Shown piece after piece: positions 1 to 64,000 of a DNA stretch of 64,000 nt (position 1 is its first letter; every line of letters starts with the position of its first letter). The translations under genes and the position numbers were made by a program. The stretch is from Klebsiella pneumoniae. GTDB taxonomy: Bacteria; Pseudomonadota; Gammaproteobacteria; Enterobacterales; Enterobacteriaceae. Where the stretch lies: the NCBI RefSeq assembly GCF_000742135.1, contig NZ_KN046818.1:1922841-1986840 (forward strand), given 5' to 3'. Below the pieces are notes generated by a model. It was given only the letters and a program-made list of their open reading frames with translations. It did no database searches and had not been told where the DNA came from.

Positions 1-1407
1 CGGCCAGTTGTCGTTAATCGAGTTGGGCTCGTAGTTGGCCGGATTGGTGTCAATGTCCATCCGGTGCATCCCGTCACGCTGGAAATTATGATACGGGCAG
101 GTCGGACGGTTGATGGGGATTTCATGGAAGTTCGGCCCACCCAGGCGGCTAATTTGCGTATCGGTGTAAGAGAAGAGACGCCCCTGCAGCAGCGGATCGT
201 TGCTGAAATCAATGCCCGGGACGATATGTCCGGGATGGAAGGCCGCCTGTTCATTTTCGGCAAAGAAGTTATCCGGGTTGCGGTTGAGGACCATTCTGCC
301 AACCCGCTGCACCGGCACCAGCGCCTCGGGGATCAGCTTGGTGGGATCGAGCAGGTCGAAGTCAAAAGCAAATTCATTCTCTTCGGGGATCAATTGCAGG
401 CCAAGCTCAAATTCCGGGTAGTCCCCGGCTTCGATGGCCTCCCATAGATCGCGGCGATGAAAATCGGGGTCGCGGCCGGTCAGCTTCTGCGCTTCATCCC
501 ACACCAGCGACGCCTTGCCGGCGACCGGTTTCCAGTGAAAGCGAACGAAGGTGGCTTTGCCCTCGGCATTAATCAGACGGAAGGTATGGATCCCGAAGCC
601 TTCCATGGTGCGATAGCTGCGCGGGATGCCGCGATCCGACATCGCCCACATCACGTTGTGCAGCGTTTCCGGCTGCAGGGAAACATAGTCCCAGAAAGTA
701 TCGTGGGCGCTCTGCCCCTGTGGGATGGCCCAGTGGGGTTCAGGCTTCACGGCGTGGACAAAGTCGGGGAACTTCATCGCGTCCTGGATGAAGAAGACCG
801 GTGTGTTGTTGCCCACCAGGTCAAAAATCCCTTCGTCAGTGTAAAACTTGGTAGCGAAGCCGCGAATATCGCGGACGGTGTCCGCCGACCCCGCGCCGCC
901 CTGCACGGTGGAGAAGCGTACAAACACCGGGGTGATTTTATCGGCTGACGAAAGAAAATCGGCTTTAGTCAACGCAGCCAGGCTTTTGTAGGGCTGGAAG
1001 TAGCCGTGGGCGGCAGAGCCGCGGGCATGAACGATACGCTCCGGAATACGCTCGTGGTCAAAGTGGGTGATCTTCTCCCGCAGGATAAAATCTTCCAGCA
1101 GCGTTGGGCCGCGGCTACCGGCGCGCAGCGAATTCTGATCGTCAGCAATGCGCACGCCCTGGTTGGTGGTCAGCGGAAAATCTTCCCCCCCTTTGCGTTG
1201 CGCCTCCAGGGAATCCAGTTTGCTGTTATGAGTATCGGGCGCTTTCAGGCTGCCTGGGGCGGTGGGTTCGACGCCCGGAGCGGTAGGTTTCGGCGTGGGG
1301 CGCCACTCCCGATCGTCCGGCGCCAGCGAATCGAGACCCGGCTGCGCTTCCTCGCTGTCGTGGACCGGTGCCTGCTGTTGGTGAGGGTTCGGGTGCTTAT
1401 CAGACAT
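1..1407 (-). CDS. katE: Catalase HPII (hydroperoxidase II), C-terminal part outside window
   Basis: This gene encodes a large-subunit monofunctional haem catalase that breaks down H2O2 in the cytoplasm, typically under RpoS control. The first 469 codons are visible. They comprise a hydrophilic N-terminal arm (about 1-75), the distal-haem motif [10 protein letters not shown] with the catalytic His near residue 127, the GNNTPVFF motif with the catalytic Asn, and the proximal motif [10 protein letters not shown] with the haem-ligand Tyr. The family is about 750 residues, so the rest of the barrel and the C-terminal flavodoxin-like domain lie beyond position 1. The start ATG (1405-1407) is preceded by a purine-rich GGAG-type ribosome site. 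The gene diverges from cedA, the same neighbourhood as in E. coli. Confidence 0.97.
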
Positions 1408-1612
1408 TACTCGTCTCCTGCTTTCATTGCTAAAAGTGGTCGTTGATAGACCAAAACCCTTCTAACTATAGAACATTACGCTGTCTGCGCCCGGCGAGGG
1501 GGCAGGGAGTTATCCTAAAATGCGCATCGGCGGCGAAGGGGCGACGAACGGGGCCACAATCGGCTATGATAGAGGTTTCTGTTTCCCGCTATGTTTAGTG
1601 AATCCATTTGTT

Positions 1613-1852
1613 ATGAAACCATTGCGCCAACAAAATCGCCCTGTCATTAGCTACGTGCCGCGCGTGGAGCCTGCGCCCCCGGAACATGCCGTGAAAATGG
1701 ACCATTTTCGCGATGTCTGGATTTTGCGCGGGAAGTATGTCGCTTTTCTGCTGATGGGGGAGCATTTCCGTCGCTCACCGGCATTCAGCGTGCCGGAGTC
1801 GGCGCAGCGCTGGGCTAACCAGGTGCGTCAGGAAGGTGAGATTGAAGCCTGA
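1613..1852 (+). CDS. cedA: Cell division activator CedA
   Basis: A 79-residue basic protein matching CedA almost end to end, from MKPLRQQNR through the HFRDVWILRGKYVAF core to SAQRWANQVRQE. In E. coli CedA binds DNA and counteracts the division block caused by over-replicating dnaA mutants; later work links it to RNA polymerase. The fold is a single small beta-sheet dsDNA-binding domain. The ATG at 1613 gives the length usual for the family. No strong Shine-Dalgarno sequence precedes it, and codons further upstream in the same frame do not resemble CedA. It is a single gene ending at a shared bidirectional terminator with tcyP. Confidence 0.93.
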   Translation: MKPLRQQNRPVISYVPRVEPAPPEHAVKMDHFRDVWILRGKYVAFLLMGEHFRRSPAFSVPESAQRWANQVRQEGEIEA

Positions 1853-1867
1853 GTCGGCTGCAGAAAT

Positions 1868-1900
1868 AAAAAAACCGCTGAATGATCAGCGGTTTTTTTT
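1868..1900. terminator. Bidirectional terminator between cedA and tcyP
   Basis: A 7-bp perfect stem (CCGCTGA, 1875-1881, pairing with TCAGCGG, 1886-1892) has an A-run on its left and eight T on its right. It can therefore end both convergent transcripts. Confidence 0.9.
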
Positions 1901-1911
1901 GTGCTTGCCGT

Positions 1912-3303
1912 TTAGCGATGCGCCAGTTCGGCTTCTTCCTCGCTATCGAAGATCGACTTGTCGGTCTGGCGCAGCCACTGGCTGGTCAGCGTCCCGGCGG
2001 TCATTGAGCCGTTAACGTTCAGCGCGGTACGCCCCATATCGATCAGCGGTTCGACGGAGATGAGCAGGGCTACCAGGGTCACCGGCAGGCCCATCGCCGG
2101 CAGGACGATCAGCGCGGCGAAGGTCGCGCCGCCGCCCACCCCGGCGACGCCCGCCGAGCTGACGGTGACGATGCCCACGAGGGTGGCAATCCACATCGGA
2201 TCCAGCGGGTTGATGCCCACGGTCGGCGCGACCATCACCGCCAACATTGCCGGATAGATACCAGCGCAGCCGTTCTGGCCGATGGTGGCGCCAAAGGAGG
2301 CGGAGAAGCTGGCAATCGACTCCGGTACGCCGAGACGACGGGTTTGCGCCTCAACGTTCAGCGGAATGGAGGCGGCGCTGGAGCGGCTGGTAAAGGCGAA
2401 GGTGATCACCGGCCAGACTTTACGGAAGTACTTCAGCGGGCTGACGCCGTTAATCGCCAGCAGCAGGCCGTGGACGACAAACATAATACCCAGCGCAATG
2501 TACGAGGCTACCACGAAGCCGCCAAGCTTGATGATGTCCTGCAAATTCGACCCGGCAACCACTTTGGTCATCAGGGCCAGCACACCGTAAGGGGTCAGCT
2601 GCATGACCAGACGAACCAGCTTCATTACCCAGCCCTGCAGGGTATCGATCGCGGTCAGCACGCGCTGGCCTTTTTCCACATCCTCTTTCAGCAACTTAAG
2701 CGCTGCGACGCCGAGGAACGCCGAGAAAATGACGATGCTGATGATGGAGGTTGGGTTAGCCCCGGTCAGGTCAGCAAACGGGTTCTTCGGCACGAAGGAA
2801 AGGATCAGCTGCGGGACGCTGAGATCCGCTACTTTCCCCACATAGTTGCTCTGGATGGCGTTCAGACGGGCGGTCTCCGCGCTGCCCTGGACCAGACCCT
2901 CGGCGGTGAGGCCGAACATATTGGTCACCAGCACACCAACCAGGGCGGCGATCAGGGTGGTGAACAACAGAATACCGATGCTCAGGAAGCTAATTTTCCC
3001 CAGCTGCGAGGCATTGTGCAGGCGGGCCACCGCGCTAAGGATGGAGGCGAAGACCAGCGGCATAACAATCATTTGCAGCAGCTGGACGTAACCGTTGCCG
3101 ACGATATTGAACCACTGGATGGAATCCTTCAGCACCTGGCTGTCAGACCCGTATATCAGCTGCAGCGCCAGACCAAAGACCACGCCAGTCGCCAGACCGA
3201 CCAGCACTTTTCTGGCCAGGCTCCACTGTTTATGGCGTGTTTGCCCCAGCGCAAACAGTAATACGGCGAACACGACTACGTTCGCTATTAATGGAAAGTT
3301 CAT
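1912..3303 (-). CDS. tcyP: L-cystine:proton/sodium symporter TcyP
   Basis: A 463-residue inner-membrane transporter of the dicarboxylate/amino acid:cation symporter family, matching TcyP (YdjN), the high-affinity cystine importer of E. coli. It has repeated hydrophobic spans from residue 5 onward. The family helical-hairpin motif [15 protein letters not shown] precedes [21 protein letters not shown] and the late glycine-rich [13 protein letters not shown] segment. The length is normal. The start ATG has GGAGAACGGGGATG upstream. In E. coli tcyP is activated by CysB under sulfur limitation. CysB itself is encoded at 35.9 kb, but I did not identify a CysB site here. Confidence 0.95.
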
Positions 3304-3438
3304 CCCCGTTCTCCTGATATTTTTATAACCTGGGCTGGTGGATAACCAGCTCTTATGACGGCAAGGTTAGCAGAAGGCGTTATCAAGGACTTATATTCAA
3401 ATGGAATGGGTTATAACCAAATGGCGTTTTCCGCCGCT

Positions 3439-4029
3439 TTATCGCCCACTCTGGTGACTTATAAAGCGATTGAAGGTGATCTGCAGGGAATTGATCACCC
3501 CGGATGACCAGCGTATCGCGCTGTTGTCCGCCAGCGTCTGCGGCATCCAGACGGCATAGACGAACAGCGCCATACACAAGGCGCGTTCGAGCTGATTGCC
3601 CTTGCGCGGCGCAAGGATCGGCAGCCGGAAGCGCCAGCGACAGGGCCACAGCAGCGGCACACCGGCGGGGGTGAGCATATCGGCGAGAATGTGGCTGAGA
3701 TAGCCCAGCACCAGGCCCTGGAGAGCGTCTGCCGGGACAATCCAGCTGTCAGGCACTTTCAGATAGAACAGCGTCAGCGCGCCAAAGACGGCCAGCAGGC
3801 TGTGGGTGAAGCCGCGGTGGCCAAAGGCCCGCGCCACGGGCTTTGAGATCCAGCTCAGCCGTTGGCCAAGAAACGACTTTGGGTGATCGATGTCCGGCAG
3901 CAGGCAGGTCAAAACCGCCGAGGGCACAATATGCCACCAGTCGCCCTGCGCCAGCACCGGCGTTAACTCTGCGTTTTTGGCAAATACTGCGCAGGCGATT
4001 GAAAAGAAGAGATGGCCTTCCGCCGTCAT
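3439..4029 (-). CDS. ydjM: SOS-regulated inner membrane protein YdjM (DUF457 metal-dependent hydrolase family)
   Basis: A 196-residue membrane protein matching YdjM. Its conserved acidic/histidine motifs LLPDIDHP (near residue 43) and GHRGFTHSLL (near residue 70) are the putative metal-binding positions of the YdjM/DUF457 family, set among several hydrophobic segments including DALQGLVLGYLSHILADML. The biochemical function is not known. In E. coli it is a LexA-regulon member, and here two LexA-type boxes lie immediately upstream (4046-4061 and 4064-4079), so damage induction is very likely retained. The start ATG at 4027-4029 gives the family length. Confidence 0.92.
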   Translation of the reverse strand: MTAEGHLFFSIACAVFAKNAELTPVLAQGDWWHIVPSAVLTCLLPDIDHPKSFLGQRLSWISKPVARAFGHRGFTHSLLAVFGALTLFYLKVPDSWIVPADALQGLVLGYLSHILADMLTPAGVPLLWPCRWRFRLPILAPRKGNQLERALCMALFVYAVWMPQTLADNSAIRWSSGVINSLQITFNRFISHQSGR

Positions 4030-4045
4030 GATAACACACCCTAAA

Positions 4046-4061
4046 CTGTCGATTCATACAG
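4046..4061. promoter_or_regulatory. LexA (SOS) box 1 of ydjM
   Basis: CTGTCGATTCATACAG fits the CTG-N10-CAG core of LexA operators and lies 17 bp upstream of the ydjM start codon. E. coli ydjM has a LexA box in the same place. Confidence 0.88.
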
Positions 4062-4063
4062 TA

Positions 4064-4079
4064 TAGGGTTTTTATACAG
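4064..4079. promoter_or_regulatory. LexA box 2 of ydjM (one half degenerate)
   Basis: Read on the minus strand, CTGTATAAAAACCCTA keeps a perfect CTGTATA half-site, but the second half is CTA instead of CAG. It is two bases from box 1, so two LexA dimers could bind side by side, as described for E. coli ydjM. Confidence 0.75.
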
Positions 4080-4120
4080 TGTACGGAAGAGGTGACGGTG
4101 TAACTCTTTGTCACAAACTC

Positions 4121-4882
4121 TCAGCGCGCCAGCCATCCGCCATCGACGGCCAGCGTATAGCCGTTAATATAGTCGGCCGCTGATGAGGCGAGAAACACCA
4201 CCGGCCCCTGCAGGTCTTTCGGCGCTCCCCAGCGACCAGCGGGAATGCGCTCGAGGATCGCCTGGTTACGCTCTTCATCTTCGCGCAGCGCCTGGGTGTG
4301 GTTGGTGGCCATATACCCGGGCGCTATGGCGTTGACGTTGATACCCTGGCCAGCCCATTCGTTAGCCAGCAGACGGGTCAAACCCAGCACGCCGCTTTTC
4401 GAGGCGGTGTAGGAGGGGACGCGGATCCCGCCCTGAAACGAGAGCATCGAGGCGATGTTAATGATTTTCCCGCCTTCCCCCTGGCGAATGAACTGCCTGG
4501 CGACCGCCTGGCTGAGAAAGAAAACCGCTTTGAGATTCAGGTCGATCACCGCGTCCCAGTCGCTTTCCGTGAAGGTCAGGGCATCATGGCGGCGGATAAT
4601 TCCGGCGTTGTTGACCAGAATATCGACCCGGCCCATCGCCGCCACCGCCTGGTCGACCAGACCGCTCATATCATTCTCTTGGCTGAGATCCGCCTGAATG
4701 GCGTGAAAGCGGCGGCCCAGCGCCAGCACCTGGGCGGCAGTATCATGGGGAATTTTACGGTTGATGCCGACGATATCGCACCCGGCCTGCGCCAGGCCCA
4801 GCGTCATTCCCTGTCCCAGGCCGGTATCGCAACCGGTCACGATGGCGACCTTACCCGTCAGGTCGAAGGCGTTCAGTACCAT
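4121..4882 (-). CDS. kduD: 2-dehydro-3-deoxy-D-gluconate (2-deoxy-D-gluconate) 3-dehydrogenase KduD
   Basis: A 253-residue classical short-chain dehydrogenase. It has the cofactor motif TGCDTGLG at 16-23, NNAG at 91-94, catalytic Ser145, Tyr158 and Lys162 in YTASK, and a C-terminal VDGGWLAR tail typical of KduD. KduD interconverts 2,5-diketo-3-deoxygluconate and 2-keto-3-deoxygluconate in pectin and hexuronate degradation. The ATG at 4880-4882 is chosen because AGAGGTG lies just upstream and the length equals the family norm; an upstream ATG at 4952-4954 would add 24 unrelated residues. The gene stands alone, with no kduI beside it. A KdgR-like operator lies at 4967-4985. Confidence 0.9.
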   Translation of the reverse strand: MVLNAFDLTGKVAIVTGCDTGLGQGMTLGLAQAGCDIVGINRKIPHDTAAQVLALGRRFHAIQADLSQENDMSGLVDQAVAAMGRVDILVNNAGIIRRHDALTFTESDWDAVIDLNLKAVFFLSQAVARQFIRQGEGGKIINIASMLSFQGGIRVPSYTASKSGVLGLTRLLANEWAGQGINVNAIAPGYMATNHTQALREDEERNQAILERIPAGRWGAPKDLQGPVVFLASSAADYINGYTLAVDGGWLAR

Positions 4883-4966
4883 ATTCACCTCTGTCAGCTG
4901 ATCTACTGGCGTACGATGACGCCACCTGTGACCAGCATAGAGGGAGGAAAACAAAATTACAATTAA

Positions 4967-4985
4967 AATGAAACAATGTTTTGAT
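4967..4985. promoter_or_regulatory. KdgR-type operator upstream of kduD
   Basis: AATGAAACAATGTTTTGAT matches the enterobacterial KdgR consensus AATRAAAYRNYGTTTYATT at 17 of 19 positions by eye. It lies about 85 bp upstream of the kduD start. KdgR is the IclR-type repressor of pectin and ketodeoxygluconate genes, which fits the product. Confidence 0.72.
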
Positions 4986-5031
4986 TTTGTTGCCGGCGGC
5001 GTGACAGCGATTGTTGCACCCGCCAGCGGTC

Positions 5032-5700
5032 TTAACCGAGCAAGTTCTCAGCAGTGAGTGCCAGCAGTGACGGAAGCTTGACGTCCGCCAGCGCAAAGCG
5101 CGGGTCGCGGCTGTTCTCCGCTTCCGGCACCACGATAGACCGCATGCGCGCGGCTTTGCTGGCGATCATGCCATTGACCGAATCCTCCAGCGCGACGCAG
5201 CGCTGCGGGTCGACTCCCAGGGCAGCGGCGCAGTTGAGGTAGACCTGCGGGTGCGGTTTGCTCCAGGGTAAATGCTCCGCAGAGGCGAGAGCATCAAACT
5301 GGTCGCGCAGTTCAAACATATTGAGCACTTTCTCCAGCATCATCAGCGGCGAGGCCGAGGCCAGGCCCACCTTTAAGCCCTGAGCTTTACACAGGGCCAC
5401 TGCCTCGCGTACGCCCGGCAGCAGCGGGCGTGAGGCTTCCACCAGCTCAATGGCGCGACGAATAATGCGCGCGGTAGCTTCCGCCCGGTCTACGCCGTGC
5501 CACGGCTGCTGCGCGTACCACAGATCCACCACCAGGTCGATTCGCAGACCGAGCAGGTCGGGCAGTTCATCGCGGCGACGGGTATCCACTCCCAGGCTTT
5601 CCATGACCTCGACCTCCGCCTGATCCCAGAGCGGCTCCGAGTCAATCAGCAACCCGTCCATATCAAATATCGCGGCCTCAATGCGGCGCTTCGCTGACAT
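5032..5700 (-). CDS. hxpB: Hexitol phosphatase HxpB (HAD superfamily)
   Basis: A 222-residue HAD-family phosphatase corresponding to YniC/HxpB, which in E. coli dephosphorylates hexitol phosphates and 2-deoxyglucose-6-phosphate. Motif I is DMDGLLIDSEPLW (nucleophile Asp near residue 13), motif II lies in GLASASP, and motif III/IV lies in KPHPQVYL followed by ALEDSVNG. The helical cap sits between motifs I and II. The ATG at 5698-5700 follows AGGAGAAGGACAT, a good ribosome site; a more distal ATG at 5742 would add 14 residues foreign to the family. It is divergent from yniB. Confidence 0.93.
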   Translation of the reverse strand: MSAKRRIEAAIFDMDGLLIDSEPLWDQAEVEVMESLGVDTRRRDELPDLLGLRIDLVVDLWYAQQPWHGVDRAEATARIIRRAIELVEASRPLLPGVREAVALCKAQGLKVGLASASPLMMLEKVLNMFELRDQFDALASAEHLPWSKPHPQVYLNCAAALGVDPQRCVALEDSVNGMIASKAARMRSIVVPEAENSRDPRFALADVKLPSLLALTAENLLG

Positions 5701-5888
5701 ATGTCCTTCTCCTGTTGCGTAATCAGATAAACGAATCGGCAATCATGGTATATCATACCGCGCATTATTGGGCGAAATTCGCCGTGGCAGATAGACTTAT
5801 AACCGACATACTCGGGGGAGCGAGGGAAGCCAGCGCCACGCAACAGGCAGCAGGCGAACCACCAACGCGTCTTTAACAAGGGGAACTC

Positions 5889-6425
5889 ATGACGTACCAA
5901 CAAGCTGGACGCATAGCGGTTATCAAACGCATTTTAGGATGGGTTATCTTTATTCCCGCCGTGCTGTCGACGCTGATTTCTGTGCTCAAATTTATGTATG
6001 AGCACAGTGAAAAGAAACCCGGCATTGATGCGGTAATGATGGATTTTGCGCACGTGATGATTGAGATGATGCGCTTTAACACGCCGTTCCTGAACTTTTT
6101 CTGGTACAACTCGCCGCTGCCGGATTTTCACCATAGCCTGAACATCGGCTTCTGGATCATCTTCATTCTGGTGTTCGTCGGCATGGCCCTGCAGGCTTCC
6201 GGCGCGCGAATGGCGCGGCAGGCGAAATTTCTCCGCGAGGGGATTGAGGATCAGCTGATCCTCGAACAGGCCAAAGGCGCAGATGGGTTAACCCGCGAGC
6301 AGCTTGCTGAACGCATTGTGGTACCGCGCCATACTATCCTGGTGCAGTATTTCCCACTGTACGTGCTGCCGGTGATCGTGATTGTCATCGGTTACTTTTT
6401 CTTTTCGCTGCTGGGCTTTCTGTAA
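5889..6425 (+). CDS. yniB: YniB family inner membrane protein
   Basis: A 178-residue protein matching YniB, an uncharacterised enterobacterial inner-membrane protein. Hydrophobic segments are at about 16-36, 85-104 and 154-178. A charged cytoplasmic stretch around 105-150 contains REGIEDQLILEQAKGADGLTREQLAER. The ribosome site is AAGGGGAACTC before the ATG. It is divergent from hxpB, as in E. coli, and no function is known. It is the last gene of the katE-yniB block before the synteny break, and it converges on yciA across a strong hairpin. Confidence 0.9.
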   Translation: MTYQQAGRIAVIKRILGWVIFIPAVLSTLISVLKFMYEHSEKKPGIDAVMMDFAHVMIEMMRFNTPFLNFFWYNSPLPDFHHSLNIGFWIIFILVFVGMALQASGARMARQAKFLREGIEDQLILEQAKGADGLTREQLAERIVVPRHTILVQYFPLYVLPVIVIVIGYFFFSLLGFL

Positions 6426-6429
6426 GTCA

Positions 6430-6451
6430 GGTGCCCGGCAAGCCGGGCACC
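6430..6451. terminator. Hairpin between convergent yniB and yciA
   Basis: GGTGCCCGGC (6430-6439) pairs with GCCGGGCACC (6442-6451) and is followed by CTTCTTATT on the plus strand. It probably serves both transcripts. Confidence 0.7.
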
Positions 6452-6454
6452 TTC

Positions 6455-6853
6455 TTATTCCGCTGGCAGAGGACGTGGTTTTCCCTGATTATCAACGGCA
6501 ACGTAGATAAACAGCGCTTCCGTCGCCTTGTAGCGCTGGCCAATCGGTTCTGAAGAAACTTTTTTCACCCACACTTCGATATTGATTGTCACCGAGGTGT
6601 TGCCGCGCTTCACGCAGCGGGCGTAGCAGCACACCACGTCGCCAACGGCGACCGGACGTAAAAATGTCATCCCATCCACCCGCACGGTCACCACGCGACC
6701 CTGGGCGATCTCTTTGGCCATAATGGCGCCGCCAATATCCATCTGCGACATCAGCCAGCCGCCAAAAATATCCCCGTTGGCATTGGTATCCGCCGGCATT
6801 GCCAGGGTGCGTAAAACCATTTCGCCCTTTGGGGCGAGATCTGTTGTTGTCAT
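6455..6853 (-). CDS. yciA: Acyl-CoA thioester hydrolase YciA
   Basis: A 132-residue hotdog-fold thioesterase, almost identical in plan to E. coli YciA, which hydrolyses a broad range of acyl-CoAs. The signature NANGDIFGGWLMSQMDIGGAIMA (about 25-47) contains the Asn/Asp active-site region and the hotdog helix, followed by VRVDGMTFLRPVAVGD. It acts in the cytoplasm as a hexamer. In E. coli it is the third gene of yciC-yciB-yciA. Here a FepA-like receptor separates it from yciB, and tonB, its E. coli neighbour, is absent. Confidence 0.95.
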   Translation of the reverse strand: MTTTDLAPKGEMVLRTLAMPADTNANGDIFGGWLMSQMDIGGAIMAKEIAQGRVVTVRVDGMTFLRPVAVGDVVCCYARCVKRGNTSVTINIEVWVKKVSSEPIGQRYKATEALFIYVAVDNQGKPRPLPAE

Positions 6854-6928
6854 GCTCTACTCTGTTGTGGTCAAAGACGATCAGCGGGATGCTACTATGA
6901 AAATAGCGCAGTGAGAATAGGGGAATAC

Positions 6929-6944
6929 GCCCGCTGGCGCGGGC
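6929..6944 (-). terminator. Hairpin downstream of the FepA-like receptor gene
   Basis: GCCCGC and GCGGGC form a 6-bp GC stem nine bases past the stop codon. The minus-strand continuation GTATTCCCCTATT is only moderately U-rich, so termination strength is uncertain. Confidence 0.4.
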
Positions 6945-6952
6945 GCGGTGGT

Positions 6953-9136
6953 TCAGAAGGAGAGGGTAACGCCGGCGTAATACGCGCGGCCAGGCTCATT
7001 GTAGGTCGAGGCGCCGGCATTTTCGCGATACAGTTGTTTATCAAATAGATTACTTATTCCGGCATTCAGGCGAATATCCCGGTTTAGCTGATACTGAGTA
7101 CCAATACCCACGATGGAATAGGCGCCAACCTCGGTAGTCGCAAGGGTCCCGGTTTCGTTGCGGATCTCCGCATACTGACGCGGCTTCTGACGGCCATAAA
7201 GCGTCCAGTTCACATTCGCAGACAGGGCGTCGTTTACCTGCCAGTCGAGCATCGTGTTAACGGTATATTTCGGGATAACCGACAGCGGGTTGCCAGTCTC
7301 TTTACTTTCAGATTTGAGCATCCAGGTGGCATTGGTCCGCCAGCTGAGGACATCTCTCAGCACCGGGATCAGCAGATTTCCTTCCAGCCCCTCGACCACG
7401 GCTTTGCCGCCGTTCTGCCATTGCAAAATATTATTGCCGCTGGAGGTATAGCCCAGTACCTCTGTTCCGGAGACGATTTTGTTTTTGTAATCGTTGCGAA
7501 ACCAGGTGACTCCGGCAGCGTAACCATTAAGGTTAAATTCGATACCGATCTCTTTGTTGATACTGATCTCCGGGTCGAGGTCAGGGTTACCCAGCAGGTA
7601 GCAGCTGCCTTCAGCGATCGTGTTTGGACAACCGTTGCCGCGGGTGGAGAGCAAATAGCCTTTACTGGATTGATAGAGGTTTGGCGCTTTAAACACGCGC
7701 GCGATACCGGCCTTCAGTGTGAACATATCGCCGAGCTCCTGGGACAGATTGAGGCTGGGGCTCCAGTTACTGCCAAACTGATTATGATAATCGAAGCGAA
7801 TGCCGGGGATCAGGTTGGTGCCGGGCACGGCTTCGATATTATCTTCCAGATAGATACCGGTGAGGGTGGCGCTGTTTTTGGTACTGCGTTGCGTAGGGTC
7901 GCCCGAGGTCCCAGGGATAGTCTCGCCGTTGCTGTTAGTGGCCTGCATCGATGCCGGGTCGTCGAGCTGATCATGGTTCCATTCCATTCCCAGCGTCAGC
8001 GTCTGGTCCGCCAGCCAGAAGAAAGGCACATTGAATTCCGAGGTAGTACGCCAGGATTCCAGACGGCTGGTGGCATAATCTTCACTGTTGATCATGCCTT
8101 CGACGCGGCCGGTAGAGCCTTCCTGCAGGCGGGTATTGTTGGTTTTCTCGTAGTAAACACCGGCTTTGGACTGGCCCCAATCCCATAGACCGTTGTAGGT
8201 CAGTCCCCAGGACTGGCGATAGAGGCGATTAGTTTCGTGGCCGTACAGGGAGTCCACCAGCCCGTTCGGGCTAAGATTGCCGTTGCTGTACTGGGTATCG
8301 CCAGCATAGATATTCCCCTGACGGCTATAGGCGTAGCTGAAATCGAGAATTTGTTGCGGGGTCATTTTCCATGACAGTAGCGCGTTAATGTCTTTATTGC
8401 GGACCCCTTCGCGCCCCGCAGCGTAAGAGCCGTTTTGCGCATGGTTAATATCCCAGGCGTCGGGTTCCGTTTTATTGATATTGCCATACAGGCGCATCGT
8501 CAGCGCCTCGCCGGCCAGTGGGCCGCTGAGATTGAAGTTAGCGCGATTGGTTGTGCCTTCTTTGTTGTTTTCCGGCTGGTTGGTGAAGAAAGACAGCGAA
8601 CCGTGCCAGGTGTTGGTCGGACGTTTGGTAATGATATTGACCACTCCGCCCGCCGCGCCGGAACCATAGCGCGCGGCTGCCGGACCGCGGAGAACTTCAA
8701 TCCGTTCGACCATTTCGGCAGGTACCCAGTTGCTGTCGCCCCGGGTATCGCGTTCGCCGCGCCAGCTATAGCGAACCGCGTTACGTGACGTGACCGGTAC
8801 CCCATCTATCAGGATCAGGGTGTTCTCCGGCCCCATGCCGCGGATATCAATCTGGCGGTTGTTGCCCCGACTGCCGCTGGCGCTGTTGCCGGTCAAGTTC
8901 ACCCCGGGCATTTTACGGATGATGTCTGAGAGATCGTTGACCGGCGGCTGCTTAGCAATATCCTCAGCCGTGATAATCGACACCCCGGGCTGTTGCTTAA
9001 GCGCTTCTTCCGCCGTACTGCGCACAATCATCGTTTCGGTATCTTGTTCTGATTCTTCAGCAAAGGCGTTAGGGGCGAGGAGACTGGATATGACCAGCGC
9101 CAGGGTCGTGGGCACAGAATATTGCGGCGATCTCAT
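6953..9136 (-). CDS. FepA-type TonB-dependent ferric catecholate (enterobactin-like) receptor
   Basis: A 727-residue outer-membrane receptor. It has a signal peptide at 1-26 ending AFA, a TonB box at about 32-39 (DTETMIVR), and a plug domain with RQIDIRGMGPENTLILIDG, the FepA-diagnostic WRGERDTRGD, and RIEVLRGPAAARYGSGAAGG. A 22-strand barrel follows, ending in a C-terminal Phe. It is much closer to FepA/IroN/PfeA than to Fiu or CirA, so ferric enterobactin or a related catecholate is the likely ligand. The ATG at 9134-9136 follows AAAAGGAT. A Fur box lies at 9182-9200. The gene is wedged between yciB and yciA, away from any ent cluster, so it is probably a paralogue rather than the primary fepA. 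Confidence 0.9.
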   Translation of the reverse strand: MRSPQYSVPTTLALVISSLLAPNAFAEESEQDTETMIVRSTAEEALKQQPGVSIITAEDIAKQPPVNDLSDIIRKMPGVNLTGNSASGSRGNNRQIDIRGMGPENTLILIDGVPVTSRNAVRYSWRGERDTRGDSNWVPAEMVERIEVLRGPAAARYGSGAAGGVVNIITKRPTNTWHGSLSFFTNQPENNKEGTTNRANFNLSGPLAGEALTMRLYGNINKTEPDAWDINHAQNGSYAAGREGVRNKDINALLSWKMTPQQILDFSYAYSRQGNIYAGDTQYSNGNLSPNGLVDSLYGHETNRLYRQSWGLTYNGLWDWGQSKAGVYYEKTNNTRLQEGSTGRVEGMINSEDYATSRLESWRTTSEFNVPFFWLADQTLTLGMEWNHDQLDDPASMQATNSNGETIPGTSGDPTQRSTKNSATLTGIYLEDNIEAVPGTNLIPGIRFDYHNQFGSNWSPSLNLSQELGDMFTLKAGIARVFKAPNLYQSSKGYLLSTRGNGCPNTIAEGSCYLLGNPDLDPEISINKEIGIEFNLNGYAAGVTWFRNDYKNKIVSGTEVLGYTSSGNNILQWQNGGKAVVEGLEGNLLIPVLRDVLSWRTNATWMLKSESKETGNPLSVIPKYTVNTMLDWQVNDALSANVNWTLYGRQKPRQYAEIRNETGTLATTEVGAYSIVGIGTQYQLNRDIRLNAGISNLFDKQLYRENAGASTYNEPGRAYYAGVTLSF

Positions 9137-9181
9137 GTAAATATCCTTTTCAAAACAATGCAAAATGAGATCGAGAATATT

Positions 9182-9200
9182 AATGATAACAATTATCATT
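9182..9200. promoter_or_regulatory. Fur box of the FepA-like receptor gene
   Basis: AATGATAACAATTATCATT is a nearly perfect inverted repeat of the Fur type (NATWATNATWATNATTWTN style), about 46 bp upstream of the start codon. It predicts iron-repressed expression. Confidence 0.88.
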
Positions 9201-9407
9201 ACAATGTAACGAGATGAATCTCCATATAATCCTCACAATTACCGCAACTTTTTATGCAGTTGAGAGAAATCGTGAAGAGAGCCTACACAGTGTGGCCGGG
9301 AAGCTGTCAGCGTATGCGCTGAGGTTGTGTGGTTGCAGGGAATGTTTGCCAGTGCAGTAAGCTTATAGGGGGCGAGCGCGGCGCGCGATGGCGCGCCGGC
9401 GGAGGGG

Positions 9408-9947
9408 TTAGTGGTGGTCGTCCTGCGGCATATGACGGTAGATGTAGATCCCGCTCAGCAAGGTAAAGACCAGCGTGAGGGCGGTTAAACCAAAGACCTT
9501 AAAGTTAACCCAGATATTCTGCGGCAGCCAGAAGGCGATATAGATATTGGCCAGCCCGCAGAGAATAAAGAACACCGCCCAGGCCAGGTTAAGTCGCGAC
9601 CAGACCTGCTGCGGCAGGCTCAGCTCTTTACCCAGCATGCGCTGGATCAGCGGCTTTTTCATCACCCACTGGCTGAACAGCAGCGCGCCGGCGAACAGGG
9701 CATAGATCACCGTCACCTTCCATTTAATAAACTCATCATTATGGAAGAAGATGGTTAACCCGCCGAAGACGGCCACCAGCACGAAGGTGATCAGCGCCAT
9801 TTTTTCCACTTTCCGGTAGCGCACCCAGCTGTAGATCAGCACGACGGCGGTCGCCACAATCAGCGCCGTGGTGGCGGCGTAGATATCGTAAAGCTTATAA
9901 AAGGCAAAGAAGACCACCAGCGGTAAAAAATCCAGAAACTGCTTCAT
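9408..9947 (-). CDS. yciB: Inner membrane-spanning protein YciB (septation protein A family)
   Basis: A 179-residue polytopic membrane protein matching YciB/IspA. About five hydrophobic helices begin with [30 protein letters not shown] and include [21 protein letters not shown] and [26 protein letters not shown]. The E. coli protein influences envelope and septum integrity and interacts with elongation and division proteins. It ends in a His-rich DDHH tail. It follows yciC by 54 bp with an intervening hairpin, consistent with a yciC-yciB operon. Confidence 0.94.
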
Positions 9948-9970
9948 ACATCGATCCCGTCTTTCAGGAC

Positions 9971-9992
9971 GGACCGGGGAAGGCCCCGGTCC
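9971..9992 (-). other. Intergenic hairpin between yciC and yciB
   Basis: GGACCGGGG (9971-9979) pairs perfectly with CCCCGGTCC (9984-9992). No U-run follows on the minus strand, so it more likely stabilises or processes the yciC-yciB message than terminates it. Confidence 0.45.
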
Positions 9993-10001
9993 TGGTTAAA
10001 A

Positions 10002-10745
10002 TTAGCTGCGGATAAGCATATACACGCGGAATAAATAGATCAGCAACAGGGCGGAAATCAGGTTGCTGATGGTATTAATCACCACCGCGCCGACGTTTGG
10101 CGTCAGGGCGGCAAAGCTGGAAGCAAACAGTAACAGCAGGGTTTTCGCCACCAGCCAACCGATAATAGCCGGCGCCACCAGCCGCAGATTGGCCCACGCC
10201 AGGCGCATGCTGCTGCGCATGGCGCCGAGGATGCCCATTTTGTCCTGTACCAGCATGATCGGCGCAAAGGCCAGCACGATGGCCAGCAGCACGCCGGGCA
10301 CCAGCACCAGCATCATCCCCATCTGCACCAGGAAGGTGGTGAACAGGATCAGCAGCAGCAGCTTGGGCAGCACCGGCGCCGAGGCGCCGATGGCGCGCAG
10401 GGCGCTAACGCGATGACCGGCGGAGACCAGCTGGATCAGCAGCAGGACGCCGCCGACGAGGATCGCATTACCTACCAGACCCGAGAAGGTTGATGCCGCC
10501 GAGGCGCGCAGCAGAACCTGCTGCTGCTCCGGCGTCATGTTCTGCACCAGCTCGAAAAGCCCGGCGCTACCGGCGAGGTTATCGCCTTCGCTGAGTATCG
10601 ACAGCTGCTCGTCGCTGGGTGAAAAGGCATGGCCAAGTACTACCGTAATAAACGCGCACAACAGCGCAATCAGTAAAATAGTAATGAACTGATTACGAAA
10701 AAAATTCCCAGTGTCACGGTAGACGGACTTCGCCGTGATAGACAT
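10002..10745 (-). CDS. yciC: UPF0259 family membrane protein YciC
   Basis: A 247-residue polytopic inner-membrane protein matching YciC. It begins [20 protein letters not shown] and has about six hydrophobic spans, among them [34 protein letters not shown] and [20 protein letters not shown]. Its function is not established. The ATG at 10743-10745 follows CAAGGAGAATG. The first upstream gene on the same strand, encoding the Cys-cluster protein, ends only 25 bp away, so the two may be co-transcribed. Confidence 0.92.
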
Positions 10746-10770
10746 GCATTCTCCTTGAGTGTCGCAGGTG

Positions 10771-11184
10771 TTAACTAGCCGGCGATTGTACCGCAAATCG
10801 TTCCGTCGTAGCACTCTCTGCGCCGGTCAGGGCAGGTATATCTTTGTAAAGAGGCCGCAATGGTGGCAGGCCGTAGCGCGCCCGCGCCCGGTTGCAGGCA
10901 TCGTTTTCCTCGCTATTTTCCCCGGACATGGCGAATTCGCGACACGGCGAAGGCCGGTTTTCATAAATAGTGCAGTGAACGGCGTCGCCGATATCGCCAG
11001 ACAGGGCCGCGCAGCGGCTCTGGCGCTGATTGGTGCCGCTCATGCAGCGCAGGAAAGGGGTCAGCGGTTCGGTCAGCGCGGAGGGCACCAGGCCGCCCGC
11101 GTCGTCGGCTTCCGCCCAGTAGAAAGAGACTCGAAAATACGCACAACAGGCACCGCACGTCATGCACGGGTTGATTTCACTCAT
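10771..11184 (-). CDS. YkgJ family cysteine-cluster protein (putative zinc/iron-chelating domain)
   Basis: A 137-residue soluble protein with the CxxCxxCC cluster (CMTCGACC, residues 7-14), further cysteines at CMSG, CAAL and CTIY, the family motif RPSPCREF, and a last Cys in [16 protein letters not shown]. This eight-cysteine pattern is typical of the CxxCxxCC/YkgJ family annotated as Fe-S or zinc chelating; no member has a settled function. It lies directly upstream of yciC in the same orientation and is divergent from ompW. The start ATG follows AGGTGTAATT. Confidence 0.85.
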
Positions 11185-11337
11185 AATTACACCTGAAAAA
11201 AACGCATCAACACAGATTGTCGGCAGTTAACTTATCCAGCCGCCTCAGCGTCGGCAAGAGGGGCAGAAATAAATTTTTGCGCGAAAAGTGAAAATTGATG
11301 TGCGAACAATTCAAGGCATTGCGATCGGTAGCGAAAA

Positions 11338-11351
11338 TTAATCTGGATCAA
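11338..11351. promoter_or_regulatory. Possible FNR site upstream of ompW
   Basis: TTAATCTGGATCAA differs from the FNR consensus TTGAT-N4-ATCAA at one position and lies about 105 bp upstream of the ompW start codon. FNR activation of ompW is known in E. coli. No transcription start could be placed. Confidence 0.42.
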
Positions 11352-11453
11352 TAAATGTTAAATCTGAGGACTTAGTGTGATCTAAAACAGATCAAACGTA
11401 ACTCGTTATAGGTATATTTGGCCGCGCTGAAAAACCATAATGAGGAAGTGGAT

Positions 11454-12092
11454 ATGAAGAAGTTAGCAGCGGCGGCATTGATTCTTGGCACGCTTTCTAC
11501 CGGCAGCGTCTGGGCGCATGAGGCGGGTGAGTTTTTCATTCGTGCCGGGACCGCCACCGTCCGACCGACGGAGGGCTCTGACAATGTGTTAGGCAGCCTT
11601 GGCAGTTTCAACGTCAGTAACAATACCCAGCTGGGTTTAACCTTTACCTATATGGCGACCGATAACATTGGCGTGGAGTTGCTTGCCGCGACGCCGTTCC
11701 GCCATAAGGTCGGCACCGGGCCAACCGGGACTATCGCCACCGTCCATCAGCTGCCGCCCACCCTGATGGCGCAGTGGTACTTTGGCGATGCGCAAAGCAA
11801 GGTGCGCCCGTACGTGGGGGCCGGTATCAACTACACCACCTTCTTTAATGAAGACTTTAACGACACCGGCAAGGCGGCCGGGCTTTCCGATCTGAGCCTG
11901 AAGGACTCCTGGGGCGCGGCGGGGCAGGTCGGCCTAGATTATCTGATTAACCGCGACTGGCTGCTGAATATGTCGGTGTGGTACATGGATATCGATACCG
12001 ATGTGAAATTCAAAGCCGGCGGCGTGGACCAGAAAGTCAGCACCCGTCTGGATCCGTGGGTGTTTATGTTCTCCGCAGGCTATCGGTTCTAA
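11454..12092 (+). CDS. ompW: Outer membrane protein OmpW
   Basis: A 212-residue outer-membrane protein with a signal peptide MKKLAAAALILGTLSTGSVWA at 1-21 and mature start HEAGEF. It has the eight-stranded OmpW barrel pattern, including NNTQLGLTFTYM, LPPTLMAQWYF and VRPYVGAGINYTTFF, and ends in a C-terminal Phe (FMFSAGYRF). OmpW forms a narrow hydrophobic channel implicated in small-molecule uptake and envelope stress responses. The ATG at 11454 follows TGAGGAAGTG. It is monocistronic, divergent from the YkgJ-family gene and convergent with ybiX. Confidence 0.96.
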   Translation: MKKLAAAALILGTLSTGSVWAHEAGEFFIRAGTATVRPTEGSDNVLGSLGSFNVSNNTQLGLTFTYMATDNIGVELLAATPFRHKVGTGPTGTIATVHQLPPTLMAQWYFGDAQSKVRPYVGAGINYTTFFNEDFNDTGKAAGLSDLSLKDSWGAAGQVGLDYLINRDWLLNMSVWYMDIDTDVKFKAGGVDQKVSTRLDPWVFMFSAGYRF

Positions 12093-12103
12093 ATTCTTCT
12101 GTA

Positions 12104-12126
12104 AACTGGCCAACGGATGGCCAGTT
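12104..12126. terminator. Hairpin between convergent ompW and ybiX
   Basis: AACTGGCCA (12104-12112) pairs with TGGCCAGTT (12118-12126), 12 bp past the ompW stop. There is a weak T-tract afterwards. Confidence 0.55.
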
Positions 12127-12176
12127 CATTGTCTCGTCACACCTGTCTGCCGCAAGCCTCTGCCATCAACAGCGGA

Positions 12177-12854
12177 TCACACTTCCGTCCACTGGCGCAG
12201 CAGGTTGTGATACATGTTGAGCAGGGAGAGGACCTCTTCTCCGTCGCCAAAGCGGGCCTTCAGAGACTGGATGGTGCGGTCCAGGTCGTAAAGCATCGCA
12301 CGCTGCTTATCGTCGCGGACCATCGACTGGATCCACAGGAAAGAGGCCTGGCGTACGCCGCGGGTGACCGGGGTGACGCAGTGCAGGCTGCTGGCGGGAT
12401 AGAGCACCAGATGCCCGGCCGGGAGCTTCACCCGATGTTGGCCATAGGTGTCTTCAATCACCAGTTCGCCACCCTCATAGCTCTCCGGATCGCAAAGGAA
12501 CAGCGTCGCTGACAGATCAGTGCGCATCCAGCCCGCCTCGCCGTTCTGGCGAACGGCGCCATCGACGTGAAAACCATAGGTCTCCCCTGGCCCATAGCGG
12601 TTAAACAACGGCGCGGAAATCGTCCGCGGCAGCGCGGCGGAAAAAAACTGCGGATGGCCGCGCAGCATATCGAGCACAGCGGCCTGCAGGCGGGCATACA
12701 GCGGCGTTCGGGTATCGATCTGCTGGTTCTGTTTGACGGCCGCCCCCTGGCTACCCACCGTAACCCGCCCGTCGACCCACTCGGCCTGCGCCAGCTGCCG
12801 GGTAAATTCCGCCACCTGGTCTGTCGATAGCACGTCAGGAATGTGATACATCAT
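12177..12854 (-). CDS. ybiX: PKHD-type Fe(II)/2-oxoglutarate-dependent hydroxylase YbiX (PiuC family)
   Basis: A 225-residue protein matching YbiX throughout. The 2-His-1-carboxylate iron site is visible as His96 and Asp98 (HVDG) with a distal His158 (SSLHCV); Arg168 in RGVRQASF is the predicted 2-oxoglutarate ligand. Family members are annotated as PKHD hydroxylases. PiuC is repeatedly found beside catecholate siderophore receptors, though its substrate is unknown. It lies 48 bp downstream of fiu on the same strand, so the two form an iron-regulated operon, as in E. coli. Confidence 0.93.
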
Positions 12855-12902
12855 CGCGGTGTTCTCTCTAAAAGGTGGGGCGCAACGGCCCCACGCGCAG
12901 AC

Positions 12903-15188
12903 TCAGAAATGGACGTTCGCCGTCAGCATAAAGGTCCGGGGTTCGCCCGGATGATAGCGATAGCCGCTCTTGTTGATGGAGGCCACGTAATCGGTATCAA
13001 ACAGGTTATACATATTGAGCTGCAGATCGAGGTTGCTGTTGACCCGATAGCCCAGTTTGGCGTCGGCAACCCAGTAGCCCTCGGTGTGATCCGGGGTACC
13101 GACCGCACCATCGCTGCCCCGGCGCAGGCTTCCGACATAGCGCACACCGCCGCCGACGGACAGATCGCTGGTGGCCTGATACTGCGTCCACAGCGTAAAG
13201 GCATGTTTCGGGGTGTAGGCCAGGGCGGAAGATCCATCCTGCGCTACGTTCTGTCCCTCCGTCACTGTCGCATGCTGCTGAGTGTAGCCGGCGATAATCG
13301 TCCAGTCCGGGGTCAGGTTTCCGGTCGCGGAGAGTTCATACCCCTCCACGCGCTTTTTGCCGTACTGCGACCAGGTTCCGTCATCGTTGGCGGCCACTTC
13401 GTTTTCAATATCGGTGCGGAATAACGCCGCGCTGAGCAACAGACGGTTGTCGAAGATTTGCCACTTGGTGCCCAGCTCGCTGGATTTCGCCTTCTGCGGC
13501 TTAAAGTCGGTCCGGTTAGCGCTGTTGCCGCTGCCGCTGGCGGCCAGGGCGAAGCTGCTGCCTCCCGGCGGCTGCTGTGAGATGGCGTAGTTGACGTAGA
13601 CATTGCCCTGCTCGGTTAAGCGGTACAGCGCCCCGGCTTTCCAGTTAACAAGATTGCCGGATTTAGCGGTATCGACAGTGGTGACCGGGCTGCCGGTCGA
13701 CTGTCCGGGCGGGCAGGCGATAGCCCCGCGTCCGCTGCCGCCGCAGGCGGTGGCGCTGTCATATTTGGTATGGTAATTGTCGAGACGCAGCCCGCCGTTG
13801 ATCTCAATCCGCTCGGTCAGCGTCAGCGTATCGAAGGCATAAATCCCGAAGGTATCGGTCTGGCCGTTGGCGTTCGCCCCGTTTCTGTCCAGCCCGCCAA
13901 TCGACAGGTTGCTCACCGGATGGTAGAGATTCACCGCCGGCGCGGTCCTGGCGTTAACGCCATAGTTGGTCTGGTTTTCCCGGGTAAACTCCACGCCGGC
14001 GCTGACGTCATGGCCTATCGAGCCAGTATCGAAGGTCGAGGTGATATTGGTCTGGTTGGTCAGAATGCGGTTGCTGACATCTTTGGTATTAACCAGACGC
14101 GACCAGCTCCAGGTGTTGACGTCATTGATATCGGGGGCGGTGATATTGTTCGCGCCGCCCATCACCGCGGTCAAAAGATACTCCTGTTTCACTCGCGACC
14201 AGCGGGTGGTATTGCGCACGGTGGTATTCTCCGTCAGATCGTGTTCGAAGCGCAGGGTACCGCTGTCGGTAGTAGATTTATCGTAATCGGAGTCGGTGCC
14301 ATAGAAATTGCTGGTATCGACCTTCCCGGCGGAGTTGAGTGCGGCATACTTCGGCGAAGGCGCCGAATAGCCCGGCAGGCCGACGGTAGGGATCCCGCCA
14401 TCCGGGGTGTTGTTCTGCCGGACGTGCAGATAGTTCAGATACAGACGAGTTGGGGTATCAAGGCCGAAGGCCAGCGACGGTGCGATGCCATAGCGTTCGT
14501 TTTCAATGCGGTCCCGACCAGCGTCATGGGTTTTTTCCCCCATCAGGTTCAGACGGAACGCAGCGTTGTCGCTAAACGCCTGGTTCAGGTCGAGAGTGCC
14601 CCGGCGCGACCAGGCGCTGCCGATGCTGGCCGAGCCGTCGATCCCGGAGTCAAGGCGCGGCTGCTTGCTGATCATATTGATCGAGCCGGAGGGCGCGCTG
14701 CGGCCATAGTCCGTGCCGGCGGGCCCTTTGATGACTTCCACCTGCTGGGTATTGAAGGTATCGCGCGTCACGCTGCCGATGTCGCGAATGCCGTCCACAT
14801 AGATGCTGTTAGAGGTATCCACGCCGCGCATAAAGATGGCATCCCCGGTGGTTGAGCTGCCATTCTCCCCGGCATAAAACGCCCCCACGCCGGGAACGTT
14901 TTTGAGGGCGTCAGTCAGGTTGGTGACGCCCTGATCTTTAATCACCTGTTCCGGGATCACGGTGATGGTGCGGGTGGTATCGACCAGCGGTTTATTGAAC
15001 TTGGGATCGGCGGAAGCGCCGGGGGAGTAGAGTGAAGGCGGAGCGGCTTCCACTACCAGCGTCTCTTCACTATTTTTGACCGAATTTTCCGCTGCGATGC
15101 CTGCTGCCGGCGAGGCTCCCAGACATAGACCTGTAAACAATGCCAATGAGTTGAAACTGCCGAAAGGCAGAGAAGCGTTTTTTTCCAT
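12903..15188 (-). CDS. fiu: Catecholate siderophore receptor Fiu
   Basis: A 761-residue TonB-dependent outer-membrane receptor nearly collinear with E. coli Fiu. It has a signal peptide at about 1-33, TonB box EETLVVEA (41-48), plug motifs NLTDALKNVPGVGAF, RDTFNTQQVEVIKGPAG and GSINMISKQPR, and the conserved extracellular ATACGGSGRGAI loop. The C-terminus is FMLTANVHF. Fiu imports monomeric catecholates and linear enterobactin breakdown products, and is an entry route for catechol-conjugated beta-lactams. The ATG at 15186-15188 gives the family length. A Fur-type site lies at 15291-15309. Confidence 0.95.
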   Translation of the reverse strand: MEKNASLPFGSFNSLALFTGLCLGASPAAGIAAENSVKNSEETLVVEAAPPSLYSPGASADPKFNKPLVDTTRTITVIPEQVIKDQGVTNLTDALKNVPGVGAFYAGENGSSTTGDAIFMRGVDTSNSIYVDGIRDIGSVTRDTFNTQQVEVIKGPAGTDYGRSAPSGSINMISKQPRLDSGIDGSASIGSAWSRRGTLDLNQAFSDNAAFRLNLMGEKTHDAGRDRIENERYGIAPSLAFGLDTPTRLYLNYLHVRQNNTPDGGIPTVGLPGYSAPSPKYAALNSAGKVDTSNFYGTDSDYDKSTTDSGTLRFEHDLTENTTVRNTTRWSRVKQEYLLTAVMGGANNITAPDINDVNTWSWSRLVNTKDVSNRILTNQTNITSTFDTGSIGHDVSAGVEFTRENQTNYGVNARTAPAVNLYHPVSNLSIGGLDRNGANANGQTDTFGIYAFDTLTLTERIEINGGLRLDNYHTKYDSATACGGSGRGAIACPPGQSTGSPVTTVDTAKSGNLVNWKAGALYRLTEQGNVYVNYAISQQPPGGSSFALAASGSGNSANRTDFKPQKAKSSELGTKWQIFDNRLLLSAALFRTDIENEVAANDDGTWSQYGKKRVEGYELSATGNLTPDWTIIAGYTQQHATVTEGQNVAQDGSSALAYTPKHAFTLWTQYQATSDLSVGGGVRYVGSLRRGSDGAVGTPDHTEGYWVADAKLGYRVNSNLDLQLNMYNLFDTDYVASINKSGYRYHPGEPRTFMLTANVHF

Positions 15189-15497
15189 GATAAATGCAGG
15201 CTTATTTTTTGTTATGAGCACATATCACACCGCGCAAAAGCGACGTTATTCGTCGTCTGGCTTGCGCTGACCCGGTGTGATTCTATAAATGATAAAAAGA
15301 ATAGTTATCATTTGCCTTAATATTTACATAGAATAGTTGACCTTAAAACAACTTTCTTCACTTCGATTTACATAATTCACATTTTTTGAACGATAAAGCG
15401 GAAATATAGGGAATGTGCTGCAGAATAAGGTCGGTAGCAAGCCGCGCCGGGCGGGGTTAACTTCCGGGCGGCCATATGATGGTTGTTCCGGCACGGA
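15189..15497. other. Intergenic region between fiu and the SDR gene, with Fur site
   Basis: About 310 bp upstream of fiu. It holds the Fur-type box at 15291-15309 in an AT-rich promoter stretch, and beyond 15420 the 3' flank of the SDR gene. No further gene or clear terminator was seen. Confidence 0.6.
15291..15309. promoter_or_regulatory. Fur-type box upstream of fiu
   Basis: GATAAAAAGAATAGTTATC matches the classical 19-bp Fur consensus GATAATGATAATCATTATC at about 14 positions, with both outer arms intact (GATAA and TTATC). It lies about 100 bp upstream of the fiu start. Confidence 0.72.
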
Positions 15498-16205
15498 TCA
15501 CCAGGGCACGGTACGGCCCTGGTAATCGAGATACTCCAGTCCCGGACGTTGCCGTTTGTCGAGCAGGACGTTCACCAGGCGTGGGATCGTCTCTTCGATG
15601 GTCAGCGGGGCATCTGCCCCGCCGAGCTCGGTGCGGATCCATCCCGGGGCCATCACCACCAGCGGATGGGAGGCCGAGGTGGGGCGAGCGGCAAAGCTGC
15701 GCATAAACATATTCAGCGCAGCTTTACTCCCGCGGTAGAGTTCCCGCTGGCCGGTAAGGTTATTGGTCAGACTCCCCTGGCCAGAGGACATCACGCCGAG
15801 CAGCCCCTGCGGTTTAACGGCCTGCTGCAGGCGCTCGATAACCCGCATCGGCGCCAGGGCATTGGTGAGCATCACCTGGTAAAACTCCTCGGTGGAGACG
15901 TCGCCAATGGTCTGCGATGGGTCACGATTGGTGGTACCGGCGTTGACAAACAGCATATCGAGGCTTGCCGGGGGAAGCGTCGCCTGCAGCGCGGCCAGCT
16001 GGGCTTCATCGCGAATGTCGAGCGTCGCCAGGCGTAGCCGCAGGGGATGCGTCTTGGCCAGGTCGTGGAGCGGCGTGTGGGATGATAAATCGCGCACGGT
16101 GCCGATGACCTCCCAGCCGTGCTGGAGGAACGTCGCCGCCATAGCATGGCCAAGGCCGCGCGAGGCGCCGACGATGAGGATAGTGTTGTGCTGATCGGAT
16201 TTCAT
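15498..16205 (-). CDS. SDR family NAD(P)-dependent oxidoreductase
   Basis: A 235-residue short-chain dehydrogenase with GASRGLG at 13-19, VNAG near 88-90, Ser140/141, and catalytic Tyr157 and Lys161 in YRGSKAALN. The APGWIRTELGG segment after the active site resembles the C-factor-like/YdfG-type SDR group. The substrate cannot be deduced. The ATG at 16203-16205 follows AGCGAGAGACATC. It is divergent from a LysR-type regulator remnant, a typical regulator/target layout, so its original regulator has probably been lost. Confidence 0.85.
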   Translation of the reverse strand: MKSDQHNTILIVGASRGLGHAMAATFLQHGWEVIGTVRDLSSHTPLHDLAKTHPLRLRLATLDIRDEAQLAALQATLPPASLDMLFVNAGTTNRDPSQTIGDVSTEEFYQVMLTNALAPMRVIERLQQAVKPQGLLGVMSSGQGSLTNNLTGQRELYRGSKAALNMFMRSFAARPTSASHPLVVMAPGWIRTELGGADAPLTIEETIPRLVNVLLDKRQRPGLEYLDYQGRTVPW

Positions 16206-16323
16206 GATGTCTCTCGCTGCAGAAAGGAGGTCTTCACTATAATCAGGCCCGAGATCGGGCGGAAGACGCCGCCAGTGCACTCATATCTTGCAGCAAACGC
16301 CCTGTCTGGCGACTGGAGCGATA

Positions 16324-16478
16324 ATGAACGATCCCGATTTTAATTTGCTGGCGGCTCTCGATCCGCTGCCGGTCAGTACCGAGGTGATTACGGTTTCGCA
16401 GGCGTGGCATCCGCGTCTGGAGCAGGCCCCGGCCACCGCTGGCTGCGGCAGCGGGTGCGTGAGGTGTGTCGCGAGTAA
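16324..16478 (+). pseudogene. LysR-family regulator remnant (large internal deletion plus frameshift)
   Basis: The first 13 codons, MNDPDFNLLAALD, are a characteristic LysR-family N-terminus. They run directly into LPVSTEVITVSQAWHPRLEQ, which looks like the C-terminus of the same family. After LEQ the frame shifts by one base, and the alternate frame reads GHRWLRQRVREVCRE then TAA (16476-16478), again a normal LysR tail. About 250 residues (HTH helix and effector domain) are therefore missing, and the ending is out of frame. It is divergent from the SDR gene, which it presumably once regulated. The intact length of such regulators is about 300 residues. Confidence 0.78.
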
Positions 16479-16483
16479 AAAAA

Positions 16484-16501
16484 GCCCGCACAAGTGCGGG
16501 C
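16484..16501 (-). terminator. Rho-independent terminator downstream of the quinone oxidoreductase gene
   Basis: GCCCGCAC pairs with GTGCGGGC around a two-base loop. On the minus strand it is followed by seven U (16483 down to 16477). It ends leftward transcription from the oxidoreductase gene and overlaps the 3' end of the LysR remnant. Confidence 0.8.
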
Positions 16502-16631
16502 AAAAATACTGGAAGCAATGTGAGCAATGTCGTACTGAATACCTGAGTGATTTACTCAACTATTCAGTGGTGAGAAAGATAATATTTCTCATTTAAGATA
16601 TCAACCCCATCTTTTGTGCGGAAGCGATTTT

Positions 16632-17579
16632 TTATCCGAGGGTGAAAACCGTGCGCTTTTGGCTGTCGTCCTGCGGCCAGGCCGCCGCGATCTCCTGCAG
16701 CGGCCGCGGGGTGGTGGCGATGGTCAATTTCCCCGGCACCGCCGCCTGCAGCATTTCACCGGTCGCCGCCAGCAGTTGCGATACCGACAGGCTACCGATC
16801 CCGCTGCCCATCAGCAGGAGCGGGGCGGAACGCAGCACTGCGCCATTTAACGCGATATCGGCGCCAGCCAGGGAACCCACCTGCACATAGCGCACCGGAC
16901 TGCCGGCAGGGGTATATTTCGCCAGTGCTGGCAATAATAATTCCGCGCTGTGTCCCCACAGGTAATCGATGACCACATCGATCTGCGCGGCGCTGACCGC
17001 TGAAAATTGCCCGCTCAAGGTTTTATCATCAGCGGTTAACTGAATACACTCATCGGCGTCCAGCGCCGCGAGCGACTGCGCATTGCGCCCGGTTGCAATG
17101 ATTTTTTTCGCCCCCAGATAGCGGGCAATCTGTACCGCCAACTGACCGGCGCTGCCGGTGGCGCCATTAATCAGCACCGTTTCGCCGGCCTGAAGCTGGG
17201 CGCGTGTCACCAGCGATGCCCACGCGGACATACCGGGGTTGGCCATCGCCGCCGCCTGGATATCATCGAGCGCATCCGGCAGCGGCAGACAATTCTGCAG
17301 GGCGACCGGCGCTCGCTGCGCCATACTGCCGAAGGGGGCGGTGGGGAAGGCGAAGTAGACGCGCTGGCCCTGAGGTGTGGTGCCGACGCCATCGATACCG
17401 GGCACAAAGGGCAGATTGCCGTCGAAGCTGTAATGGCGTCCGGATGCCCGGGCCTTAACCACATGGCTTATCGCGGCGGTGCGGACGTCAATGAGCGTCT
17501 GGCCGGGCGCGGGCTGCGGGTCGATAAAATCGGCCCAAACCGGGCCTTCTGCGAGATCAAAAACCACGGCTGCTTTCAT
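16632..17579 (-). CDS. Zinc-independent quinone oxidoreductase/alcohol dehydrogenase (MDR family)
   Basis: A 315-residue medium-chain dehydrogenase/reductase. The GroES-like domain occupies about 1-120 and includes FVPGIDGVGTTPQGQRVYF. The Rossmann domain contains the nucleotide-binding motif INGATGSAGQLAVQIARYLGA starting near residue 137. The Cys/His zinc ligands of true alcohol dehydrogenases are not apparent, so an NADPH:quinone or enone reductase role is more likely. It is divergent from a MarR-type regulator across two palindromic operator-like sites, which makes it the probable regulated target. Confidence 0.85.
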   Translation of the reverse strand: MKAAVVFDLAEGPVWADFIDPQPAPGQTLIDVRTAAISHVVKARASGRHYSFDGNLPFVPGIDGVGTTPQGQRVYFAFPTAPFGSMAQRAPVALQNCLPLPDALDDIQAAAMANPGMSAWASLVTRAQLQAGETVLINGATGSAGQLAVQIARYLGAKKIIATGRNAQSLAALDADECIQLTADDKTLSGQFSAVSAAQIDVVIDYLWGHSAELLLPALAKYTPAGSPVRYVQVGSLAGADIALNGAVLRSAPLLLMGSGIGSLSVSQLLAATGEMLQAAVPGKLTIATTPRPLQEIAAAWPQDDSQKRTVFTLG

Positions 17580-17600
17580 AAATTATCTCCTGTCGGGAAT

Positions 17601-17619
17601 TATGTGTACAATACACATA
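17601..17619. promoter_or_regulatory. MarR-type operator candidate 1
   Basis: TATGTGTACAATACACATA is a perfect inverted repeat with 8-bp arms and a 3-bp spacer, located between the divergent quinone oxidoreductase and marR-like genes. Confidence 0.7.
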
Positions 17620-17650
17620 TTGTTTTGCAGCACTATACGCGGAAAATTAA

Positions 17651-17669
17651 TATATGCAAGATGCACATA
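17651..17669. promoter_or_regulatory. MarR-type operator candidate 2, overlapping the regulator's start codon
   Basis: TATATGCAAGATGCACATA has the same 8-3-8 geometry with 7 of 8 arm pairs matching. Its centre is 50 bp from that of candidate 1, about five helical turns. It covers the ATG at 17654-17656. Confidence 0.5.
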
Positions 17670-18136
17670 ATGACTACGACATTACCGACTTTCACGGCGC
17701 GCTGCTGGATATCATCAGCGTAATGAACCAGCCGCTGCGCGATGAGCAGATCCTGCAGGCAGCCAGCATCCAGCTGGAACAGATGCTGTTTCCGCTGCTT
17801 GTGGCGGTAGGGCGCCATGGCCCGGTGGGGGTGGTTGAGCTGGCGGATCATTTAGGGCGCGATTACACCACCGTCAGCCGCCAGGTGAAAAAACTGGAAG
17901 CCCAGGGACTCGCCTGTAAGCAACCGAACCGTCATGATCGACGGATCAGCGAAGTGACGCTTAGCGCCAGCGGACAACAGATGATCGACAGTATTGCGGT
18001 CGCGCGGCGGCAGTTAATGAATCAGGTGCTGGCGCAGTGGTCGGAAGAGGAGGTGCAGGCGCTGTTTCGCTTAACGCGCAAATACGCCGACAGTTTGCAG
18101 AAATCATCGCCGCCTGGCGCGATGCCAGGCGGCTGA
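17654..18136 (+). CDS. MarR family transcriptional regulator
   Basis: A 160-residue winged-helix regulator. The dimerisation helices flank a central wHTH at about 50-110. VVELADHLGRDYTTVSRQVKKLEAQGL is the helix-turn-helix and recognition helix, and NRHDRRISEVTLSASGQ is the beta-wing typical of MarR proteins. It is divergent from the quinone oxidoreductase gene and probably represses it and itself through the palindromes at 17601-17619 and 17651-17669. The ribosome site before ATG 17654 is weak (GCGGAAAA), so a later start cannot be excluded. Its 3' end carries the hairpin shared with trpA. Confidence 0.85.
   Translation: MQDAHNDYDITDFHGALLDIISVMNQPLRDEQILQAASIQLEQMLFPLLVAVGRHGPVGVVELADHLGRDYTTVSRQVKKLEAQGLACKQPNRHDRRISEVTLSASGQQMIDSIAVARRQLMNQVLAQWSEEEVQALFRLTRKYADSLQKSSPPGAMPGG
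18109..18133. terminator. Hairpin shared by marR-like gene and trp operon 3' end
   Basis: GCCGCCTGGC (18109-18118) pairs perfectly with GCCAGGCGGC (18124-18133) across GCGAT. It lies only a few bases beyond the trpA stop (18140) and overlaps the last codons of the marR-like gene. Confidence 0.55.
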
Positions 18137-18139
18137 TGG

Positions 18140-18949
18140 TCAGGCGGTTTTGGTCGCTGCCTTCAGGCTCTGGACGAAGGCTTTCAGCTCGTCGAGCATG
18201 GTCTGCGGCTCATCGAGGTGGCGTTCGATGATTTTGACGATGGCGGAACCGGAGATAGCCCCGGCGGCTCCGGCGTCAATGGCGGCGCTCACCTGCTCCG
18301 GCGCGGAGATACCAAAGCCCTGCAGCGGCGGCGCGGCGTGATATTCCGCCAGCTTCTCCACCAGGTGGTGCAGCGGCAGCGCGGCGCGATTTTCCGCACC
18401 CGTCACTCCGGCGCGCGACAGCAGATAGGTGTAGCCGCGGCCATAAGAGGCAATCTGGCGCAGTAAATCGTCATCCGCATTGGGCGGGCAGATGAAAATC
18501 GGTGCGATGTTATGGCGCATCGCCGCCTGGCGGAACGGGGCGGACTCTTCCACCGGCACGTCGGCCACCAGCACCGAGTCGACGCCGACGCGGGCGCACT
18601 GGGCATAGAACGCATCGATGCCCGGGCTGAAGACGAGGTTGGCATACATCAGCAGGCCGATTGGGATGGTCGGATGCTTCTGGCGGATCGCCGCCAGCAT
18701 CTCAAAGCACTGCGCCGGGGTCACTCCCGCGGCGAAGGCGCGCAGGGCCGCGCCCTGGATGGTCGGGCCGTCCGCCAGCGGGTCGGAGAAAGGGATCCCC
18801 AGTTCAAGGGCATCAGCGCCGCCTTCGATCAGCGCATCGATAATTTTCAGCGACTGCTCCGGTCCCGGATCGCCAAGGGTGACAAAGGGGACGAAGGCGC
18901 CTTCCTGGCGATTTTTCAGTTGGGCAAACAGCGTCTCATAGCGTTCCAT
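18140..18949 (-). CDS. trpA: Tryptophan synthase alpha subunit
   Basis: A 269-residue TIM-barrel subunit that cleaves indole-3-glycerol phosphate to indole and glyceraldehyde-3-phosphate and passes indole through a tunnel to TrpB. Catalytic Glu49 (ALELG) and Asp60 (SDPLAD) are present, and the phosphate-binding loops GFGIS and AISGSAIV are intact. The start codon overlaps the trpB stop by one base (TGATG), indicating translational coupling at the distal end of the trp operon. The length is normal. Confidence 0.98.
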
Positions 18950-20142
18950 CAGATTTCCCCTCGCGCTTTCAGGATGTCATGTACGGTGAAAATGTCTTTG
19001 TCGCCGCGGCCGGAGAGATTAACCACCAGCAGCTGCTCTTTTTCCGGGTTCTCGCGCATCATCTTCAGCGCGTGGGCCAGAGCGTGAGAGGACTCCAGCG
19101 CCGGGATAATCCCTTCGTGGCGGGAAAGCGCTTTAAACGCGTCCAGCGCTTCGTCGTCGGTGATCGACACATAGTCAGCGCGACCGGTGCTGTTCAGAAA
19201 CGCGTGCTGCGGCCCAACGGACGGGAAGTCCAGCCCGGCGGAAATGGAGTAAGACTCTTCGATCTGGCCGTCGGCGGTCTGCATCATCGGCGACTTCATA
19301 CCGAAGTAGATCCCAACGCGGCCATGCTTCAGCGGCGCGCCGTGCTCGCCGCTCTCGATACCGTGTCCGGCGGGCTCCACGCCGATCAGGCCGACGTTGG
19401 TTTCCTCGATAAAATCAGCGAACATGCCGATGGCGTTTGATCCGCCGCCGACGCAGGCGATCACCGCGTCCGGCAGGCGGCCCTCTTTTTCAAGGATCTG
19501 CGCTTTGGTCTCTTCGCCAATCATGCGCTGGAATTCACGCACAATCGTCGGGAACGGGTGCGGACCGGCGGCGGTGCCCAGCATATAGTGCGCCTTTTCG
19601 TAGCTGCCGGACCAGTCGCGCAGCGCCTCGTTACAGGCATCTTTCAGCGTGGCGGAGCCGCTGTGCACCGGGATCACCTCGGCGCCCATCAGGCGCATAC
19701 GGAAGACGTTCGGCGACTGGCGCTCGACGTCCTTGGCCCCCATGTAGATACGGCATTTCAGGCCGAGCAGGGCGCTGGCCAGCGCTGAGGCGACGCCGTG
19801 CTGGCCGGCGCCGGTCTCGGCGATAATTTCGGTTTTGCCCATCCGTTTGGCCAGCAGAGCCTGGCCCAGCACCTGGTTGGTTTTGTGCGCGCCGCCGTGC
19901 AGCAGATCTTCGCGTTTCAGGTACAGGGTGGTGCGGGTGCCATCGGTCAGATTCCGGCATTTGGTCAGGGCCGTCGGACGACCGGCGTAGTTTTTCAGCA
20001 GGTCGGTGAATTCCGCCTGAAAGGCCGGGTCCTTCTGCGCGCTGACAAAGGCTTCTTCCAGCTGGCGCAGGGCGGGCATCAGGATCTGCGGCACATACAT
20101 GCCGCCGAATTCGCCGAAGTAGGGGTTCAGTAAAGTGCTCAT
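18949..20142 (-). CDS. trpB: Tryptophan synthase beta subunit
   Basis: A 397-residue PLP enzyme that condenses indole with serine to form tryptophan. The PLP Lys87 is seen in GGAHKTNQ, and the phosphate-binding glycine loop is [12 protein letters not shown]. The GAGQHGVA loop containing the catalytic Glu (AETGAGQHG) is intact. It is the fourth structural gene of the trp operon, nine bases after trpC. The start ATG follows AGGAGCAAT. Nothing is unusual. Confidence 0.98.
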
Positions 20143-20151
20143 TATTGCTCC

Positions 20152-21510
20152 TTAATATGCGCGCAGCATCTGGAATACGGAGGCCAGCTTGCTGGCGTCT
20201 TTAATCCCGGGTTGCGACTCTACGCCTGAATTGAAATCGAGTCCGGCACAGCCGCTTTTGGCCGCTTCCACACAGTTATCGGCGCCGAGGCCGCCCGCCA
20301 GCATGACGTTGCGCAGATCCTGGCCCTGCAGCAGGCTCCAGTCAAAGCGCTGGCCGCTGCCGCCCTGGCCGTTGTCGAGCAGGTACTTGTCGACATGGTG
20401 GAGCGTACGGGCCGGGAAGGTTTCGCCGACGCTCAGCGCTTTCCAGATGCGGACGTTGTCCGCGAGGGCGTCGCGCAGCGCGTCGATATAGGCCTGGTCT
20501 TCATCACCGTGCAGCTGCACGGCGGCCAGCCCCAGAGCCTGCGCGCGGGCGGCCACCTCCTCCAGCGGCGCATTGCGGAAGACGCCGACGTACTGCAGCG
20601 GCGCAGCGGCGATCACCGCTTTGGCCTGGGCGTCATTCACCGCTCGCGGCGAGGTCGGGACGAAGATCAGCCCACCGTAAATGGCGCCGGACTCCCAGGC
20701 CACCTGGGCATCCTGCGGGCGCGTCAGGCCGCACACTTTGTTCTCGCCGAGCAGCACGCGTTTAACCGCCGCTTCCAGATCCGCCTGCTCCATCAGGGCG
20801 GAGCCGATCAGGAAGCCGTTGGCGAAGTGGCTCAGCTCGCGCACTTCGGCATAGGTATGGATGCCGGATTCGCTGATCACCGTGACATCCGGGCCGAGAC
20901 GCGCCGCCAGCTGACGGGTGCGGTTAAGGTCAATCGACATATCGCGCAGGTCGCGGTTGTTAATGCCCACCACCTTCGCCTTCAGGGCGATGGCGCGCTC
21001 CAGTTCCTCTTCATTGCTGACTTCGGTCAGCACGCCCATATTCAGGCTGTGAGCCACCGCCGAGAGCTGACGATACTGTTCATCGTCGAGCACCGAGAGC
21101 ATCAGCAGGCAGGCGTCGGCCTGATAGTAGCGCGCCAGGTAGATCTGGTAAGGGTCGATGGTGAAGTCCTTACACAGGATCGGCTGCGGCGCGACCTGGC
21201 TGACGATCGGCAGGAAATCGAAGCTGCCCTGGAAATATTTCTCATCACACAGCACCGAGATCGCCGAGGCGTAGTGCTTGTAGATGCTGGCGATCGCTGC
21301 CGGATCGAAATCCTCGCGAATCAACCCCTTCGACGGTGAGGCCTTCTTGCACTCGAGAATAAACGCGGTGCGGGTGCCGGCCAGTGCGTCATAGAAATTG
21401 CGCTGCGTCGGAACGATCTCATTTTGAAAACTGGCTAACGGTTGTTGTTGTTTGCGGGCTTCCACCCAAATCGCTTTGTCGGCAACGATTTTTGCTAAAA
21501 CGGTTTGCAT
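20152..21510 (-). CDS. trpC: Bifunctional indole-3-glycerol-phosphate synthase/phosphoribosylanthranilate isomerase
   Basis: A 452-residue fusion of two TIM barrels. Residues about 1-255 are indole-3-glycerol phosphate synthase, with FILECKKASPSKG, CDEKYFQGSFD, LCKDF and VISESGIHTYAEV. Residues about 257-452 are the PRAI (TrpF) domain, starting VCGLTRPQDA with its active-site Cys and continuing through VQLHGDEDQ and LAGGLGADNC. It performs two successive steps from phosphoribosylanthranilate to indoleglycerol phosphate. The fused arrangement is typical of Enterobacterales. It is separated from trpD by only three bases. Confidence 0.97.
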   Translation of the reverse strand: MQTVLAKIVADKAIWVEARKQQQPLASFQNEIVPTQRNFYDALAGTRTAFILECKKASPSKGLIREDFDPAAIASIYKHYASAISVLCDEKYFQGSFDFLPIVSQVAPQPILCKDFTIDPYQIYLARYYQADACLLMLSVLDDEQYRQLSAVAHSLNMGVLTEVSNEEELERAIALKAKVVGINNRDLRDMSIDLNRTRQLAARLGPDVTVISESGIHTYAEVRELSHFANGFLIGSALMEQADLEAAVKRVLLGENKVCGLTRPQDAQVAWESGAIYGGLIFVPTSPRAVNDAQAKAVIAAAPLQYVGVFRNAPLEEVAARAQALGLAAVQLHGDEDQAYIDALRDALADNVRIWKALSVGETFPARTLHHVDKYLLDNGQGGSGQRFDWSLLQGQDLRNVMLAGGLGADNCVEAAKSGCAGLDFNSGVESQPGIKDASKLASVFQMLRAY

Positions 21511-21513
21511 TAT

Positions 21514-23109
21514 TTACCCTCTTGCCGCTAAGGCGGTCACTCTGTCATAGGCCGCGCCGCTGTGCAGCACATCCAGTACCTGCTGAGCGTTAGCTTTCAG
21601 ATCTTCATGCCCGTGTAAACGCATCAACATGGCGACGTTGGCGGCGACGGCGGCTTCGTGAGCGGCTTCACCTTTACCTTGTAGCAAGCGCGTCAGAATG
21701 TCACGGTTTTCTTCCGGGGTGCCGCCCGCCAGCTGCGCCTGATGGTAAGGCGTCAGGCCGAAGTCGTCGGCGGTCAGCTGATAGCTTTTAATTTCCCCGT
21801 TATGCAGTTCGGCCACCACCGTAGGCGCATGCAGTGAAACTTCATCCATCCCACCGCTGTGCACCACCGCCGCGCGCTGATAACCCAGCACGCGCAGGGT
21901 CTCGGCGATCGGCAGCACCAGTTCCGGGCTGTAGACGCCAATCAGCGCCAGCGGCGGATGCGCCGGGTTGATCAGCGGCCCCAGCACGTTGAACAGGGTG
22001 CGGGTCTTCAGCTGCTGACGGACCGGCATCGCGTGGCGGAAACCGGTGTGGTACTTCGGCGCGAACAGGAAGCAGACGCCCAGCTCATCAAGCGCGGCGC
22101 GGGATTTATCGGCGTTCATATCGAGATTAATGCCGAAGGCCGCCAGCAGGTCAGAAGAGCCTGATTTACTGGAGACGCTGCGGTTGCCGTGTTTCGCCAC
22201 TTTTAACCCGCAGGCCGCAGCGACAAAGGCGCTGGCGGTGGAGATATTGATGCTGTTGCTGCCGTCGCCACCGGTGCCAACGATGTCGGCAAACAGGTAG
22301 TCCGGGCGCGGGAACGGCGCGGCGTTTTCCAGCAGCGCGGTAGCGGCGCCGGCAATTTCCTGCGGCTGCTCGCCGCGCACTTTCATGCTGACCAGCGCGG
22401 CGGCCAGTTGCTCAGGCTTCACTTCGCCGCGCACGACGGCGGAGAACAGCTGGTGGCTCTCCTGCTGGCTCAGGGTTTCCGCCTGGTACAGCTTCTCGAG
22501 GATCGGCTGGAGGGTGTTGGTATGCTCCAGCTTCTGCAGCGCCCAGGCCAAGGTCTGCTCCAGCAGCCGTGCGCCCTGGGTAGTGAGGATCGATTCCGGA
22601 TGGAACTGGAAGCCGCACACCCGGTCCGCATCGTGACGCACCGCCATCACCATACCGTTGAAATTGGCGTTAATCGTCAGCCCGGCGGGAATATTGCTGC
22701 CGACCAGCGAGTGGTAGCGCGCCACCGGCAGCGGGTTAGCCAGACCGGCAAACATCGCCTGGCCGTCGTGCTCAATGCTGGAGGCTTTGCCATGGAGGAT
22801 CTCGCCCGCCTGGCCGACATAGCCGCCGTAGGCTTCGACAATGGCCTGGTGGCCGAGGCAGATGCCGATGATCGGCAGCTTGCCGCGCATACGGGTCAGT
22901 AGCTCCGGCATGCAGCCGGCTTCGCTTGGCGTACCCGGGCCCGGGGAGAGCATCAGCACCGGGTTGTCCATGGTGCCCAGACGCTCAATCAGCGCCTGCG
23001 CCGGAACGGAGTTGCGATAAATCACTACGTTATGGCCGTTGGCGCGCAGCTGGTCTGCCAGGTTATAGGTAAAGGAATCGATATTATCGAGCAGCAGAAT
23101 GTCAGCCAT
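21514..23109 (-). CDS. trpD: Bifunctional anthranilate synthase glutaminase/anthranilate phosphoribosyltransferase
   Basis: A 531-residue TrpGD fusion. The N-terminal glutamine amidotransferase (about 1-195) has the nucleophile Cys84 in GICLGHQ and the HPES motif with the catalytic His. The C-terminal phosphoribosyltransferase (about 200-531) has the PRPP loop [15 protein letters not shown] and the [15 protein letters not shown] motif. The G domain partners TrpE to make anthranilate; the D domain attaches phosphoribose. The start overlaps the trpE stop (TGATG-type), consistent with coupled, equimolar synthesis. Confidence 0.97.
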
Positions 23110-24671
23110 CAGAAAATCTCCTTCGCGTGATGGGCCTGGGCAATGGCGCGCAGCACCGCGCGGGCTTTATTTCGGGTCTCATCCGCTTCCGACTGGGGAA
23201 CCGAGTCGAGCACAATGCCGGCTCCGGCCTGGACGGTAGCGATACCTTCCTGCACGTAGGCGGAACGGATGACGATGCAGGTGTCGAGGTCGCCGTGGGC
23301 GGTGAAATAGCCCACCGCGCCGCCGTAGCTGCCGCGGCGTTTACCTTCGGCGGCGGCAATCAGCTGCATGGCGCGGACCTTCGGCGCGCCGCTGAGGGTG
23401 CCCATATTCATGCAGGCGCGATAGGCGTGGAGGACGTCGAGATCCTGACGCAATTCGCCTACTACACGGGAGACCAGATGCATCACGAAGGAGTAGCGGT
23501 CAACCTTGGTTAAATCAGCGACATAGCGGCTGCCCGGGGTGCAGATGCGCGCCAGGTCATTACGCGCCAGGTCCACCAGCATCAGGTGTTCGGAAAGCTC
23601 TTTATGATCGGTGCGCATTTCCAGCTCGATGCGGCTGTCGAGGTCGCGATCCAGCGAGCCGTCGGCGCGGCGGCCGCGTGGCCGGGTGCCGGCAATGGGG
23701 TAGATCTCAATCTGACGGCTGACGGCATCATACTTCAGCGAGCTTTCCGGCGAGGCGCCGAACAGGGTGAAATCATTGTCCTGCATAAAGAACATGTACG
23801 GGCTGGGGTTGCTCTTCTTCAGCACATCATAAGCGGCCAGCGGCGATGGGCAGGGCAGCGAGAAGCGGCGGGAAGGAACCACCTGGAAGATTTCCCCGGC
23901 GCGGATCGCGCGCTGCATTTTGCGCACCACCGCGCCGTACTCTTCATCGCTCTGGTCAACGTCGCAGCGCATTTCGGCCACGGTGTTAACCGGTAGCGGC
24001 GCCGGCGGCTCGTTCAGCTGCTGACGCAGCTGGCTCAGGCGCTGTTCCAGGCGCTGTTTTTCACTCTCCAGCGGGGTGAACAGGCTGGCCTGAATGCGGG
24101 TATGCTTGGTCTGATGGTCGATGACCAGCAGGGTTTCCGCCAGATAGAAGCAGTAGTCCGGGCAGGCGGTGTCGCTTTGCAACTGGGGAAGATCTTCAAA
24201 ACCGGCCACCAGGTCATAGGCGAACAGGCCGCCGAAGAACATCGCTTCGCGCTCGTTGTCCGGAACGCTCACCAGCTCCTGCAGGAGACGGAAGGCGTCA
24301 AACACCGACAGTGAGCAGAGACGGGCGTCTTCATCGAGCAGGGCGCTGACGGCCGGGAAGGTCAGGATGCGGCCGTTGGGCTGGCGCTGATTGTTGATCC
24401 CGGAGGGCAGCGCGCCGTCCAGTAGTTCCAGCAGCGCCGCGCCGTTGGCGGAGAGGGCCTGAATAGTGACAGTGTCACCAAGGGCCGTAATGCGCAGCGC
24501 GCTATCGACCAGCAGCAGGCTTTTTAAGTCATCTTTGCTGTCGATGTCAGCGGATTCCAGCAGCAGCGTCGCCGGACGGGCGCCGCACAGTTGGTGGAAT
24601 AACGCCGTCGGGTTCTCCCGGTAGATGGCGTCGCTGGTGAGAAGCTCGAGTGCCGGTTTGGATGTTTGCAT
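23109..24671 (-). CDS. trpE: Anthranilate synthase component I
   Basis: A 520-residue chorismate-utilising enzyme and the first committed step of tryptophan synthesis. The tryptophan feedback site LLLES (36-40) near the N-terminus is intact. The C-terminal catalytic domain shows [36 protein letters not shown] and [13 protein letters not shown]. It requires the TrpG domain of trpD for glutamine-dependent activity. It is the first structural gene, about 105 bp downstream of trpL and the attenuator. Length and motifs are normal. Confidence 0.98.
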
Positions 24672-24707
24672 TATTGTTCTCGCCTGTTCGTATTATTTTT
24701 GTCCAAT

Positions 24708-24730
24708 AAAAAGCCCGCTCATTGGCGGGC
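24708..24730 (-). terminator. trp attenuator (leader terminator)
   Basis: On the minus strand GCCCGC-CAATGA-GCGGGC (24730 down to 24713) is followed by five U (24712-24708), between trpL and trpE. With the two Trp codons in trpL this is the standard transcription attenuator of the operon. Confidence 0.9.
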
Positions 24731-24776
24731 CGGGTATCTGTATGCTGAATGCAAAACGCGATCACGCCGCCCGTCG

Positions 24777-24824
24777 TCAGGAGGTGCGCCACCAGCTGTG
24801 CAGAGTGATAAAGTGCATTTTCAT
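24777..24824 (-). CDS. trpL: trp operon leader peptide
   Basis: A 15-residue ORF, MKMHFITLHSWWRTS, with tandem Trp codons 11-12 followed by RTS, as in the E. coli leader [14 protein letters not shown]. Ribosome stalling at the Trp codons under tryptophan starvation prevents formation of the terminator at 24708-24730. It sits 25-30 bp after the TrpR operator. Only the WWRTS end and the initial MK are conserved relative to E. coli. Confidence 0.95.
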   Translation of the reverse strand: MKMHFITLHSWWRTS

Positions 24825-24849
24825 CGTGATACCCCTTCATGTGAACTTG

Positions 24850-24884
24850 CGTACTAGTTAACTAGTTCGATGGAATAAAGTCAA
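24850..24884 (-). promoter_or_regulatory. trp promoter with overlapping TrpR operator
   Basis: On the minus strand, -35 TTGACT (24884-24879) and -10 TTAACT (24861-24856) are separated by 17 bp. The -10 lies inside the TrpR operator CGAACTAGTTAACTAGTACG (24869-24850), a near-perfect palindrome identical to the E. coli trp operator core. Confidence 0.95.
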
Positions 24885-24959
24885 CCCTTGTTTGCAGATT
24901 TTCTCTGCCTGTCGGTATGATAATGCGCTTATTTACGTTGATGTCCAGCAGGAGTCCTT

Positions 24960-25823
24960 TTGAGCGACAGCCAATACGCAGTGATTTACGATCTGCACAG
25001 CCATACCACCGCCTCTGACGGGCGGCTGACTCCGCAGGAACTGGTCCATCGCGCCCATGAGATGCGCGTCGGCACCCTGGCGATCACCGACCATGACAGC
25101 GTGGCGGCGATCCCGGCGGCCCGGGAGGAGATCGCCCGCGCCGGATTACCCTTGACCCTGGTGAACGGCGTCGAGATTTCCACCCTTTGGGAGAATCACG
25201 AGATTCATATTGTGGGTCTGAATATTGATATTGCGCACCCAACGATGACCGCCCTGCTGGAGGAGCAGAAAGCGCGGCGCCAGCAGCGCGGTCAGATGAT
25301 TGCCGAGCGCCTGGAGAAGGCGCGGATCCCCGGCGCCTGGGAATGGGCGCTGCGACTGGCGGACGGTGGCGCCGTCACCCGCGGCCATTTTGCCCGTTTT
25401 CTGGTGGAGGCCGGCCATGCGAAAAACATGGCGGAAGTCTTCAAAAAATACCTTGCCCGCGGGAAAACCGGTTACGTGCCGCCGCAGTGGTGTACAATAA
25501 AACAAGCGATTGATGTGATTCATCATTCTGGCGGCAAGGCGGTGATTGCCCATCCCGGGCGCTACGATCTCTCCGCCAAGTGGTTGAAGCAGCTGTTGGC
25601 CCACTTTAGCGAGCAGGGCGGTGATGCCATGGAAGTGGCCCAGTGTCAGCAGGCGCCCCATGAACGCGCCCAGCTGGCCACCCTGGCCGTGCAGTTTGGT
25701 CTTCTGGCGTCGCAGGGATCCGATTTTCATCAGCCCTGCGCGTGGATCGAACTTGGCCGTAAGCTCTGGCTTCCTGCCGGCGTGGAAGGCGTCTGGCACA
25801 GTTGGGAAGCGGCCGCCGAATAA
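24960..25823 (+). CDS. rnm: RNase AM (5'-3' exonuclease, PHP domain; formerly YciV/TrpH)
   Basis: A 287-residue PHP-domain phosphoesterase with metal-binding motifs DLHSHTTASDG near the N-terminus, ITDHDSVAA, an internal GVEIS-WENHEIHIVG block, AHPGRYDLSAKWLK, and GSDFHQPCAWIELGR. In E. coli this enzyme trims 5' ends of rRNA and degrades nucleotides and short RNAs 5' to 3'. The start is TTG at 24960, chosen because CAGGAGTCC precedes it at normal distance and the SDSQYAVIYDLHSHT start aligns with the family. It is divergent from the trp operon. Confidence 0.93.
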   Translation: MSDSQYAVIYDLHSHTTASDGRLTPQELVHRAHEMRVGTLAITDHDSVAAIPAAREEIARAGLPLTLVNGVEISTLWENHEIHIVGLNIDIAHPTMTALLEEQKARRQQRGQMIAERLEKARIPGAWEWALRLADGGAVTRGHFARFLVEAGHAKNMAEVFKKYLARGKTGYVPPQWCTIKQAIDVIHHSGGKAVIAHPGRYDLSAKWLKQLLAHFSEQGGDAMEVAQCQQAPHERAQLATLAVQFGLLASQGSDFHQPCAWIELGRKLWLPAGVEGVWHSWEAAAE

Positions 25824-25839
25824 AAATCGAGAGGGAAGT

Positions 25840-26460
25840 ATGAGCCAGTTTTTTTATATCCATCCGGATAACCCGCAGGCGCGGTTGATTAACCAGGCGG
25901 TGGAGATTGTGCGTAAGGGCGGGGTGATCGTTTATCCTACCGACTCCGGCTACGCGCTGGGCTGCAAAATTGAAGACAAGGGGGCGATGGAGCGGATCTG
26001 CCGCATCCGTCAGCTGCCGGACGGCCACAACTTTACCCTGATGTGCCGCGATCTGTCCGAGCTGTCAACCTACGCTTTTGTGGATAATGTGGCATTTCGC
26101 CTGATGAAAAACAACACGCCGGGCAACTATACCTTTATCCTTAAGGGGACCAAAGAGGTGCCGCGTCGGCTGCTGCAGGAGAAGCGTAAAACCATCGGCA
26201 TGCGCGTCCCGTCTAACCCCATCGCTCAGGCGTTGCTCGAGACCTTAGGCGAGCCGATGCTCTCCACGTCGCTGATGCTGCCCGGCAGCGACTTTACCGA
26301 ATCCGACCCGGAAGAGATCAAAGATCGTCTGGAGAAAGTGGTGGACCTCATCATTCACGGCGGTTTCCTTGGGCAGCAGCCGACCACGGTTATCGATCTC
26401 ACTGAAGACACCCCGGTGGTGCTGCGCGAAGGCGTCGGCGACGTGAGGCCGTTTCTCTAA
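25840..26460 (+). CDS. yciO: YciO family (Sua5/YrdC-type) protein
   Basis: A 206-residue protein of the YrdC-like RNA-binding fold, matching YciO. Motifs include GGVIVYPTDSGYALGC, the KTIGMRVPSNPIAQALL block and a STSLMLPGSD segment. YrdC/Sua5 relatives make threonylcarbamoyl-AMP for tRNA t6A, but YciO's role is unsettled and it does not simply replace TsaC. The start ATG at 25840 has GAGAGGGAAGT upstream. It follows rnm by 16 bp and is likely co-transcribed with it. Confidence 0.92.
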   Translation: MSQFFYIHPDNPQARLINQAVEIVRKGGVIVYPTDSGYALGCKIEDKGAMERICRIRQLPDGHNFTLMCRDLSELSTYAFVDNVAFRLMKNNTPGNYTFILKGTKEVPRRLLQEKRKTIGMRVPSNPIAQALLETLGEPMLSTSLMLPGSDFTESDPEEIKDRLEKVVDLIIHGGFLGQQPTTVIDLTEDTPVVLREGVGDVRPFL

Positions 26461-26469
26461 GGCTATCTG

Positions 26470-26496
26470 CCGGGCGGTGCATCATGCGCCGTCCGG
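26470..26496. terminator. Hairpin between convergent yciO and the DMT transporter gene
   Basis: CCGGGCGGTGC pairs with GCGCCGTCCGG if two G-U pairs are allowed. It lies just past the yciO stop and overlaps the last codons of the opposing transporter gene. Confidence 0.4.
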
Positions 26497-27390
26497 TACC
26501 CCGCGTTTTCGCCCCGACGGCACGATAATCATCCATAGCGCTACACAAACCAGCAGCGCGCCGAGAATCAATCCTTCCTCCACTGTCTCTCCGAGGCAGA
26601 GATAGCCCCACAGCGCCGCAAAAGGTGGGATCAAAAAGGTCACCGACAGCGAACGCAGCGGCCCTATATCTGCAATCAAGCGGAAGTAGAGAATATACCC
26701 TGCCGCCGTGCAGACCACGCCCAGCATGACTATCGCTATCCACGGCAGACTCTGCCGCCAGTCTACGGCTGGCCCATGCCAGCAGGACCAGAGAAAGAAA
26801 GGAAACAGAAACAGCGTGGCGCCGACCTGGCTACCCAGCGCGACGCGTTCAGCCTCGAGGCCGCCTCGCTGCTGGATCCAGCGGCGGGTCAGAAAGCCGG
26901 CCAGACCGTAACAGGCGGTCGCGGTCAGGCAGGCGCCAATCCCCGGCAGCAGCAGGGCGGCGCTAAGGCCAGATGTCGGGCGCGCGATCACCGCCACGCC
27001 AATGGCGCCTAGTATCGCGCCGCCGCCTTTGCGCAGGGTTAACGGTTCTGCAAAGCATAACGCGCCGATCAGCACCCCCATCATCGGCGCCGTGGCGTTA
27101 AGCGTGGCGGAGTACCCTGCCGGCAGCCATTGCGCGGCAAGGCAGTACATGAGAAAAGGAAGGCCTGAATTAATGACCCCCAGCTGCAGAGTGGATGTGA
27201 ATTTTCCCTGATACCCGCTCCATTTACCCTGCACGCCGAGTAACAGACCGAGCGCGATAGCGGCGAACAGTACGCGAAGAAAAGCGCTGTTCAACGCCCC
27301 GAAGGCCGGGGTGGTGATGCGCATAAACAAAAAGCTGGCACCCCAGAGGGCGGCGAGCAGCAGCAGGCGGCCATAGTCGACAACATGCAT
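26482..27390 (-). CDS. DMT/EamA family transporter
   Basis: A 302-residue membrane protein with about ten hydrophobic helices arranged as two EamA repeats (roughly 5-140 and 150-290). The first begins YGRLLLLAALWGASFLFMRI, a typical EamA start. The second repeat includes PWIAIVMLGVVCTAAGYILYF and SVTFLIPPFAALWGYLCLGE, the conserved end-of-repeat motif. The tail is basic (SGRKRGVPDGA). The substrate is unknown; relatives export amino acids or metabolites. It is divergent from a LysR regulator that probably controls it. In E. coli yciQ lies between yciO and rluB instead. Confidence 0.87.
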   Translation of the reverse strand: MHVVDYGRLLLLAALWGASFLFMRITTPAFGALNSAFLRVLFAAIALGLLLGVQGKWSGYQGKFTSTLQLGVINSGLPFLMYCLAAQWLPAGYSATLNATAPMMGVLIGALCFAEPLTLRKGGGAILGAIGVAVIARPTSGLSAALLLPGIGACLTATACYGLAGFLTRRWIQQRGGLEAERVALGSQVGATLFLFPFFLWSCWHGPAVDWRQSLPWIAIVMLGVVCTAAGYILYFRLIADIGPLRSLSVTFLIPPFAALWGYLCLGETVEEGLILGALLVCVALWMIIVPSGRKRGVPDGA

Positions 27391-27470
27391 GATTGACTCC
27401 TTGTAGTCACGAAGGAAGTCAACTGTAGAACCCACGTGCAGCGTGCGACAAACGCGTTATGCTTACATGA

Positions 27471-27485
27471 TTAAGTTTTTCTTAA
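27471..27485. promoter_or_regulatory. LysR-type operator candidate
   Basis: TTAAGTTTTTCTTAA is a perfect 5-bp inverted repeat with a 5-bp spacer, matching the T-N11-A layout of LysR operators, in the gap between the divergent transporter and LysR genes. Confidence 0.42.
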
Positions 27486-27501
27486 CTAAGGTTCCATACC
27501 C

Positions 27502-28398
27502 ATGAAACTCCCGCCGCTGAATGCGTTGCGCTGCTTTGAGGCGGCGGCGCGGCTGCTTAGCCTGAAGCTGGCCGCCAGTGAGCTTTGCGTCACGCCCAGC
27601 GCCGTCAGCCAGCAGATTGCCCGCCTTGAGGAGACGCTGAATGTCCCGCTATTTATCCGTACTCCGCGACGGTTACAGTTAACGGCGGTGGGAGAGATCT
27701 ACCTGCGGGCCGTTCAGCCGGCGTTTCATCAGATAGCCGCCGCCACCCAGCGTCTGCAGGTGCCCCCGGGACCAGAAAAGGTAGCTATCAGCTGTACCAG
27801 CGGCTTCGCCATTCAGTGGCTGCTGCCGCGGCTGGCTGAATTTGAACGACGCTATCCGCAGATAGAGATCCAGATCGGCACCACCAACCGGCGAGTAGAT
27901 TTGCTGAGTGAAGGGATCGATTTTGCCGTGCGTCATGGTGTCGGCGGCTGGCCGGAACTGCAGGCTTACCGCCTGCTGGATGACGATCTGATGCCGGTCT
28001 GTAGCCCGCAACTGATTGCTCCGCGCCGGACGCTCACCGATGCGAGCGATCTACTGCAGTATCCGCTGCTGCACGATGAACATCGTGAAGACTGGGCGCT
28101 GTGGTGTGAGGCCGTGGGGCTGGCGCCGCACTTCGCGCGGCGTGGGCCGGTGTTCACTGATTCCAACGGCGTGACGGAGGCGGCGTTCGCCGGTATGGGG
28201 ATGGCGTTGCTGCGACGCTCATTCATAGCGCCTGCGCTGACGCAGGGGCGGCTGGTTAATCCTCTGGCGCAGCCCATCGCCTGTCCGCTGGCCTATCATC
28301 TGGTTTACCACGAGACCGCGCTGCTGGCGCCTGCCAACCGCTGTTTTCGCGACTGGCTGCTTGGCCAGCGCCCGGCCGTTGCTGAGGAGCGCGCGTAG
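27502..28398 (+). CDS. LysR family transcriptional regulator (GcvA-like)
   Basis: A 298-residue LysR regulator. The N-terminal winged HTH is LPPLNALRCFEAAARLLSLKLAASELCVTPSAVSQQIARLEE (about 3-46), whose PLNALRCFEAAAR opening is typical of the GcvA subgroup. The effector-binding domain includes RRYPQIEIQIGTTNRRVDLLSEGIDFAVRHG. It faces the DMT transporter across 111 bp and likely regulates it. The ribosome site (AAGG) is rather distant from the ATG at 27502. The effector is not predictable. Confidence 0.88.
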   Translation: MKLPPLNALRCFEAAARLLSLKLAASELCVTPSAVSQQIARLEETLNVPLFIRTPRRLQLTAVGEIYLRAVQPAFHQIAAATQRLQVPPGPEKVAISCTSGFAIQWLLPRLAEFERRYPQIEIQIGTTNRRVDLLSEGIDFAVRHGVGGWPELQAYRLLDDDLMPVCSPQLIAPRRTLTDASDLLQYPLLHDEHREDWALWCEAVGLAPHFARRGPVFTDSNGVTEAAFAGMGMALLRRSFIAPALTQGRLVNPLAQPIACPLAYHLVYHETALLAPANRCFRDWLLGQRPAVAEERA

Positions 28399-28599
28399 TG
28401 AGGGGGGCGCTGTCCGATAAAGATCCGTATGCGTGAATGGGCACAGGAGAATGAGGAAAATCTGTTCCATACTAAAGACGGGGCGCGGCGAACAGAAGCT
28501 TTCCCGACGAAGTTAGTGTAGTATGTTCGGCCACGAATACGGCCTCGCGGTGGATATCCTGAACGCGCCGACGAGACTTTACGTTAAAAGTATATACGT

Positions 28600-28630
28600 A
28601 ACAATGAGTTGTGCTTTTGGCCTCATTGTT
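28600..28630 (+). other. Hairpin in the rluB leader
   Basis: AACAATGAG (28600-28608) pairs with CTCATTGTT (28622-28630) around a 13-base loop, about 50 bp upstream of rluB. No U-run follows, so it is probably a structured 5' leader element, not a terminator. Confidence 0.45.
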
Positions 28631-28679
28631 TCATAAAGCATACCAGACGCCTGGGAAGGCGACACCTTAAGGAAGCTCA

Positions 28680-29582
28680 ATGAGCGAGAAACTGCAAAAA
28701 GTGCTGGCCCGCGCCGGCCACGGCTCCCGCCGTGAAATTGAAGCGAAAATCGAAGCTGGCCGCGTCAGCGTCGACGGCAAAATCGCCACCCTCGGCGATC
28801 GTGTGGAAATTGTCCCTGGTTTAAAAATTCGTATCGATGGTCATCTGATCTCGGTGAAAGAGTCTGCCGAGCAGATCTGCCGCGTGCTGGCTTACTATAA
28901 GCCGGAAGGCGAGCTGTGCACCCGTAACGATCCGGAAGGACGCCCGACGGTGTTTGATCGTCTGCCTAAACTGCGCGGCGCGCGCTGGATTGCCGTTGGT
29001 CGTCTGGACGTGAATACCTGCGGCCTGCTGCTGTTCACCACCGATGGCGAACTGGCCAACCGCCTGATGCACCCGAGCCGTGAAGTCGAGCGTGAGTACG
29101 CCGTTCGCGTTTTCGGCCAGGTGGATGATGATAAGCTGCGCCAGCTGTCGCGCGGCGTACAGTTAGAAGATGGTCCGGCAGCGTTTAAAACCATCAAATT
29201 CACCGGCGGCGAAGGGATTAACCAGTGGTATAACGTTACCCTGACCGAAGGGCGTAACCGCGAAGTGCGTCGCCTGTGGGAAGCGGTCGGCGTGCAGGTC
29301 AGCCGTCTGATCCGCGTGCGCTACGGCGATATTCTGCTGCCGAAAGGCCTGCCGCGCGGCGGCTATACCGAGCTGGACCTGGCGCAGACCAACTACCTGC
29401 GCGAGCTGGTGGAGCTCACGCCGGAAACCAGCTCTAAGGTTGCCGTCGAGAAAGACCGTCGGCGGTTGAAAGCCAATCAGATCCGTCGGGCGGTGAAGCG
29501 TCACAGCCAGACCAGCGCTAATCCGCGCCAGGGTAACAACAGCAACCGTCGTTCCAGTACTCGCAATAAGACTAACGGTTAA
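28680..29582 (+). CDS. rluB: 23S rRNA pseudouridine(2605) synthase RluB
   Basis: A 300-residue RsuA-type pseudouridine synthase. The S4 RNA-binding domain is at 1-60 ([26 protein letters not shown]). The catalytic domain carries Asp110 in [23 protein letters not shown] and the [20 protein letters not shown] motif. The basic, Asn/Ser-rich tail from about 270 is poorly ordered, as in E. coli RluB. It modifies U2605 in helix 93 of 23S rRNA. The ribosome site is AAGGAAGCTC. A hairpin leader precedes it. Confidence 0.96.
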
Positions 29583-29641
29583 TGTTATGCGTTCCGGTGA
29601 CTTGCCGCCGGAACGCGTACTTCCTCCGTGCTATCAGGCCC

Positions 29642-30232
29642 TTAGTAGTCAATCCCCATCTGCGCTTTAATCCCGGCATCAAATGCATGCTTGACCGGAC
29701 GCAGTTCGCTGACGGTATCGGCCAGTTCAATAATATCGCGATGACAGCCGCGGCCGGTGATGATCACCGACTGATGGGCAGGGCGCTCACGCAGGGCGCT
29801 CAGCACCGACTCCAGCGGCAGGTAATCATACGCCACCATGTAGGTCAGCTCGTCCAGCAGCACCAGATCGAGCTGGTCGTCAGCGAGCATACGGCGGGCA
29901 TGCTCCCAGACCGCCAGGCAGGCGGCGGTGTCGCTGTCGCGATCCTGGGTGTTCCAGGTGAAACCTGTGGCCATCACCTGAAATTCGACGCCGTGAGGCT
30001 CCAGCAGATTACGCTCGCCGTTAGGCCAGGTCCCCTTGATAAACTGGATCACGCCGACTTTTTTGCCATGGCCGACGGCGCGGGTCGCGGTGCCAAAGGC
30101 GGCGGTGGTTTTGCCTTTGCCGTTGCCGGTAAAGACCATCACAATGCCGCGCTCGTCCTGGGCCGCCGCCACCCGGGCGTCAACTTTATCTTTCAGCCGC
30201 TGCTGGCGTTCGCGGTAGCGTTCATCACTCAT
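29642..30232 (-). CDS. btuR: Cob(I)yrinic acid a,c-diamide adenosyltransferase
   Basis: A 196-residue CobA/CobO/BtuR-type ATP:corrinoid adenosyltransferase that adenosylates cobalamin and its precursors. The modified P-loop GNGKGKTTAAFG (36-47), VGVIQFIKGTWPNGE, the DELTYMV motif and ITGRGCH are all present. Its start overlaps the yciK stop by four bases (ATGA), so the two are translationally coupled, as in E. coli. It converges with rluB. Klebsiella makes cobalamin de novo, so this enzyme can serve both synthesis and salvage. Confidence 0.95.
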   Translation of the reverse strand: MSDERYRERQQRLKDKVDARVAAAQDERGIVMVFTGNGKGKTTAAFGTATRAVGHGKKVGVIQFIKGTWPNGERNLLEPHGVEFQVMATGFTWNTQDRDSDTAACLAVWEHARRMLADDQLDLVLLDELTYMVAYDYLPLESVLSALRERPAHQSVIITGRGCHRDIIELADTVSELRPVKHAFDAGIKAQMGIDY

Positions 30233-30990
30233 TGGGCAATTCCTGGTTTACGTCCCGGTTGGGCGTCGAAGGTCATTCCCGTCTTGCGACGACTGTCGTC
30301 ACCCATCAGCCACAGATAGACGGGCATAATGTCAGCGGGGGTTTTCAGTTTCAGCGGATCTTCCGTCGGGAACGCGCTGGCGCGCATTCCGGTGCGAGTG
30401 CCGCCGGGGTTGATACAGTTTACCCGCAGGTGGCGGCTTTGATACTCGTCGGTCAGCACCTGCATCATCCCTTCGGTGGCGAATTTGGAAACGGCATAGG
30501 CGCCCCAGTTGGCGCGGCCCTGACGACCGACGCTGGATGAGGTGAAGACCAGCGAGCCCGATTCCGAACGGAGTAATAAAGGAAGAAGCGCCTGGGTCAG
30601 CATAAAGGTGCCATTAACGTTCACCTGCATCACCTGCTGCCAGACCTCCGGCTTCTGCTCTTCCATTGGGCAGATGTCGCCGAGCAGGCCAGCGTTATGC
30701 AGCACGCCGTCAAGGCGGGGATAGTGCATGCTGATCTGCTGCGCCAGCTGCTGGCACGCCTGGGGCGTACAGGTGAGCAGGTCGAGGGTAAACCAGCGAG
30801 GGGGAATACCACCCTCACGCTCAATCTCCTGGGCGACGGTGCGCAGTTTGTCGTCGTTGCGACCCAGCAGGATAACGCTGGCGCTATAGCGCGCGTAGGT
30901 CAGGGCCGCTTCACGACCAATCCCGTCGCTGGCCCCGGTGACCAGGATGATGCGATCTTTCAGCAAGTGACGTTGTGGTTGATAATGCAC
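30229..30990 (-). CDS. yciK: YciK family SDR oxidoreductase
   Basis: A 253-residue classical SDR with TGASDGIG at 18-25, HNAGLLGD, FTSSSVGRQG carrying the catalytic Ser, and YAVSKFA carrying Tyr and Lys. It matches YciK throughout; the physiological substrate is unknown. The start is taken as GTG (30988-30990), because AAGGAG lies six bases upstream and the resulting HYQPQRHLLKDRI start matches the family. The in-frame ATG at 31029 would add 13 non-conserved residues. It is coupled to btuR and divergent from sohB. Confidence 0.92.
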   Translation of the reverse strand: MHYQPQRHLLKDRIILVTGASDGIGREAALTYARYSASVILLGRNDDKLRTVAQEIEREGGIPPRWFTLDLLTCTPQACQQLAQQISMHYPRLDGVLHNAGLLGDICPMEEQKPEVWQQVMQVNVNGTFMLTQALLPLLLRSESGSLVFTSSSVGRQGRANWGAYAVSKFATEGMMQVLTDEYQSRHLRVNCINPGGTRTGMRASAFPTEDPLKLKTPADIMPVYLWLMGDDSRRKTGMTFDAQPGRKPGIAQ

Positions 30991-31244
30991 GGCAACTCCT
31001 TGGGCGATCGGTTCCCGATCGCGCTTCATCTTTGGTATCTCACTTTTGCGCTGTTATGCCTGAAAGCGCCCGCCATTGCAATCGGCGAAGCGGAAAGTAT
31101 TCACAAAATTAATATCTTGCAACGATTTCAGCCGCGCGAAAAAAAACGGAATCCGCTGCGCAGAGAACACAAAGCACAAAGACTTCTCGCCAGCGGCTGA
31201 GGTACACTGTGCAGCAACGTCAGTGCTTTACACAAGGTGAAAAC

Positions 31245-32291
31245 GTGGAATTACTTGCTCAGTACGGCTTATTTTTAGCCAAGATCGCGACGGTTGTCGT
31301 CGCCATCGCGGTGATTGCCGCTATTATCGTCAACCTCGCTCAGCGCAAGAAGCAGCGCGGCGAGCTGCGGGTGACCAATCTTAGCGAGCATTATAAAGAG
31401 ATGAAGGAATCGCTGGCGGTGGCGCTGCTGGACGGCCCGCAGCAGAAGCAGTGGCATAAGGCGCAGAAGAAAAAGCAAAAACAAGAGGCGAAGGCGGCCA
31501 AAGCGCGGGCGAAGCTGGGTAATGCCGAGCCGGAAGGCAAGCCGCGCGCCTGGGTGCTGGATTTCAAAGGCAGTATGGATGCCCATGAGGTCAATAGCCT
31601 GCGGGAAGAGATCACCGCGGTACTGGCGGCGGCGAAAGCGCGCGATCAGGTGGTGATTCGCCTGGAAAGCCCCGGCGGGGTGGTGCACGGCTACGGTCTG
31701 GCCGCCTCTCAGCTGCAGCGCTTGCGCGACAAGCAGATCCCGCTGACGGTGGCGGTCGACAAAGTGGCGGCCAGCGGCGGCTATATGATGGCCTGCGTGG
31801 CGAACAAAATTGTCTCGGCGCCGTTTGCGATCCTCGGCTCTATTGGCGTGGTGGCGCAGATCCCGAACCTGCACCGCTTCCTGAAGAATAAAGATATCGA
31901 TATCGAACTGCACACCGCCGGGCAGTACAAACGAACGCTCACCATGCTGGGCGAAAATACCGAGGAAGGGCGGCGCAAGTTCCGCGAGGATCTCAATGAA
32001 ACACATCATTTGTTCAAGGATTTCGTCCACCGGATGCGTCCGGGACTTGATATTGAGCAGGTGGCCACCGGCGAACACTGGTACGGGGTGCAGGCGCTGG
32101 AAAAAGGTCTGGTGGATGCGGTTGAAACCAGCGATGAGCTGCTGCTGGGGCTGATGGAGAGCCACGAGGTGATCGGGGTGCGTTATCAACAGCGTAAGAA
32201 GATGCTCGACCGCTTTACCGGTAGCGCGGCGGAGAGCGCCGATCGGCTTCTGCTGCGCTGGTGGCAGCGCGGTCAGAAACCGCTGATGTAA
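31245..32291 (+). CDS. sohB: Inner membrane peptidase SohB (S49 family)
   Basis: A 348-residue membrane-anchored serine protease of the SppA/S49 family. A single N-terminal helix (about 6-30) is followed by a charged Lys-rich linker and then the protease domain. The Ser/Lys dyad is visible as Ser177 in AASGGYMMA and Lys229 in GQYKRTLT. It acts at the periplasmic/inner-membrane interface. The start is GTG at 31245 with AAGGTG upstream and matches the family N-terminus; the upstream in-frame ATG (31209) adds 12 non-conserved residues. Confidence 0.94.
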   Translation: MELLAQYGLFLAKIATVVVAIAVIAAIIVNLAQRKKQRGELRVTNLSEHYKEMKESLAVALLDGPQQKQWHKAQKKKQKQEAKAAKARAKLGNAEPEGKPRAWVLDFKGSMDAHEVNSLREEITAVLAAAKARDQVVIRLESPGGVVHGYGLAASQLQRLRDKQIPLTVAVDKVAASGGYMMACVANKIVSAPFAILGSIGVVAQIPNLHRFLKNKDIDIELHTAGQYKRTLTMLGENTEEGRRKFREDLNETHHLFKDFVHRMRPGLDIEQVATGEHWYGVQALEKGLVDAVETSDELLLGLMESHEVIGVRYQQRKKMLDRFTGSAAESADRLLLRWWQRGQKPLM

Positions 32292-32298
32292 ATAACAT

Positions 32299-32322
32299 AA
32301 CGCGAGGCCTGGGCCTCGCGTT
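32299..32322. terminator. Terminator between convergent sohB and yciN
   Basis: AACGCGAGGC (32299-32308) pairs with GCCTCGCGTT (32313-32322) around CTGG and is followed by ATTGTTTT on the plus strand. Confidence 0.85.
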
Positions 32323-32338
32323 ATTGTTTTCACTGGTC

Positions 32339-32590
32339 TTAATCGACCAGGTGGTACTTGTCCGACAGCTCGTGAGCAAGATACTTAAACATGTTAAATA
32401 CCGCTGTACTCTTCGGCGTCGGTAGTCCCTGCTCATCAAGGTAAAACTCACCGCTAAACACCAGGACATTGTTGCGCTGAACGACGTCGGTGGCTTCGAT
32501 ACCGGCTAACGTATCCTCATGTTCGCGAATAAGTTTGTTGGCTTTTTCGAGCAGCGTCTGGCGATCGATTGGTTGGGTTGTACCTTGCAT
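32339..32590 (-). CDS. yciN: YciN family protein (DUF2498)
   Basis: An 83-residue small acidic protein matching YciN, with the typical [31 protein letters not shown] start and the [29 protein letters not shown] end. There are no membrane segments or catalytic motifs. Its function is unknown; the E. coli gene occupies the same place between sohB and topA. The ATG follows AGGAGTCCGTT. It is transcribed alone toward sohB. Confidence 0.9.
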
Positions 32591-32996
32591 AACGGACTCC
32601 TCTTTTTCTCCGCGCGTAGTTTACGCCGCGCGGCGGCGTGGGGCAAATTTTCCATGCATAAATCAGGGGTAATGGTAACCAGTGGAGAAACAGCCGTTTA
32701 CTGGCGGGATTTGCTTTTGCATGCTAATAAAGTTGCGTAACGAATTTTATCAGGTACAGTGTGACGCTTTCGGCGATCTGGCAACAGATTTGCTTGACAT
32801 TCGGCCAAAAATTCTTCGTGCTATGTCACCTGACGAGAAAAAGTCAGCAAACTCAAGCGCCTGGTTTTACGGAGATGAAACGGGTGTTCAGGGTTGATAT
32901 TCACCGACGGTGCCGCAACATATGAGGCAGTCGCCAGTGGAGGGTGTATGAATGTGCGATGTATTCCTGGATGAATCAAATTAGGTAAAGGTGAAT
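32591..32996. other. yciN-topA intergenic region
   Basis: About 400 bp containing the divergent promoters for yciN and topA. A TTGACA hexamer is visible at 32794-32799 but has no good -10 at normal spacing. A short plus-strand reading frame near 32717-32897 has no ribosome site or recognisable relative, and I do not call it as a gene. Confidence 0.5.
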
Positions 32997-35594
32997 ATGG
33001 GTAAAGCTCTCGTTATCGTTGAGTCCCCGGCAAAAGCCAAAACGATCAATAAGTATCTGGGTAATGACTACGTGGTGAAATCCAGCGTCGGTCATATCCG
33101 CGATTTGCCGACCAGTGGATCAGCTTCCAAAAAGAGCGCCGACTCTACCGCCACCAAAGGGGCTAAAAAGCCTAAAAAGGACGAACGTAGTGCTCTGGTT
33201 AACCGTATGGGCGTGGACCCATGGCATGACTGGAATGCGCACTATGAAGTACTTCCGGGTAAAGAAAAGGTAGTTTCAGAACTCAAACAGTTGGCGGAAA
33301 AAGCTGACCACATCTATCTCGCAACCGACCTTGACCGCGAAGGGGAAGCCATTGCCTGGCACCTGCGGGAAGTCATCGGCGGCGATGAACAGCGTTACAG
33401 CCGCGTGGTGTTCAATGAGATCACCAAAAACGCTATTCGTCAGGCCTTTGAAAAGCCGGGCGAACTGAATATCGATCGGGTTAACGCCCAGCAGGCGCGT
33501 CGTTTTATGGACCGCGTGGTGGGCTATATGGTTTCGCCGCTGCTGTGGAAAAAAATCGCCCGTGGTCTTTCTGCCGGGCGCGTGCAGTCCGTCGCGGTCC
33601 GCCTGGTGGTGGAGCGTGAACGTGAAATTAAAGCGTTCGTCCCGGAAGAGTACTGGGAAGTCGACGCCAGCACCACCACGCCGGGCGGTGACGCCCTGCC
33701 GCTGCAGGTGACCCATAAGGACGATAAGCCGTTCCGTCCGGTCAGCCGCGATGAGACCATGGCGGCGGTATCGCTGCTGGAAAAAGCCAGCTACAGCGTA
33801 CTGGAGCGTGAAGATAAGCCGACCAGCAGCAAGCCGGGCGCGCCGTTCATCACCTCCACCCTGCAGCAGGCGGCCAGCACCCGTCTGGGCTTCGGCGTGA
33901 AAAAGACCATGATGATGGCTCAGCGACTCTATGAGGCAGGGCACATCACCTATATGCGTACCGACTCCACCAACCTGAGTCAGGACGCGCTGAACATGGT
34001 TCGCGGCTACATCAGCGACAAATTTGGCAAAAAATATCTGCCGGATAGCGCGAACCAGTACGCCAGCAAAGAAAACTCGCAGGAAGCGCACGAAGCGATT
34101 CGTCCGTCTGATGTGAACGTGCTGGCGGAAACGCTGAAAGATATGGAAGCGGATGCGCAGAAGCTTTATCAGCTGATCTGGCGCCAGTTTGTCGCCTGTC
34201 AGATGACGCCGGCGCAGTACGACTCCACCACGCTGACCGTGGCTGCGGGTGATTTCAAACTGAAAGCGCGCGGTCGCACTTTACGTTTCGACGGCTGGAC
34301 AAAAGTCATGCCGGCGCTGCGCAAGGGCGATGAAGACCGAACGCTGCCGCTGGTCAAACAGGGCGACCGCCTGAGCCTGGTGGAGCTGACGCCTGCGCAG
34401 CACTTTACCAAGCCGCCGGCGCGCTTCAGCGAGGCCTCGCTGGTGAAAGAGCTGGAAAAACGCGGGATTGGCCGTCCGTCGACCTACGCGTCGATCATTT
34501 CGACCATTCAGGATCGCGGCTACGTGCGGGTGGAAAATCGTCGTTTTTACGCCGAAAAAATGGGCGAGATCGTTACCGACCGGCTGGAAGAAAACTTCCG
34601 CGATCTGATGAACTACGATTTTACCGCGCAGATGGAGGATCGCCTCGACCAGGTTGCGAACCACCAGGCCGAGTGGAAAGAGGTGCTGAACCACTTCTTC
34701 GGCGATTTTACCACCCAGCTGGCGACGGCAGAGAAAGATCCGGAAGAGGGCGGCATGCAGCCGAACCCGATGGTGCTCACCAGCATCGACTGCCCGACCT
34801 GCGGCCGTAAAATGGGGATCCGTACCGCCAGCACCGGCGTTTTCCTCGGCTGTTCGGGCTATGCCTTGCCGCCGAAAGAGCGGTGCAAAACCACCATCAA
34901 CCTGGTGCCGGAGAACGAAGTCCTCAACGTGCTGGAAGGCGATGACGCGGAAACCAACGCGCTGCGCGCCAAACGTCGCTGCCAGAAGTGTGGGACGGCG
35001 ATGGACAGCTACCTTATCGATCCTAAGCGTAAGCTGCACGTCTGTGGTAATAACCCGACCTGCGACGGCTACGAGATTGAAGAGGGCGAATTCCGCATCA
35101 AGGGCTATGACGGCCCGGTGGTGGAGTGCGAGAAGTGCGGGTCTGAAATGCACCTGAAAATGGGGCGTTTCGGTAAATACATGGCCTGTACCAACGACGA
35201 GTGTAAGAACACGCGTAAGATCCTGCGCAATGGCGAAGTGGCTCCGCCGAAGGAAGATCCGGTGCCGCTGCCGGAGCTGCCGTGTGAGAAGTCTGACGCC
35301 TACTTTGTGCTGCGCGACGGGGCGGCGGGCGTCTTCCTGGCGGCCAACACCTTCCCGAAATCACGGGAAACGCGTGCGCCGCTGGTGGAGGAGCTGTACC
35401 GCTTCCGCGATCGTCTGCCGGAAAAACTGCGTTATCTCGCCGATGCGCCGCAGCAGGATCCGGAAGGCAATAAAACGCTGGTACGCTTTAGCCGTAAAAC
35501 CAAGCAGCAGTACGTGGCGTCTGAAAAAGAGGGCAAAGCGACCGGCTGGTCAGCTTTCTTTATCGACGGTAAGTGGACGGAAGCCAAAAAGTAA
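32997..35594 (+). CDS. topA: DNA topoisomerase I
   Basis: An 865-residue type IA topoisomerase that relaxes negative supercoils. The TOPRIM domain carries DLDREGEA with Asp111 and Asp113. The catalytic Tyr319 is in YMRTDS. The C-terminal region has three Cys4 zinc ribbons (starting [18 protein letters not shown] and CEKCGSEMH), then two zinc-less ribbon-like domains ending WTEAKK. The ATG at 32997 is chosen because it gives [10 protein letters not shown]; a GTG two codons earlier shares the same ribosome site (TAAAGGTG). Position upstream of cysB is conserved. Confidence 0.97.
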
Positions 35595-36914
<1,320 letters not shown>

Positions 36915-36927
36915 CCCTGAAAATAAT

Positions 36928-36955
36928 AATGGCACTCCCTGCGAGGAGTGCCATT
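36928..36955 (+). terminator. Hairpin downstream of cysB
   Basis: AATGGCACTCC (36928-36938) pairs perfectly with GGAGTGCCATT (36945-36955), 13 bp past the cysB stop. The following AACTATG is not U-rich, but the 11-bp stem is strong. Confidence 0.6.
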
Positions 36956-37159
36956 AACTATGATGGACTGTATTTAACAACTTAAACCTCGAACCAATCA
37001 CAAAATTAATAATTTTTGGCAACACGTTTTTCATTATGCCCGCCGCGATCAAATAACCGGTTAAATATATTCCATCAGGCCTAAATTCACTGGATTAATC
37101 TTTTATCCATAATTAAGATTTATCTGTACCTGATGATTTGAGCAATTGGTGGTGACAAT

Positions 37160-37327
37160 ATGATAAGTAATATCGATTACATGAAACTGGCGATGTCATA
37201 CGAGAATGACAAAACCGAAATCGATCCCGTTCTGCGTAGTCGCGTATGGGGCGTAGTGTTGGTAGGGTTGGCGATGTTCTGGAGCATCATCGCGCTCACC
37301 ATCTGCAACATCTGGATTGTCAGCTAA
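37160..37327 (+). CDS. ymiA: YmiA family putative membrane protein
   Basis: A 55-residue protein with one transmembrane helix at about 29-53 (VWGVVLVGLAMFWSIIALTICNIWIV), preceded by a charged N-terminus. It resembles E. coli YmiA (MKLAM...DPVLRSRVW against the RLAMPSGNQ...DPELKRKAW pattern) and sits in the same cysB-acnA gap. The first ATG (37160) is preferred because GGTGGTGAC precedes it. The internal Met at residue 8 aligns with the E. coli start but lacks a ribosome site. Function is unknown. Confidence 0.75.
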   Translation: MISNIDYMKLAMSYENDKTEIDPVLRSRVWGVVLVGLAMFWSIIALTICNIWIVS

Positions 37328-37714
37328 AGCTGTAGGTCATCGTTGTAGATACATGTCATTTTTATGACAGTGAAAGGAAACTGTAATATAAAATCAGTGA
37401 CCGGCAATACAGGGAGAGTATATTTTGCCGCTGGATTCATCCAACCTGAAATCACTCACCAGAGCTAATCACTGCCCGCTGGCCGATTAGCTCTTTTTTG
37501 TCCTCGTGTACTAATACAATATCGGCATACGCCCTCTTTGCACTATTTTGGTGCTATTTCGCCTGCTCTCGGATAATTCCCGTTTCCTCTCTCTCTGTCT
37601 CGCCGTATTTAGCAATTTGGGTTGTTATCAAAGTGTTATGCTCAGTATGTGTTATCTTTAATGGAGACCCTGAGGAGAATCAGGGTATGCCATCCCTGAG
37701 ATAAAGGAGGAGCT
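37328..37714. other. ymiA-acnA intergenic region
   Basis: About 390 bp. The left part carries a possible small transcript ending at the strong terminator at 37462-37499. The right part (37500-37714) holds the acnA promoter and a short leader hairpin, CCTGAGGAGAATCAGG (37669-37684). No long reading frame has coding character. Confidence 0.55.
37462..37499 (+). terminator. Strong rho-independent terminator upstream of acnA
   Basis: GAGCTAATC (37462-37470) pairs perfectly with GATTAGCTC (37485-37493) and is followed by six T. It lies 134 bp past ymiA and 215 bp before acnA, so it ends either the ymiA message or a separate short RNA. Confidence 0.85.
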
Positions 37715-40387
37715 ATGTCGTCAACCCTACGAGAAGCCAGTAAGGACACGCTGCAGGTCAACGATAAAACCTGGCATTACTACAGTCTGCCGTTGGCGGA
37801 GAAGCAGCTGGGCGAGATCAGTCGACTGCCCAAGTCGCTGAAGGTGCTGATGGAGAACCTGCTGCGCTGGCAGGACGGTGACTCGGTAACTGAAGAAGAC
37901 ATTCGCGCCCTGGCCGGCTGGCTGCAACAGGCCCATGCCGACCGGGAAATCGCCTACCGTCCGGCACGCGTCCTGATGCAGGACTTTACCGGCGTGCCGG
38001 CGGTAGTGGATCTGGCCGCCATGCGCGAGGCGGTGAAACGCCTTGGCGGCGATACGGCGAAGGTTAATCCGCTATCGCCGGTTGACCTGGTGATCGACCA
38101 CTCGGTGACCGTTGACCGCTTCGGCGACGATGAGGCCTTCGAAGACAACGTCCGCCTGGAAATGGAGCGGAACCACGAACGCTACGCTTTTCTGCGCTGG
38201 GGGCAGCAGGCCTTCAGCCGCTTCAGCGTGGTGCCGCCGGGCACCGGTATTTGCCACCAGGTGAACCTGGAATACCTTGGCCGGGCGGTCTGGAGCGAGG
38301 AGGTGAACGGCCAGTGGATGGCGTGGCCGGATACGCTGGTGGGCACCGACTCCCATACCACCATGATTAATGGTCTTGGCGTGCTGGGCTGGGGCGTGGG
38401 CGGGATTGAAGCGGAAGCCGCTATGCTGGGCCAGCCGGTGTCAATGCTGATCCCCGATGTTGTGGGCTTTAAGCTCAGCGGCAAACTGCGCGAAGGCATC
38501 ACCGCCACTGACCTGGTACTGACGGTTACCCAAATGCTGCGTCAGCATGGCGTCGTCGGCAAGTTTGTTGAATTCTACGGTGACGGCCTGGATACCTTAC
38601 CCCTTGCCGACAGGGCGACCATCGCCAATATGGCGCCGGAGTATGGCGCCACCTGTGGCTTTTTCCCTATCGATGACGTAACGCTCAGCTATATGCGTCT
38701 CAGCGGCCGTAGCGAAGAACAGGTCGCGCTGGTGGAAGCCTACGCTAAAGCCCAGGGCATGTGGCGCCAGCCTGGCGATGAGCCGGTCTTTACCAGTACC
38801 CTGGCGCTGGATATGAGCAGCGTCGAAGCGAGCCTCGCCGGGCCGAAGCGACCGCAGGATCGCGTGGCGCTGGGCGATGTTCCGAAAGCCTTCGCCGCCA
38901 GCGGCGAGCTGGAGGTTAACCACCTTCAGCGTCAGCGTCAGCCGGTTGACTATACGCTGAACGGGCATCACTATTCGCTACCGGATGGCGCGGTGGCTAT
39001 TGCAGCGATTACCTCCTGCACCAATACCTCTAACCCCAGCGTGTTGATGGCCGCCGGCCTGCTGGCGAAAAAAGCCGTCGAACGCGGCCTGCAGCCGCAG
39101 CCGTGGGTGAAAGCTTCCCTGGCCCCAGGCTCGAAAGTGGTGTCGGATTATCTGGCCCATGCCGGCCTGACGCCTTACCTCGACCAGCTCGGCTTCAATC
39201 TGGTGGGATATGGTTGCACCACCTGTATCGGTAACTCCGGTCCATTGCCTGAACCTATCGAAGAAGCGATCAAAAAAGGCGATCTGACCGTCGGGGCAGT
39301 GCTCTCCGGTAACCGTAACTTCGAAGGGCGTATTCATCCGCTGGTGAAAACCAACTGGCTGGCCTCGCCGCCGTTGGTGGTCGCCTATGCGCTGGCGGGG
39401 AACATGAATATCGACCTCACCCGCGAGCCGTTGGGACAGGGCAAGAATGGCGAGCCGGTCTATCTGAAAGATATCTGGCCGAGCGGGGAGGAGATTGCCC
39501 GCGCGGTGGAACAGGTCTCCACCGAGATGTTCCGCAAAGAGTACGCGGAAGTGTTTTCCGGCACTGAGGAGTGGAAGGCGATCAAGGTGGAGGCGTCAGA
39601 TACCTACGACTGGCAGGAGGACTCGACCTATATTCGCTTGTCGCCGTTCTTTGACGAGATGGGCGCCGAGCCGCTGCCGGTAGAGGATATTCGCGGCGCG
39701 CGGATCCTCGCCATGCTGGGCGACTCAGTCACCACGGACCACATTTCGCCGGCGGGGAGCATCAAAGCCGATAGTCCGGCAGGCCGCTATCTGCAGGAGC
39801 ATGGGGTTGCCCGGCGCGACTTTAACTCCTATGGTTCCCGTCGCGGTAACCATGAGGTGATGATGCGTGGCACCTTCGCCAATATCCGCATCCGTAACGA
39901 AATGGTCCCAGGGGTGGAAGGGGGCATGACCCGCCATCTGCCGGATCCTGAACCGATGGCGATCTACGATGCGGCGATGCTGTACAAGGCTGAGGGCACA
40001 CCGCTGGCGGTGATTGCCGGTAAGGAGTATGGATCAGGTTCCAGCCGTGACTGGGCGGCGAAGGGGCCGCGCCTGCTGGGGATTCGGGTAGTGATCGCCG
40101 AGTCCTTCGAGCGTATCCACCGTTCCAACCTGATCGGAATGGGCATTTTGCCGCTGGAGTACCCGCAGGGCGTCACCCGCAAAACGCTGCGGTTGACCGG
40201 GGAAGAGCGGATTGATATTAGCAATCTGCAGTCGCTTCAGCCTGGCGCTACGGTGCCGGTGACCCTGACTCGCGCTGACGGCTCGCAGGAAGCGATCCCT
40301 TGTCGGTGCCGTATCGACACGGCGACCGAACTCACCTACTACCGCAACGACGGCATCCTGCACTACGTTATTCGTAATATGCTGTGA
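37715..40387 (+). CDS. acnA: Aconitate hydratase A (stress/stationary-phase aconitase)
   Basis: An 890-residue aconitase/IRP-type enzyme that isomerises citrate and isocitrate in the TCA cycle; its apo form can bind mRNA. The 4Fe-4S ligands are visible as one Cys in [11 protein letters not shown] and two in [12 protein letters not shown]. Substrate residues lie in [23 protein letters not shown], and the swivelling C-terminal domain has [20 protein letters not shown] and the [15 protein letters not shown] loop. The ribosome site AAAGGAGGAGCT is strong. In E. coli acnA is RpoS- and SoxRS-responsive; I did not confirm a Sox box. Confidence 0.97.
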
Positions 40388-40390
40388 AAC

Positions 40391-40415
40391 AAAGGGCCAG
40401 CATCGCTGGCCCTTT
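40391..40415. terminator. Terminator between convergent acnA and ribA
   Basis: AAAGGGCCAG (40391-40400) pairs with CTGGCCCTTT (40406-40415) and continues into TTC on the plus strand. It can act in both directions. Confidence 0.85.
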
Positions 40416-40433
40416 TTCGGTTATTCCACCGGT

Positions 40434-41036
<603 letters not shown>

Positions 41037-41199
41037 GTGATTCTCCAGATTCTGTCAGCACCTGACTGTGCTTTCTGTTTCCCGCTATTTTGCCACAACG
41101 CCTGGACGTTCTCCTAATCGCGAACGGTTAGCCGTGTGGAAAGCGCACAAACGATCTACTTTCCGCTATGATGTTCATCTACAAGGAGAAGGAGAGAAA

Positions 41200-41967
41200 A
41201 TGCTGTTGATAGCCCGACGAACTGCTCTCGCGGCGGCGCTGCTGCTGGTTATGCCCCTCACGGTCTGGCTTTCCGGGTGGCTGTGGCAGCCTGGACTGCC
41301 GGTTGCCATGTTGAAAAGCCTGTGGTGGGTGACGGAAACGGTGACCCAGCCGTGGGGAATTATCACTCATGTCGTGCTTTGCGGCTGGTTCCTCTGGTGT
41401 CTGCGCTTTCGGCTGCGCGCGGCGTTGATCCTGTTCCTTATCCTTGCCGCCGCTATCCTGGCGGGACAGGGGGCGAAATCCTGGGTCAAGGCGCGGGTCC
41501 AGGAGCCGAGACCGTTCGTCATCTGGCTGGAAAACACAAGGCAGGTGCCGGTGACGCAATTCTACGCGTTAAAGCGTAAAGAACGCGCTAAACTGGTGCA
41601 TGAACAGCTGGCGCAGGCGCAGGACATTCCGTCATTTTTACGCAAACACTGGCAGAAGGAGACAGGGTTTGCTTTCCCGTCAGGTCACACCATGTTTGCC
41701 GCCAGCTGGGCGTTACTCGCTGCGGGGCTGCTGTGGCCGCGTCGCCGCTGGGGCACAATCGCGGTGCTGCTGGTGTGGGCGACGGCGGTGATGGGCAGTC
41801 GCCTGGCGCTGGGCATGCACTGGCCGCTGGATCTCATCGTCGCCACGCTGATCTCCTGGCTGCTGGTCACGGTGGCCTGCTGGCTGACGCAGCGCCTTTG
41901 TGGGCCGCTCTCGCCGCCCGGAGAAGAGGCGCAGGATATTAAAAAACGGATGCCTGAAGCGGAATAA
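41200..41967 (+). CDS. pgpB: Phosphatidylglycerophosphatase B / undecaprenyl-diphosphate phosphatase
   Basis: A 255-residue PAP2-family integral membrane phosphatase with about six helices. The three PAP2 motifs are KSWVKARVQEPRP, PSGHT and SRLALGMHWPLDL, providing the catalytic His pair and the phosphate-binding Arg/Lys. It dephosphorylates PGP, C55-PP and other lipid phosphates at the periplasmic face. The ATG at 41200 follows AAGGAGAAGGAGAGAA; upstream in-frame codons lack family similarity. The basic cytoplasmic tail KKRMPEAE is typical. Confidence 0.95.
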   Translation: MLLIARRTALAAALLLVMPLTVWLSGWLWQPGLPVAMLKSLWWVTETVTQPWGIITHVVLCGWFLWCLRFRLRAALILFLILAAAILAGQGAKSWVKARVQEPRPFVIWLENTRQVPVTQFYALKRKERAKLVHEQLAQAQDIPSFLRKHWQKETGFAFPSGHTMFAASWALLAAGLLWPRRRWGTIAVLLVWATAVMGSRLALGMHWPLDLIVATLISWLLVTVACWLTQRLCGPLSPPGEEAQDIKKRMPEAE

Positions 41968-42102
41968 TGTTGATTTTAGCGGCATCCGACCGCATATCCT
42001 GAAGAGTTGCCATGCTTTTTCATTCCACCGCTGCGGCGAAAATGATACTTTATAGGGCTGAAAGCGGGCTTTTTTCGCGCAACCCACATAACGGGAAGTC
42101 AT

Positions 42103-42411
42103 GTGAAATATTTACTCATTTTCTTACTGGTGTTAGCAATCTTCGTCATTTCAGTGACGCTGGGGGCGCAGAATGACCAACAGGTCACTTTCAACTATTT
42201 ACTCGCTCAGGGTGAATTCCGCATATCGACGCTGCTGGCGGTGCTGTTTGCCGCGGGCTTTGCCATTGGCTGGCTGATCTGCGGCCTGTTCTGGCTGCGG
42301 GTGCGTGTCTCACTGGCGCGCGCGGAGCGGAAAATTAAGCGTCTTGAGCATCAGATTGCCCCCGTCAGCCCGGCGGCTGTCGACGCAGGCGTGCCTGCGG
42401 TGAAGGAATAA
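42103..42411 (+). CDS. lapA: Lipopolysaccharide assembly protein LapA
   Basis: A 102-residue membrane protein (formerly YciS) with two transmembrane helices, KYLLIFLLVLAIFVISVTLGA at 2-22 and STLLAVLFAAGFAIGWLICGLFWL at about 42-65, then a basic coiled-coil-prone tail (RVRVSLARAERKIKRLEHQ). It starts at GTG 42103 with an ACGGGAAG ribosome site; the overlapping ATG is out of frame. LapA acts with LapB to regulate LPS synthesis. It is coupled to lapB, six bases upstream. Confidence 0.94.
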   Translation: MKYLLIFLLVLAIFVISVTLGAQNDQQVTFNYLLAQGEFRISTLLAVLFAAGFAIGWLICGLFWLRVRVSLARAERKIKRLEHQIAPVSPAAVDAGVPAVKE

Positions 42412-42417
42412 CCTCTT

Positions 42418-43587
42418 ATGCTGGAGTTGTTGTTTCTGCTTTTACCCGTTGCCGCCGCTTACGGCTGGTACATGGGGCGCAGAAGTGCACAACAGTCCAA
42501 ACAGGACGATGCGAGCCGCCTGTCGCGAGATTACGTGGCGGGGGTTAACTTCCTGCTCAGCAACCAGCAGGATAAAGCCGTCGACCTGTTCCTTGATATG
42601 CTGAAAGAGGATACCGGTACCGTTGAGGCGCACCTGACGCTCGGTAATTTGTTCCGTTCGCGCGGCGAAGTCGACCGCGCGATCCGAATTCACCAGAGCC
42701 TGATGGAAAGCGCGTCGTTAACCTACGATCAGCGCCTGTTAGCGGTGCAGCAGCTGGGACGGGATTATATGGCCGCCGGACTGTATGACCGCGCGGAAGA
42801 CATGTTCAAACAGCTGGTGGATGAGACCGATTTCCGCCTCGGCGCGCTGCAGCAACTGCTGCAGATTTACCAGGCGACCAGCGACTGGCAGTCGGCTATT
42901 GAAGTGGCTGAACGGCTGGTGAAGCTAGGGAAAGAGAAACATCGTGGCGAAATCGCCAACTTCTGGTGCGAACTGGCCCTGCAGCAGATGGCAGCCAACG
43001 ATCTGGATAAAGCGATGGCGTTGTTGAGAAAAGGCGCCGCTGCGGACCGCACCAGCGCCCGGGTATCGATCATGATGGGCCGGGTGTGGATGGAAAAGGG
43101 CGACTACGCCAAAGCGGTGGAGAGCCTCGAGCGGGTTATCGATCAGGATAAAGAGCTGGTGGGTGAAACGCTGGAGATGCTGCAGACCTGCTACCAGCAG
43201 CTCGGCAAAACCGATGAATGGGAAGTTTTTCTGCGCCGCTGCGTGGAGGAGAACGCCGGGGCGACCGCCGAACTGATGCTGGCGCAGATCCTCGAGCAAC
43301 GGGAAGGCGTCGAAGCGGCGCAAAACTACGTCACCCGGCAGCTGGAACGCCACCCGACCATGCGCGTCTTCCATAAGCTGATGGACTACCATCTCAACGA
43401 AGCGGAAGAAGGGCGGGCGAAAGAAACCCTTGGAGTGCTGCGAAACATGGTTGGTGAGCAGGTGCGCAGCAAACCACGCTATCGCTGCCAGAAATGCGGG
43501 TTTACCGCTCATACACTTTACTGGCATTGTCCGTCCTGCCGCTCGTGGGCGACCATTAAACCTATTCGCGGTCTCGACGGCCAGTAA
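42418..43587 (+). CDS. lapB: Lipopolysaccharide assembly protein LapB (YciM)
   Basis: A 389-residue protein with an N-terminal membrane anchor (about 1-20), a series of TPR-like helical repeats (about 35-340), and a C-terminal rubredoxin-like zinc ribbon, YRCQKCG...WHCPSCRSW, with two CxxC pairs. LapB promotes FtsH-dependent LpxC turnover, antagonised by PbgA, and thereby sets LPS levels; it is essential in many backgrounds. All four zinc-ribbon cysteines are present. It forms an operon with lapA, six bases apart. Confidence 0.96.
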   Translation: MLELLFLLLPVAAAYGWYMGRRSAQQSKQDDASRLSRDYVAGVNFLLSNQQDKAVDLFLDMLKEDTGTVEAHLTLGNLFRSRGEVDRAIRIHQSLMESASLTYDQRLLAVQQLGRDYMAAGLYDRAEDMFKQLVDETDFRLGALQQLLQIYQATSDWQSAIEVAERLVKLGKEKHRGEIANFWCELALQQMAANDLDKAMALLRKGAAADRTSARVSIMMGRVWMEKGDYAKAVESLERVIDQDKELVGETLEMLQTCYQQLGKTDEWEVFLRRCVEENAGATAELMLAQILEQREGVEAAQNYVTRQLERHPTMRVFHKLMDYHLNEAEEGRAKETLGVLRNMVGEQVRSKPRYRCQKCGFTAHTLYWHCPSCRSWATIKPIRGLDGQ

Positions 43588-43778
43588 AGCCAAAAAAAAG
43601 CCCTCCGTTAGTTACAACATACTTATCGCTTCACTCCTCTCCAGGCGCGGCCCCGGCAGCGCCATCGTCCGGTCAGGGCAGGTACGGCAGTCTGTTATTT
43701 TGTTCGCTTCACAGGTAGAATGCTGCCCGTTTACCTTTTTTGCGCCACCCCGGCGCCCATCAACACTAAGGTCTGGTC

Positions 43779-44516
43779 ATGACGTCTACAGCTATCCCAT
43801 CTTCCCGCGCTGTCACATCCTCTCCCGTTGTGGTTGCGCTCGACTATGATAATCGCGATAAAGCGCTGGCATTTGTCGACCGCATCGACCCGCGCGACTG
43901 CCGCCTGAAGGTGGGCAAAGAGATGTTCACCCTGCTGGGCCCGCAGTTTGTCCGCGATCTGCATCAGCGTGGGTTTGAGGTGTTCCTGGACCTTAAGTTT
44001 CACGATATTCCCAACACCACCGCCCGCGCGGTGGCCGCAGCGGCTGAGCTGGGCGTATGGATGGTGAATGTCCATGCTTCCGGCGGCGCGCGAATGATGA
44101 CCGCCGCGCGCGAAGCGCTGCTGCCGTTTGGCAAAGATGCGCCGCTGCTGATCGCTGTCACGGTGCTCACCAGCATGGAGTCCAGCGATCTACAGGATCT
44201 GGGCATTACCTTATCTCCGGCTGACTACGCGGCGAAGCTGGCGGCGCTGACCCAACGCTGCGGCCTTGATGGGGTGGTGTGTTCAGCCCAGGAGGCTGTG
44301 CGCTTTAAGCATGAGCTGGGGCAGGCGTTTAAGCTGGTGACCCCGGGGATTCGTCCGCAGGGCAGCGACGCTGGCGATCAGCGGCGAATTATGACTCCTG
44401 AGCAGGCTCAGGAAGCTGGGGTAGACTATATGGTGATTGGTCGCCCGGTTACTCAGTCGGCGGATCCAGCCGCGACGCTGCGGGCGATCAACGATTCTCT
44501 GCGCAAGGGGGCATAA
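43779..44516 (+). CDS. pyrF: Orotidine-5'-phosphate decarboxylase
   Basis: A 245-residue TIM-barrel enzyme that makes UMP. The catalytic Lys/Asp array is in [13 protein letters not shown], and the phosphate-binding end is [14 protein letters not shown] and [11 protein letters not shown]. The 190-bp gap from lapB suggests its own promoter. Its TAA shares an A with the ATG of yciH (TAATG), so the two genes are translationally coupled, as in E. coli. Confidence 0.97.
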
Positions 44517-44842
44517 TGAGCGATTCCAACAGCCGTCTGGTCTACTCCACCGAAACCGGGCGTATCGACGAGGCGAAACCGGCGCCGGTGCGCCCGAAAG
44601 GCGACGGCATTGTGCGGATCCAGCGCCAGACCAGCGGCCGCAAGGGCAAAGGCGTCTGTCTGATTAGCGGGATTGATGCCGACGATGCTGCGCTAACCGC
44701 TCTGGCGGCAGAGTTGAAAAAGAAGTGCGGCTGCGGCGGCGCGGTGAAAGATGGCGTGATCGAGATCCAGGGCGATAAGCGGGATCTACTCAAGTCGCTG
44801 CTTGAGGCGAAAGGGATGAAGGTCAAGTTAGCCGGTGGCTGA
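44516..44842 (+). CDS. yciH: SUI1/eIF1-like translation factor YciH
   Basis: A 108-residue homologue of eukaryotic eIF1 matching YciH. It has the SUI1 domain at about 30-105 with RQTSGRKGKGVCLISGI and KKKCGCGGAVKDGVIEIQGDKRD. In E. coli it acts as a stress-linked modulator of initiation fidelity. The extreme N-terminus SDSNSRLVYSTETGRI is also conserved. It is coupled to pyrF and ends at a strong hairpin at 44883-44910. Confidence 0.95.
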   Translation: MSDSNSRLVYSTETGRIDEAKPAPVRPKGDGIVRIQRQTSGRKGKGVCLISGIDADDAALTALAAELKKKCGCGGAVKDGVIEIQGDKRDLLKSLLEAKGMKVKLAGG

Positions 44843-44882
44843 TCGCTATTTTCCCTCTGCTCCAATGGTCTGGTTGAAATAA

Positions 44883-44910
44883 CAAGGCCGCGGTAAATGC
44901 CGCGGCCTTG
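44883..44910. terminator. Terminator between convergent yciH and osmB
   Basis: CAAGGCCGCGG (44883-44893) pairs perfectly over 11 bp with CCGCGGCCTTG (44900-44910) around TAAATG. There is a weak U-tract afterward. Confidence 0.7.
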
Positions 44911-44973
44911 AATGATTTAACGTGCGTAAGTCAATTCGTGTGAATTATTCTTTTATTTCGTCAGATAATTAAA

Positions 44974-45195
44974 TTATTTGCCGACCTGGTGACCAATAAT
45001 ACCACCGACTGCTGCGCCACCCAGGGTACCGAGCGCGCTACCGTCAGTTAACACCGCACCACCGATAGCGCCGGCGCCAGCGCCGATAGCCGTGTTACGA
45101 TCGCGTTTAGACATGTTAGAGCAAGCGCTCAGAGACATTGCTACAGTGACAGCCAGAACGACAGCAGCCATTTTTTTGCTCGTTGAAGTCATCAT
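44974..45195 (-). CDS. osmB: Osmotically inducible lipoprotein OsmB
   Basis: A 73-residue lipoprotein. The signal peptide ends at the lipobox LSAC (Cys after about residue 23). The mature part is short and Gly/Ala-rich with a glycine-zipper pattern, AIGAGAGAIGGAVLTDG...GTLGGAAVGGIIGHQVGK, almost identical to E. coli OsmB. It is an RpoS/Rcs-responsive outer-membrane lipoprotein of unclear function. Two adjacent ATGs are possible; the first (45193-45195) has the better spacing from AGGAG. Confidence 0.94.
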   Translation of the reverse strand: MMTSTSKKMAAVVLAVTVAMSLSACSNMSKRDRNTAIGAGAGAIGGAVLTDGSALGTLGGAAVGGIIGHQVGK

Positions 45196-45465
45196 TTTTT
45201 TTCTCCTGAATAATCTATTCATGGATTACAGCGCTCCTTTAAGCATAGCCTGATAAAGCAGCTTTAGGGCAATTCCATGAAGTTAAGGTGCGCAGGTGTC
45301 ACGAAAATCACGCAGGTGATAGTCACTTCCTGTTATATCGCTAATAATAATTTCTTTTTTTAAAATTTATCGTCAGGTAAAAAGTCTTAATTAGCGGCTC
45401 GGAATACTCTCAGAGCGATAAAGCGCCCCTTCCAGCGCTTTGGCAGGAGATGGGGCGGCGGAGGA

Positions 45466-46215
45466 TCAGATGTAGGGCACGATATCGACGGTCAGGCCGC
45501 TGCGGAGCAATTGTCCGCGACAGGCGTCCGGTAAGCGATCGTCGGTAATAACGCGATTAAAGCGGCCGGCGGGACCGAGCGGATAGGGATGTACCGCGCT
45601 GAATTTTGAACTGTCGCTAAGAATAATTGCCTCACAATGCTTCTCCAGCACGGCGTTCACCACGTCCGCACGCATCATATCGCGGCCGGTAAAGCCGGTT
45701 TCCGCCTGCCAACCGTCGATCCCGATGAAGGCTTTGCTGAAATGCACCTGCTGGATGAACTGACGGGTTAGCGGACCGACCATACTCTCACTGCGTTTCT
45801 GATAAATTCCGCCCAGCAGGATCACCTCTCCTGGGGTCTCTTTCAGCAGATGGGCGATATAGCTGCTGACGGTAATGATGGTGATATCGCCGCGCTCGGC
45901 CAGCGTACGCGCCAGCAGGGCATTGCTGCTGCCGTTTTCGATAAATACCGTTTCACCGGTATTCACTAGCGCCGCAGCCCGGCTGGCCAGCTCACGCTTA
46001 ATGGCGAAATGGGTCATCATGCGGGTTTCGACATCTTCGCTGTCCAGCGGTACGGCATAGCCATGAGTACGGCGCAAATAGCTCTGCTTTTCCAGCAAAT
46101 TCAAATCCTGACGAATAGTAACCTCAGAGACACCGGTCATCTTCGCCAGATCGGCGACGCTCATGCGGCCTTTATCGATGACCACTTGCAAAATACTTTG
46201 TTGTCGGGCGTTCAT
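45466..46215 (-). CDS. yciT: DeoR family transcriptional regulator YciT
   Basis: A 249-residue DeoR-type repressor. The N-terminal wHTH occupies about 1-58 ([37 protein letters not shown]). The C-terminal sugar-phosphate-sensing domain carries [29 protein letters not shown] and LSDSSKFS. It matches YciT, which in E. coli is linked to osmotic-stress gene control. It lies next to osmB and yciZ, as in E. coli. The sensed sugar phosphate is not known. Confidence 0.92.
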
Positions 46216-46286
46216 AGCAACATCACTGTTAGGGGGCTATATGGCGAGCAACCGGTCCATATGGCCGGCTGCGGCATGGCTGATAT

Positions 46287-46466
46287 TCAGATTTCCCAGG
46301 GCGCCTTGGGTTGGTTTTGTTGTTCAGCATCGTCCGCCGCCAGCGCCAGCAGCTCCGCTTTGAGGATCTCCAGATTATGGATCGCAGAATGGTAATCACC
46401 GGCAACCAGAATATCCAGCACGGTATCGATACGTTGAGCGAGCAGGTGGGCATTCACATCTGACAT
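46287..46466 (-). CDS. yciZ: YciZ family protein (UPF0509)
   Basis: A 59-residue small protein matching YciZ, especially [29 protein letters not shown] and the C-terminal PKAPWEI. No domain of known function is present. The ATG at 46464-46466 follows CCAGGATAATGC. It is placed directly upstream of yciT on the same strand. In E. coli the cyclic-di-GMP enzyme gene pdeR (gmr) lies between yciZ and rnb; it is missing here. Confidence 0.85.
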
Positions 46467-46590
46467 GGCATTATCCTGGTAACAAAAACGAATGAAATCA
46501 ATGATGCTAAAAATGAATGAAAAAGAGAAGCGAAAAAAACGCACAACCTTAATCGGTGCGACGGAAATGGCTGGATAGAGAGGAAAGAAG

Positions 46591-46614
46591 CAGCGGTTCC
46601 CGCAGGAACCGCTG
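46591..46614 (-). terminator. Terminator downstream of rnb
   Basis: CAGCGGTTCC pairs perfectly with GGAACCGCTG around CGCA. The minus-strand continuation CTTCTTTCCTCTC is pyrimidine-rich. Confidence 0.65.
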
Positions 46615-46624
46615 TGAAGGGGCG

Positions 46625-48559
46625 TCAGACCGCCGGACGCGCAATAATGCTGCGGGTTTCCATGCGAACTTCAGCGATAGTGACATCGATAACGTCAGTC
46701 ACTTTATAGACTACTTCACCTTTGATCTGCACGGTACCGTTCTCCTGGCTGCACACCAGTTCGTCGCGCACGGCGTGGAGGAACGGGGCCGGAATAAAGG
46801 CGACCGCGCCATTGTCCACCAGACGCACGCGCATCCCGCCGCGGCTGACGTCGATGATCTCCGCCGCGAAGCGGGTATCGGTCCCGGCTTTATCGTTGAG
46901 GAAACGGGCGTACAGCCAGTCGGCGACGTCGCGCTCGGCCATCCGGTTGAGACGACGGCGCTCCGCCATCTGCACGGTGGCTTCATCCTGGGGACGCGCA
47001 ATGGTCTCGCCTTTAATGATGGCTTTCAGCAGACGGTGGTTGATCATGTCGCCATACTTACGGATCGGCGAGGTCCAGGTGGCATAGGCTTCAAGCCCAA
47101 GACCAAAGTGCGGGCCCGGCTCGGTGCTGATTTCCGCAAACGACTGGAAGCGGCGAATGCGGCTGTCGAGGAAACCGGTCGGCTGAGCGTCCAGTTCCCG
47201 GCGCAGCTTGCAGAACCCTTCCAGGGTGAGCACTTCCGTCGGGTCGACGTGCACATCATGGGTTTTCAGCAGGGCGGCCAACTGCTCGGTGTTCGCCGGG
47301 TCGAAACCGGTATGAACGTTATAAACGCCGAAGCCGAGCTTGTCGCGCAGAACGCGGGCGGCACAGATGTTGGCGGCGATCATCGACTCTTCGACAATGC
47401 GGTTGGCAATGCGACGCGGTTCCGCGACGATATCCAGCACTTCGCCTTTTTCGCCGAGAAAAAAACGGTAGTCCGGACGGTCTTTGAACACCAGCGCATG
47501 GGTCTGACGCCATTCGCTACGACGCTGGCACACGTCCTTCAGCAGCGTAATTTGCTGCGCGATCGCCTCGCTGTCCGGCTGCCAGCTGCCGCGGCCTTCC
47601 AGCCAGTCAGAGACGTCGTCATAGGCCAGCTTGGCTTTCGATTCGATGGTGGCGGCAAAGAACTCGATATTGTCTTCGATGGTGCCATCGGCCGCCAGGG
47701 TCATCCGGCAGGCCAGCACCGGGCGCACTTCGTTAGCGCGCAGGGAGCAGAGATCGTCTGACAGCTCGCGCGGCAGCATTGGAATGTTGAAGCCCGGCAG
47801 ATAGTTGGTAAAGGCGCGCACTTTTGCGGCGTTATCCAGCTTGCTGCCTTCGGCAATCCAGGCGGTCGGGTCGGCAATGGCGACCGTCAGCAGCAGTTTG
47901 CCATCAGCAGTGGACTCGGCATACAACGCATCGTCCATATCTTCGGTGCTGGCGCTGTCAATGGTGACGAAGTCGAGGGTGGTTAGGTCGCGGCGCGTCA
48001 GCCCCTCGTCGAGCATCTCGGTGGCGACGCCGTCCGGTGCCTCTTTCTCAAGATTATGGCGCGCCAGGGTTACCCACCATGGGACGAAGTGGTCGTCGCT
48101 AAAAGTGATGAACTGGGTCAACTCCGCGTAAAACCCGCGGTCGCCTTTTAATGGATGACGGCGCATCTCGGCGACGGCCCAGTCACCCTGTTTAAAATCG
48201 TGCTCAACGCCGCGGGCGGCGCGGCAGGGAATGGCGTCTTTCAGCAGCGGATGGTCAGGAACGATAGCGAGGCGATCGTCTTTCTTCTGGACTTTACCGA
48301 CAAAACGAGTCAGGAAAGGCTCAACCAGCGATTCCGGCTCGGCGCTTTCGCGTTCTTTTTCAGAATGGATCACCGCGACGATACGGTCGCCATGCATCAC
48401 TTTTTTCATCTGCGGCGGCGGAATGAAGTAGCTCTTCTGAGCGTCCACTTCGAGGAAGCCAAAGCCCTTTTCCGTGCCCTTAACGACCCCTTCCGCGCGC
48501 GGCGTCTGGGAATGCAGTTGCTGTTTAAGCTGCGCTAGCAGCGGGTTATCCTGAAACAT
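46625..48559 (-). CDS. rnb: Exoribonuclease II
   Basis: A 644-residue RNase II, the processive 3'-5' hydrolytic exonuclease for unstructured mRNA. Two N-terminal cold-shock domains (about 1-190) precede the RNB catalytic domain. Its acidic metal cluster is Asp201, Asp207, Asp209 and Asp210 in [19 protein letters not shown]-terminal S1 domain starts near 560 ([25 protein letters not shown]). The length equals that of E. coli. It is monocistronic and followed by a hairpin terminator. The ATG at 48557-48559 is preceded by a weak AAAATACCTAATT site. Confidence 0.97.
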
Positions 48560-48640
48560 AATTAGGTATTTTCGTGGCTAAAAGAGCGGCTGACATTTTT
48601 ACGCGAATATGCCTGCCGCAGCAAGCGCTGTTTCAGCAAT

Positions 48641-49798
48641 TTACGTCTGCTGACGCACATTGCCGAGGGCGATTTTCAGACGATTCATCCATCCGCACAG
48701 CCCGCTCCAGATCAACAGATAGATTGCTTGTTGCTCAGAGAGTCGATATTCCGCGAGGGGCGTTAACTGGGCGGCGCTAAACCGGTCAGGCGAGCGGGTT
48801 AACAGCTGCACCGCGGTCACGAGAGACCGGGCCTGAGGATGCTGCTGGAGCCAGTGATGGAGGGCCTGGTCGCCCTCCCGCAGATGGCTGGCGAACTCCT
48901 CTTCACCCTGCCAGTGGGGGAGCCAGGCGTCAAAGCAGGTGGGGCTGCCATTGGTGCGCGCCGTGAGTAAGGCGACCTGCGGGCCAAAGGTATCATCCGT
49001 GCTGAGCTGGCGGATCAAGGTCTCCAGAGGCGCGAATAACTGTGGGTCGCAGGCCAGCAGCGGCGCCAGCTCGCCCAGACCGGGCAGCGACTGCCAGCCG
49101 GCGATGCGCCGCTGACGCTCATCATCGGCATACTGCAGGTCGGGATCCGCAATGTCTGCCTGCCATGCTCCCGGCGGCGGGGCGAACAGCTCCGCGGGTG
49201 CCTCCTCTTGCTGGGGCATACCGGGGATCCAGCGCACCGGATAGCCCTGGGCCGCCTGCAGGACGGCAATCGCCCGCGCCTGGAAGCCGACGAATCCGAT
49301 AATCTGGTTGAACAGAATAATGTCCCGACTGGTTAAGCCCACTTCGTCCAGCTGGCTACGGGAGAGAGCGTTAATAACCGAGGGCGAACCGGCAAGCTGA
49401 CGAGCATATTGCGTGATTTGCGCCAGACGACGGTTGCTCTCGCGCGAGGAGTCGGGGCCTGGCAGGGGAGCAAGGCGGGCGGCGTAGTGGTTACACAGCC
49501 GCTGGACGCCGTAGACCTGGGCGACGGTGAGCGCGGTGCTGAGTCGATCGTAAGCGGTAAAGGTCTGCAGGCGACTCACCGCCACCTGGTCGGGAAACAG
49601 CAGTTCGGCCAGCTGGCGTGCGGGGTGTAGCCAGTCAGCGTGGGCACGTAGCCAGGCGGCCGGCAGCGTCAGGTCCAGCAAAAAGCGGTCTTCAACATGG
49701 GCGGCTTCAGGGACGAGCGGCAGGACATCCACCGGGCAGATTGTTGACTGGGTTTCGTGATACCAGTGATTTTTGCCATTCACGCGGCGTGGCTCCAT
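48641..49798 (-). CDS. yciW: YciW family CMD-domain protein (putative oxidoreductase)
   Basis: A 385-residue protein matching YciW. The N-terminal half (to about 200) resembles the carboxymuconolactone-decarboxylase/AhpD-like helical domain, e.g. TSRDIILFNQIIGFVGFQARAIAVLQA. The C-terminal half repeats the pattern, including LSEQQAIYLLIWSGLCGWMNRLKIAL. Function is unclear; in E. coli it has been linked to cysteine metabolism under CysB. It is placed between rnb and fabI, as in E. coli. The start is at 49796-49798, with a later alternative possible. Confidence 0.87.
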   Translation of the reverse strand: MEPRRVNGKNHWYHETQSTICPVDVLPLVPEAAHVEDRFLLDLTLPAAWLRAHADWLHPARQLAELLFPDQVAVSRLQTFTAYDRLSTALTVAQVYGVQRLCNHYAARLAPLPGPDSSRESNRRLAQITQYARQLAGSPSVINALSRSQLDEVGLTSRDIILFNQIIGFVGFQARAIAVLQAAQGYPVRWIPGMPQQEEAPAELFAPPPGAWQADIADPDLQYADDERQRRIAGWQSLPGLGELAPLLACDPQLFAPLETLIRQLSTDDTFGPQVALLTARTNGSPTCFDAWLPHWQGEEEFASHLREGDQALHHWLQQHPQARSLVTAVQLLTRSPDRFSAAQLTPLAEYRLSEQQAIYLLIWSGLCGWMNRLKIALGNVRQQT

Positions 49799-49956
49799 GG
49801 GCTTTCCTTGTTCGGTATGTGGCGAACCGCCGTTCCGCGGATCGTTTATGCAGAACTATCCTGGCGTAACCCGGAAGCAGGAGAAAATATTGATACGTGC
49901 TAACAAATAGCCGATTGGAATAACAGGTGGGGTGTAAGGCGTGGGGGAGGGAAGAA

Positions 49957-49980
49957 CCCTCCTCACCGGGGCGAGGAGGG
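49957..49980 (-). terminator. Hairpin downstream of fabI
   Basis: CCCTCCTC (49957-49964) pairs with GAGGAGGG (49973-49980), eight bases past the fabI stop. The minus-strand continuation GGTTCTTCCC is only mildly U-rich. Confidence 0.5.
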
Positions 49981-49988
49981 GAAGGAAC

Positions 49989-50777
49989 TTATTTCAGTTC
50001 CAGCTCGTTCATGGCGGCGATATTGAACCCGCCGTCAACGTGAACGACTTCACCGGAGATCCCCGCAGACAGGTTGGAGCACAGGAAGGCTGCGCTGTTA
50101 CCCACATCTTCAATGGTGACGGTGCGACGGATCGGGGTGACCGCTTCGCAGTGCGCCAGCATTTTACGGAAATCTTTAATACCGGACGCGGCCAGCGTAC
50201 GGATAGGACCGGCAGAGATGGCATTGACGCGAACGCCTTCCGGACCCATGGCGTTAGCCATATAGCGGACGTTTGCTTCCAGAGAGGCTTTGGCCAGACC
50301 CATCACGTTATAGTTCGGGATCGCGCGCTCTGCGCCCAGGTAGGAGAGCGTCAGCAGAGCCGAACCCGGGTTCAGCATGCCGCGGCAGGCTTTGGCCATT
50401 GCCACGAAGCTGTAAGCGCTGATGTCGTGCGCGATTTTAAAGCCGTCGCGAGTGACAACGTCAACGTAGTCGCCGTCTAACTGGTCAGCCGGGGCAAAAC
50501 CGATTGAGTGGACGAAACCATCGAATTTTGGCCAGACTTTTTCCAGCTCGGTGAACAGCGCGGTGATGCTCTCATCTTCAGCAACGTCGCACGGCAGCAC
50601 AATGTCAGAACCCAGCGCGGCAGCAAACTCTTCTACGCGACCTTTCAGTTTCTCATTCTGATAGGTGAATGCCAGTTCCGCGCCTTCGCGGTGCATTGCC
50701 TGCGCGATGCCGTAGGCGATGGACAGTTTGCTGGCGACGCCAGTGATCAAAATGCGCTTACCGGAAAGAAAACCCAT
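49989..50777 (-). CDS. fabI: Enoyl-ACP reductase (NADH) FabI
   Basis: A 262-residue SDR-type enoyl-ACP reductase, the last step of fatty-acid elongation and the triclosan target. Gly93 (SIGF), Met159 and the catalytic Tyr146, Tyr156 and Lys163 ([21 protein letters not shown]) are all present, so none of the classic triclosan-resistance changes at those sites is seen. The N-terminus [23 protein letters not shown] and length match E. coli. It is monocistronic. In E. coli its neighbour beyond is the sap operon; here ves and a permease intervene. Confidence 0.97.
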
Positions 50778-50975
50778 AGCTTTAATCCTTATCGTTATTG
50801 CTTATTTTTACTTTAACAATCATAACGTTAACATTGTTATTTCAAAATAACTCAAATTTAGCCGGGAATTATATCCCACTGACGACCCCTTGTGTCACGA
50901 TATTTTTCAGCCGGTCCGCGCCGCGCGGGGCAAAAGTACATCGCGATAGCTGCAGTATATCATCTCTCCTGACGA

Positions 50976-51517
50976 TTATTTGAGCGCGATCTCCGCCAGC
51001 AGCAGGCGTCCATTGCTGCCCACGGGACGCAGATTCCGCGGGGATCCACCGCGCCAGCAGAGGCCGCTGCCGGCCGCGCAGCGTCGCCCGGCCAGATCCC
51101 ACTCGCCTTGTAGAACATAAGCGACCCCCTCGCTGGCAGGGCATTGCAGGTCGCTAACGACCTGAACTGTCGCCGACGCGCGCCCGCGCTGAGTCATGAT
51201 ATTGAAGTCCAGCCCTGGCGCAACGATCCCGACGCTGGACAGCGCCCATTCGCCGGGGAAAGCCCACGGCTGCCAGACGCCAGCGGTTGGTCGATATTCT
51301 CGCCACACAGCCGTAGCGGCTGCCCCGCCAGCAGAGTAATGACTCGGTCGACGCCAGGAAAGGGGGAGAAAGGGCCATCCGCCTGCAGGGTGGCAATACT
51401 CGCTCGCCAGAGAAAAGGGGCATCTGGAGCGGGTACGCAGATGATTTCGCGCGTCTCTCCGCCGCCGTTTTTCCACGGCGTGACGGGGAGCGTCGAAAGT
51501 TGAAAAGGGACCATCAT
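50976..51517 (-). pseudogene. ves: HutD/Ves family protein, frameshifted
   Basis: Two overlapping frames together spell one HutD/Ves cupin. The upstream frame reads MMVPFQLSTLPVTPWKNGGG, ETREIICVPAP, FLWRASIATLQADGPFSPFPG and VDRVITLLAGQPLRLCGENIDQPLA. Near 51275-51285 it fails, and the other frame continues WQPWAFPGEWALSSVG, APGLDFNIMTQRGRA and ends LLAEIALK (stop 50976-50978). A single missing base explains the break, and the joined product would be about 180 residues, the normal length. Ves was described in E. coli as cold- and stress-inducible; its activity is unknown. The change could be a true null allele or a sequencing error. Confidence 0.85.
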
Positions 51518-51713
51518 GGGCAGCATACCTTAGTTAATCGCTTCCGGCGTCAACAATAAGTACCGCCTTGAGCTAGTTTAGTAACTTTCTGCAATACAAA
51601 TATTTTACATATTCGTCACAAAATGAGAGTGCATGCAAGGCGGTGAGTTGTCAATGCTTGTATATACAAGAACGATTGAATGAGGTGATATTAATAACTT
51701 GAGTGAGGAACCT

Positions 51714-53144
51714 ATGTCTTCGTTTTCGTCTACAGACGGGCAGTCAAAGAGCAATTATGCTGGAATGAGTGAAAGGCGGTCGATTGATTACATCCCGGAA
51801 AGCGAACGGCATGGACACCCTTTTAGCCAGTTCACCCTTTGGTTTGGCGGCAATCTGCAAATTACGGCGATTGTCACTGGCGCTTTAGCCGTTGTGCTGG
51901 GCGGCGATGTAGTGTGGTCTCTGGTCGGGCTTCTGGTCGGTCAGATGCTGGGGGCGGCGGTGATGTCTCTGCATGCGCTGCAGGGACCGCGACTGGGACT
52001 TCCGCAAATGATCCTTAGCCGCGCCCAGTTTGGGGTTTTTGGCGCGGTGGTGCCGCTGGTGCTGGTTTGCGTCATGTATATCGGTTTTTCTGCCAGCGGC
52101 ACCGTATTGGCCGGGCAGGCAATGGCCAAACTACTGAATATCAGCCACGTAGCCGGGATGCTGATATTCAGTGCGATTATTATCGTTATCGCCGTCCTCG
52201 GTTATAAGGTGATCCACAAGCTGGGCAAACTGGCGAGTATCGTCGGAATTCTCGCCTTCGTTTATATGTTCATCACGCTGCTACTTTCGGCCGATCTCAG
52301 TGCGCTCGCGCACAATAACCATTTTTCGCTGCCGACGTTTTTATTAGCCGTATCGCTCTCCTCATCGTGGCAGATCGCTTTTTGCCCCTATGTATCCGAC
52401 TATTCGCGCTACCTGCCACGCGATGTTTCCGCCACGAAAACGTGGTGCTCAGTGTTTTTCGGCACCGTATTGGGTACCCAAACGTCGATGACGCTCGGGG
52501 TTCTGACAGTGGCCATTGCCGGCAGCGCGTTCCCTGGTCACGAGGTGAGCTATCTGGTGGGATTAGGTAAGAGTCAGGCGATGGCCATGGTTATCTATTT
52601 CGCCATCTGTTTTGGTAAAATTACCTTCACTACCCTCAATGCGTACGGCAGCTTTATGTCGCTGACCACCATTGTTTCCGCCTTCCGCCGGCAAACCGTG
52701 CTGTCGCAAAAGTGTCGCATTGCATTCGTGGTGCTGATGGTGACGGCTTCCTGCATTATCGCGTTGCTTAGCGAACCCGCTTTCTTAAAGCATTTCACGC
52801 ATTTTCTTCTGTTTCTGCTGGCGTTCTTCGTGCCGTGGAGCGCCATCTGTCTGACGGATTATTATCTTATCTCGAAGGGCGCCATCGATATTCCGGCGCT
52901 AAGCGACCCGCAGCAACGCTACGGGTTCTGGAACCTGTACGCGATCACCCTGTATATCGTCGGTGTGCTTATCCAGTTGCCGTTCATTGAGAACCCGTTG
53001 TTCCATGGTTCGCTCACGTGGATCTTCGCCGGTAACGATGTCTCATGGATAATAGGCTGGTTTGGCACCGGGGTTCTTTACTACGCGCTGCGCCGCTTTG
53101 ACCGCCGGTCGCTGCCGGCGCAGAGTCTTTTCCCTTCCACCTGA
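51714..53144 (+). CDS. NCS1 family nucleobase/purine-cytosine permease
   Basis: A 476-residue NCS1-family symporter with about 12 hydrophobic helices. Family features include an N-terminal IDYIPESERHG region, FTLWFGGNLQITAIVTGA (helix 1), ALQGPRLGLPQMILSRAQFGVFGAVVPL (helices 2-3 and the substrate-site loop), SWQIAFCPYVSDYSRYLP, and LTDYYLISKGAIDI near the end. It resembles CodB-like purine/cytosine permeases; the exact nucleobase or related substrate is not predictable. The ATG at 51714 follows GAGTGAGGAACCT; a TTG five codons earlier has no better signal. It is divergent from ves and converges on sapF. Confidence 0.88.
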   Translation: MSSFSSTDGQSKSNYAGMSERRSIDYIPESERHGHPFSQFTLWFGGNLQITAIVTGALAVVLGGDVVWSLVGLLVGQMLGAAVMSLHALQGPRLGLPQMILSRAQFGVFGAVVPLVLVCVMYIGFSASGTVLAGQAMAKLLNISHVAGMLIFSAIIIVIAVLGYKVIHKLGKLASIVGILAFVYMFITLLLSADLSALAHNNHFSLPTFLLAVSLSSSWQIAFCPYVSDYSRYLPRDVSATKTWCSVFFGTVLGTQTSMTLGVLTVAIAGSAFPGHEVSYLVGLGKSQAMAMVIYFAICFGKITFTTLNAYGSFMSLTTIVSAFRRQTVLSQKCRIAFVVLMVTASCIIALLSEPAFLKHFTHFLLFLLAFFVPWSAICLTDYYLISKGAIDIPALSDPQQRYGFWNLYAITLYIVGVLIQLPFIENPLFHGSLTWIFAGNDVSWIIGWFGTGVLYYALRRFDRRSLPAQSLFPST

Positions 53145-53151
53145 ATGACAA

Positions 53152-53171
53152 GGGCGGCGTGAGGGCCGCCC
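53152..53171. terminator. Hairpin between convergent NCS1 permease gene and sapF
   Basis: GGGCGGC (53152-53158) pairs with GCCGCCC (53165-53171). No U-run follows in either direction, so termination is likely weak or Rho-assisted. Confidence 0.42.
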
Positions 53172-53188
53172 CTGCCGTTGCCTGCCAG

Positions 53189-53998
53189 CTATTTCCCGTC
53201 TTTGCGCCAGGCGTCGGCGGTGAGGGCTTCCCCGAAGTGGCCGGCGATCAGGCGCCGGGTCAGGTCGTGCAGCGGCGAGGCCAGCACATCGGCAGTGCTG
53301 CCGCGCTCGACCACTTCGCCGTTATGCATCACCAGCACCTGATCGCTGATGTGTTTCATCATTCCCAGGTGCTGAGTGACATAGATATAGGAGATGCCCT
53401 GTTTCTCCTGCAGCTCCAGCATCAGGTTGATAAGCTGGGAGCGCATCGACATATCCAGCGAGGCCAGCGCCTCATCGCAGACGATAACCTTCGGGCGCAG
53501 GATCAGCGCCCTGGCGAGGCCGAGACGCTGCTTCTGACCGGGCGCCAGCATATGAGGGTAGTAGCTGACGTGGTCCGGCAGCAGACCGACCATGCGCAGG
53601 GTGTCGATTATCTGCTTCTGCCGCGCCTCGGCGTCGAGATCGGTATTCAGTCGCAGCGGAAAATCGAGGATCTGCGAGATGCGCTGACGCGGGTTCAGCG
53701 AGGTCGACGGATCCTGAAAGATCATGCGAATCTTCTGACTGCGGTAGGAGTAATCCCCAAAAGTCAGCGGATGATCGTCAATCAGCAGTTCGCCGCTGGT
53801 GGGTTCCACCATGCCCGCCAGCATCTTCGCGAGGGTCGATTTCCCGGAGCCGTTCTCGCCGATAATCGCCAGCGTCTGCCGTTCGCGCAGGGTAAAACTC
53901 AGCGGTTTAACCGCCTCAACCGTCTGACGGTGAAACCAGCCGGTGCGGTAGCGAAAGGTCTTACTGAGTTGGCGAACTTCCAGCAATGTTTCGACCAT
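53189..53998 (-). CDS. sapF: Sap ABC transporter ATP-binding protein SapF
   Basis: A 269-residue ABC ATPase, the second nucleotide-binding subunit of the Sap system. Walker A is GENGSGKST near residue 49, the Q-loop FQDPSTSLNPRQR follows, and Walker B lies in VIVCDEALASLD. The usual LSGGQ signature is replaced by LAPGQKQRL, a feature shared with E. coli SapF. The switch His is in YVTQHLG. Sap is linked to antimicrobial-peptide resistance in Salmonella and Haemophilus and to putrescine export in E. coli. It is the last gene of sapABCDF; its start follows sapD by one base. Confidence 0.95.
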   Translation of the reverse strand: MVETLLEVRQLSKTFRYRTGWFHRQTVEAVKPLSFTLRERQTLAIIGENGSGKSTLAKMLAGMVEPTSGELLIDDHPLTFGDYSYRSQKIRMIFQDPSTSLNPRQRISQILDFPLRLNTDLDAEARQKQIIDTLRMVGLLPDHVSYYPHMLAPGQKQRLGLARALILRPKVIVCDEALASLDMSMRSQLINLMLELQEKQGISYIYVTQHLGMMKHISDQVLVMHNGEVVERGSTADVLASPLHDLTRRLIAGHFGEALTADAWRKDGK

Positions 53999-53999
53999 T

Positions 54000-54992
54000 T
54001 CACTCTTTCTCCATGTTCAACGGGAAATGACAGGCGTACAGATGGTTGCGCGCCCCGGTAAGACGCGGCGTTTCGATACACTCGCGCTGGGCGTACGGGC
54101 AGCGCGGCCCCAGCCGACAGCCGATAGGCAACTGCTCCAGTAGCGGGATCGCTCCAGGCAGGGTGTTGAGGCGACTTTTATGCGGCATGGCGCTACCGAA
54201 ATCCGGGATCGCGCGGATTAACGCCTGGGTGTAGGGGTGATGTGGGAGGGTGATCAGCTCTTCGCTGGGCCCACTCTCCACCGTCTGCCCGCAGTACATG
54301 ACGTTGATTTTATCCGCCCATTTGCTGAGCATTTGCAGGTCATGGCTGATCAGCAAGATGGTGGTGTTGTTGTTCTGGTTGAGCCGCGTCAGCAGGCGAA
54401 TAATCTGCGCCTGGGTGGTCGGCTCCATGGCGTTGGTCGGCTCGTCGGCAATCAGCAGACGCGGCTGGTTGGCCAGGGCGATGGCGATCATCACCTTCTG
54501 GCACTCGCCCTCGGTCAGCTGATAGGGGAAGCTGCGCATGGCATCTTTGTGATCTTTAATGCCGACGCGGTGCAACAGCTCGATGGCCCGGCGCTTGCGC
54601 CAGCCCAGCCGTTGCCACCAGCGGCCCTTGTAGGTCCAGCCGGGGATACTCTGAATCAGCTGCTGGCCGATGCGCTCAGAGGGATCGAGGCACGACTGGG
54701 GCTCCTGAAAAATCATCGACACGTTATGGCCGATCAGCTTCCGGCGCTCGCGGTTCGACAGTCGCAGCAGGTCGATGTCATCGAAGCGCATGCGGTCGGC
54801 CGTGACCCGCCAGTTGTCTTTGGTCACGCCGCAGATAGCTTTGGCAATAAGGCTTTTCCCGGAGCCGGATTCCCCCACCAGGCCGCGGATTTCGCCTTCG
54901 GTCAGCGTCAGGCTGACGCGATCGACGGCTTTTACCCAGCCTTCGCTGGTTTTAAATTCAATGGTTAAGTGACGAATATCGAGTAACGGCAT
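54000..54992 (-). CDS. sapD: Sap ABC transporter ATP-binding protein SapD
   Basis: A 330-residue ABC ATPase of the oligopeptide-transporter type. Walker A is GESGSGKS near residue 40, the Q-loop [10 protein letters not shown] follows, the signature is the divergent LTEGECQKV, and Walker B is [15 protein letters not shown]-terminal oligopeptide-binding-type extension with [14 protein letters not shown] resembles the Cys-rich Fe-S tail of Opp/Dpp ATPases. E. coli SapD is needed for full Trk potassium uptake. The start overlaps the sapC stop by one base (TAATG). Confidence 0.95.
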
Positions 54993-55882
54993 TATTCTAC
55001 CCCGGCAATGATCGCCCGGCGAATACCGTCGCCCAGCAGGTTGACCAGCAGTACGCTGAGCATAATCGCCGCCCCGGGGAGCATCACGGTCCACGGCGCC
55101 ACATAGATAAGCTCCAGCGCATCGCCCAGCATGGCTCCCCATTCCGGCGAAGGCAGCTGGGCGCCGAGATCAAGAAAGCCCAGTGCGGCAATATCCAGAA
55201 TGGCCATCGACAGGGCGCGAGTGATCTCGGTCACCAGGCCGGAGGCGATATTGGGCAGGATGGCGAACAGCAGAATATTCAGCGTCGAGGCGCCGTCGAG
55301 GCGGGCGGCGATGATGTACTCTTTCTCCAGCTCATCGTGGACCATGCTGTAGACGGAGCGCACCATGCGCGGCAGCAGCGCCAGCCAGACGGCGAACATC
55401 GCATGGCTCAGATGCGGCCCGGCAAAGGCGACGACGATAATCGCCAGCAGCAGCGAGGGGATCGAGAGCAGGGTGTCGAGGATATGGTTCATCACCGCCG
55501 AGCGCAGGCCGTGGGTCGATCCGGCAATCACGCCCAGCACCAGACCAAACAGCGTGGCGCCGAGGGTGACGACAAAAGCGCCGCCGACGGTGGGCGCCGC
55601 GCCGCTCAGCAGTCGGCTCAGCACATCGCGGCCGAGGTCATCGGTTCCCAGAAAGAAGGAGACTTCGCCATAGCGCGACCACGACGGCGGCAACAGCTGG
55701 TAGCCGAGGAACTGCTGGTCGATGCCGTAGGGGGCGAACCAGCCGCCGAAGACGCAGAGCAGCAGCAGGCCCGCGCAGCCGTACAGACCGATCATCGCTG
55801 TGGTGTCGCCATAGAACTTACGCCATACGGTGCGCAGCGCGCCGGGCGGACGCTTTTCCAGATAAACGCTATCGTAGGGCAT
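54992..55882 (-). CDS. sapC: Sap ABC transporter permease SapC
   Basis: A 296-residue inner-membrane permease of the DppC/OppC class, with about six helices. The N-terminal [14 protein letters not shown] arm precedes [22 protein letters not shown]. The EAA-type coupling loop [30 protein letters not shown] is intact. A large periplasmic loop after the first helix is typical of the group. It overlaps sapB by 14 bp and sapD by one, forming a tightly coupled operon. Confidence 0.96.
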
Positions 55883-56834
55883 ACCATTCCTTATGTTTCA
55901 GTGGGTTAGCCATGGCACCGAGAATATCGGAAATTACGTTGACAATAATCACCAGCGCGCCAATCACCATCACTCCGGCGGAGATCGCCGCGTAGTCCTG
56001 CTGGCGAATAGCGTTGATCAGCCAGCGGCCTAGTCCAGGCCAGCTGAACACCATCTCAGTGATCATCGCCAGGGTGAGCATGGTGGAAAACTGCAGGCCG
56101 AGACGCGGGATCACCGGCGGCAGGGCGTTGTGCAGCACATGGCGCAGTAGAATTTTGCGTCGCGACACGCCGCGGGTGGCGGCCGCTTTTACATAGTTAG
56201 TGTCATACACCTCGCTGGTGCTAATGCGCATCAGGCGGATCACTTCAGTGGTGGGGGCGACCGCCAGGGTCAATACCGGCAGCACCATATGCCGGGCGGC
56301 GCTGACGATCATCTCATGGCGCCACGGCGAGTCCGAAAGCCAGGCGTCAATCAGCGCGAAACCGGTGACGTTTTTCACCTCATACAGCAGATCGAAGCGA
56401 CCGGAGACCGGAAGCCAGCCGAGGGTCAGGGAAAAGAAGAGGGTCAGGAGCAGGGCCAGCCAGAAGACCGGGATCGAGAAACCGACCAGCGCGACGGCGC
56501 TGATCAGGGTATCGGGCCATTTATTGCGCATTACGCCGGCGATCATCCCCACCGGAATGCCTATCAGCAGGGCAAAGCCGAAGGCGAGGATGCACAGCTC
56601 CATGGTCGCCGGGAAAACCTCGCGCAACTGCTCAGAAATCAGCTGGCCGTTAATGCTGGAGACGCCGAAATCCCAGTGCAGCACCCCTTCAAACCAGAAC
56701 AGCCACGCATTCCACAGGGAAGCGCCCTGCAGTGGGGCATGAGGGGTGAAATAGCTCAGGCTGAAACCGACAAAGGTCAGAAAAAAGAGAGTGATCAGCA
56801 GCAGCAGCAGACGGCGCAGGGTAAAAATAATCAT
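55869..56834 (-). CDS. sapB: Sap ABC transporter permease SapB
   Basis: A 321-residue DppB/OppB-class permease with about six helices, starting [29 protein letters not shown]. The coupling loop [30 protein letters not shown] is the EAA-type motif that contacts the ATPases. A ten-residue C-terminal extension KHKEWYALR overlaps the sapC start in another frame. It is part of sapABCDF, and its start overlaps the sapA stop by four bases. Confidence 0.96.
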
Positions 56835-58474
56835 GGCTTCTTCACCTCTTCGGTATTTTCCCGCGATACGCCAGCGAACGAAGCGTTACCGAAAGGGCTG
56901 AGCACCAGGCCTTTCATATCATAGCGGTAGGCCTGCAGCCGCAGCGACGAGGCCAGCGGCAGGACCGGCAGTTCGCGGGCGAGGATCCGCTGCGCCTCTT
57001 TGTAAGCGTCCATCCGCGAGGAGAGCTGCTGCGAGAGCAGCGCTTTTTGCAGCACGTCGTCAAACTCCCGGTTACACCAGTGGGCAAAGTTGGTTTGCGA
57101 GGCGATGGCCGCGCAGCTCAGCAGCGGTCGGAAGAAACTGTCCGGATCGTTACTGTCCGTCGCCCAGCCGGAGAGCGTCAGGTCGTGGCTCATGTCCATC
57201 AGGCGCGCCTCCTGGAAACGTCCCTCTACCGGCACAATAATCACCTTAACGCCAATCTGCGCCATATCCGCCTGGATAAGCTCCGCCGTTTTCAGCGGGC
57301 TGGGATTCCACGCCTGCGAGCTGGTGGGCACCCACAGCTTGAGGGTCAGGTTTTCCAGCCCCAGGGCTTTCAGGCGGGCGCGGGCCTCCTGCGGATTATA
57401 TTCGGTAATTTTAGCGTCATTATCGTAGGCCCACGAGGCCCGCGGCAGCATGGACGCCGCCGTCTCCGCGGTGCCATAGTAGATGGACTGCATCAGGCGC
57501 TGGTTGTTAATCGCCAGCGCCAGCGCATGGCGCACCTCAGGGTTATCCAGCGGCGGCTTGGCGGTGTTGAAGGCCAGCCAGGCGATGTTCATTCCCGGGC
57601 GCAGCGTCAGGCGCAGGCGCGGGTCGTCACGCAGGATCGTCAACTGGCTGGCGGCCGGCCAGGCCAGCACGTCGCATTCTCCGGTCAGCAGTTTCGACAG
57701 GCGGCCGGTGCCGCCGGAGCCAAGGTCGACCACCACCTGGGGCATCAACGGTTTGCCGCGCCAGTAGCCGGGGTGGCGCTGCAGGCGAACATATTGTCCG
57801 GAGCGGTAATCGGATAGCTGGAACGGGCCGGTGCCAACCGGCTGGCGATCCAGTTGCTCCTGGCGGTCGTCCTGCGTTAAGCGGGCGGCATATTCGGCAG
57901 AGGTAATTGACGCATAGTGGGTGGCCAGATGCCAGAGGAACGAGGCGTCCGGCCGCTTGAGGCGAAACTCCACGGTCTGATTATCCAGCTTGCGGACGCT
58001 CTCCACGCTGTCAGCAAACTGCAGACTGTCGAAGTAGGGGAAGCTGCTGCCGTTGACGTTGTGCCACGGATGGTCGCGGTTAAAAATACGGCCAAAGGTA
58101 AAAATGACGTCATCGGCATTAAAGTCCCGCGTCGGGGTAAACCACGCCGTGCGTTGAAACGGGACGTGGCGGCGCAGGTGAAAGCGGTAGGTGGCGCCGT
58201 TATCGAGAACTTCCCAGCTCTCCGCCAGCTCGGGGACCAGCCGGTAGGTATAGGGATCGACGTCAAGCAGACGATCGTAGATCTGAGCGGCCAGCGTATC
58301 GACAATCAGGCCGCTGCTGACTTTCTGCGGATTAAAGGTATTAACCTGGCCGCTGACGCAATAGACGAAACCGCTATCGCGGATATCGGCGCGGTCGGGG
58401 AGCGCAGGGGCGGCAAAAGCTGGCCCACACAGCAGGGAAACGGCTGCCAGGAGAGATGACAATTTCAGGCGCAT
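56831..58474 (-). CDS. sapA: Sap ABC transporter periplasmic substrate-binding protein SapA
   Basis: A 547-residue family-5 peptide-binding protein. The signal peptide [21 protein letters not shown] is at 1-21, and the mature protein begins [23 protein letters not shown]-5 motifs include [33 protein letters not shown] and [23 protein letters not shown]. It is collinear with E. coli SapA. It binds antimicrobial peptides and haem in Haemophilus, but its natural ligand in Klebsiella is uncertain. It is the first gene of the operon; the ATG at 58472-58474 gives the family length. Confidence 0.95.
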
Positions 58475-58807
58475 ATTTTCTGTTTGATTATAGAGCTGAA
58501 CTCTATCTTATTAAGATTAATAGACATTCACCACCGCCTTCAACAAGCCTGAGGGATAATGCGGTTACCGGGTGCGTATAGTATTCAGTCAATTGATTAA
58601 AATAGTCGCGGAACCGAGTCTGTATAGTGAAACATGGTAACTTTTTATCGCCGATATCGCCAGTCAGCTCTGTTTGGCCGCGGTTGACCAAACGGCGACG
58701 ACGTGCGGACGCTAGAGAATAGATTCAGTATAGCGGGGAGAAAGCCGATGACCCGACGGGCGACTAGCCGTACCCGTCGGGTGTGATACAGGGGGAGCGT
58801 GTTTCGA
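58475..58807. other. sapA upstream region
   Basis: 333 bp between the sapA start and the SDR gene stop. It contains the sap promoter region (AT-rich, 58480-58660) and the hairpin at 58751-58782. No gene is seen; the ymjA/puu genes that lie here in E. coli are absent. Confidence 0.55.
58751..58782 (-). terminator. Hairpin downstream of the epimerase-type SDR gene
   Basis: ACCCGACGGG (58751-58760) pairs perfectly over 10 bp with CCCGTCGGGT (58773-58782). The minus-strand continuation CATCGGCTTTCTCC is partly U-rich. It would separate the SDR gene from sapA transcription. Confidence 0.6.
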
Positions 58808-59716
58808 TTATTGTGACAGTGTCACTTTATGATAGTCCATGTTCTGCAGGTCCTCCAGCAGCCCGGGGCCAACCGGCTGCCACTGCAAGCGCTCGCGGGT
58901 CCATGCCGAGCTGGCGCGCAGGTCAAGGGCGGTAAACGGCGCAAACCAGCCGAACCAGGCGTCGACCTGCGAGTCATCCAGGTGGGTCAGCGGCAGGTTT
59001 AATCCGTGGGCAATTACCGCTGCAATATCGCGTAACGCGATCCCCTCTTCGGCCACCGCATGATAGCGCTCGCCGGCCGCGCCCTGAAGCAGCGCGCTGA
59101 CATACAGACGTGCGACGTCATCGACATGGGCGGCTGACCAGCGGTTGCTTCCCTCGCCGCGCAGGGCTACCGCCCCGTTGGCGACCGCGCGTTCGATATA
59201 GCAGGTCAGCAGTCCCTGACGCACGGTGTCATGCACCTGCGGTAAGCGGACCACCCTGACATCCACTCCCGCCTCCAGCAACTGCTGGCCGGCGAGCTCT
59301 GAGGCGGTGCGCGGGCTGGGGTGCCCTGAGTTGAAGAACGACTCCCGGGCCGGGGCGCCGCTCCCGTCGTCGCCCATCAGCGTGCCGGAGGTGATCACCA
59401 GCGGCCGCGTGCTGCCTCGCAGCGCCTGGCCCAGGGCCAGGATCGCCTGGCGGTCTTTCTCGCAGTTAGCGGCAAAGCGGCTGAAGTCGTGGTCGAAGGC
59501 GGTATGGATCACCGCGTCGGCATTCCCGACGCCAGCCAGCAGCGACTCCGGGGCATCCAGCGTGCCGCGATGCACCTCGGCGCCGGCCGCCTTCAGGGCC
59601 TGTGCGGTGCTTTCGCTGCGCGCGAGGCCGATAACCTGATGGCCCGACGCCTGCAGCGCCGGAAGAATACGTGAGCCGATAAATCCGCTCGCGCCGGTAA
59701 GAAATATACGCATCAT
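58808..59716 (-). CDS. NAD-dependent epimerase/dehydratase family SDR
   Basis: A 302-residue extended SDR with the cofactor motif TGASGFIGSRI near residue 8. Tyr is not in an obvious YxxxK; in its place, at the usual position, is the FFNSGHPSPRTASELAGQQLL region, so catalytic competence is uncertain. The APFTALDLRASSAWTRERLQWQP C-terminal segment resembles NAD(P)H-binding/atypical SDRs that pair with MmyB-type regulators. Two adjacent ATGs (59714-59716 and 59711-59713) share AGGAGATCC. It is divergent from the HTH gene at 59821. The substrate is unknown. Confidence 0.82.
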   Translation of the reverse strand: MMRIFLTGASGFIGSRILPALQASGHQVIGLARSESTAQALKAAGAEVHRGTLDAPESLLAGVGNADAVIHTAFDHDFSRFAANCEKDRQAILALGQALRGSTRPLVITSGTLMGDDGSGAPARESFFNSGHPSPRTASELAGQQLLEAGVDVRVVRLPQVHDTVRQGLLTCYIERAVANGAVALRGEGSNRWSAAHVDDVARLYVSALLQGAAGERYHAVAEEGIALRDIAAVIAHGLNLPLTHLDDSQVDAWFGWFAPFTALDLRASSAWTRERLQWQPVGPGLLEDLQNMDYHKVTLSQ

Positions 59717-59820
59717 GGATCTCCTGAATGGGTTTCAGGCGTATCCTACCTGCGATGTCATACTATAAAAGTAGAGACATTATCGGGGTATAAATTCTAA
59801 CAGGCAGAACCCACAGGCAG

Positions 59821-60654
59821 ATGATGAACACTTCTGACAACCATGCTTTAGGCGATTTTCTCCGCGCCCGCCGCCAGCGTCTCGATCCGGCAACGTTTGG
59901 CTTCCCGGCGGGACGCCGGCGCACCCCGGGGCTGCGCCGCGAAGAGGTCGCGCAGCTCGCCAGCATCAGCCCGACCTGGTATACCTGGCTTGAACAGGGG
60001 CGCGGCGGGGCGCCTTCCCGCGAGGTGCTGGAGCGGATCGCCCGCGGTCTGCGGCTGACCACCCCGGAGCGCGAGCATCTGTTTATTCTCGCCTTTGGCC
60101 ATCCGCCGCAGACGCGTCTGACGGTGACGGATGATATGACGCCGCGGCTGCAGCGGGTGCTTGACGCTTTCACCATTCCGGCGATTATCCGCACCGCCAG
60201 CTGGGACGTCATCGCCTGGAACGCGCCGGCGGCCAGGGTGCTGACCGACTACAGCCAACTGCCGCTGGCGGAGCGCAACGTGCTGCGCCGCCTGTTTACC
60301 CGGCCGGAGGCCCGCTGCACTCTGGAGGACTGGCAGAGGGTGGGGCAGCTTATCGTCAACGCCTTCCGGGCCGACGTCACGCGGATGGGCGCCACGAAAG
60401 AAACTGACCAGTTGATCGCGGAGCTCAGCCAGCAGAGCGTCGAGTTCGCCCGTTTTTGGCAAAGCCATGACGTCGCCGGTCATGGAGAAGGCTATAAGCG
60501 CATTAACCACCCGCAGATGGGTCCGCTCGACCTGGAATTTACCTCCTTTGCCGTGGAGGGCCGTCCCGATCTTTCCCTGCTGGTCTTTAATCCGGCAACG
60601 ACGGAGAGCCAGCGGAAAATTCACGGTTTACTTCAGGGGCCTGTGGGCGACTGA
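59821..60654 (+). CDS. Helix-turn-helix regulator with MmyB-like ligand-binding domain
   Basis: A 277-residue regulator. The N-terminal XRE-type HTH (about 9-75) contains LGDFLRARRQRLDPATFGF, RRTPGLRREEVAQLASIS and WYTWLEQGR. It is followed by a MmyB-like/PAS-like sensor domain (about 105-265) with RLQRVLDAF, IIRTASWDVIAWN and LDLEFTSFAVEGRPDLSLLVFNP. Such proteins typically sit beside and regulate an oxidoreductase gene, as here. Two Met codons start it; no convincing ribosome site decides between them. Its 3' end overlaps the convergent AraC-type gene by 22 bp. Confidence 0.88.
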   Translation: MMNTSDNHALGDFLRARRQRLDPATFGFPAGRRRTPGLRREEVAQLASISPTWYTWLEQGRGGAPSREVLERIARGLRLTTPEREHLFILAFGHPPQTRLTVTDDMTPRLQRVLDAFTIPAIIRTASWDVIAWNAPAARVLTDYSQLPLAERNVLRRLFTRPEARCTLEDWQRVGQLIVNAFRADVTRMGATKETDQLIAELSQQSVEFARFWQSHDVAGHGEGYKRINHPQMGPLDLEFTSFAVEGRPDLSLLVFNPATTESQRKIHGLLQGPVGD

Positions 60655-62942
60655 GGCGTAAACTCGTACAGCACCAGCGCATTGCTCTGCAGCGAGTCGA
60701 TCCGCAGCCAATAGCCATCGAGCCTGGCTTCATCCACGCTGAGCGCCGGACGGGCCTGATGCATCAGCCACTGATAATCCTCGGCGTCAGGGCCGCTGCG
60801 GCTGCGAAAGGCGTCCACCAGCGGGAACAACGCGCCGTGGTGCTGATCGAACAGGTGCTGTTTGATGCGCCAGCTGCCATCCAGGCCCTGCAGCCGCACG
60901 CTGTAGGGCTGGCTGAAGCGCTGGATAAAGGCCGCTTCGCTGGAGAGCCAGGGATTGTAGACCACCGTATTGCGCAGCAGCAGCTGGTAGTGACCCTGGT
61001 GGTGGAGCAGCAGCAGGTTTTTATCGTGAACCAGGATCTCGCCGCGCAGCCGCCGCCAGAGCCAGAGTACCCAGTAAACCGGGCGCGGCAGGCCGTGCAG
61101 ATAGTGCAGCGCCAGGCTGGAGGTATCGAGCTTGCCGTTGGCGCGAGCTTCGCCCTGGAGGCCTGAATTTAACCAGAAGCCCGCCAGCCAGACCTGGTCC
61201 GCTACCCCCAGCAGATTATCCATCAGCAGCGCGCCGCGAAAAAAGCGGCCGTTGGTATCCCGCGTATCGCCGGTCAGCGTATTCCAGGAGAGCAGCCACA
61301 GCGGCAGGTTGAGCTGACGCTGGCGCAGGGCGCTGTGGATCTGCCGCAACTTGTGCAGCGGATAATGTTCACTGGAGGCCAGGCGGCTGCTGTCAACCTG
61401 GGCCAGATCCAGCTGTTCGTTGGCATCTGCCTGGCAGGCGAGAAAATCCGCCTCTGCCAGCAGCGGCGAGTGGAACAGCGGATCGTTCCCGGGATCGCTG
61501 GGAGCAAAGCGGTGCCAGATCCCCAGCTGCGGCTGCGGCAGCAGGCGATGAAGGACCCCGCGCTGCTGCCGCCAGGCGGCCTGGCGCGCAGCTTCGCTGG
61601 CCTGCGGCGACCAGTGCCAGACAAAGCGCCAGCTGTTGAGCGTGGCTGGCGGAAAATGGTTGGCGGCGAGCTGCAGGAAGCGCTGCAGCAGGTCACTGCG
61701 GGTGGTGACGCCGGTGTGCAGGATCACCTGCCAGCCCATCGCCGCCAGCCAGCTAAAAATCTGCTGCAGGTTGTACCAGCAGGCGTAGCCGGCCATCTGC
61801 GGATCGTCCCAGCCGGTGCCGAACAGCCGACTGCTGAGAAAGGGATCGTTGATATCGATGGCATACACCGGCAGGGCGTGGTGCAGCTGTTCGAGTTCCC
61901 GGCGCACATCTTCGCGCAGCAGATCGTCCAGTTCGCGCACGGTCACCACCATCCGGGTATGGCGCAGCGCTGCGGGGCGCGCTGGACGATCGCGCAGATT
62001 GATCTCCCGGGTCTGCGGTGGGTTGATCGGCAGGGGGGGACTTTCCCGGTCGCGTGGTTCCGGCTCATTGAGTCGCGCATACAGCCGGTCGACCGCCACC
62101 GGCTGCCAGCGATCGGCCTGCGGCGGGCGCGGTCTGGCAAGCTCCAGAGGATGCTGTTCACGATACTGGCGCGGCGTCACGCCGTGCTGGCGCTTAAACA
62201 AATCGCTCATCATTCGCGTACTGGCGAATCCCTGTTCGCGGGCGATTTGCTGGACGGTTTTGCGGGTGGTTAATAGCTGGTCGGCGGCGTGGCGCAGGCG
62301 CAGCGCGGTGAGGTACTGGACAAAACTTACCCCGACCTCTTTGCGAAATAAGCGTGACAGCCAGGCCTCGGAGACAAATTCCGCGGCCGCCACCTCCTGC
62401 AACGAGAGGCGACGCTGATAGTTAGCGTCGATCCGCGCCACCACGCTGGCTATTCTCCGGCTCCATTTTTCGGTATCGCGCCGGGGCGTGGAGGCGATGG
62501 GCTGGCTAAAGCGCGTGGCCAGCAGCAGCGCTATCTCACTCAGCCAGCGGTTGGCCTCCAGTCGGTAATGGCTAGGATGATTGACCAGGCCGCTCACCAG
62601 CAGCTGGCGCATCAGGCGGCGCAGGCCGTCATCGGCATCCCGGGTGCGCGGCGTTATCTGGTAATCGACGGCAAAAAAGGCATTATCGAGGCGGGCCAGC
62701 CAGCTGGCGGAGAGGGTGAGGATCATCACGGCGTTGGCCCCGGCGCTGCGCAGGCTCCAGCGACGGTTGCGGTTAACGATCGCCAGCCCGTCGGCGGCGA
62801 GCAGCTGCGACGCACCTTCCGCCACCGCCAGATTTACGCTTCCCTCCAGTACCCACAGCAGCGTCAGCAGATCGCTTTCCGGCTGGGTCAGCTGACGCAC
62901 ATCGCGTACGGTGACGCTAAAGTCGCCTGCATGCTGCTCCAC
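60633..62942 (-). CDS. AraC-type regulator fused to a GH39-like domain
   Basis: A 769-residue protein if it starts at GTG (62940-62942), which is preferred because GAGGAG lies upstream at normal distance; a TTG seven codons earlier has no ribosome site and would place coding sequence in the palindrome. Numbered from that TTG, a cupin-like N-terminus occupies 15-110. The AraC double HTH occupies about 180-270 (LSLQEVAAAEFVSEAWLSRLF and TVQQIAREQGFASTRMMSDLF, then GVTPRQYR). A Pro/Arg-rich linker spans 275-335. A GH39-type TIM barrel from about 340 to the end includes WYNLQQIFSWLAAMGWQVIL and LWLLSWNTLTGDTRDTNGRF. The catalytic acid and nucleophile positions appear as FVWHW and LLSWNT, lacking Glu. 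It is divergent from an M20 amidohydrolase. A sugar- or glycan-sensing activator is the likely role. Confidence 0.82.
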   Translation of the reverse strand: MEQHAGDFSVTVRDVRQLTQPESDLLTLLWVLEGSVNLAVAEGASQLLAADGLAIVNRNRRWSLRSAGANAVMILTLSASWLARLDNAFFAVDYQITPRTRDADDGLRRLMRQLLVSGLVNHPSHYRLEANRWLSEIALLLATRFSQPIASTPRRDTEKWSRRIASVVARIDANYQRRLSLQEVAAAEFVSEAWLSRLFRKEVGVSFVQYLTALRLRHAADQLLTTRKTVQQIAREQGFASTRMMSDLFKRQHGVTPRQYREQHPLELARPRPPQADRWQPVAVDRLYARLNEPEPRDRESPPLPINPPQTREINLRDRPARPAALRHTRMVVTVRELDDLLREDVRRELEQLHHALPVYAIDINDPFLSSRLFGTGWDDPQMAGYACWYNLQQIFSWLAAMGWQVILHTGVTTRSDLLQRFLQLAANHFPPATLNSWRFVWHWSPQASEAARQAAWRQQRGVLHRLLPQPQLGIWHRFAPSDPGNDPLFHSPLLAEADFLACQADANEQLDLAQVDSSRLASSEHYPLHKLRQIHSALRQRQLNLPLWLLSWNTLTGDTRDTNGRFFRGALLMDNLLGVADQVWLAGFWLNSGLQGEARANGKLDTSSLALHYLHGLPRPVYWVLWLWRRLRGEILVHDKNLLLLHHQGHYQLLLRNTVVYNPWLSSEAAFIQRFSQPYSVRLQGLDGSWRIKQHLFDQHHGALFPLVDAFRSRSGPDAEDYQWLMHQARPALSVDEARLDGYWLRIDSLQSNALVLYEFTPQSPTGP

Positions 62943-62958
62943 ATGGCTCTCCTCTGTA

Positions 62959-62986
62959 GACAAAAAACAACCGGTTGTTTTTTGTC
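62959..62986. promoter_or_regulatory. Perfect 28-bp palindrome between the AraC-GH39 and M20 genes
   Basis: Half-site GACAAAAAACAACC is followed immediately by its exact reverse complement. It lies 17 bp upstream of the regulator's GTG and about 128 bp upstream of the amidohydrolase ATG. Position and symmetry suggest an operator, most simply an autoregulatory site. It could also form a hairpin in RNA. Confidence 0.65.
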
Positions 62987-63113
62987 ATAACCGATATGTA
63001 TGAAAAACACTCATTGATTTTTCGTCAATATAAAACAAAAAAGCGCGCCTGCAAGCTGAGGTACCCGCATAAACTCGAAGGTGTCGTGCAAACACAACAC
63101 AGGAATAACAAAA

Positions 63114-64000
63114 ATGACACATCCGTTGCTAGAAGCATTGCAGGTTAACGAGGCGCAATTTATCGCTCTGCGTCGTCGGTTCCACCAGCAGCCGGAGATC
63201 GGCTTTGAAGAGCACCAGACCAGCAGCGAGGTCGCCCGACTGCTTGGCGAGTGGGGATACGAGGTTCACCGCGGCCTGGCGGGCACCGGAGTGGTGGGCA
63301 CGCTGCGCGTCGGCGAGGGGAAAAAACGCCTTGGCCTGCGGGCGGATATGGATGCCCTGCCGATGCAGGAGCGGAGCGGTAAGCCGTGGGCAAGCCAGGT
63401 TGAAGGGCGCTTTCACGGCTGCGGCCATGACGGGCACACCACCACGCTGCTCTACGCAGCTGAATATCTGGCGCGCACCCGGCAGTTTACCGGCACGCTG
63501 CAGCTGATTTTCCAGCCCGCGGAAGAGTTGCTGTACGGCGGGCGGGTAATGGTCGAGGACGGTCTATTTGACCAGTTTCCCTGCGACGCCATCTTCGGCC
63601 TGCACAATATGCCGGGTCAGCCGTTGGGCAAGATCGGCCTGCGCGACGGGGCGATGATGGCCTCCTCCGATACGCTGCATATTGAAGTGAAGGGCGTTGG
63701 CGGCCACGGCGCGGTGCCGGAGCATACGGTGGATGCCACGCTGGTGGCCTGCCATATTACCCTCGCGCTACAGTCCATTGTCTCGCGCAATATCACCCCG
63801 TTTGAGCCGGCGGTGGTGACCGTCGGCAGCATCCAGGCCGGTCATGCGCCCAATATCATTAACGATCACGTGCTGATGAAGCTCACGGTGCGCACCCTCA
63901 ATGAGCAGGTGCGCGAGACCGTGCTGCAGCGGATCCATGATATCGCCGTGGCCCAGGCGGAGAGCTTCAATGCCACCGCCACGCTGACCCACGTCAACGG
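63114..64000 (+). CDS. M20 family metallo-amidohydrolase (hippurate hydrolase-like), C-terminal part outside window
   Basis: The first 295 codons of an M20D amidohydrolase. Visible motifs are RRRFHQQPEIGFEEHQTS, LRADMDALPMQE, the metal-site GCGHDGHTTTLL, FQPAEELLYGGRVM with the catalytic Glu, LHNMPG, and the start of the dimerisation domain VKGVGGHGAVPEHTVDA. Relatives hydrolyse N-acyl amino acids, hippurate or indole-3-acetyl amino acids; this one's substrate is unknown. The ATG at 63114 follows ACAGGAATAAC. It is divergent from the AraC-GH39 regulator, which probably controls it. Confidence 0.88.
   Translation, partial: MTHPLLEALQVNEAQFIALRRRFHQQPEIGFEEHQTSSEVARLLGEWGYEVHRGLAGTGVVGTLRVGEGKKRLGLRADMDALPMQERSGKPWASQVEGRFHGCGHDGHTTTLLYAAEYLARTRQFTGTLQLIFQPAEELLYGGRVMVEDGLFDQFPCDAIFGLHNMPGQPLGKIGLRDGAMMASSDTLHIEVKGVGGHGAVPEHTVDATLVACHITLALQSIVSRNITPFEPAVVTVGSIQAGHAPNIINDHVLMKLTVRTLNEQVRETVLQRIHDIAVAQAESFNATATLTHVN

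Follow-up and report, generated by a model that had tools for sequence, protein, structure and literature searches.

The 64,000-nucleotide stretch of Klebsiella pneumoniae DNA analysed here (the window) carries a long AraC-type regulator gene that diverges from an M20 aminoacylase gene, and the region contains the following features:

60633..62942, minus strand: AraC regulator with a C-terminal pseudo-GH39 module, an open reading frame of 769 aa with a GTG start
62493..62942, minus strand: N-terminal ~150 residues, probably a cupin-like AraC ligand-binding/dimerisation domain (extent estimated)
62154..62390, minus strand: AraC-type HTH, residues 185-263 (Pfam HTH_18 and HTH_AraC)
60636..61961, minus strand: GH39-type module (predicted dead barrel and C-terminal sandwich), residues ~328-769, from sequence comparison
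61608..61613, minus strand: Trp444-Ser445 at the position of the GH39 acid/base Glu (WNEP), from alignments
61287..61289, minus strand: Ser552 at the position of the GH39 nucleophile Glu (TE[YFW]N), from alignments
61233..61256, minus strand: TNGRFFRG, residues 563-570, from the 76-row alignment A4
62959..62986, no strand assigned: 28-bp perfect palindrome GACAAAAAACAACC/GGTTGTTTTTTGTC, candidate operator, just upstream of the regulator start
63114..64000, plus strand: divergent M20 aminoacylase gene (open reading frame), cut by the window end

The GTG start of the regulator is preceded by AGAGGAG, and an alternative in-frame TTG at 62963 would give a protein of 776 aa. We use the 769-aa count, in which FVWHW occupies residues 440-444 and LLSWN residues 550-554; the numbers of the initial annotation (447-451 and 557-561) are correct only in the 776-aa count. 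Pfam recognised an AraC-type double HTH (PF12833, HTH_18, E 8.6e-22; PF00165, E 2e-13), which places the protein in the AraC/XylS family. The N-terminal ~150 residues of the window regulator gave no Pfam match, and PF02311 (AraC_binding) matched 10 of 26 relatives at E <= 0.01, these 26 being a subset of the rows of alignment A4.

Sequence comparison identified the regulator as an AraC protein with a GH39-type module spanning its final ~440 residues, bearing out the fusion that the initial annotation had read from the sequence. Of the searches proposed there, Pfam PF01229 stayed silent on the window regulator while the profile comparison succeeded. Pfam and NCBIfam together returned the HTH matches and an AryK match below cut-off, with no GH39 model from either collection. 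PF01229 matched 10 of the 26 relatives although it gave none in the window regulator, and its search of 60 relatives' genomes returned 0 matches, the model being too insensitive for this group; annotation will hence not show the GH39 part in Enterobacteriaceae, where the domain escapes Pfam. With phmmer, the C-terminal half of the module matched the GH39 beta-xylosidase 1px8 (E 6.7e-5), and a 16-row profile searched against the PDB found 1px8 at E 1.1e-13 over profile positions 6-439 of 441; of the 14 different PDB sequences listed at E up to 10, 10 were beta-xylosidases. Using hhalign against 11 free-standing GH39 proteins, we obtained 99.5% (E 8.9e-23, 434 columns) with a 40-row profile and 97.5% (E 5.6e-12, 366 columns) with 9 Enterobacteriaceae rows, indicating GH39 ancestry across both the barrel and the C-terminal sandwich.

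Catalysis in GH39 relies on an acid/base Glu in a WNEP motif and a nucleophile Glu in TE[YFW]N, and the window regulator has neither. Both hhalign runs aligned TE[YFW]N with LLSWN, so that Ser552 takes the place of the nucleophile, and the acid/base Glu fell on Ser445 (9-row Enterobacteriaceae profile) or Trp444 (40-row profile), in neither case on a Glu. In a 124-row alignment, from which 9 identical rows and rows with <380 barrel residues were left out, all 14 free GH39 rows kept both Glu, and 44 of 48 enterobacterial-type rows (one Neisseriaceae MAG included) lacked Glu at the nucleophile column as well as at the acid/base column and its two flanking columns. The other four retain a Glu at or beside one catalytic site; the residue is kept in L/V-EWN in three enterobacterial rows, and an E-P/E-S pair adjoins the acid/base column in 32 of 44 Bacillota AryK-type rows. 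Because some enterobacterial rows keep a Glu and most Bacillota rows keep E-P/E-S, the loss is stepwise. The absence of both catalytic Glu, as first proposed, thus holds for the window protein and most of its enterobacterial relatives, while the loss is not uniform.

The window regulator groups by sequence with an AryK-type clade that is common to Enterobacteriaceae and Bacillota. This clade (56 of 78 rows) stood apart from other AraC-GH39 fusions and free GH39 proteins with a starred SH-aLRT of 98 in a quick tree that carried long-branch warnings, and the enterobacterial rows were nested inside Bacillota in the regulator tree, likewise quick and with long branches. Its signature is WNTL(T/S)G-x(3-5)-TNG-x-FFRGAL, within which N564, G565, F567, F568, R569 and G570 are invariant in alignment A4, which left out five of 80 loci with a regulator frame <700 aa (L080, L086, L101, L118 and L135). 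The segment had been taken for a known pattern of Firmicutes fusions; that pattern (TEWN) describes other AraC-GH39 fusions and fits the AryK-type clade less well. Relatives of the regulator were present in 17 of 20 genomes from the genus, in 22 of 295 from the family and, the window's own genome aside, in 0 of 368 in the class sample (1/369 with it), so that the supposed rarity in Gammaproteobacteria is only partly borne out. A megablast search of E. coli genomes, which distant copies would escape, gave no match. The set of regulator, aminoacylase and transporter was also found on plasmids.

The gene set around the regulator is conserved in both phyla. In the window's own genome, the whole aminoacylase gene spans 63114-64283 in window numbering (L033:10955-12124), and a NorC-type MFS gene follows it beyond the window at 64309-65700 (L033:12150-13541). 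Calling partners by tblastn (E <= 1e-8, with half of the query or more covered), we found this AryK-type neighbourhood of M20 and NorC-type MFS at the own locus and in 71 of 80 relatives' loci (32/35 enterobacterial-type, 39/45 others), with the amidase divergent from the regulator in 32 of 32 enterobacterial-type loci holding both. The family survey likewise showed both partners in 21 of its 23 loci, and so did 13 of 14 further Bacilli loci, the remaining one having the amidase only. Nine of the 80 loci were without one or both partners: L080, L115 and L117 come from short or truncated stretches, the sequences of L086 and L097 are fragmentary, and in four Listeria loci the amidase is present and the MFS was not detected. 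At other AraC-GH39 fusion loci, the NorC-type MFS was found in 0 of 18 and an M20 gene in 1 of 18, a weak match. The local Klebsiella neighbours SapA/PspF were seen in 0 of 45 non-enterobacterial-type loci, and four NorC-type paralogues of one Bacilli genome (L290, L299, L306 and L313) had no M20 gene within ~1.5 kb.

PDB matches of the aminoacylase were IAA-amino acid hydrolase, YxeP, 4ewt and N-acyl-glutamine aminoacylase, and the GCGHDGH and PAEE motifs are retained. In four of four Bacillota genomes, a non-cassette M20 protein was closer to the window amidase than the cassette's own M20. Trees agreed on two M20 branches in the amidase slot (AU p 2.6e-60, for a group named after the tree was viewed, on a quick tree with long branches). 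Regulator and transporter are homologous across the two phyla; the amidases derive from two branches of M20. The best PDB match of the transporter was 7d5p, the NorC structure (E 8.5e-141). NorC residues Q27 and K398, whose roles we take from PMC8257674, correspond to Q33 and K405 (counted on the alignment); the operon transporter has both NorB/NorC-type features, a Gln replacing the acidic residue of TM1 and a lysine in TM13. Enterobacterial cassette MFS copies fell in two places of the transporter tree (17 rows, and the pair L051/L253), which, with L118 and L296 left out and several inner forks open, gave no single clean transfer.

Upstream of the regulator, an inverted repeat, GACAAAAAA-N9/10-TTTTTTGTC, was conserved in 26 of 27 enterobacterial loci (L057-L083), each of the 26 matching at least 15 of 18 arm bases with 0 of 60 shuffles as good; the arms were picked from enterobacterial sequences, and the scan hence tests conservation rather than discovery. 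Upstream of Bacillota copies (best 15/18 in L116, otherwise <=14) and of 6 control fusions there was no convincing match. A promoter and terminator scan of the intergenic region returned 0 and 0, with no sigma-70-like promoter pair in 62900-63150.

Taken as one joint reading, we consider it somewhat more probable than its alternatives combined that the regulator is a cytoplasmic AraC-type protein whose GH39-derived module is a catalytically dead barrel, sensing an amide-linked compound or its product and controlling the aminoacylase/MFS operon. The module, which would no longer cleave glycosides, may act as the ligand-binding sensor, perhaps together with the cupin-like N-terminal domain, and the regulator would bind the conserved inverted repeat in the shared intergenic region to control the divergent operon. 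Its ligand would be a compound handled by the operon or a product of that compound, most likely an anionic amide-linked conjugate, e.g., an N-acyl amino acid, which the NorC-type transporter would carry and the aminoacylase would split; operon control, ligand binding by the barrel, ligand chemistry and transport direction are all inferred. According to the available portions of PMC8257674, the NorC vestibule contains a single lysine and no acidic residue, and relatives of NorC "retain an amidohydrolase"; such a vestibule beside an amidohydrolase gene would fit an anionic amide as cargo. Weighing on the other side are the Glu kept in some rows, the nine loci short of a partner, the NorC-type paralogues with no M20 gene close by, the repeat not being found in Bacillota, the empty promoter scan and the lack of any named effect on neighbour genes in the available portions of the AryK paper.

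The initial annotation had instead proposed a sugar-binding sensor, with the operon then under control of sugar supply through a xyloside-like or other glycan ligand. The GH39 ancestry of the module speaks for a sugar, and the acid/base-like E-P, kept in 32 of 44 rows of AryK-type Bacillota, might still accommodate a glycoside; with an aminoacylase and a NorC-type transporter as the conserved partners, however, a ligand with an amide link is no less likely than a sugar. The conserved neighbours included no sugar gene, and the first letters of unannotated sequences in neighbour clusters (in at least 4 of 74 loci) suggested no glycosidase; we regard a sugar ligand as rather improbable. A little less probable still is that sensing falls to the cupin-like N-terminus, the arrangement of classical AraC proteins, and that the barrel does no more than dimerise or act as a scaffold: AraC_binding or cupin models do match some relatives (PF02311, above), yet the invariant W553, N564, G565, F567, F568 and R569 cluster after the former nucleophile strand, a polar and aromatic group that weakly suggests a kept pocket. 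We regard as unlikely a drug-responsive regulator of a multidrug pump, with the MFS exporting toxic compounds that the amidase inactivates, because the NorC structure paper (PMC8257674), in its available portions, observed that neither fluoroquinolones nor monovalent cations were transported and S. aureus SACOL0086 and SACOL0085 went down 2.0- and 2.5-fold with another antibacterial (PMC5617981), even though NorB/NorC are named as resistance pumps, SACOL0086 rose 3-fold with diclofenac (PMC3158543) and a resistance predictor flags one Listeria copy as norB.

Building on the amide-sensing reading, we tentatively propose a bolder version, to which we give clearly less weight: a glycosidase barrel may have become a non-sugar sensor of an amide-linked conjugate within a portable set moved between Bacillota and Enterobacterales, the amidase being recruited separately per lineage while sensor and NorC-type carrier stayed, so that the barrel ligand would be the long-unknown natural substrate class of NorB/NorC. 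If the sensor reading is true, an enzyme barrel has been re-used in transcription control, possibly for a ligand class that its ancestor never cut; the regulator, sitting beside an amide-cutting enzyme and a transporter of unknown cargo, may lead to that cargo and offers a way to find what NorB/NorC transporters naturally carry, a substrate that PMC8257674 calls unknown; and norB-type genes flagged as resistance by homology, as in Listeria, may belong to an amide-conjugate operon.

Several known systems resemble the one described here. GH39 beta-xylosidases (1px8/1uhv, 6yyh, 2bs9) are homologous to the regulator module along its whole length, whereas the window module is fused to an AraC HTH and has both catalytic Glu replaced. 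Other Bacillota AraC-GH39 fusions share the domain order but form a separate tree group and keep the nucleophile Glu in 8 of 10 rows and the acid/base Glu in 5 of 10. AryK of S. aureus (NCBIfam NF047455) likewise pairs an AraC HTH with a long region C-terminal to it; its model matched the window protein at E 4.3e-75 (253.4 bits, best stretch 506-768), far under the equivalog cut-off of 850 bits, so that the window protein does not rank as an AryK equivalog, and identity to Staphylococcus-type copies is about 20-23%. AryK is known from virulence work whose available portions do not discuss barrel or ligand (PMC3922988, PMC7241556) and name no effect on neighbour genes (PMC3922988), and our literature search, of partial coverage, found no description of this barrel. 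In S. aureus, Angeli's salt raised SA0098 15.0-fold and SA0099 14.1-fold (PMC5480029), a joint rise that we count towards the amide-sensing reading. We set aside a PTS label for SA0099 (PMC3733780) as conflicting with "transmembrane efflux pump" (PMC6956076); SAUSA300_0085 (PMC12713382) turned out to be an unrelated gene, and a paper on a metal-dependent bile salt hydrolase (PMC13081902) describes another superfamily. The amidohydrolase neighbour of NorC is already in print, in the available text without mention of the regulator (PMC8257674). AryK-type Bacilli loci have the same M20 and NorC-type partners as the window locus, and the window operon transporter is of the same type as S. aureus NorC with its amidohydrolase neighbour, while the enterobacterial amidase belongs to a different M20 branch.

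The regulator stands with an aminoacylase and a transporter gene in its own genome, and the three together form the set considered here.

60633-62942, minus strand: AraC regulator gene, with a GTG start and AGAGGAG upstream
63114-64283, divergent from the regulator and extending beyond the window: M20 aminoacylase gene (the amidase of the set)
64309-65700 (window numbering), after the aminoacylase gene: DHA2-type MFS gene

An alternative in-frame TTG at 62963 would lengthen the regulator by 7 residues, and a convergent XRE-type helix-turn-helix gene (59821-60654, plus strand) overlaps it by 22 bp at the 3' ends (60633-60654). Pfam placed the AraC helix-turn-helix at residues 185-263 of the 769-residue protein and found no match in the N-terminal ~150 residues, where a cupin-like domain is likely because AraC_binding was matched in 10/26 relatives. 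The protein also occurs at 98.8-99.0% identity on K. pneumoniae plasmid records.

Judged by profile comparison, the C-terminal module (residues ~328-769) is GH39 by ancestry, as the initial annotation had proposed. Pfam left the module undetected in the window protein; phmmer matched 1px8 at E 6.7e-5, a 16-row profile did so over nearly the whole length of the module at E 1.1e-13, and hhalign against 11 free-standing GH39 proteins gave 99.5% (E 8.9e-23), or 97.5% (E 5.6e-12) with the Enterobacteriaceae rows alone. The hhalign comparison put Ser552 at the nucleophile Glu position and either Ser445 or Trp444 at the acid/base position, a choice that hinges on one gap and yields a non-acidic residue under either alignment. 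Across relatives in a 124-row alignment, the two glutamates have been lost step by step: both are retained in all 14 free-standing GH39 rows, and of the 10 rows that represent other AraC-GH39 fusions, 8 have the nucleophile and 5 the acid/base residue. Among the AryK-type proteins, as we term the clade of the window protein and relatives akin to S. aureus AryK, the nucleophile is retained in 1/44 Bacillota rows, 32 of which have an E-P or E-S pair adjoining the acid/base column; 44 of the 48 enterobacterial-type rows lack both glutamates, and three (L026-L028) have the nucleophile.

In a quick tree of 78 rows that carried long-branch warnings, the 56 AryK-type proteins separated from the remaining rows with support 98, and 20 rows of enterobacterial type, including one from a Neisseriaceae MAG, nested within them beside 21 Bacillota rows (union 96). 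Module matches were found in 17/20 genomes of the genus (one only at 30% identity), 22/295 of the family and 1/369 of the class sample, that one being the own genome. The Bacillota sample gave 26/398 genomes at E <= 1e-3, three clearly AryK-type (E < 1e-100), and the Bacilli sample 23/398 at E <= 1e-20 and 18 at E <= 1e-50. A Neisseriaceae MAG (L084) carries a set of enterobacterial type, amidase and MFS included, and in one Enterobacteriaceae genome (L055, L029) the regulator survives only as a disrupted remnant with one TAG, and neither the amidase nor the transporter was matched.

The functional message about the regulator is carried by its neighbours. Of the 23 loci in the family survey, 22 had the amidase and 21 had both partners. 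Both were present in 71 of 80 named loci, the best 80 of 121 confirmed in a genome scan whose single pattern, NGxFFRGAL, is biased towards the AryK-type clade (32/35 enterobacterial-type loci compared with 39/45 others); the remaining nine comprise three short or cut stretches, two fragmentary loci and four Listeria loci with the amidase only. Within the same 80, the amidase was divergent in all 32 enterobacterial-type loci having both partners, and in one other locus. Thirteen of 14 further Bacilli loci had both partners and one the amidase alone. Around other AraC-GH39 fusions, an MFS gene was found in 0/18 loci (four from one genome) and an M20 match, a weak one (25%), in 1/18. Neighbour clustering of 74 loci, by single linkage that may draw in paralogues, recovered the regulator in 74, M20 in 72, MFS in 70 and the next family in 9.

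In Klebsiella, as in several relatives, the set has sapABCDF on one side and the psp genes on the other (window 58474-63114, sapA to aminoacylase). A search of the fetched flank in some other Enterobacteriaceae (e.g., loci L041, L065 and L070) found neither SapA nor PspF, and the set is therefore placed differently there. Plasmid copies were found in Citrobacter freundii (NZ_CP056210), flanked on both sides by IS26 and IS110-type transposase genes, and in Enterococcus lactis (NZ_CP084247; PLSDB type conjugative). In a 233-kb K. pneumoniae plasmid record (L252) the set is present together with the entire sap-psp stretch, a chromosome-like block carried by a plasmid.

The amidase slot of the set was filled twice. 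In 4/4 Bacillota genomes checked, a non-cassette M20 was closer to the window's amidase than the cassette's own, and the 20 enterobacterial cassette amidases formed one group (support 99) whose nearest row was another Klebsiella M20. Forcing the two cassette groups together, a grouping chosen after tree inspection, cost 122.5 log-likelihood units (AU p 2.6e-60). The nearest solved relatives, IAA-amino acid hydrolase and N-acyl-glutamine aminoacylase, cleave N-acyl amino acids or conjugates related to them.

A 28-bp perfect palindrome in the window is one instance of GACAAAAAA-N9/10-TTTTTTGTC, which occurs upstream of the regulator in 26/27 loci (L057-L083) with at least 15/18 arm bases, a match equalled at those 26 by 0/60 shuffles; two further loci, L126 and L133, also score 15. 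An upstream scan of Bacillota copies did not show it, save for one score of 15 (L116). TTATGACAAAAAA and TTTTTCATA are invariant across 13 aligned intergenic regions. Conserved arms around a variable middle form the pattern expected of a binding site, and this candidate is likely the operator of the regulator.

The set's transporter is NorC-like by similarity: the top PDB match of the window-operon protein is 7d5p (E 8.5e-141), and NorC Q27 and K398 are retained by a by-eye count on the alignment. Transporters of both lineages formed one group with NorB-like paralogues, distant from other DHA2 proteins, within which the enterobacterial copies split over two places. In a chromosome-sized Listeria monocytogenes record (L315:4590-10919), the set has two M20 genes flanking the MFS gene, which is marked as norB and predicted to confer fluoroquinolone resistance. 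Another Bacilli genome (L288:318-4131) has a NorC-type MFS gene between two M20 genes, and no AryK-type regulator was found within the 4.4-kb stretch around it.

As the regulator has moved with the aminoacylase and the NorC-type carrier and has shed its catalytic acids, the simplest reading, in which we infer regulation, binding and ligand alike, is that it would sense the compound handled by both. A carrier vestibule whose charge is positive, with none negative, together with the aminoacylase, points to anionic amides as the putative ligand. A sugar as the ligand of the barrel, which the initial annotation favored, and a purely structural role of the barrel are possible alternatives.

In one Bacilli genome, the set's transporter matched 7d5p with 656 bits and the set's amidase matched 4ewt with 667 bits, so NorC or a close copy belongs to such a set. 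In S. aureus, we take SA0097 to be aryK, and SA0098 and SA0099 to be SACOL0085 and SACOL0086, in part from gene order. SA0097 is described as the AraC gene and SA0099 as an efflux pump (PMC6956076), and SA0098 and SA0099 are induced together by Angeli's salt, 15.0-fold and 14.1-fold (PMC5480029).
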